IMG/VR virus record: IMGVR_UViG_3300021964_005135
Coordinates: 1 to 23,789 of that record
DNA from: a virus
Direction: 5' to 3' (one strand)
Length of the DNA: 23,789 nt
In this document: in pieces, positions 1 to 23,789 of the stretch
How positions within the stretch are numbered: the stretch's first letter is position 1
Layout: each line of letters starts with the position of its first letter
Position numbers and translations under genes: made by a program
The notes under the pieces: generated by a model
What the model saw: the letters and a program-made list of their open reading frames with translations, nothing else
What the model was told of the DNA's origin: nothing
Database searches by the model: none

Positions 1-2
1 TT

Positions 3-80
3 AAGGTGTTGTCATATTCAGATAAGAATGATTGGGTACTCGAAACTAAATATAATATTGGTAAGAAAAAAGAAGTCTAA
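3..80 (+). CDS. 3' end of an upstream gene, product unknown (partial)
   Basis: An open frame enters the window from the left and ends in TAA at 78-80. The 25 visible residues end in KYNIGKKKEV. The stop overlaps the next start as TAATG, the junction style used at several other gene boundaries here, which is the main reason to read this as a genuine gene end. Too little is present to assign a family. Its tight coupling suggests co-transcription with the ATP-grasp gene that follows. Confidence 0.55.
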   Translation, partial: KVLSYSDKNDWVLETKYNIGKKKEV

Positions 81-1165
81 TGGAAAAGTTCAAATCATTC
101 ATCACAGAAGCAAAAGAAGAAAAATACAAACTATTGATTCTGTCACATGATGATCCGTTTGATCCAAATGAAACTGGACCAATGGTTCGCAAGAAAGCAT
201 CTGAGTTGGGTATTGAAGTGTATCTTGCTGAGTTTTCTGGAATGTACATGGAAGACAAAGGCAAGGACCAATTGGTATATTCCTTTCCTGTGGATGATAA
301 AGGTCAGGTAGAACTGCCCGGTATGAAAGATGATGCTGAGTATGATAAACCATTTCGCATAAATCCTGAGAATACATTGGTGATGGCTAGAGGTATTGGT
401 TCAACGGTTAAGACAGGTAATCTGTCTTGGCGAGTTGCTTGTCTCAATCTGGAGAGTCAGGGTTACACTCTTATTAATCCTGTTATATGTCATGATATTT
501 GCAATGATAAATGGTACAACCAGATTGTGTTTCAGCAAAATGATATTCGTACACCAAACACAGTTCTAGTTCGTCATTCAGAAGGTGCTGAGGATGCGGC
601 AGAAAGATTGGGTAATAAGTTCCCAATGATTCTCAAGACCGCTGTTGGGTCACGGGGTGTTGGTGTTATCTGGATTGAGAGTCTAAAAGCACTTCACAGT
701 GTTATTCAATTGCTTCATAGGGAAGATGAGTTTGTCGATGTTCTTCTTCAAGAATATATAAAGACAGACTATGATGTTCGTGTTATTATTGCAGCTGGTG
801 AGATTCTGGGTGCAATTAAAAGACCTGTCGTTGGAGATGATTTCAGAAGTAACGTCTCCCAAGGATCAGAACCAGTATCCCATGAATTGACAGAACGTGA
901 AGCACAGGAGTCTTTACGGGCAACAGAATCAGTTCAAGGTCAGGTTGTTGGTGTTGATTTTATTCCCGCAAAGAATAGGGATAAAGAAAGTCCTTATTTT
1001 ATCGAAGTTAATTCTACTCCCGGCTTGATGGGTATTGAAGCAGTGCTTTCAGGTGCCGCCGCAAAACCATTGATTAAAGGTAAGGATCGTAGCATCACTA
1101 AAGAAATATTGAAGATGTATATGAATCGTGACAATTGGACCCTTGACAAATCTACTGAAACCTGA
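80..1165 (+). CDS. RimK-like ATP-grasp ligase with a capsid-targeting-type leader
   Basis: This 361-aa protein has the layout of an ATP-grasp carboxylate-amine ligase, the enzymes that join an amino acid or peptide to a carboxylate through an acyl phosphate. Visible elements are the nucleotide-binding lysine and glycine-rich loop KTAVGSRGVGV (K186), the segment LLQEYIKTDYDVRVII, and the Mg-binding tail FIEVNSTPGL (E309, N311). RimK, the closest family by appearance, adds glutamates to ribosomal protein S6; the substrate here is unknown. The N-terminus MEKFKSFITEA resembles the capsid targeting sequence of T4 internal proteins, with ITE|A (residues 8-11) fitting the prohead protease consensus, so packaging in the head and ejection are possible (inference). 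Its start overlaps the upstream stop (TAATG). The class assignment is firm; substrate and packaging are not. Confidence 0.82.
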   Translation: MEKFKSFITEAKEEKYKLLILSHDDPFDPNETGPMVRKKASELGIEVYLAEFSGMYMEDKGKDQLVYSFPVDDKGQVELPGMKDDAEYDKPFRINPENTLVMARGIGSTVKTGNLSWRVACLNLESQGYTLINPVICHDICNDKWYNQIVFQQNDIRTPNTVLVRHSEGAEDAAERLGNKFPMILKTAVGSRGVGVIWIESLKALHSVIQLLHREDEFVDVLLQEYIKTDYDVRVIIAAGEILGAIKRPVVGDDFRSNVSQGSEPVSHELTEREAQESLRATESVQGQVVGVDFIPAKNRDKESPYFIEVNSTPGLMGIEAVLSGAAAKPLIKGKDRSITKEILKMYMNRDNWTLDKSTET

Positions 1166-1171
1166 TATAGT
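1143..1171 (+). promoter_or_regulatory. sigma70-type promoter for the DNA polymerase gene
   Basis: TTGACA (1143-1148), a 17-base spacer and TATAGT (1166-1171) give a near-perfect sigma70 promoter. It lies across the end of the ATP-grasp gene and the 12-base gap before gene 43. The expected transcription start, six or seven bases downstream, falls at about 1177-1178, on the ATG itself, so a transcript from here would be leaderless. Confidence 0.75.
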
Positions 1172-1177
1172 CTTTAT

Positions 1178-3670
1178 ATGAACTTTTACACAAACGTATT
1201 GCAATACGGTAACTCTATTCTTGTCCGTGAGGTCAGGAATGGAGAACGCACAACTCGCAGAGTTAAGTATGAACCTACGCTGTTCGATCTGGTCAATACC
1301 CGTGAGGAGACTGGCTATAAAACTCTGGATGGTCAGAGTGTAAAACCACACCATTTTGATTCGATCAAAGAAGCCAAACAGTGGGTGTCTGATCGTGAGA
1401 ACCAAAAAGACATTATGTTTGGTAACACACAATATCCCTATTGCTGGATTGCTGATGAATATCCTAATCAGGTCGATTGGGATTTAGACCAAATGCTCAT
1501 GGTCACCATCGATATTGAGGTGGAGTGTGAGAACGGTTTCCCTAAACCAGAAGATGCAGCAGAACCTATGCTGTCTATCACTCTCAAAAACCACCAGACT
1601 AAACGCATCGTTGTTTGGGGTATCGGTGAGTTCGTCACAGACCGTGATGATGTAACCTATGTGCAATGTGAGAGTGAAGTGCATCTGCTGAAAGAGTTCC
1701 TAGCATTCTGGGAACGACACACACCTGATATTATCACTGGATGGAATACAGAGTTCTTTGATATTCCCTATCTTTGCAATCGTATTCGTAATGTGTTTGA
1801 TGAGGAAGAAGTCAAACGTCTGTCTCCGTGGAAGAACGTGTTTGCCCGTGATGTGTATCAGATGGGTCGTACTCATCAAGTCTATACTCTAGATGGCATC
1901 GCTGCACTGGATTACTTTGATCTATATCGTAAGTTCACATACACCAATCAGGAGTCCTATCGTCTGGACCACATTGCGTTTGTCGAACTAGGTGAACGCA
2001 AGGACGGTAATCCCTTCGAAACATTTCGTGAGTGGTACACTAAAGACTATCAGTCGTTCATCGAATACAACATTCAAGATGTGGAAATTGTTGACCGCCT
2101 TGAAGACAAGATGAAGCTGATTGAACTTGCATTGACGATGGCATATGAGGCAAAGGTTAATTTTACTGATGTGCTTGGAACTGTGCGGTATTGGGATATC
2201 CTTATCTACAATTATCTGCGTGAGAGGAACCTTGTGATTCCTCAGAAGAAAGATCACAAGAAGGTGGAAAAGTTTGAAGGTGCCTATGTGAAAGACCCAC
2301 AGGTAGGTATGCACAAATGGGTTATGTCCTTTGATTTGAACTCTCTGTATCCTCATCTAATCATGCAGTACAACATCTCACCTGAGACACTAGTAAACAA
2401 GGACGCCGAACTTGTTGAGGGTATGGTAGATAAGATGTTGGCTGGTAAGGTAAAGAATGATACAGAATATTGCATGACTCCTAATGGTGCATTCTTTCGC
2501 AAAGACAAACGTGGGTTTCTACCAGAACTAATGGAGGGCATGTATAATGATCGTGTCAAATATAAAAGACTTATGCTCGACGCTCAACAAGAGTATGAAA
2601 ACACTGGGGAAAAGTCTCTACTTAAAGACATTGCCCGATACAACAACATCCAAATGGCGAAGAAGATTTCTCTTAACAGCGCATATGGTGCTATTGGGAA
2701 CAATTGGTTTCGTTATTTTGATCTGCTGGTTGCCACTGCAATTACTTCATCTGGTCAATTGTCTATTCGATGGGTTGAGAAAAGTCTCAACATTTATCTT
2801 AACAAAATCTTGGAAACGAAGAACGTGGATTACGTTATTGCTTCGGACACAGACAGCGTATACATCACTTTTGACAAGTTGGTTAGTAAGGTGTTTAAAG
2901 AGGGAACAGACACTAACACTATTGTCAATTTCTTGGATAAGATTGCAAAAGAGAAGCTGGAACCTTTTATTGATAAGTCTTATCAAGCTCTTGCTAAAGT
3001 AACCAACGCATACGAACAGAAGATGGAGATGGGCAGAGAGGCAATCGCTGACAAGGGAATCTGGACTGCAAAGAAACGATACATTCTAAACCTGTATGAT
3101 ATGGAAGGTGTTCGGTTTAAGGAACCTAAACTCAAGATTATGGGACTAGAAAGCGTTAAGAGTTCAACCCCTGCACCATGTCGGGAAAAGTTGAAGGAAG
3201 CAATCAGAATCATCATGGGTGGTGATGAGAAGATGCTAAATACATTCATACAAGATTTTCGTGAGGAGTTTATGACATTGCCACCAGAAGATATTGCCTA
3301 TCCCCGCTCCTGTAATGGACTAAAGAAGTTTCGTGGAACAGATCGTTTATTTGCACTCGGCGCTCCCAAGCATGTTAAGGGTGCAATACTCTACAACCAT
3401 CTCGTAGATGAGAACAAACTTGGCAATAAGTACGTTTCTATTCAAGAAGGAGACAAGGTGAAATTTGTAAACCTCAAAGACAATATCTATCAAGCCTCTG
3501 CGTTTTCTTTTATGACAAAGATACCAAAGGAACTTGACATATTGCCGATGGTTGACTATACTAGTCAATACGAAGACAGCTTCTTAGCGCCGTTGCGTGT
3601 GATAACGGATAAGATGAACTGGATATTGAAAAACGATGAAGTAGGAACACTGGAGGATTTTTTTGGATGA
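1178..3670 (+). CDS. 43: Family B DNA polymerase, T4 gp43-like
   Basis: This is the replicative DNA polymerase with 3'-5' proofreading exonuclease. Exonuclease motifs are DIEVE (D112, E114), GWNTEFFD (188-195) and YNIQD (297-301). Polymerase motif A is DLNSLYP (386-392), motif B is KKISLNSAYG (from 495), motif C is DTDS (D557, D559), followed by a KKRY motif. At 830 aa it is slightly shorter than T4 gp43 (898 aa), from memory like the shorter cyanophage versions. The C-terminus EVGTLEDFFG resembles the clamp-binding peptide that ends T4 gp43, and nearly the same peptide ends the dioxygenase at 8563-9510. No clear Shine-Dalgarno precedes the ATG. The last bases overlap the methyltransferase start (ATGA). 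Confidence 0.97.
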   Translation: MNFYTNVLQYGNSILVREVRNGERTTRRVKYEPTLFDLVNTREETGYKTLDGQSVKPHHFDSIKEAKQWVSDRENQKDIMFGNTQYPYCWIADEYPNQVDWDLDQMLMVTIDIEVECENGFPKPEDAAEPMLSITLKNHQTKRIVVWGIGEFVTDRDDVTYVQCESEVHLLKEFLAFWERHTPDIITGWNTEFFDIPYLCNRIRNVFDEEEVKRLSPWKNVFARDVYQMGRTHQVYTLDGIAALDYFDLYRKFTYTNQESYRLDHIAFVELGERKDGNPFETFREWYTKDYQSFIEYNIQDVEIVDRLEDKMKLIELALTMAYEAKVNFTDVLGTVRYWDILIYNYLRERNLVIPQKKDHKKVEKFEGAYVKDPQVGMHKWVMSFDLNSLYPHLIMQYNISPETLVNKDAELVEGMVDKMLAGKVKNDTEYCMTPNGAFFRKDKRGFLPELMEGMYNDRVKYKRLMLDAQQEYENTGEKSLLKDIARYNNIQMAKKISLNSAYGAIGNNWFRYFDLLVATAITSSGQLSIRWVEKSLNIYLNKILETKNVDYVIASDTDSVYITFDKLVSKVFKEGTDTNTIVNFLDKIAKEKLEPFIDKSYQALAKVTNAYEQKMEMGREAIADKGIWTAKKRYILNLYDMEGVRFKEPKLKIMGLESVKSSTPAPCREKLKEAIRIIMGGDEKMLNTFIQDFREEFMTLPPEDIAYPRSCNGLKKFRGTDRLFALGAPKHVKGAILYNHLVDENKLGNKYVSIQEGDKVKFVNLKDNIYQASAFSFMTKIPKELDILPMVDYTSQYEDSFLAPLRVITDKMNWILKNDEVGTLEDFFG
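3534..3562 (+). promoter_or_regulatory. Intragenic sigma70-type promoter upstream of the methyltransferase
   Basis: TTGACA (3534-3539), exactly 17 bases, then TATACT (3557-3562), all within the 3' end of gene 43. The predicted start, near 3569, is about 100 bases before the methyltransferase ATG. It could fire the modification genes separately from the polymerase. The region also codes for a conserved-looking polymerase segment, so a chance match is possible. Confidence 0.55.
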
Positions 3671-4875
3671 GATATTATCGCTACACACTAGATGACCTAA
3701 AGGAATCTTCTGATCGAAAACTATTCTCATACATCTCCTTCTTTGCAGGCGGCGGTGGATCATCTGCTGGTTATAAACTGGCAGGTGGTGACTGTAAATT
3801 TGTGAATGAATTTCAGCAAGTCGCAGTTGATACCTATCTTGCAAACTGGCCAGACACTCCACACATATGCGGTGATATCAAGGATGTAACTGGACAACAG
3901 ATTATGGAGATGACAGGTCTAAAGAAATACGAATTAGATATCATGGATGGTTCGCCGCCGTGTCCACCTTTCTCCATGTCTGGAACAAAACAGGCAGGGT
4001 GGGGTAAGGAGAAGATTGCATATGGAAAGAAACAAGCTAATATCGAAGACCTAACATGGCAGATGATTCGCATTGCTGGTGAGATGATGCCGAAGGTTAT
4101 CATCTGCGAGAACGTCAAAGGTCTAACGATGGAATATGCAAAGCAGCATTTAGATCGCATGGTCACAGACTTTGAAGCACTTGGATATTCAACTACATTT
4201 AAAGTTCTAAACGGTATTCATTTTGGTGTTCCACAGAAACGTCAACGTGTTTTCATCGTATCAGTACGCAATGATGTGCTGGAAGATATTGGTATGCCGT
4301 GGATGCTGGTTTCATCTCTATTTCCAGAGCCTGCACTGGATGAAGAACCAACGATAGAACAAGCAATTGGTGACTTGCAACTTAACAATATGAATCGTAT
4401 AGATGCTGAAGAACTTTGTGAGAGGATGAAAAAGTCTGCTAAATATAAATGGTTGAAACGGCTACCCAAGAATCCTGATAGGGTCGTGTCTGTCGGTGAT
4501 GACGTTGTGTCAAATTTTTATGAAAAATTTATTGCACATAGAAAGAAGTGGGGCAAGAGTATTCCAGAAGCTAAACACTCCTTCTACCAAAGTCGTAGGG
4601 TGCCATGGAATCAAGCATCACACAGCCTCACAGAGCAGGGTTTGGCAAGTCTTTCCGTTCACTTGCATCCTCTAGAAGATCGCATATTTACTCCGCTAGA
4701 GGCCGCAGCTATAATGACGCTACCAACAGATTATGTGAATCCTTCTGAAGATATTTACGAGAGGGGTAAGCGCATTGGTCTGATGGTTGCTCCATTAATG
4801 GCAAAATATCTTGCAGAGAGTATATACGAAAATTTGTTGCAAAAATACAACGAAAAAAGTGAAGATTTTTCTTGA
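3667..4875 (+). CDS. DNA (cytosine-5)-methyltransferase
   Basis: The enzyme transfers a methyl group from S-adenosylmethionine to carbon 5 of cytosine in DNA. Motif I is FFAGGGGSSAGYKLAG near residue 20. Motif IV is GSPPCPPFS with catalytic Cys99. Motif VI is ENV (148-150), motif VIII is QKRQRVFIV, and the C-terminal motif X region is GKRIGLMVAPLMAKYL. The 402-aa length and motif order are normal for a single-chain C5 methyltransferase. The target-recognition region lies between motif VIII and motif X, but its specificity cannot be read. It overlaps gene 43 by ATGA. The downstream glycosyltransferases and TET-like dioxygenase suggest that its 5mC is an intermediate for hypermodification rather than the final mark (inference). 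Confidence 0.93.
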   Translation: MRYYRYTLDDLKESSDRKLFSYISFFAGGGGSSAGYKLAGGDCKFVNEFQQVAVDTYLANWPDTPHICGDIKDVTGQQIMEMTGLKKYELDIMDGSPPCPPFSMSGTKQAGWGKEKIAYGKKQANIEDLTWQMIRIAGEMMPKVIICENVKGLTMEYAKQHLDRMVTDFEALGYSTTFKVLNGIHFGVPQKRQRVFIVSVRNDVLEDIGMPWMLVSSLFPEPALDEEPTIEQAIGDLQLNNMNRIDAEELCERMKKSAKYKWLKRLPKNPDRVVSVGDDVVSNFYEKFIAHRKKWGKSIPEAKHSFYQSRRVPWNQASHSLTEQGLASLSVHLHPLEDRIFTPLEAAAIMTLPTDYVNPSEDIYERGKRIGLMVAPLMAKYLAESIYENLLQKYNEKSEDFS

Positions 4876-4900
4876 CAAATCCTATTCAAAATGTTATAGT
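4872..4900 (+). promoter_or_regulatory. sigma70-type promoter for the helicase-HNH/modification operon
   Basis: TTGACA (4872-4877), a 17-base spacer and TATAGT (4895-4900) occur at the end of the methyltransferase gene and in the 60-base gap before the helicase gene. The -35 and -10 hexamers and spacing are identical to the promoter before gene 43. A second TATAGT follows at 4905-4910. Confidence 0.8.
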
Positions 4901-4935
4901 CAGTTATAGTTAGAAATGAAGAGAAAGATTAGATT

Positions 4936-6723
4936 ATGAGTAAATATTCAAATATTAAGAAGTTGCGTTTGGTTTCTAAGCGTCTTATCATTGATTCTTA
5001 TGAGAATCACGAAAAAGGCAAGATTAATATTATTACTGCTGGCACTGGTGTTGGTAAGACTTATAATATTATGAACAATTTGATCCCTTCTAATATTAAC
5101 GAGGATTACAACAAGTTTCTGTTTTTGACTGTGTTTAAGGATAATGTGGATCAAGATTTTGCTGACATGAGAAAAGCTCTGCGTGGCAAAGCAGATGTTA
5201 CAAAAAGTGTTGATGAATTTCTTAATGCAGATGATGATTATCCGATAGTTCTAGTTTCTACTATTGGTGGCGCTGTAAATGGTGGTACAGATAACGAAAA
5301 CTCTGATATTCTAATTGACTTTTTGAAGGATAAGAAGTTTGGAGTTTATTGGGATGAAGCTCATTTTGGTGGTTCTTCTTCTCAAGAAACTGCGAAATAC
5401 AACACTGGCCATGCAGGTACTTCATACAAAGCATCTTACTATGAGTTTGTAGAGGCCCTTGCTCTCCATAAAAACTCCAAAGTTTTTGGTTTTACTGCAA
5501 CACCTTTGTTTGAGCATAAGGGATTGATTCCTAAGATCAACTCCAAGATGTACAACCTTCTTGTCAAAAAAGAGGATTGGGCAACACAAGATGAGTTGAC
5601 TGAAATCACTAGTCAGTTGCGTGGAATTACTGTTTACAATCCAGATAAGGTTGGTTTTGAAGCAGGGATTCAACTTGCACTAATTGATTATTTGGCATTT
5701 TCTGCAACTTCTGCTACAACAGTTGAGATCATTAACGCACATGAACCATCCCTTAAATTGGCACCAAAAACCGTTATGACTTTAAATGCTGGTGCTAATA
5801 TCGAAAATGGTACTTCATCGTTGAATATTGATGAAGAGCAAGCGGTTGTTGCTGCGATGCTGGCAGGAAAATATGACCCCTCACTTTTTATTTTTGGAAT
5901 TGCAACTGAAAAGGGTTATATAATCGAAAATCTTGACGGCGAACGCCGTAAGGTGAAATCTTTCAATGAGTTTACCAATCTGATGAAGACCTCAGAGATT
6001 GCATCTTTGTCTACTGATAAAAATGTAAAGGTTGATTTGCGATATATTTTTCACATTGAGAAGTTTAAATTTGGTTTAAATGTTCCTAATATTTCTCATG
6101 AAGTTCACTCACGGGAGCGTAACCAAGTTGGTGAAAATAAAGTAACAGTTTCTATTCTTCAAATCTTTGGCCGTGCTGTTCGCACCAACTTTGGCATTGA
6201 AGATTTGGATGTTAACTTTGTGTCGGATGCTGTAGATTGGCTTGTGGAGAACTACAAAGACTCTCCTGTTTTTGATGAGTTGCGTGAGTACATGAAATTG
6301 CAGAACTCACACACTTTCTTTGTTCCTGATACTGAAACCTATAAAGTTGCTGTACCAGAGTGGAAGGATGACTATTCTGCTCCTCTTTCTATGAGTCAGT
6401 TTAATAATGTTGATCGCAATGGTTATAAAAAAACCATTTCTGCTTCTAAACAAGAGCGTGATGCTGCATACAAAGCAGCACAAAAGGATCGTTGTGAACG
6501 TGAAGGCTGCAAATGCTTTGAAGACTTTGTTACTAACCCGCCAATTGGTTCTGAAGAATTTCCTCTTTCTGAGGAAGAGCGTTTAGTAAATTATAAAAAG
6601 GGTTTGCAAGTAGACCACGTTGACCGCAATCTAAATAATCTTGCGCCTGAAAATCTGAAGACTTACTGCCCTAATGCACACAGCGGTAAGACTATGAAGT
6701 ATGAGGATTATATGCCAAAATGA
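4936..6723 (+). CDS. SF2 helicase/translocase fused to a C-terminal HNH-like domain
   Basis: The first ~450 residues carry superfamily 2 helicase motifs: Walker A GTGVGKT (36-42), motif II DEAH (140-143), motif III-like FTATP (186-190) and motif VI QIFGRAVR (409-416), as in type I/III restriction subunits and DEAD-like phage helicases. The C-terminus carries an HNH-like segment, CEREGCKCF followed by LQVDHVDRNLNNLAPENL (H561 in VDH) and TYCPNAH, with cysteines placed to bind zinc. The combination suggests an ATP-driven translocating nuclease, perhaps discriminating unmodified DNA, since the gene sits inside the base-modification cluster. That role is inference; the HNH catalytic set is not proven. 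It has its own sigma70 promoter and overlaps the next gene (ATGA). Confidence 0.8.
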   Translation: MSKYSNIKKLRLVSKRLIIDSYENHEKGKINIITAGTGVGKTYNIMNNLIPSNINEDYNKFLFLTVFKDNVDQDFADMRKALRGKADVTKSVDEFLNADDDYPIVLVSTIGGAVNGGTDNENSDILIDFLKDKKFGVYWDEAHFGGSSSQETAKYNTGHAGTSYKASYYEFVEALALHKNSKVFGFTATPLFEHKGLIPKINSKMYNLLVKKEDWATQDELTEITSQLRGITVYNPDKVGFEAGIQLALIDYLAFSATSATTVEIINAHEPSLKLAPKTVMTLNAGANIENGTSSLNIDEEQAVVAAMLAGKYDPSLFIFGIATEKGYIIENLDGERRKVKSFNEFTNLMKTSEIASLSTDKNVKVDLRYIFHIEKFKFGLNVPNISHEVHSRERNQVGENKVTVSILQIFGRAVRTNFGIEDLDVNFVSDAVDWLVENYKDSPVFDELREYMKLQNSHTFFVPDTETYKVAVPEWKDDYSAPLSMSQFNNVDRNGYKKTISASKQERDAAYKAAQKDRCEREGCKCFEDFVTNPPIGSEEFPLSEEERLVNYKKGLQVDHVDRNLNNLAPENLKTYCPNAHSGKTMKYEDYMPK

Positions 6724-7400
6724 AAACTCTTGTATTCCAAGTTAATATAAAACCTAACGGAGTCAAAACTTCTGGTAAAAAAAGGTTTGCATACTCCAAT
6801 TCTCTTTATGGTTTTTCGAATCAAAGAGCTAAAGAGTATGCAGATAAATTTGGTGCAGATTATTTTTGCTTATATAACACAGATTGGTTAGGAAATGAAT
6901 ATGCACCATGTTATCATACATTGTATGTTTACAAAATGTATGAAAAATATGATAAAATATTATACCTAGATAGTGATGCTGTAATAACAAAGAATTGTCC
7001 AAATATTTTTAATTATGATAAATTTTCAGCAGTTTTAGATAATTCAAAACAAACACCATCAGGAAAAGAAAAAAATAAAAGAAAGTTACAAATACACAAT
7101 CTTCCAGATACACATGATTATTTTTGTAGTGGAGTGATACTGTTTGATAAAAAGTTCTTACAATTAACTGAACAGTATTGGAAAGATGAATTAGATTGTT
7201 GGAAAAATATTAAAAATGGTCAACACGACCAATCTGTGTTTAATGTGTTAGTTTCAAAATATTATGGAAAATATAATTTGCTTGATGATGATTGGGGTTC
7301 TTGGAGAAAACGGGGCAAATTTATAACTCATTACAGTGGCCCAACACAAACATCAGAATGGACAGAAGAAAAGTTTTTGAAATGGGAAAATAAACTATGA
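6720..7400 (+). CDS. Glycosyltransferase, GT-A fold, DxD type
   Basis: This 226-aa protein resembles galactosyltransferase/GT34- or GT8-like enzymes that move a sugar from a nucleotide sugar. It has an N-terminal beta-strand start (TLVFQVNI), a metal-binding DSD motif in KILYLDSDAVI near residues 79-90, FCSGVILFDKK, and a late QHDQSVFN segment typical of these transferases. It starts inside the helicase stop (ATGA) and ends inside the next start (ATGA), so translation is probably coupled. Codons are noticeably AT-rich (AAA, ATA and TTA dominate) compared with the polymerase, a hint of separate acquisition. In context the likely acceptor is hydroxymethylated cytosine in phage DNA, but a protein or lipid acceptor cannot be excluded. 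Confidence 0.8.
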   Translation: MKTLVFQVNIKPNGVKTSGKKRFAYSNSLYGFSNQRAKEYADKFGADYFCLYNTDWLGNEYAPCYHTLYVYKMYEKYDKILYLDSDAVITKNCPNIFNYDKFSAVLDNSKQTPSGKEKNKRKLQIHNLPDTHDYFCSGVILFDKKFLQLTEQYWKDELDCWKNIKNGQHDQSVFNVLVSKYYGKYNLLDDDWGSWRKRGKFITHYSGPTQTSEWTEEKFLKWENKL

Positions 7401-8566
7401 AAGTAGCTATTGTTCTAGGACGAGGCCTCGAAGGGTGCGGCGTTACAAAATACACTGTAGAGTTGGAGAGGTGGTTACTCAACAACTCCCATACTCCTAT
7501 GGTATATGCATCTAAGGATAAAAGGTGGTCTAGGAACGACTCCCATGAGATACAGAATTTGGTTCATGTGCGCTTTGACAGAGATGATTTTGATGAGGTA
7601 TATGAGGGCTGTAAATCTTCTGATATAATTATATTCAATTCATTGCCGTCTGTTAATCACAGTAAAAAATGTCAAGATAGGTTTTCTACACTGTTGGACT
7701 TAGGCGTATATAGGGTGTTTATTCAGCATGATCATAACAAGTCTTCACTAAGAAGAAATACATTGCTACAAGATTCTTATGAAAAATCAGATATAATATT
7801 TGCACACTCCGACACTGGTGATTTTGCAGACATGGTAAATACTCCAAATCTTTTTGATATGAGGAAAATAGATATTCACCTGATGCAGCCGGGAATATCA
7901 TTTTCTCACTATGAGGAATATCATAAATCTGTTGAAGATCAAGATATGAAGCATCACAAATGGATAGGTCGGACTGCGAGATGGAAAAACTATGACATGA
8001 TGTTTGACTTCCATAATAAGTATTTAAAAGAATTGGGCCACTTAACCACATTTGAAGGAATAGATAAGAGTCCTATTTTTATAGAGTTAAAAAACAGGAA
8101 TAAGTTTTTTGATGAAGTTGTCTCAGAAATAGACACTGTAGACTTGAAAGATAGATATGGAAAGGATGCGACAGTCTTTGGTGATTATAACAATAAAGCA
8201 ATGCTGAATAGGATGTCTAAATGTGGATTTGGCTATCAGCTGTCTTTACTTGAGGACAGATTTATTAAAAAATCCCTAGAGTTTACTCACTTAGAAATTG
8301 TTGCAGTTGGAGCAATACCTGTGTTCAGAAAAGAATACGGGGATATTTGTATTCATCGTTACTATGATAAACCTTTAACAGAATTAGATAGTGGAACAAT
8401 ATGGCTTTCTAATGACAACATGGAAGAGTGCAGAGATTTGGTGCAAGAGCTGTCTGCTAATGAAGAGCTAAGGAATGAGTATAGAGATAAATCATATGAT
8501 ACATATTCTTACTATGACAGCAAATATACTACCCAAGATATGTTTGATAAAATGGAGATGTCATGA
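7397..8566 (+). CDS. Glycosyltransferase, GT-B fold (GT4-like)
   Basis: This 389-aa protein has the two-domain pattern of GT-B glycosyltransferases. The N-terminal half begins MKVAIVLGRGLEGCGVTKY, as in GT4 enzymes with a glycine-rich first loop. The C-terminal half has WIGRTARWKNYD (the GT4 'GR..~KG' position near residue 194) and SLLEDRFIKKSLEFTHLEIVAVGAIPV, the equivalent of the E-x7-E nucleotide-sugar-binding stretch. It overlaps both neighbours by ATGA. With the GT-A enzyme just before and the dioxygenase just after, it could add the first or second sugar to 5-hydroxymethylcytosine, comparable in role but not clearly in sequence to T4 glucosyltransferases. The order of action is unknown. 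Confidence 0.75.
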   Translation: MKVAIVLGRGLEGCGVTKYTVELERWLLNNSHTPMVYASKDKRWSRNDSHEIQNLVHVRFDRDDFDEVYEGCKSSDIIIFNSLPSVNHSKKCQDRFSTLLDLGVYRVFIQHDHNKSSLRRNTLLQDSYEKSDIIFAHSDTGDFADMVNTPNLFDMRKIDIHLMQPGISFSHYEEYHKSVEDQDMKHHKWIGRTARWKNYDMMFDFHNKYLKELGHLTTFEGIDKSPIFIELKNRNKFFDEVVSEIDTVDLKDRYGKDATVFGDYNNKAMLNRMSKCGFGYQLSLLEDRFIKKSLEFTHLEIVAVGAIPVFRKEYGDICIHRYYDKPLTELDSGTIWLSNDNMEECRDLVQELSANEELRNEYRDKSYDTYSYYDSKYTTQDMFDKMEMS

Positions 8567-9510
8567 AGCATATAATCGCACAGAATGATTATGGTGAGAA
8601 AGAGACTTTCGAAAAGTGGAACGGTAAGTTCTATGATGAGTCTGATCTTGATGAGATTATTCATGTAACAGAGGACACTGTTATCATGCGTCCAGATGCT
8701 ACACTTGACGGGCCCGGTGTTCCTATTGCTTATGTGGTAACAAACGCATTTCCGAATGATGATATGCGTGATGTTCTCTACGGCATCGAAGAATCATCTA
8801 CCATGCGAGCAAACTGCGCTGGTCCTATTGACCCTGTTGAGATGGCTGCTAAGGGATTGATTGAGGGTGAACACTACAAACTTCGATCTCCCAATTCGTA
8901 CCATGTGAGAGCAAAAAATGGAAAGTGGGGTATGATCGCATATGCCAACGAAATTAATAGTGTAATGATTGGTGCAAAGCGTGGACGTTTCACAGGAAAA
9001 ATTAACATATCCAATGAGGAGAGTTGGAAAGCACTGAAACCATTGTGTGTTGATGTTGAACGTGCATTTGAGAAAGCTGCACCAGAGATTTACAATAGAC
9101 AGAAAAGGTTCGCAGAAGAAGCAATCGCACCAGAGCATCGTCATGGTATGATCACCACCCTGAGTGCTAATCGGTACAGTGCAATGCAGAGTAAAGCCAT
9201 GGGTGTTCATAGCGATGGGAAGGATGTTGAGTATACAACTATGAGTTGTCATCGACAGGGCGAATACACGGGAGCGTATCTCTCATTCCCTCGTTGGGGT
9301 GTAGGTCTTGATCTCCCAGATAACTGCGTGTGTATTGCAGATTCTAAGAGTTTACACTGTGTTACACCTATTAGTGGTGCGGGACAGAGGTTCACAACGG
9401 TCTGTTATACGGACCTATCTGCAGCCACAATAGGGAATATGGGTAAGTCAGAACGCCTGATTGGCCGGTTTGCGAAAAAAGAAGTTGGAAGTTTAGAAGA
9501 CTTTATTTAA
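8563..9510 (+). CDS. TET/JBP-like 2-oxoglutarate/Fe(II) dioxygenase (predicted 5mC oxidase)
   Basis: This 315-aa protein has the double-stranded beta-helix signature of Fe(II)/2OG dioxygenases. Iron ligands are H216 and D218 in GVHSDGK and H265 in SLHCVTPI; the 2OG-binding arginine is R276 in GQRFTTVCYTD. The HxD...HxVxPI..GxR spacing is like that of TET/JBP enzymes, which oxidise 5mC or thymine methyl groups in DNA; phage TETs that turn 5mC into 5hmC as a base for glycosylation are known. Encoded with a C5 methyltransferase and two glycosyltransferases, this is the expected function here. The C-terminus EVGSLEDFI nearly repeats the polymerase C-terminus and may bind the sliding clamp (inference). 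It overlaps the previous gene (ATGA) and is the last gene of the cluster. Confidence 0.82.
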   Translation: MKHIIAQNDYGEKETFEKWNGKFYDESDLDEIIHVTEDTVIMRPDATLDGPGVPIAYVVTNAFPNDDMRDVLYGIEESSTMRANCAGPIDPVEMAAKGLIEGEHYKLRSPNSYHVRAKNGKWGMIAYANEINSVMIGAKRGRFTGKINISNEESWKALKPLCVDVERAFEKAAPEIYNRQKRFAEEAIAPEHRHGMITTLSANRYSAMQSKAMGVHSDGKDVEYTTMSCHRQGEYTGAYLSFPRWGVGLDLPDNCVCIADSKSLHCVTPISGAGQRFTTVCYTDLSAATIGNMGKSERLIGRFAKKEVGSLEDFI

Positions 9511-9539
9511 TTGACACCCATCAAGTTCCATGTTATATA
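9511..9539 (+). promoter_or_regulatory. sigma70-like promoter
   Basis: TTGACA (9511-9516) begins right after the dioxygenase stop. It is followed by a 17-base spacer and TATATA (9534-9539). It overlaps a T4-type late element at 9536-9543, so the gene downstream could be read both early and late. Confidence 0.6.
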
Positions 9540-9543
9540 AATA
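9536..9543 (+). promoter_or_regulatory. T4-type late promoter TATAAATA
   Basis: TATAAATA is the T4 late consensus recognised by the gp55 sigma factor with the gp45 clamp. It sits 28 bases before the next ATG. The extended sequence TATAAATAGAATATAA (9536-9551) recurs exactly at 16555-16570, before another virion-type gene. Confidence 0.72.
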
Positions 9544-9571
9544 GAATATAACACACACATGGAGCAGTTGA

Positions 9572-10708
9572 ATGTCTAATCTCAATCACTATGTACGGCA
9601 ATTACGCCCCCGTACAGAATCATATACTCCCCATGTTGATAGGATTCAAGACTTATTCATCAATGAAGCATCCTTTAGTCCTAAAAACTTTCCATCTGAT
9701 GTGGGAAATAATAAATCTTTTTCTGGGGCTGGTGAAAGAACAACATATGCTCCAACAAATAAATCAACATACAAATATAAATCTGGATTTGAAATAGCGA
9801 AAAAAACTTCTTTGTATTCTAAAACAGGAAAAGTTATAAAGTCATTAGTTCCTAATGACAGGGTTTATTTTACAATTCCAGCAACTCTACACAAATCTGA
9901 TGAATTTGGTGTTCGTGGTAGAAAGACAACCCTTGCTCCAATATCTCTCAAAGGATTTGATAAAAGTGTAGATGGATACGTTTCAATAAGTGCTGTTATT
10001 AAACCTAGTGGTTCTTCTCAAGGAAGAGTTGGGGCTGGATCAAAAACACAAGATATGGTTGCACAGCATGTTATGGAGATATGTCGAAAAAAAGATTTAC
10101 AATTTTCAAATGATTATAAGATTGCAAAAGCGGGTTCTACAATCCCTGACTTGGTAATGTCAATTGAAAATAAAAGTGTGCAATTTGAAATAAAAGGTAC
10201 AAGTAATAGAAAGTCACAAGTTGCTTTTTTTGATAAGTCTGTTAAAAGGTCTGGTCGTAAACCAGAATTGCTTGAAGAAATTGCAAATGTATATATTGAT
10301 ACATTAAAGACAAAAGACGGCAGCGTAAAAAAACTTATGTTAAAAGGTGGTTTTCCTAGTACTTTTGTAGGACTTATTGATTTTTATAACTCAATAGATT
10401 CAAAAATTGGTTTAGCTGGCGATGAAGGTGTAATAAAATCTGGAAAATTACCATCTGATTTTATTACCGATGACACAACAATAATGACTAAGATGTATAA
10501 AATAATATTGGATCACTTTGAGGAAGGTGGTGATGACTATTTTGTTATTCATAGTAGGTCTGATGATTCTTTTGAAGTATATTTTTTAGATAGAGGAGAT
10601 AATATATTAAAAATGCCATCATTACCAAAGTTCAAGAGATTTGAGTTGTCAACATATGGGGGTGCTTCGAGTGGTTCTACCCGTGTTGGACTTAAAATTA
10701 GACTTTAG
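9572..10708 (+). CDS. PD-(D/E)XK nuclease-like protein, possibly capsid-packaged
   Basis: This 378-aa protein is not assigned to a named family. The centre has the core pattern of PD-(D/E)XK nucleases: IPD (P192-D193) followed by FEIKG (E206-x-K208), with short strands on either side. The N-terminus is a leader of about 32 residues ending in LFINEASF; INE|A fits the prohead protease consensus, and the same kind of site ends other leaders here. A packaged nuclease delivered with phage DNA would be a reasonable role, but the active-site reading rests on a short motif. GGAG at 9561-9564 supports the ATG. The gene is AT-rich relative to its neighbours. It follows the overlapping sigma70-like/late promoter. 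Confidence 0.6.
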   Translation: MSNLNHYVRQLRPRTESYTPHVDRIQDLFINEASFSPKNFPSDVGNNKSFSGAGERTTYAPTNKSTYKYKSGFEIAKKTSLYSKTGKVIKSLVPNDRVYFTIPATLHKSDEFGVRGRKTTLAPISLKGFDKSVDGYVSISAVIKPSGSSQGRVGAGSKTQDMVAQHVMEICRKKDLQFSNDYKIAKAGSTIPDLVMSIENKSVQFEIKGTSNRKSQVAFFDKSVKRSGRKPELLEEIANVYIDTLKTKDGSVKKLMLKGGFPSTFVGLIDFYNSIDSKIGLAGDEGVIKSGKLPSDFITDDTTIMTKMYKIILDHFEEGGDDYFVIHSRSDDSFEVYFLDRGDNILKMPSLPKFKRFELSTYGGASSGSTRVGLKIRL

Positions 10709-10716
10709 GCTATGAA

Positions 10717-11667
10717 ATGAAAACCTTCAAATCTTTATACGAGGAATTAGATTTCGCACCCACCCACTCATTAAGTTTATCAGAACTTATTTTTACTAGG
10801 GCAGAAGGTGGATCAGATATGTCAGCCACTTCAGCAAGAAGAGGTGGGCCCGGTTCGCCAGCAAATCATATGTGGCTGCCTCTATCTGGTTCTATGTTTA
10901 AAAGAATATTCCCGAAGGAAGTTAGAGCAACAGTTTTTCATGTAACAAGAATGACTAGTTTTGATCAGTTGTATGAAATTCAAAACTCAAATCGTTCCAT
11001 ATCTGCATTTACAAATATGGATAGAACACCTATTGTTACAGGTGTACAGGGAGGTAGTGGTCTTGTTATTGAACTGGAAGGAAACATTCTTGCATCAGCA
11101 AAAGAAGACCTTATGTCTATTCCCGAAACATCTGGTAGAAGGATGCTTGGTTTTAATTGGTTCAGAGGTCCGTGGGGTTCCGATGATGTTGCGAAAATGC
11201 AAAAGGGTCTTGAAATACTATTGAAAGTATTAATCAAAAAATATGGAAAGGCCTTTGGTGGAGATGCACCAAAAGGTAAAGATGATTTTGACAAATGGAT
11301 GCACATGCATGTGACATATAAAAATTCTAAAGTAAAGAATGCTGGTAGGATAATGCAATCTCTTATAAAGGATTATTTGGATGGTGTTGAGAAAGTATTC
11401 AAAAAAAATTCCACACAGGTTCAGAATACATTGACTCGTTATATGCAACGCCGCAAAACTGATGATAACTGGGATGAGATTGTAATTGATGATTTTGAAA
11501 TCAAAAAGATATGGATAATAGAGGATGCAGATGAAATGGTGTCTGGTGCTGCTGAAGAGTTTAAATCTAACATAACATCTACAAAATTACCAGTTGAGAT
11601 TATTAATGCCCAGAACATGGAAGCACATGTAAGGGGTGTTGCAATGAAAGCTACAGGTAGGTCATAA
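10717..11667 (+). CDS. Leader-bearing protein of unknown function, possibly ADP-ribosyltransferase-like
   Basis: This 316-aa protein begins MKTFKSLYEELDFAP, a capsid-targeting-type leader (LYE|E could be the cut site). The mid region reads ATVFHVTRMTSFDQL, then NRSISAFTNMD and GGSGLVIELEG. A histidine strand followed by an S-x-S-x-F-T strand recalls the donor-binding core of some ADP-ribosyltransferases, and T4 packages such an enzyme (Alt) in its head. This is a weak pattern match, so the activity is only a hypothesis. The C-terminal half is helical and lysine-rich. It starts 8 bases after the previous stop and its own stop overlaps the next ATG (TAATG). Confidence 0.55.
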   Translation: MKTFKSLYEELDFAPTHSLSLSELIFTRAEGGSDMSATSARRGGPGSPANHMWLPLSGSMFKRIFPKEVRATVFHVTRMTSFDQLYEIQNSNRSISAFTNMDRTPIVTGVQGGSGLVIELEGNILASAKEDLMSIPETSGRRMLGFNWFRGPWGSDDVAKMQKGLEILLKVLIKKYGKAFGGDAPKGKDDFDKWMHMHVTYKNSKVKNAGRIMQSLIKDYLDGVEKVFKKNSTQVQNTLTRYMQRRKTDDNWDEIVIDDFEIKKIWIIEDADEMVSGAAEEFKSNITSTKLPVEIINAQNMEAHVRGVAMKATGRS

Positions 11668-13271
11668 TGATAACACAATCAGATTTAAATCAGGTAGAGA
11701 AGTTTGCTGATCGGCTGTTCGCAAAGGTTGGTATTGATGTTGAGTTCACTCGACACTTTATGGACAGGGTGAATGATGCTCGTAATAAGAAAGCTATCAC
11801 ACCTTCTGAACTGACTCGTCTATTCAAGCAGTCTTATTCCAAGTATGGTAAAAAGATAGCACAGCTTGGTCCTGATGCTGAAGCTGTTATCAATGACATG
11901 AAGACGAATATCAATATGCCATTTGTCCTCAACCTCAAAGGAAATGAGTTGGAGTTGGTGGCAAAAACTGTTATGCGTAAGAAAGATTTCAAGACCTCTG
12001 GTCCTAAGTTGTCTTTTGAACAGTTTAGTAATTGTTCACCTTTTGTTCTTTTAGAAGATAAGGGCGGTAAGAACCTTCACCTAGAACATCTAGAGGATGA
12101 AATCCTTAACTATGGTGTTGATGGTGGTAGAGCTGCACTTGACTTCCTGCGTTCTCTACGAGATATGTTAGCGGGTTCTGCACGTTCTAGTGTAAACATG
12201 ACGGTTAAGTGGGACGGTGCGCCAGCAATCTTCGCTGGTGTTGAACCAGAGACAGGTGACTTTTTTGTGGCCAAGAAATCTGTGTTCAACGTCTCACCCA
12301 AATTATACAAGACCACAAAAGAAATTGATGATGATTTATCTGGAGCATTAAATGAAAAGTTTAAAGTTGCACTTAAAGAGTTTTCTAAGTTGGGTATCAA
12401 GGGGGTACTACAGGGTGACCTCATGTTCACTGACGATGTGGAAACAGAGACTATCGATGGCGTCAAGTATTATACTTTTCAGCCTAACACTATTGTCTAT
12501 GCTATACCTGTTGATAGCGTATTAGGTAAGACTATCAACAAAGCAAAAGTTGGTATTGTCTGGCACACCACATATACAGGCGACACCCTACAGGGTATGA
12601 AAGCATCATTTGGTGCAGATATTAAGGGGTTAAAAACCCCATCAAGCGTTTGGATGGATGATGCAACCTATAAGGACGCATCTGGTAAGGCAACATTTAC
12701 TGCTAAAGAGACAGAACAAATCACTGCTATACTATCACAAGTTGGTAAAACTTTCAATAAGATCAATGCGAATGGGTTGCGTAAGTTCCTTACTGTGCAG
12801 AACGGTATGACGGGTGCGATTGCTGGTGCATCTCTCAAGACTTACAATAACTCAAAGGTTCGTGCGGGTGAGAAGATTAGTAATCCTGCCGCACATGCAA
12901 AGGGTTATGAGAAGTGGGTGTTTGACTCTATCCAGAAACAGATTGACAAGGTTAAGAGTGACAAGGGTAAGAAGAAATACACTGACATGCAGAAAGAGTA
13001 TGGCCGTGAAATAAAAAAACACACTCAAAATCTAACACAGATCATCACCTTCCAGAACCTATTGGTTGATGCGAAGATGCAAATCGTTAATAAACTAAAT
13101 AGTGTAAAGGGTTTGACCGATACTTTTATTAAGACCTCAAATGGATTTAAGGTGACAAATCCCGAAGGATATGTTGCTATTGACAGAATAAGTGGTGGTG
13201 CAGTTAAACTGGTGGACCGTATGGAGTTCTCGTTTAACAACTTCACAGCTGTCAAAAATTGGATGAAATAG
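11667..13271 (+). CDS. ATP-dependent ligase-superfamily nucleotidyltransferase with extra N-terminal domain (DUF6267-like)
   Basis: This 534-aa protein contains ligase-type nucleotidyltransferase motifs: motif I KWDGAPA with candidate AMP-accepting K181, motif IV-like LQGDL (Q249-L252), and motif V-like AVKLVDR (K514). It resembles a protein family common in T4-like marine phages, containing GGKNLHLEHLEDEI (about 137-150), which I recall as DUF6267. Residues 1-105 form a separate domain (FTRHFMDRVNDARN... ELELVAKTVMRKK) whose pattern recalls small RelE/BrnT-like toxin folds (low confidence). The boundary LSFEQF (about 114-119) looks like an old leader, suggesting fusion of two once-separate proteins. 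Substrate (RNA, DNA or other) unknown. It starts in a TAATG overlap and abuts the next ATG. Confidence 0.7.
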   Translation: MITQSDLNQVEKFADRLFAKVGIDVEFTRHFMDRVNDARNKKAITPSELTRLFKQSYSKYGKKIAQLGPDAEAVINDMKTNINMPFVLNLKGNELELVAKTVMRKKDFKTSGPKLSFEQFSNCSPFVLLEDKGGKNLHLEHLEDEILNYGVDGGRAALDFLRSLRDMLAGSARSSVNMTVKWDGAPAIFAGVEPETGDFFVAKKSVFNVSPKLYKTTKEIDDDLSGALNEKFKVALKEFSKLGIKGVLQGDLMFTDDVETETIDGVKYYTFQPNTIVYAIPVDSVLGKTINKAKVGIVWHTTYTGDTLQGMKASFGADIKGLKTPSSVWMDDATYKDASGKATFTAKETEQITAILSQVGKTFNKINANGLRKFLTVQNGMTGAIAGASLKTYNNSKVRAGEKISNPAAHAKGYEKWVFDSIQKQIDKVKSDKGKKKYTDMQKEYGREIKKHTQNLTQIITFQNLLVDAKMQIVNKLNSVKGLTDTFIKTSNGFKVTNPEGYVAIDRISGGAVKLVDRMEFSFNNFTAVKNWMK

Positions 13272-16200
13272 ATGCGTAGTTTTAGAGATATCACAGAGGC
13301 TAAAGAAACTGTTGTATTTGGATTCGGGCGATTCAATCCAAGCACGATTGGGCATGAGGCCGTTATTGAAAAGATTGCTTCTGTAGCAAAGGGCAATCCA
13401 TTCTTCATATATCCTTCACATACTACTGGACCTAAAGACCCCCTAAAGCACTCTTTGAAAATTGCGTGGATGAGGAAGATGTTCCCCAAGTACAAGAAGA
13501 ACATTATTGTAGATAATAAGGCTAAGACTGTCATCAACATTGCTGAGAAACTATACAAGGATGGTTATAAAAATTTAATTCTTGTGGTGGGAAGCGATAG
13601 AGTAAAAGATTTCGATGCCCTATTACAGAGATATAATGATGCACCAGACAAAAAAGGTAATCAGTTATTCAAATTTGATTCAGTCAAAGTGGTATCTGCT
13701 GGAGAGCGTGATCCAGACGCAGATGGCGTTGCCGGGATGTCTGCCAGCAAACTCAGAAAGGCAGCATCAGATGGTAAGTTTGATGATTTCAAAAAGGGTA
13801 TCCCCAATACATTGAACGACGCCGATAAGAAGAAATACTATTTTGACGTTCGTAAGGGAATGGGTATTCGTGAAGATCGTGAAATGGGTGATGACTATGA
13901 TTCATTGCGTGACGCATACCTCACAGGTAAAATCTGGAACGTGGGTGAAGTTGTAGAGGCAAACGGTGTCAGTGGTGAGGTTGTTCGTAAGGGTACAAAC
14001 TATCTCTCATTCGTAGCAGAGGATGGCAAGGTTCATAAGGCATGGTTACATGAGATTGAACTTGATGAAAATGCAGTTTATGATAAAGCAAAGTCTGATG
14101 GTGCTAAAAAATATAAAGATAGTCTTGGTGGTGAAGAACCTCTGACAGCAGCAAAATCTCCCTTACAGAAATTGAAGGACTTTGACAAGTCCAGAGTTGC
14201 CGCAGGGAAACCACCCATATTTACAGACAAGAAACCACCTAAGTTTATTCGCATGAAGAAGTCTGGCCAGATGACAATCATGAATGTCCCTACTGATGAG
14301 ATTGATAAATTTGAGAAGAAGGGTTATGAGATCATTGAAGACCTTGTTGGTGTAAAACCAATGAGTGGACCTACAGGACAAATCTTTGCATTGAAGTCTG
14401 AAGAAGTTGAACTTGATGAAGACGCTTCTGTATATAAAAAGACTGCAAGAAAAAATAAAAATGACGTTACATATGCTTTTGGTAGAACTAAAAAACTAGA
14501 TGGCCAACCAAAAGAAAAGGGTGGATATTGGGTTTGGAAATTGTCGAAGAATTATGATGGAAAAGTTCGGGGTGGTATTAGAGACTCATGGGTATATGTT
14601 GACAAAGATTTATCTTATTCTGATGCTGTCAAATTAATGAATAAAAAACTTGGACGCAAAGAATTTAAAGAATCAGTTAAGGGTAAGGATGTTGGATATC
14701 CAGATGAATCCGTGAAGATTGGTAAGAAACACTATATCATCTACAAAGGTGGTAGAGAATGGTATGGATATGAAGTAGACAAAGAGGGAAACCAGCTTGG
14801 AGACTCAGTGTTTGATCCTAAAAAGAGTGAACTGATAAAGATTCTCGCACAAGAAGGTCTTGATGAGCGCAACTACGCTAAAGAATATGCGAACTACCAA
14901 GGAACACCAGAACAGATTGCTCGCCGTTCTTCAAGGAACAAGGCTCGTAGGGCAATGGGTGACAAGGCAGTTAAGGGTATGGACGTTGGACATAAAGACA
15001 ACAACCCAATGAATAATGACCCGAAGAACCTACGCATGGAGAAACCATCTGACAATCGTAGAGAACCACGGTTGCGTGAAGAAGATGAACTTGATGAGAT
15101 GGCATGGTATAAAGTAGCACTAGCAAAAATTAGTCAATTGAACCACCCTAAAGATTATGAAAAAATGGTCAAACAATATGCGACTGATATGAAAAAACCA
15201 GAACTAAAAAACAAGACTGCTTCTTATATCGCAGCAAGGATTGCCCAAGAGTATAAGGGTCAGGACGGTAGAAAACTTGTTCAGTATATCAACAAACTGG
15301 TTGATGATGGTAAACTCCCCAAAGAACTCAAGGCAGAATATCAAGAAGAAGAAACAATGCAGACCTTTAGTGATTTCGTTAAACAGATCAATGAAGTCAA
15401 ACAGGACAAAGATGTAGATGATAAGGATGGAACACAACCAGCAAAGTACTATGCTGGTGATATGGCCAAGTCTACCAAATCCAAGAGGGATGCACACTTC
15501 AAAGCAAAGAAGGCTGGTCCTGCTCCCGGCGATGCTTCTGCAAAAACTAAACCATCCACACACACTAAGAAGTTCAAACAGATGTATGGCGAAGCGTTAC
15601 CTAAAGATGCAGATCAAGGTGATTACATCGATGATTTCGAGAAGTCAGATGCACCACAGTTTAGGGGTAAGTCTAAAGAGAAACGCAAGGACATGGCTAT
15701 CGCTGCATACCTCTCAAAGAATGAGTCTTTCCTAGATAACGTCAGTAGGATGTTGGGTGAGGATGGTCACACTGATGTTGCGTCTATGAAAAATAAGGTT
15801 CAGATTGCTCAAAAAGCATTGATGAAGATGCAAGGTGAACTGACTAAACTTGGTGATGAAGATGATCTACCTACATGGTGGACAAACAAGGTTGCAACAG
15901 CAGTATCTCGTTTGGATGACATGTCTGATTATATTGACACTCAGGTTGAAGATGTGCAACTAGACGAAAAGATTGAAGGTCTGGTGAAGAAGGCAGATAA
16001 GTCTGGTATGCCATACTCTATTCTCAAGAAGGTATATGATCGTGGTATGGCAGCATGGAAAACGGGTCATCGTCCCGGCACCACACCACAACAGTGGGCG
16101 ATGGCGAGGGTCAACTCGTTCGTGACAAAGAGTAGTGGCACTTGGGGTAAAGCAGATAAAGACCTAGCAAAACAGGTTGAACAGATAGAAGAAGCTTGTT

Positions 16201-16544
16201 GGGTTGGATACAAACAGGTTGGTATGAAAAAGAAGGGTAATAAAGAAGTGCCCAATTGTGTACCAGAAGAGAAAGAATTAAATGAGTGGGGTGAGATTGA
16301 GGAAGAATCAGAATATCAAGGTCGTAAAGTCACTCTAAACAAACCCACAAAGGGTGATGTTAAAAAGTCCAAGGTGTATGTCAAGAATGAAAAAGGCAAT
16401 GTAGTCAAGGTCGAGTTCGGTGATCCTAACATGCAAATCCAAAAAGACATTCCATCACGAAGGAAAAGCTTCCGTGCTCGACACAATTGTGATAATCCCG
16501 GCCCAAAATGGAAAGCAAGATACTGGTCATGCAAAGCATGGTAA
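13272..16544 (+). CDS. Large internal-head polyprotein: nucleotidyltransferase, KOW-like, HNH-like and several small domains
   Basis: This 1090-aa protein looks like a chain of domains separated by (I/L)-x-E sites. Leader MRSFRDITE|A (1-9). Adenylyl/cytidylyltransferase domain to about 205, with GFGRFNPSTIGH (17-28) and SASKLR (157-162). KOW/SH3-like segment ending IELDE266. Lysine-rich module ending EEVELDE383. Two beta-rich modules ending GLDE532. HNH-like module VGHKDNNPMNNDPKNL ending DELDE609. Helical module to about 695. An embedded leader MQTFSDFVKQINE at 696. A conserved DLPTWWTNK helical domain ending VQLDE899. A domain resembling DUF5824 (900-974, ending IEE|A). A cysteine-containing module (CWVGYKQVG). 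A basic C-terminus RRKSFRARHNCDNPGPKWKA. I infer cleavage by a gp21-type prohead protease. It starts directly after the previous stop. Confidence 0.8.
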   Translation: MRSFRDITEAKETVVFGFGRFNPSTIGHEAVIEKIASVAKGNPFFIYPSHTTGPKDPLKHSLKIAWMRKMFPKYKKNIIVDNKAKTVINIAEKLYKDGYKNLILVVGSDRVKDFDALLQRYNDAPDKKGNQLFKFDSVKVVSAGERDPDADGVAGMSASKLRKAASDGKFDDFKKGIPNTLNDADKKKYYFDVRKGMGIREDREMGDDYDSLRDAYLTGKIWNVGEVVEANGVSGEVVRKGTNYLSFVAEDGKVHKAWLHEIELDENAVYDKAKSDGAKKYKDSLGGEEPLTAAKSPLQKLKDFDKSRVAAGKPPIFTDKKPPKFIRMKKSGQMTIMNVPTDEIDKFEKKGYEIIEDLVGVKPMSGPTGQIFALKSEEVELDEDASVYKKTARKNKNDVTYAFGRTKKLDGQPKEKGGYWVWKLSKNYDGKVRGGIRDSWVYVDKDLSYSDAVKLMNKKLGRKEFKESVKGKDVGYPDESVKIGKKHYIIYKGGREWYGYEVDKEGNQLGDSVFDPKKSELIKILAQEGLDERNYAKEYANYQGTPEQIARRSSRNKARRAMGDKAVKGMDVGHKDNNPMNNDPKNLRMEKPSDNRREPRLREEDELDEMAWYKVALAKISQLNHPKDYEKMVKQYATDMKKPELKNKTASYIAARIAQEYKGQDGRKLVQYINKLVDDGKLPKELKAEYQEEETMQTFSDFVKQINEVKQDKDVDDKDGTQPAKYYAGDMAKSTKSKRDAHFKAKKAGPAPGDASAKTKPSTHTKKFKQMYGEALPKDADQGDYIDDFEKSDAPQFRGKSKEKRKDMAIAAYLSKNESFLDNVSRMLGEDGHTDVASMKNKVQIAQKALMKMQGELTKLGDEDDLPTWWTNKVATAVSRLDDMSDYIDTQVEDVQLDEKIEGLVKKADKSGMPYSILKKVYDRGMAAWKTGHRPGTTPQQWAMARVNSFVTKSSGTWGKADKDLAKQVEQIEEACWVGYKQVGMKKKGNKEVPNCVPEEKELNEWGEIEEESEYQGRKVTLNKPTKGDVKKSKVYVKNEKGNVVKVEFGDPNMQIQKDIPSRRKSFRARHNCDNPGPKWKARYWSCKAW
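14400..14420 (+). repeat. Divergent copy of the EEV-x-LDE spacer repeat
   Basis: This 21-base segment of the 1090-aa polyprotein encodes EEVELDE and differs by one internal base from the six-copy repeat in the next gene (GAA instead of GAC at its fourth codon). Related shorter copies are at 14052-14069 (EIELDE) and 15078-15098 (EEDELDE). The shared DNA between two adjacent genes could let modules move between them. Confidence 0.75.
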
Positions 16545-16546
16545 CT

Positions 16547-16562
16547 TATAAATATATAAATA
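16547..16562 (+). promoter_or_regulatory. Tandem T4-type late promoters
   Basis: TATAAATA occurs twice back to back, at 16547-16554 and 16555-16562, in the 40-base gap before the 689-aa polyprotein gene. The second copy is part of TATAAATAGAATATAA (16555-16570), shared exactly with 9536-9551. AAGGA at 16573-16577 is the ribosome binding site for the gene at 16585. Confidence 0.78.
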
Positions 16563-16584
16563 GAATATAATAAAGGAAAATCCT

Positions 16585-18654
16585 ATGTCAAATTACAGAA
16601 AAACAATGGCCGATGCGCTGCGAGAGATGTATCCTCTTACAGAAGAAACACAGATTGATGAAGCTACAATGAGTTCTTCTCAGATTGCGAGGTTGAAGAA
16701 GGCATATGAACCTATGCGTGATAAGAAAATCAGTACATCAAATGCTGATAAACTTAGCGCAATGATGGACAAGGTGGGTAAAGACAAAGAAGCACTTATC
16801 CAGTTGTTCAAGGCAGATATTCCTTTCGTGAGTCAAAGCGCAGTAACAAAACTTATTACCAAGCACAATATGAAGGGTGCTGAGATTAATAAGTTGCGGG
16901 AAGAAGTTGACCTTGATGAGGTAGGTGGTTCTGCGTTTGGTGGAACGATTGATAAAATTCAAAAGGTTGTTGATGACAAACAAGCAACGAAGATTGATGG
17001 TGTAATGGTTGATACATTTACCGCATCATTAATTATGAAAATCTGGAACGGGGTGAGCAAACAAAATCAAGACAAGATGAGGAAAATGAAAGTCACTCAA
17101 CTTGCTAAGACAGCATATAAATTGGCAGGAATGAAAGAAGAAGTTGACCTTGATGAAGGAACAAAACAGGTTCTTGCTCACGGTGGTAAAGGTAAGTATA
17201 AAGTAACCAAGGATGGCGACAAAATTGAAATTAAGTTCGGTGGTAAGGTAGTTGGAACTGCTGACTTTGACCGTGGTGCTGACAGTTTCTTCGTAAGTAT
17301 CAAAGGTGAGAGGGGTCAGAAGTCTTTTGACGATGCACAGGCAATTGCTGATTATTTCGCAAAGAACAAGATTACAGAAGAAGTTGACCTTGATGAAGGT
17401 AAGATGAACAATGCGACGATGCAAGCAAACAAACCAAGGATTGAAAAAGCAAAAAAACTTATGGGACCATCTACAAGTAGAAAAGAAGGCATACAGATGG
17501 TTGCAAAGGGTATGCCCACTTCAGAAAAAGAGGCTACTAAACTGGTTGATACAGTTATAAAGATGATGCAGAAAAATGATTATGTCCCAGAAGAAGTTGA
17601 CCTTGATGAAAATCTCAATGAAATAAAAAAACATATTGATGATCTTGAGTTTGAGCGCAAGCGTATGACAACCAGCGGTCAGGAATCTTTAGATAAACTC
17701 ATTAAGGCAAAAAGTATAAAAGATGCCAGAAAAGCATTTGATGACATGTATGGATACGAATATGACAGAGTTACATCAAGTGGTCAAGAGAGTATGGTTA
17801 AGATTGGTAAAATGTTGGGTATGAAGATGGAAGAAGTTGACCTTGATGAAGATAGTCTTGATGATTTTCAAGACTTTGCCCGTCTTTATGGTGGGGGTGA
17901 TGAAATTTATGTTGTAACTCAAGGAAAAGATTCTAATTCACTAAAAGTTATTGGTATAGAAAAAGACCCAAATAAAGCAAAGAAAATCCGTGATCGTGCT
18001 AAAGGTGCGAGAGCAAGTCTTTGGGGTCAGATGAAAAGTTCTCAAAAAGTTCTCAAACTAAAAATTGGTGATCCTGTTAGTTTTGAAGACTCCAAAAATA
18101 AATTATCTTTTATTGAAGAAGTTGACCTTGATGAAGGTAAGATGTCTCAGTTGCACCAGTATATCAAAGACAAGAAGAGCGCAGAAGAGATTGCGAAACT
18201 GATGAAGTTGGATGTCAAAACAGTTAAGTCACTGATGAGCAGTCATCATCCAGAGGATGTTGAAGAGGGTGCTGCAGCTGATGCTCGCCGTGCAATGCGT
18301 GCTGATCCAGATATGCGACAGAAGTTCTCAAAGGATGTTTCTGCAACTGATGATGACGTAAAGGGCGCATCAAAGAATATTATGATGCAGATGCGAAAAG
18401 CACAATCACTGAATGGTCGTTTCGATGTTGAGTTTGCTGACGGTAAGAAAGTTAAAATTCCTGCGAAGATGGCTATTGCAGTTCAGCAGAAATACAATTC
18501 TATGAAAAGACCCGCAGAGAAAGAAAAGTTTCAGGCAAAAATTGGAAAGTCTTACAAGGATATGTTGTCTGCACTTAAAGAAGAACTACAACCCAAGAAA
18601 GAATCAATCCTAGAACGGATGAATAGAAAACTCAAGGAGAATAAAGATGGGTAA
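16585..18654 (+). CDS. Modular internal-head polyprotein with six EEVDLDE spacers
   Basis: This 689-aa protein consists of a leader ending QIDE26|A and seven modules separated by six identical EEVDLDE spacers at residues 106-112, 185-191, 265-271, 336-342, 416-422 and 511-517. The first six modules are 71-95 residues; the last is about 172. LDE followed by G, V, N or D fits the (I/L)-x-E cleavage consensus of T4 gp21. Module 1 is helical (PFVSQSAVTKLITKH). Module 3 (192-271) is beta-rich. Module 5 has an internal repeat (TSGQES / SSGQES). Module 7 starts with an HTH-like stretch (SAEEIAKLMKLDVKTVKSLM) and ends basic. None has an obvious catalytic motif. I infer a precursor cut into small packaged proteins. 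AAGGA precedes the ATG; the end overlaps the next gene by 8 bases. Confidence 0.8.
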   Translation: MSNYRKTMADALREMYPLTEETQIDEATMSSSQIARLKKAYEPMRDKKISTSNADKLSAMMDKVGKDKEALIQLFKADIPFVSQSAVTKLITKHNMKGAEINKLREEVDLDEVGGSAFGGTIDKIQKVVDDKQATKIDGVMVDTFTASLIMKIWNGVSKQNQDKMRKMKVTQLAKTAYKLAGMKEEVDLDEGTKQVLAHGGKGKYKVTKDGDKIEIKFGGKVVGTADFDRGADSFFVSIKGERGQKSFDDAQAIADYFAKNKITEEVDLDEGKMNNATMQANKPRIEKAKKLMGPSTSRKEGIQMVAKGMPTSEKEATKLVDTVIKMMQKNDYVPEEVDLDENLNEIKKHIDDLEFERKRMTTSGQESLDKLIKAKSIKDARKAFDDMYGYEYDRVTSSGQESMVKIGKMLGMKMEEVDLDEDSLDDFQDFARLYGGGDEIYVVTQGKDSNSLKVIGIEKDPNKAKKIRDRAKGARASLWGQMKSSQKVLKLKIGDPVSFEDSKNKLSFIEEVDLDEGKMSQLHQYIKDKKSAEEIAKLMKLDVKTVKSLMSSHHPEDVEEGAAADARRAMRADPDMRQKFSKDVSATDDDVKGASKNIMMQMRKAQSLNGRFDVEFADGKKVKIPAKMAIAVQQKYNSMKRPAEKEKFQAKIGKSYKDMLSALKEELQPKKESILERMNRKLKENKDG
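16900..18135 (+). repeat. Six-copy 21-base coding repeat (EEVDLDE)
   Basis: GAAGAAGTTGACCTTGATGA plus a final A or G occurs at 16900-16920, 17137-17157, 17377-17397, 17590-17610, 17830-17850 and 18115-18135, all in the same reading frame. Only the last base varies (G in the first copy). Glu, Val, Asp and Leu codons could all have drifted without changing the protein, so DNA identity beyond protein need suggests recent copying, gene conversion or use as recombination seams. Confidence 0.95.
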
Positions 18655-19318
18655 GAAATATTTTGACACAAAGGCCGAAACCCTTGAATCTTCGATTCTA
18701 GGTATTTGGACAGAAGCAGCTAAGAAGGTTGCTGAAACCAATAAGAACAACAAGTCTGATGATGGTGAGGGGTTGGATGCAGTTCAACCAAAAGCAGTCA
18801 AGAAGAAGTTCAAGGATCGTAAGGACAAGGACATCGACAACGATGGCGACACTGATGATTCTGATGAGTATCTTCACAATCGTCGTAAGACAGTATCTAA
18901 GGCAGTAAAAGGTAAAGTAAAGGATGAAGGTAACGCATTTGGAATGGCACTAAAGGCTGCCAAAGACAAGGGCGAAAAAACTTTCGTTGTTGCTGGTAAG
19001 ACATATGAAGTCAAAGAAGGTTTCGCAGTACCAGAAGATGTTCCTGCAATGGAAGTCGGTACAGACCGTTATCGTGAATATGCTGTTGGTCTTACGCCCG
19101 GTGAAAATGCTGAGTTTGCAGCTGCACAGGACTTCAAGGTTGCTTCAATGAAGGAAGCACTTGCAAAAGTTTGGGGTTTGGACGAGAAAGCACTTGACAA
19201 ATCCTCTAAAGAAGAGTATGATGAAGAAGATGAGGAGCTCAAACCCGTTAAAGGTTCAAAGACCATGACAGGTGGAAAAGTTGCTAAAGTGGATACTAAA
19301 CCCAAAATTGATGGTTGA
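18647..19318 (+). CDS. Acidic leader-bearing virion protein with an EF-hand-like calcium loop
   Basis: This 223-aa protein is not an enzyme by any motif I can see. The N-terminus MGKKYFDTKAETLESSILG, followed by IWTEAAKK, is of a kind I recall from structural proteins of marine T4-like phages; ESSILGIWTEA supplies a possible prohead protease site. Residues about 60-75 read DIDNDGDTDDSDEYL, a D-x-D-x-D-G-D pattern like EF-hand or dockerin calcium loops. The middle (AFGMALKAAKDKG... KTFVVAGKTYEVKEG) is repeated-looking and soluble, and the C-terminus is Glu/Lys-rich and probably disordered. It overlaps the polyprotein end by 8 bases (ATGGGTAA), implying coupled expression. Confidence 0.65.
   Translation: MGKKYFDTKAETLESSILGIWTEAAKKVAETNKNNKSDDGEGLDAVQPKAVKKKFKDRKDKDIDNDGDTDDSDEYLHNRRKTVSKAVKGKVKDEGNAFGMALKAAKDKGEKTFVVAGKTYEVKEGFAVPEDVPAMEVGTDRYREYAVGLTPGENAEFAAAQDFKVASMKEALAKVWGLDEKALDKSSKEEYDEEDEELKPVKGSKTMTGGKVAKVDTKPKIDG
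19194..19222 (+). promoter_or_regulatory. Possible intragenic sigma70 promoter for the HAD gene
   Basis: TTGACA (19194-19199), 17 bases, TATGAT (19217-19222), inside the 3' part of the previous gene and about 98 bases before the chosen start of the nucleotidase-like gene. The match is good, but it lies in low-complexity coding sequence rich in Lys/Glu/Asp codons, so chance is possible. Confidence 0.4.
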
Positions 19319-19319
19319 A

Positions 19320-19835
19320 ATGAAAAGTTTGTTGGATATGATGGAGGCATCTGGTGATGATCTCCCAGAAATTTATTGTGATATGGATCAGGTTCTATGT
19401 AACTTTATCGGCCGTGCTGAGGAAGTTATTGGAATGCCCTTTGCTAAGTTCGGTAAGGATGACCGCTGGAACAAGATTAGGGACACAAAGGATTTCTGGG
19501 CAAATCTAGATTGGATGCCGGGTGCAAAACGGTTATATTCTTTTATTCAGAAGTATGACACGCACATCCTTTCTGCTTATTCTGATCGTGATGATAACTC
19601 TAGGGCGGGTAAGAAAAAGTGGTTGAAGAAGAATACTAAGATTAAACCTCGTAACATCAATCTTGTGAAGAGGGCAGACAAACAGAAATATGCAACTACT
19701 GATGGGAAACCAAACATATTAATTGATGATTATAAGAAGAACATTGTAGAGTGGGAATCTAAGGGTGGTATAGGCGTTTACCACACAGAAGTGGGTAAAA
19801 CCATTGCTGAGTTGAAGCGTCTAGGTTTCAAATAA
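19320..19835 (+). CDS. HAD-superfamily 5'(3')-deoxyribonucleotidase-like phosphatase
   Basis: From the ATG at 19320 this is 171 aa. HAD motif I is YCDMDQVLCNF with nucleophile D21 and acid D23. Motif II is ILSAYSD, a lysine follows in KKKWLKK, and the motif IV acidic pair is NILIDDY (D136, D137). The family removes phosphate from nucleoside monophosphates or similar small molecules; the exact substrate is unknown. I chose 19320 over GTG 19272 or ATG 19311 because it gives MKSLLDMMEASG, which matches the capsid-targeting-type leaders of other genes here, with MME|A near the cleavage consensus. No clear Shine-Dalgarno is visible; the start lies one base after the previous stop, so coupling is likely. 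Confidence 0.75.
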   Translation: MKSLLDMMEASGDDLPEIYCDMDQVLCNFIGRAEEVIGMPFAKFGKDDRWNKIRDTKDFWANLDWMPGAKRLYSFIQKYDTHILSAYSDRDDNSRAGKKKWLKKNTKIKPRNINLVKRADKQKYATTDGKPNILIDDYKKNIVEWESKGGIGVYHTEVGKTIAELKRLGFK

Positions 19836-19836
19836 C

Positions 19837-19845
19837 CTAAATAAA
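19837..19845 (+). promoter_or_regulatory. Possible late-type promoter variant (CTAAATAAA)
   Basis: CTAAATA lies directly after the HAD gene stop, 39 bases before the structural gene at 19883. It is a one-step variant of the TATAAATA late element found at 9536, 16547, 16555 and 20568. Late expression of the abundant-looking structural protein downstream would be expected. Confidence 0.4.
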
Positions 19846-19854
19846 AGTAAAATC

Positions 19855-19870
19855 TATTCTTGCAAGAATA
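19855..19870 (+). repeat. Perfect 16-base palindrome next to a ribosome binding site
   Basis: TATTCTTGCAAGAATA equals its own reverse complement. It can fold as a 6-base stem with TGCA loop, or be bound as a dimer site. It ends exactly where the AGGAG ribosome binding site (19871-19875) of the next gene starts. There is no following T tract, so it is not a typical terminator. Confidence 0.8.
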
Positions 19871-19882
19871 AGGAGAAAAACA

Positions 19883-20563
19883 ATGCCTTTATGGGGAAAT
19901 TCGGACGCTGTTGAAGCTAAACCAAAACACTTCACAGACGCTGAGAAATTAAACGTATATGCCACAGAACAAGGTTGGGTTAAGAAAACAACTGGAACTG
20001 GTGGTCGTGCTGGTCGCACACAGGAAGAAGTTATTGTTGCGATTGGTGGTCTAAGTGCCTCTCTGAACCTCGCAGATATTACTGCTATTGATTGGAATAT
20101 CAGTGCATTTGATAAGTCTGATGGCGGCACTTTGAGTGCTACAGTTACCTTCAACGAAGAAGTTGAAGTTGCTACCGATGGCGGCACACCACACCTTGCT
20201 GTTACAAACGGCAACCAAGGAACTGGTTCTGGTCGTGGTCCACACAACCTTCTGTATGTCAGTGGTTCAAGCACGAACAGACTCACGTTTGAACTTGCAA
20301 TTGCTGCCGCTAATGCTGCGACAAACGCAGATGACGTTCTTTCAATCGCAGCAAACGCTCTTGCCTTGAACAGTGGTACAATTAACGAAATGTCTCTTGA
20401 TCACTTTGTTCTAGAGAGTGGAACAAACAATGGTGATCAGGGTGAATTTATCCGACTAGAGGATCAACGTGGTTACTTGAACCAAGAAGGAAACACCGTT
20501 TCTACAATTACTAACGCAGCTGCAATCGGCAGTGCCGCAGGAACAATTACTGTTGCTGCATAA
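19883..20563 (+). CDS. Predicted virion structural/decoration protein with Ig-like beta domain
   Basis: This 226-aa protein begins MPLWGNSDAVEAKPKHF, a start I associate with structural proteins of T4-like marine phages. Residues 1-55 carry a TEQGWV...GTGGRAGRTQEE segment. After that comes a beta-rich domain, Ala/Thr/Gly/Asn-rich and with few lysines (ATVTFNEEVEVATDGG, LLYVSGSSTNRLTFE), like the Ig-like or adhesin-type domains displayed on capsids and fibres. The codon use (many GCA, AAC, ACA) and the strong AGGAG site 7 bases before the ATG suggest high expression. No enzyme motif is seen. The exact virion location is unknown. Confidence 0.65.
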   Translation: MPLWGNSDAVEAKPKHFTDAEKLNVYATEQGWVKKTTGTGGRAGRTQEEVIVAIGGLSASLNLADITAIDWNISAFDKSDGGTLSATVTFNEEVEVATDGGTPHLAVTNGNQGTGSGRGPHNLLYVSGSSTNRLTFELAIAAANAATNADDVLSIAANALALNSGTINEMSLDHFVLESGTNNGDQGEFIRLEDQRGYLNQEGNTVSTITNAAAIGSAAGTITVAA

Positions 20564-20567
20564 GTTG

Positions 20568-20575
20568 TATAAATA
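20568..20575 (+). promoter_or_regulatory. T4-type late promoter TATAAATA
   Basis: A perfect TATAAATA lies five bases after the structural gene stop and 36 bases before the next ATG at 20612, a position similar to the late elements at 9536 and 16555. Confidence 0.7.
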
Positions 20576-20611
20576 ACTATATACTATGTCATAATATGAA
20601 AAGGAGAAATT

Positions 20612-20860
20612 ATGATCGATCTTGATAAGATTAATGAACGCAAACAAGTTATTGCGAAAGACATTGAAGCGGTTCGGACCCGTATGGCAGAAGCGCAGAA
20701 GAAATTCGCAGAGGACCAATCATTGTTGCAGGCACTTATGGGTGCATATCAGCAGTGTGACGCCTTTGCAAAAGATTTTAATGATGATACTCCCAATGAG
20801 GAGAGTGATGTAGAGAATAGTGAAGACCTAGAGGATGTAAAACCTGGCGGTACTGACTAA
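20612..20860 (+). CDS. Small coiled-coil protein, function unknown
   Basis: This 82-aa protein is charged and almost wholly helical through residue 60 (KINERKQVIAKDIEAV, RTRMAEAQKKFAEDQS), with heptad-like spacing of Ile/Val/Met/Leu that suggests a coiled coil. It ends in an acidic, disordered-looking tail (DVENSEDLEDVKPGGTD). AAGGAG at 20601-20606, five bases before the ATG, is a strong ribosome binding site. It sits between a late promoter and a hairpin terminator, so it may be a single-gene late unit. No family recognised. Confidence 0.7.
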   Translation: MIDLDKINERKQVIAKDIEAVRTRMAEAQKKFAEDQSLLQALMGAYQQCDAFAKDFNDDTPNEESDVENSEDLEDVKPGGTD

Positions 20861-20876
20861 TATCTACAATAGCATT

Positions 20877-20897
20877 CCCACAATTTCGTGGGTTTTT
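20877..20897 (+). terminator. Rho-independent terminator abutting the next ribosome binding site
   Basis: CCCAC (20877-20881), loop AATTTC, GTGGG (20888-20892), then TTTTT (20893-20897). This is a classic short stem plus U tract, 17 bases after the small gene's stop. The AGGAG of the next gene begins only four bases later (20901), so read-through or a start downstream of the hairpin is needed for the next gene; the element may act as a partial terminator. Confidence 0.75.
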
Positions 20898-20914
20898 ATA
20901 AGGAGAAGCCAAAA

Positions 20915-21391
20915 ATGGCAGATAAGAAGATTACAGCCCTAACAGACCTATCGACAGGTATCGCTACAGAAGACCTTTTGCATGTGATTGATAACCCAAC
21001 GGGTACACCAATCAACAAGAAGATTTCTGTTGCAAACTTTTTGAACCTTAATCCCGTTCCTCTGGCAACCAACACAGTAGAAAACATCGTTGAAAACGGT
21101 GCAGCCAACCTCGCCAAAGGTATTCACCTTCTTGGTGGTGCAGATGCTGCTTGTGCAGTTACCTTGGCTGACGGTACTGTAACTGGTCAGCTTCATACGT
21201 TTATTGCTAAAGAAGCAGTAACGAATCCACCTACAGTTACTTTGACCACTCCCGGTGGTGCAGGTAATATTGCTACTTTCAACGCTATTGGTGAAAGTGC
21301 AACTTGTCTCTGGACAGGTGCTGCTTGGTACTGGATTGCTCATGCTACAAATGTTACGGGTGATCTTGGAACAGGTCCAGCGCTTACATAA
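20915..21391 (+). CDS. Predicted virion structural protein ([12 protein letters not shown] type)
   Basis: From the ATG at 20915 this is 158 aa. The N-terminus [28 protein letters not shown], with [12 protein letters not shown] following, is the pattern I know from tail-fibre or structural proteins of marine phages, where it forms a short N-terminal attachment segment. The remaining ~100 residues are beta-rich and repetitive in composition (Ala, Thr, Gly, Asn). I reject the GTG at 20888 because it lies in the terminator stem; AGGAG at 20901-20905, 9 bases before the ATG, supports 20915. Molecular role and location in the virion are not known. Confidence 0.7.
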
Positions 21392-21410
21392 TAGTATACT
21401 ACTTTGGTGT

Positions 21411-21428
21411 GGGGGGCTTGTCCCCCCC
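21411..21428 (+). other. G6/C7 hairpin after the structural gene
   Basis: GGGGGG (21411-21416), CTTGT, CCCCCCC (21422-21428) make a very stable stem. A short ATTTTA follows a few bases later rather than a clean T tract, so it may be a terminator or an mRNA 3' stabiliser. The homopolymer runs also make this a site of likely length variation or sequencing error. Confidence 0.6.
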
Positions 21429-21453
21429 GCCATTTTACGAATGGGAGAATTAA

Positions 21454-21606
21454 ATGGTTGAAGTTTTATCAGAGGTAAATTGGGGCAAGGCAATCGAACC
21501 TGTCACCAAAGTTTTTACTAAGAAAAAAGAAGAACCTAAATTCCTTGAAGAACAAATTAGAGATTACTATCCCTGTGACGTAGAACCGAAGGACGAAGAA
21601 AAATGA
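21454..21606 (+). CDS. Small 50-aa protein of unknown function
   Basis: The frame encodes MVEVLSEVNWGKAIEPVTKV and continues to PCDVEPKDEEK (50 aa). It is preceded by GGGAG (21443-21447), 6 bases before the ATG, and its stop overlaps the next start as ATGA, the local operon style. It is charged, with one NWGKA segment and a C-terminal acidic tail; no membrane segment is seen. Close packing and overlap are the main support. Function unknown. Confidence 0.6.
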   Translation: MVEVLSEVNWGKAIEPVTKVFTKKKEEPKFLEEQIRDYYPCDVEPKDEEK

Positions 21607-22052
21607 AAACATTTAAGAAATTCGTATCCGAAGAAACTTTAGACGAAGCCACATTTCAGACAACTATTGCTTCTCTAAACCAAGACATTCCAACAGGTGA
21701 TTATTCTGATCCCAGAGTTGTGAAGGCGCTTAATTCTTTCGTGGGTACAGTGGCAAGAGCTACAATGGACGGAACAATGATCCCTGAGATGGTTGTTGGT
21801 AAGATGAGAAATTCTCTAAGTAAGATTGGACTAACCTTTGGTGAAGTCCCAATGATGGAAGGTGAAAGTGGTTCCTTTGATTTACCCCTAACCAGTTTTG
21901 GTGGTCGTTTCGGTAAAGGTTTGGATACGCCATTTGATGAGTTTGAAGCAGATGACGGTATCTCGCATCAAGTAGAGGGTGGTCTAAAACTAGTACTAAA
22001 TTATGAAATGCAAGAGGATAATTCGTGTAGGTTGACTGCTTCTATTCAATAA
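21603..22052 (+). CDS. Leader-bearing small virion-type protein, function unknown
   Basis: This 149-aa protein begins MKTFKKFVSEETLDEATF, one of the clearest capsid-targeting-type leaders in the window; LDE|A (residues 13-16) fits the prohead protease consensus. After this leader the protein is acidic and soluble (PTGDYSDPRVVKALNSFVG, then GLKLVLNYEMQE near the end), with no catalytic motif I can name. I infer that the mature protein is about 134 aa and inside the head. Its start overlaps the 50-aa gene (ATGA) and the next gene begins one base after its stop. Confidence 0.65.
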   Translation: MKTFKKFVSEETLDEATFQTTIASLNQDIPTGDYSDPRVVKALNSFVGTVARATMDGTMIPEMVVGKMRNSLSKIGLTFGEVPMMEGESGSFDLPLTSFGGRFGKGLDTPFDEFEADDGISHQVEGGLKLVLNYEMQEDNSCRLTASIQ

Positions 22053-22053
22053 A

Positions 22054-22416
22054 ATGTATGAGAAGATAACTACTAACAATTTCATGATGTATGCTATTAA
22101 ACATTATGAGAATCCACATTGTGAAGGTGAAAAAGAGTTTCATGATGATATGAAGAGGTTTAAGTATATTAAACGTCTACTAAAGAAGTATAGAGTGAGT
22201 GGAGTATTAAAAGAACGGTTGCTTCTGAACCATATTATTATTCTTAGGAACTTGTTTGGAAATGAGGCATGTGTTACCCTTTTACTTTTTAAGACACAAC
22301 CAGAATATCTTGAAGTCTTGAAGTCTTTCCTACTTTTCCTAAATATGATTAATCCAGATGAACTGAACGAAATTGATTTGGATGAAGGTGTTATAGATAT
22401 ATTAAGGAAAATCTAA
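22054..22416 (+). CDS. Conserved-type small helical protein, function unknown
   Basis: This 120-aa protein (MYEKITTNNFMMYAIKHYEN... RFKYIKRLLKKYRVSG... NHIIILRNLFGNEA) is helical and basic at the centre. I recall proteins of this layout in many T4-like marine phages, where they have no assigned function. The second half is hydrophobic (ITLLLF-like and LKSFLLFLNMI), but without a clean transmembrane span. The end contains EIDLDEGVIDIL, another LDE|G site like those in the polyprotein, which may be coincidental. It starts one base after the previous stop and ends in a TAATG overlap with the next gene. Confidence 0.6.
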   Translation: MYEKITTNNFMMYAIKHYENPHCEGEKEFHDDMKRFKYIKRLLKKYRVSGVLKERLLLNHIIILRNLFGNEACVTLLLFKTQPEYLEVLKSFLLFLNMINPDELNEIDLDEGVIDILRKI

Positions 22417-23030
22417 TGGGAAGAGCTATAGACTTATTTGTTACATACAGGTTCATAAAACTGCTTGTAACACCATTTGACCAGATGCCTGCTTTTAAAC
22501 TGGGTATTATCGATAAAGACGGTCAAAGAGTGATGGAAAAGACTGTTTCCCGTGGTATGCAACCCACTGACCTCAATACTGCTGAGAAGAAGAACGCATA
22601 CACTGTTCTTCACAAACTCGTATTCAACATCAAAAAGATTTTTGGTAAGGTGCCCGGACTTAGGACTAAGTTGGGAACCTATGCTGCAGCCCTGTTCCTA
22701 CTGAAAGATACATTCAAAGAACACGTTGAAGACCCTGATATTTTCGAGAAGGAGTTCATGAAGTATCTCAAAGAAGAGGGATACGAGATAGACAACACAA
22801 TTTCAGAGGAAGTCATTGGATTTGGAGAGGTACTCCCCAAGGGAGAGTACACTCTAGTCAATGATATCCTAAATAGTGAAGAGGAAGAATTAACTGCTAA
22901 GAAGGGTGACAAGGTAGTTGCGTTTGACGATGAAGCACCGTTAGATACAATTCTTGGTATTGACATATTTCCTATTATTCATGTTAAGACACAAGAAAAA
23001 ATATACGTCAGTTTGGAAGACATAAAATGA
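22416..23030 (+). CDS. Conserved-type phage protein with C-terminal beta domain, function unknown
   Basis: This 204-aa protein begins MGRAIDLFVTYRFIKLLVTPF and continues with a helical domain (KKNAYTVLHKLVFNIKKIFG, then GTYAAALFLLKD), a layout I recall from T4-like cyano- and marine phages. Residues about 130-204 form a second domain (GFGEVLPKGEYTLVNDIL, then KKGDKVVAFDDEAPLD) that looks beta-rich. The final residues KIYVSLEDIK are nearly duplicated as a 15-codon ORF 343 bases downstream (23326-23373). It begins in a TAATG overlap and ends overlapping the next ATG (ATGA). Confidence 0.6.
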   Translation: MGRAIDLFVTYRFIKLLVTPFDQMPAFKLGIIDKDGQRVMEKTVSRGMQPTDLNTAEKKNAYTVLHKLVFNIKKIFGKVPGLRTKLGTYAAALFLLKDTFKEHVEDPDIFEKEFMKYLKEEGYEIDNTISEEVIGFGEVLPKGEYTLVNDILNSEEEELTAKKGDKVVAFDDEAPLDTILGIDIFPIIHVKTQEKIYVSLEDIK

Positions 23031-23032
23031 AA
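22986..23032 (+). repeat. Left copy of a 47-base direct repeat
   Basis: This copy covers the last codons of the 204-aa gene (KTQEKIYVSLEDIK and stop) and the start of the next gene. It aligns to 23329-23375 with five mismatches and no gaps. The longest identical stretch is ATATACGTCAGTTTGGA. The repeats bracket the 99-aa gene. Confidence 0.85.
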
Positions 23033-23326
23033 AGCTATCAAAAATTTATGCAAGAAGTCTATAAGTTGCAGCTCATTCGAGATAAATCTATGGACGTTTT
23101 AAAAATTACTGATACTAAGAACCCAAAGACTAAGATAGAAGTTCGTGGCAAAAAGGGTTACGAAATTGATGGATATGACAAAAAAGATAGACTACATAGT
23201 CTTTTAGATAAAATTGGAAAGTCTGCAAACATGAGCGATCTTGTGAATGGAGAGGTTGTGAGTATCAATCCTAAACACCCAGACGCAAGAATGGCGAACA
23301 AGACCCTTGATAAGATTGCAAAATAA
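23027..23326 (+). CDS. Leader-bearing 99-aa basic protein, function unknown
   Basis: MKSYQKFMQEVYKLQ is very close to the T4 internal-protein leader MKTYQEFIAEA; MQE|V may be the cut site. The rest is basic and hydrophilic (lysine-rich, with PKTKIEVRGKKGYEIDGYDK). The C-terminus has a short MSDLVNGEVVSINPKHPDARM segment. It is likely a small packaged protein. The gene is exactly bracketed by a 47-base direct repeat, suggesting that it arrived or was copied as a unit. It overlaps the previous gene by ATGA, and its stop overlaps a 15-codon ORF (TAATG). Confidence 0.6.
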   Translation: MKSYQKFMQEVYKLQLIRDKSMDVLKITDTKNPKTKIEVRGKKGYEIDGYDKKDRLHSLLDKIGKSANMSDLVNGEVVSINPKHPDARMANKTLDKIAK

Positions 23327-23373
23327 TGAAAACAAAGGAAAAGATATACGTCAGTTTGGAGGACATAAAATGA
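23326..23373 (+). pseudogene. 15-codon remnant of the 204-aa gene's 3' end
   Basis: The frame reads MKTKEKIYVSLEDIK and stops. It repeats the final residues of the 204-aa protein (KTQEKIYVSLEDIK). It begins in a TAATG overlap and ends in an ATGA overlap with the next gene. It is best read as the duplicated gene end left behind by the 47-base direct repeat, though as an in-frame bridge it might still be translated and couple the two genes. Confidence 0.6.
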
Positions 23374-23375
23374 AA
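23329..23375 (+). repeat. Right copy of the 47-base direct repeat
   Basis: This is the second copy, five mismatches from 22986-23032, offset 343 bases. Both copies end on ATGAAA and provide the start codon of a downstream gene. The mismatches are mostly at silent third positions, implying that the copy has been kept under some protein constraint or is old. Confidence 0.85.
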
Positions 23376-23789
23376 CGATGGACAGAAGTATCGCCTTACA
23401 ATGGATTAGAAGAAGATGCTCCCGCAAATAATGCCGGTAGTGGCGATGTTGCAATGCCACCTGATGCAGTCAAGAAAAAGAAGAAGACCCTACTTGACCG
23501 TTCCATGATGGACGCTCGCACTAAGGCATATCGTGAACACCGAGCTCGTCTTGAAACTCGCCGTGCAAAACGAGAAGAGAGAAAGAACAAGAGTAAGTTC
23601 ATTGAAAAGGTCAAAGAGGAAGTTGCAACTGAGATGGCATATGGTTCTGGACACGATACAGTCAAACCTATGGCTGATATTCAACCAGTGAATGCTGCAA
23701 AGTCTTCATCTGGATACGAACTGTATCACAAGGACTTCTCTGGTGCTATGCAACACGCATACAAGTTCGCAAAGAGCAAAGGCGTGATA
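23370..23789 (+). CDS. Basic virion-type protein, 5' part (runs off the window)
   Basis: Starting at ATG 23370, 140 codons are open to the window end without a stop. The N-terminus MKRWTEVSPYNGLEEDAPANN contains LEE|D, a possible prohead protease site after a leader-like start. Then GSGDVAMPPDAV and a Lys/Arg-rich helix follow (KTLLDRSMMDARTKAYREHR, then RAKREERKNKSKF). I recall proteins beginning this way from T4-like marine phages, of unknown function and probably structural or internal. It overlaps the remnant ORF by ATGA, and its start sits in the right direct repeat. Confidence 0.65.
   Translation, partial: MKRWTEVSPYNGLEEDAPANNAGSGDVAMPPDAVKKKKKTLLDRSMMDARTKAYREHRARLETRRAKREERKNKSKFIEKVKEEVATEMAYGSGHDTVKPMADIQPVNAAKSSSGYELYHKDFSGAMQHAYKFAKSKGVI

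Follow-up and report, generated by a model that had tools for sequence, protein, structure and literature searches.

A modular polyprotein gene in a marine T4-like phage

The window, by which we mean the whole stretch of DNA that was analysed, is an entire 23,789-base IMG/VR virus entry from a marine T4-like phage, and its DNA polymerase has its nearest relative among phage records in Methylophilales phage Melnitz (62%, full length). It carries a single open reading frame for a 689-residue modular polyprotein (Table 1). A 100% identical protein is present in two further contigs from different metagenomes, so an assembly chimera or artefact is ruled out for this gene. The gene order, compared by eye, is common to the window, Pelagibacter phage HTVC008M (gp127-gp134) and Melnitz (genes 16-22): a DUF6267 protein, a cytidylyltransferase-like protein, the polyprotein, a DKDIDNDGD protein and a 5'-nucleotidase, with small extra genes interspersed. 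By the same by-eye comparison, the polyprotein gene corresponds in position to HTVC008M gp132 and Melnitz gene 20. These counterparts from isolates are shorter (372 and 462 residues, respectively) and have a leader of the same type; Melnitz gene 20 holds one related linker, EEIEIDE, and the sole linker-like match in HTVC008M gp132 is the looser LEQLDEA. EEVELDE itself is present in Melnitz gene 21.

Table 1. Coordinates of the polyprotein gene, its parts and the modular genes around it.
Feature	Position	Strand	Remark
1090-aa modular protein: cytidylyltransferase/NMNAT-like domain, then site-bearing units	13272..16544	+	
Sites in the 1090-aa protein	EEVELDE 14400; EEDELDE 15078; EDVQLDE 15948; EEKELNE 16266		
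689-aa modular polyprotein gene	16585..18654	+	single ORF
N-terminal leader MSNYRKTMADALREMYPLTEETQIDE, putative capsid-targeting-like propeptide, variant site at its end	16585..16662	+	leader constant, payload variable
Variant linker/site EETQIDE	16642..16662	+	after leader
Module M2, all-helical	16663..16899	+	AlphaFold2 pLDDT 91.9; relatives 35-99%
Linker EEVDLDE 1, final codon GAG	16900..16920	+	
Module M3, KIDGVMVDTFTASL family	16921..17136	+	largest module cluster
Linker EEVDLDE 2	17137..17157	+	
Module M4, six strands and C-terminal helix	17158..17376	+	AlphaFold2 pLDDT 92.4
Linker EEVDLDE 3	17377..17397	+	
Module M5	17398..17589	+	partial relatives only: L149 60%, L096 42%
Linker EEVDLDE 4	17590..17610	+	
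Module M6	17611..17829	+	99% nt identity to L010, 97% to L095
Linker EEVDLDE 5	17830..17850	+	
Module M7	17851..18114	+	no relative among compared loci
Linker EEVDLDE 6	18115..18135	+	
Terminal segment M8: helix-turn-helix-like unit HQYIKDKKSAEEIAKLMK and C-terminal domain KNIMMQMRKAQS..KSYKDMLSALK	18136..18651	+	
223-aa protein with DKDIDNDGDxDxSDxYLxxRRK module	18647..19318	+	
Small protein with capsid-targeting-like start MKTFKKFVSEETLDEA, leader and LDE site	21603..22052	+	role inferred

The heptapeptide EEVDLDE occurs six times in the polyprotein, at the spacings of 79, 80, 71, 80 and 95 residues given in a preliminary description of this DNA. That description had every copy coded by the same 21 bases except the last; the odd copy is in fact the first, at its 21st base (G, against A in the other five), and the 20 bases GAAGAAGTTGACCTTGATGA are common to all six. 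It had also counted seven modules; with the EETQIDE site included the chain has eight segments, of which the last consists of two units that are found separately in relatives. As it had said of the modules, the segments bear no convincing resemblance to one another outside the linker (the best self-match, at E ~0.02, is due to the linker), and its statement that they differ in fold type is true for the two that were folded, M2 and M4, of seven or eight.

Given related cassettes, AlphaFold2 predicts five helices for M2 and, for M4, six strands with a helix, each from the module's own alignment; a whole-chain alignment that included fragments was visibly misplaced and was dropped. Foldseek against the PDB returned no match at E <= 0.001 for the M4 and M2 models (best 0.30 and 2.7), and we therefore draw no function from the folds. 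The M3 profile gave one match only among solved structures, at E 0.73. Searches with the whole 689-residue protein gave nothing at E <= 0.001 in Pfam or PHROGs and nothing at E <= 0.1 in PADLOC, and none of the three collections recognised an effector or peptidase domain in the chain. Weak matches to DUF5801 (0.012), DUF3874 (0.06), Sigma70_r4_2 (0.095), phrog_38026 (0.054) and phrog_30096 (0.055) were left unused; the Sigma70_r4_2 match, which misses the cut-off, falls on the helix-turn-helix-like unit of M8.

The neighbouring genes are modular too. An HNH-like module is found among the neighbouring cassettes, and relatives of the 223-residue gene (MGKKYxxTK start) also carry linker-bounded modules (L011 and L115 of the related loci described below). 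Gene 92 of phage S-SCSM1 combines KEEVELDERT with the module of this 223-residue gene, as judged by eye, despite which tblastn of the 223-residue protein against phages gave no match.

Linker DNA and the exchange of cassettes

The chance of six copies with identical six leading codons is ~3.5e-10, assuming independent draws from the codon usage of the window. In diverged pairs, identical residues were encoded by the same codon in 1860 of 2063 cases in linkers versus 36388 of 62384 in modules, so that codons are far more constant in linkers than in modules, and the uniformity claimed earlier for the linker DNA extends well beyond this one gene. Pairs of linker copies agree in 91% of codons within a protein and in 85% between proteins, against 53.5% expected from codon usage. 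Because many loci were chosen by the exact D-type 20-mer, we base the codon claims on EEVELDE sites and on relatives found by protein similarity. The EEVELDE sites (n=84), which were not used for locus choice, show 90% codon agreement, with Leu encoded by CTT in 83 of the 84 (25% in the window), and the loci fetched by protein similarity (L009-L035) show 90.5% over 48 linker sites. A wider scan, which demanded CTN at Leu, revealed more synonymous variety: among the matches listed, GTT was used at 51, CTT at 59 and GAT at 63 of 78 sites (codons tallied over L148-L222; protein comparisons cover all of L148-L261). Because other codons are seen there, the heptapeptide is conserved even where the DNA varies. 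Frequent recombination through the linker would explain both the codon uniformity and the persistence of the peptide.

The related loci comprise 29 obtained by protein search and 84 stretches obtained by exact 20-mer. Together with the window they hold 131 distinct frames with at least one linker of the loose pattern, chance matches counted; seven linkers occur in three frames, the window polyprotein being one of them if EETQIDE is counted. Modules of the window recur among these loci in other orders, numbers and host genes. L016 has the order M4-M2-M4-M8, with an M4 97% identical in nucleotides ahead of M2 and a second copy (82%) behind it; L024 has M3-M2-M8; and L010 has M3-M6-M8, the remaining modules being absent. 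M3 is 93-94% identical in nucleotides to L025 and L024 from linker to linker, and in L095 M6 sits in a host protein that starts differently. M2 appears in gp21-adjacent proteins of L068, L058, L109, L100 and L061, and L011 has it in its MGKKY protein (91%); its relatives are spread over polyproteins, gp21-adjacent proteins, an MGKKY protein and others. M4 appears in the MGKKY protein of L115. M5 has weak relatives only. The preliminary description had named a fixed module order and linker sequence across diverse phages as the finding that would count against a cassette system; what we find instead is that order, copy number and host gene vary, through gain, loss, duplication and reordering of modules, and that many of the seams fall on the linker.

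In nucleotide comparisons, 11 of the 12 module pairs examined are 82-100% identical and one is 70% identical, and 17 of 19 of their 120-base flanks fall to 47-58%, the other two standing at 60% and 61% (unrelated stretches: mean 52%, 97.5th percentile 58%). The linkers at the seams are often nearly identical; in 5 of the 12 pairs at least one linker differs at 7-13 of 21 bases, once where the counterpart is EETQIDE and once where it is offset by one codon. Among 80 representative proteins (HSPs of >=30 aa and >=50% identity), 27% of all homology starts and 30% of ends are no more than 3 residues away from a linker, compared with 9% at random. For recent exchanges (>=80% identity, 30-130 aa), 47.3% of 222 internal ends lie <=3 aa from a linker, where 9.0% is expected, and every internal end is at a linker in only 6 of 59 such exchanges. 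On this pattern of homology, we regard the exchange of cassettes at the linker as very nearly certain.

The linker as a candidate prohead protease site

The prohead protease gp21 of phage T4 cleaves after L/I-x-E (PMC9026906). We aligned strict linkers with their diverged counterparts inside longer homologies, 871 distinct ones in all, which are not independent events; 391 of these counterparts fall outside the linker pattern altogether, through loss or misalignment. Over all 871, the P1 Glu is conserved in 81%, P3 is Leu in 76% and Ile in a further 5%, the P2 Asp is conserved in 76% and the P7 Glu in 82%. Sites with one change (n=134) are altered once at P1, 15 times at P2, 7 at P3, 16 at P4, 65 at P5, 29 at P6 and once at P7; at sites with two changes (n=72), 12 of the 13 changes at P3 are from Leu to Ile. 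The motif [LI]xE is retained in 226 of the 255 sites with one to three changes, and Leu and Glu are both intact in 81%, against 57% expected from evenly distributed changes. The aligned sites thus show the L/I-x-E constraint of gp21 substrates. Conservation nevertheless extends to the whole heptapeptide, and the P7 Glu is as invariant as P1, which is more than L/I-x-E needs; apart from this fixed Glu at P7, the tolerance of the linker resembles that of gp21.

Downstream of the scissile position, Ala occupies P1' at 72 and Gly at 46 of 223 sites, respectively 3.9x and 3.2x background, and Ser and Thr, which are also small, are depleted to 0.31x and 0.10x. In the window polyprotein, the P1' residues are V, G, G, N, D and G. 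Presumed gp23 and gp21 processing sites of such phages, at inferred positions, read FLSE-A, FLTE-A, LLME-A, YITE-A and LIAE-A, and further ones FLGE-I, LLNE-T and YVTE-A. The original proposal that the linker is a gp21 site followed by a small or polar residue is supported indirectly, by the fit to L/I-x-E, the excess of Ala and Gly at P1' and, as described below, the place beside gp21 and the virion labels of homologues; the depletion of the small residues Ser and Thr speaks against it. On this indirect evidence, the prohead protease is likely to cleave at the linker.

A leader of consensus M[ST]xYxKTMxEALxEM is conserved ahead of the variable payload, and it resembles the T4 capsid-targeting sequence in type only. 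Among 33 distinct leaders, gathered with the leader pattern and related rather than independent, 30 have an [LIM]xE ending at residue 14-28, a motif present in 23% of same-size windows elsewhere in the same proteins, and 26 of the 33 still have one when the intra-leader site at residue 14 is left out (counting from residue 17). As in the T4 internal proteins, then, a protease-type site follows the leader; the window polyprotein has LTE with its Glu at residue 20 and IDE with its Glu at residue 26. The leader may thus have a capsid-targeting role.

Linker-bearing proteins also occupy a constant place beside the protease gene. Of the 110 loci L007-L116, 19 contain gp21, near-duplicates being counted among the 19. 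Each of the 19 has, on the strand of gp21, a linker-bearing frame whose end lies 254-393 bases ahead of it. The 110 loci derive from 95 contigs, and as those chosen by the 20-mer are bound to hold a linker, its nearness to gp21 in short stretches is in part a product of that choice, but its constant place is not. When whole records were searched for 30, mainly longer, of the 95 contigs, gp21 was found in six; most records are short fragments. Six contigs, two near-duplicate pairs among them, were followed gene by gene, and in each a gene with one to three linkers lies two places before gp21 and after the portal. In T4, the genes for the core proteins gp67 and gp68 lie at that place before gp21. 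In these six contigs the gp21-adjacent proteins start like MKTLKQLRKIQEAG, MKTIKQILET, MLSFKDLQEVLQ or an N-terminally extended MLSFKDLQEVLQ. The window gene itself does not lie between portal and gp21 but in the polymerase/cytidylyltransferase region, while relatives do sit there; the source record, a fragment, yielded no gp21 or gp22 (the gp22 query being run without a positive control), just a gp23-like piece.

Evidence for a place in the virion comes from homologues. In GenBank, 7 of the 9 S-SCSM1 genes 89-97, which form the homologous block of that cyanophage, are labelled virion protein, including the NMNAT-like gene 91 and the linker-bearing gene 92. The S-SCSM1 report counts 45 proteins by mass spectrometry (PMC9602691), that on S-CREM2 lists genes 154, 155, 156 and 160, of 154-160, as detected in virions (PMC10665884), and the authors of both caution that abundant proteins may have been carried over (PMC10665884, PMC9602691). 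The strict linker is absent from all four S-CREM2 block proteins detected. S-SM1 virions are reported to have contained a cytidylyltransferase (PMC3037559), and cyanophage proteins with a cytidylyltransferase/NMNAT-like domain, as in the 1090-residue neighbour, have been found in virions according to all three papers (PMC10665884, PMC9602691, PMC3037559). By these homologues, packaging of the polyprotein in the head is likely.

Two units of the 1090-residue neighbour bear on what becomes of such chains. Its DUF5824 unit is a 91-residue gene in phage C48C1, with the start MITFKKYLEE, and L195 has it as an 88-residue gene, whereas in the 32 further cases among the loci it is part of a protein of >400 residues; the C-terminal unit of the neighbour is found in 6 small genes and also within 19 longer proteins. 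The same units are therefore free or fused, as release by cleavage would predict, and leader-bearing single genes and linker chains look like two formats of one cargo.

A probable packaged precursor and its alternatives

We consider it probable that the polyprotein is a head-packaged precursor which the prohead protease cuts into small T4-type internal proteins, and that the linker doubles as a recombination seam. The short N-terminal leader would bring the chain into the prohead core, where a gp21-type protease would cut on the C-terminal side of the Glu in every [LI]-D-E linker and free seven or eight small folded proteins. The freed proteins would stay with the packaged DNA, consistent with the virion labels of homologues, and could enter the host alongside it. 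Near-fixed linker DNA, for which the pattern is given above, would let phage recombination join cassettes in frame, and cargo could thereby be gained, lost, duplicated, reordered and moved among the polyprotein, gp21-adjacent and similar genes. By analogy with T4 IPI, the modules would most likely be counter-defence or host-takeover proteins.

The closest known system is that of the T4 internal proteins IPI, IPII and IPIII, with their capsid targeting sequence and processing by gp21. Like the polyprotein, they are described as starting with a short leader, behind which comes an L/I-x-E site, and as having a payload that diverges while the leader is kept (PMC9026906, PMC3012670). The reported IPI* is a compact fold of 76 residues (PMC3012670), and M2-M7 here have 64-88. 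Whereas T4 has one payload per gene, several are found here in one chain, the site is repeated as a standard linker, and cassettes move there. The linker heptapeptides appeared in no phage paper found by our literature search (one unrelated food paper did contain a match), and neither a description of a linker-cassette head-cargo system nor a report of cleavage at EEVDLDE with release of free modules was among the top-ranked matches, a search whose scope leaves most subscription papers outside. We regard the arrangement as a variation on the internal-protein system of T4, and its standard linker as apparently new to the literature searched.

It is unlikely that the chain is instead a disposable scaffold, that is, a prohead core protein like T4 gp22, gp67 or gp68 which gp21 chops up and the head expels, its modules serving as assembly aids. 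The linker-bearing proteins directly before gp21 and after the portal are in the place of T4 gp67 and gp68, which speaks for it. T4 gp22 and gp67 are reported to end up as several pieces each, and gp22, gp67 and gp68 all receive several gp21 cuts (PMC9026906). T4 core proteins are, however, degraded to peptides, while the linker-bearing proteins look like strings of folded domains (2 of the 2 folded modules are predicted to be compact), and the virion label on the linker-bearing protein of S-SCSM1 gene 92 points to material that is retained. The window gene, moreover, is not beside gp21, and the payload varies among relatives.

Just as improbable is that the chain is packaged whole as uncut multi-domain cargo, like some polyvalent proteins, with the heptapeptide acting as a flexible acidic spacer, a scaffold-binding tag or both. 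Conservation of all seven residues, beyond L-x-E, would suit a tag or spacer of this kind, and the N4 virion RNA polymerase is cited as an example of a protein packaged unprocessed (PMC5512222). A spacer, though, requires neither the sparing of the P1 Glu and the P3 Leu/Ile nor the frequent Ala or Gly at P1', and two units of the 1090-residue neighbour exist elsewhere as free leader-bearing genes. That the 20-mer acts at the DNA level only, as a site of recombination or homing by which cassettes spread, while the encoded peptide is incidental, agrees with the uniform linker codons and the HNH-like module nearby but is highly improbable, as the heptapeptide is retained with other codons in the wider sample (where CTN at Leu was required) and mutated linkers largely retain L/I-x-E.

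Set beside the packaged-precursor reading, the polyvalent proteins of Iyer et al. 2017 have many domains per chain, are presumed to pass into the cell together with the DNA, and are likened by those authors to polyproteins (PMC5512222). The polyprotein likewise joins several unrelated domains in one chain. In that paper, peptidase domains within the chain are held responsible for release, and effector domains of known kinds can be identified (PMC5512222), whereas no peptidase domain was found in the polyprotein and its sites fit a separate prohead protease. In the giant phages phiKZ and SPN3US, several head proteins are described as cut after a short Glu-ending motif by gp21-like proteases (PMC9026906); a repeated standard linker or cassette shuffling was not seen described in the accessible portion of that literature.

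If the packaged-precursor reading is right, a phage could swap whole sets of packaged proteins without frame breaks and without a promoter or targeting signal for each protein. The linker would then be a sequence handle for small unannotated head-cargo proteins, possibly counter-defence factors, in marine viromes, and the chain could provide a ready-made format with which to load T4-type heads with several proteins together. The chances seem to us even that marine T4-like phages keep an open and exchangeable repertoire of head cargo, in which one leader, any number of cassettes and one linker, both protease site and seam, would let a single crossover create in-frame combinations of counter-defence proteins, delivered in equal dose with the genome, with count, order and host gene all free. 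When segments between linkers were grouped, a first single-linkage clustering lumped 329 of 369, because long segments contain several units, and was replaced by a grouping of compact cores with two-sided coverage. The replacement, in which the M3 cluster was the largest with 31 members by single linkage, kept 193 of the 369 segments as compact and sorted them into 93 sequence groups. Some of these segments may be chance matches to the loose linker pattern, but with 68 of the 93 groups seen once, the repertoire looks far from sampled.

Capsid-like and endonuclease-like units of the 1090-aa protein

The 1090-aa protein, a modular neighbour of the polyprotein, contains a stretch that resembles the major capsid protein gp23 (GVKPMSGPTGQIFALKS) and extends to an EEVELDE linker; among the loci compared, this arrangement was found again only in the related viral locus L029. 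A different gp23-like stretch is present in gp160 of the cyanophage S-CREM2, which passages of its published proteome describe as a virion protein (PMC10665884). Further along, the 1090-aa protein carries an HNH-endonuclease-like unit that is closed by the EEDELDE linker, and a unit of this kind is flanked by a linker on either side in L036, a locus from another viral contig. The unit might be cargo, or it might aid the movement of cassettes.

Window positions of leader-bearing genes and nearby domains
Feature	Window position	Remark
Leader-bearing gene	80-1165
Leader-bearing gene	10717-11667
DUF6267 protein	11667-13271	contains KWDGAPAI
1090-aa protein	13272-16544 (+)	leader-bearing
Cytidylyltransferase/NMNAT-like domain	13272-14090	N-terminal part of 1090-aa protein
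gp23-like stretch	14331-14471	from residue 354 of 1090-aa protein; Pfam Gp23, E 1.3e-5
HNH-endonuclease-like unit	about 14950-15105	in 1090-aa protein
Leader-bearing gene	21603-22052
Leader-bearing gene	23027-23326

Leaders and enzyme-like candidates for head cargo

Five genes open with MKTFKxF..E-type leaders (MEKFKSFITEA, MKTFKSLYEE, MRSFRDITEA, MKTFKKFVSEE and MKSYQKFMQE), and many head-cargo proteins may therefore be encoded in the record. In the linker-bearing locus L167, a 367-aa frame begins with a capsid-targeting-like start followed immediately by a complete linker (MKSFKNHIEEVELDEAAPK), placed where the T4 propeptide site would stand. The KWDGAPAI of the DUF6267 protein brings to mind KxDG, a motif known from nucleic acid ligases; this would fit a packaged repair enzyme. 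Relatives of the cytidylyltransferase/NMNAT-like domain are repeatedly reported from cyanophage virions in passages of three papers (PMC10665884, PMC9602691, PMC3037559), and a possible role for this domain is NAD repair during infection.

Constraint on the linker and its DNA

Among diverged sites, the first Glu of the heptapeptide (P7) is as fixed as the last (P1), being changed in only 1 of 134, a constraint that the published gp21 rule of cleavage after L/I-x-E leaves unexplained. The DNA of E-type linkers (EEVELDE sites, for example in the related locus L016) includes a palindrome with a central G, AAGTTGAACTT, which may reflect chance or a link to a recombinase.
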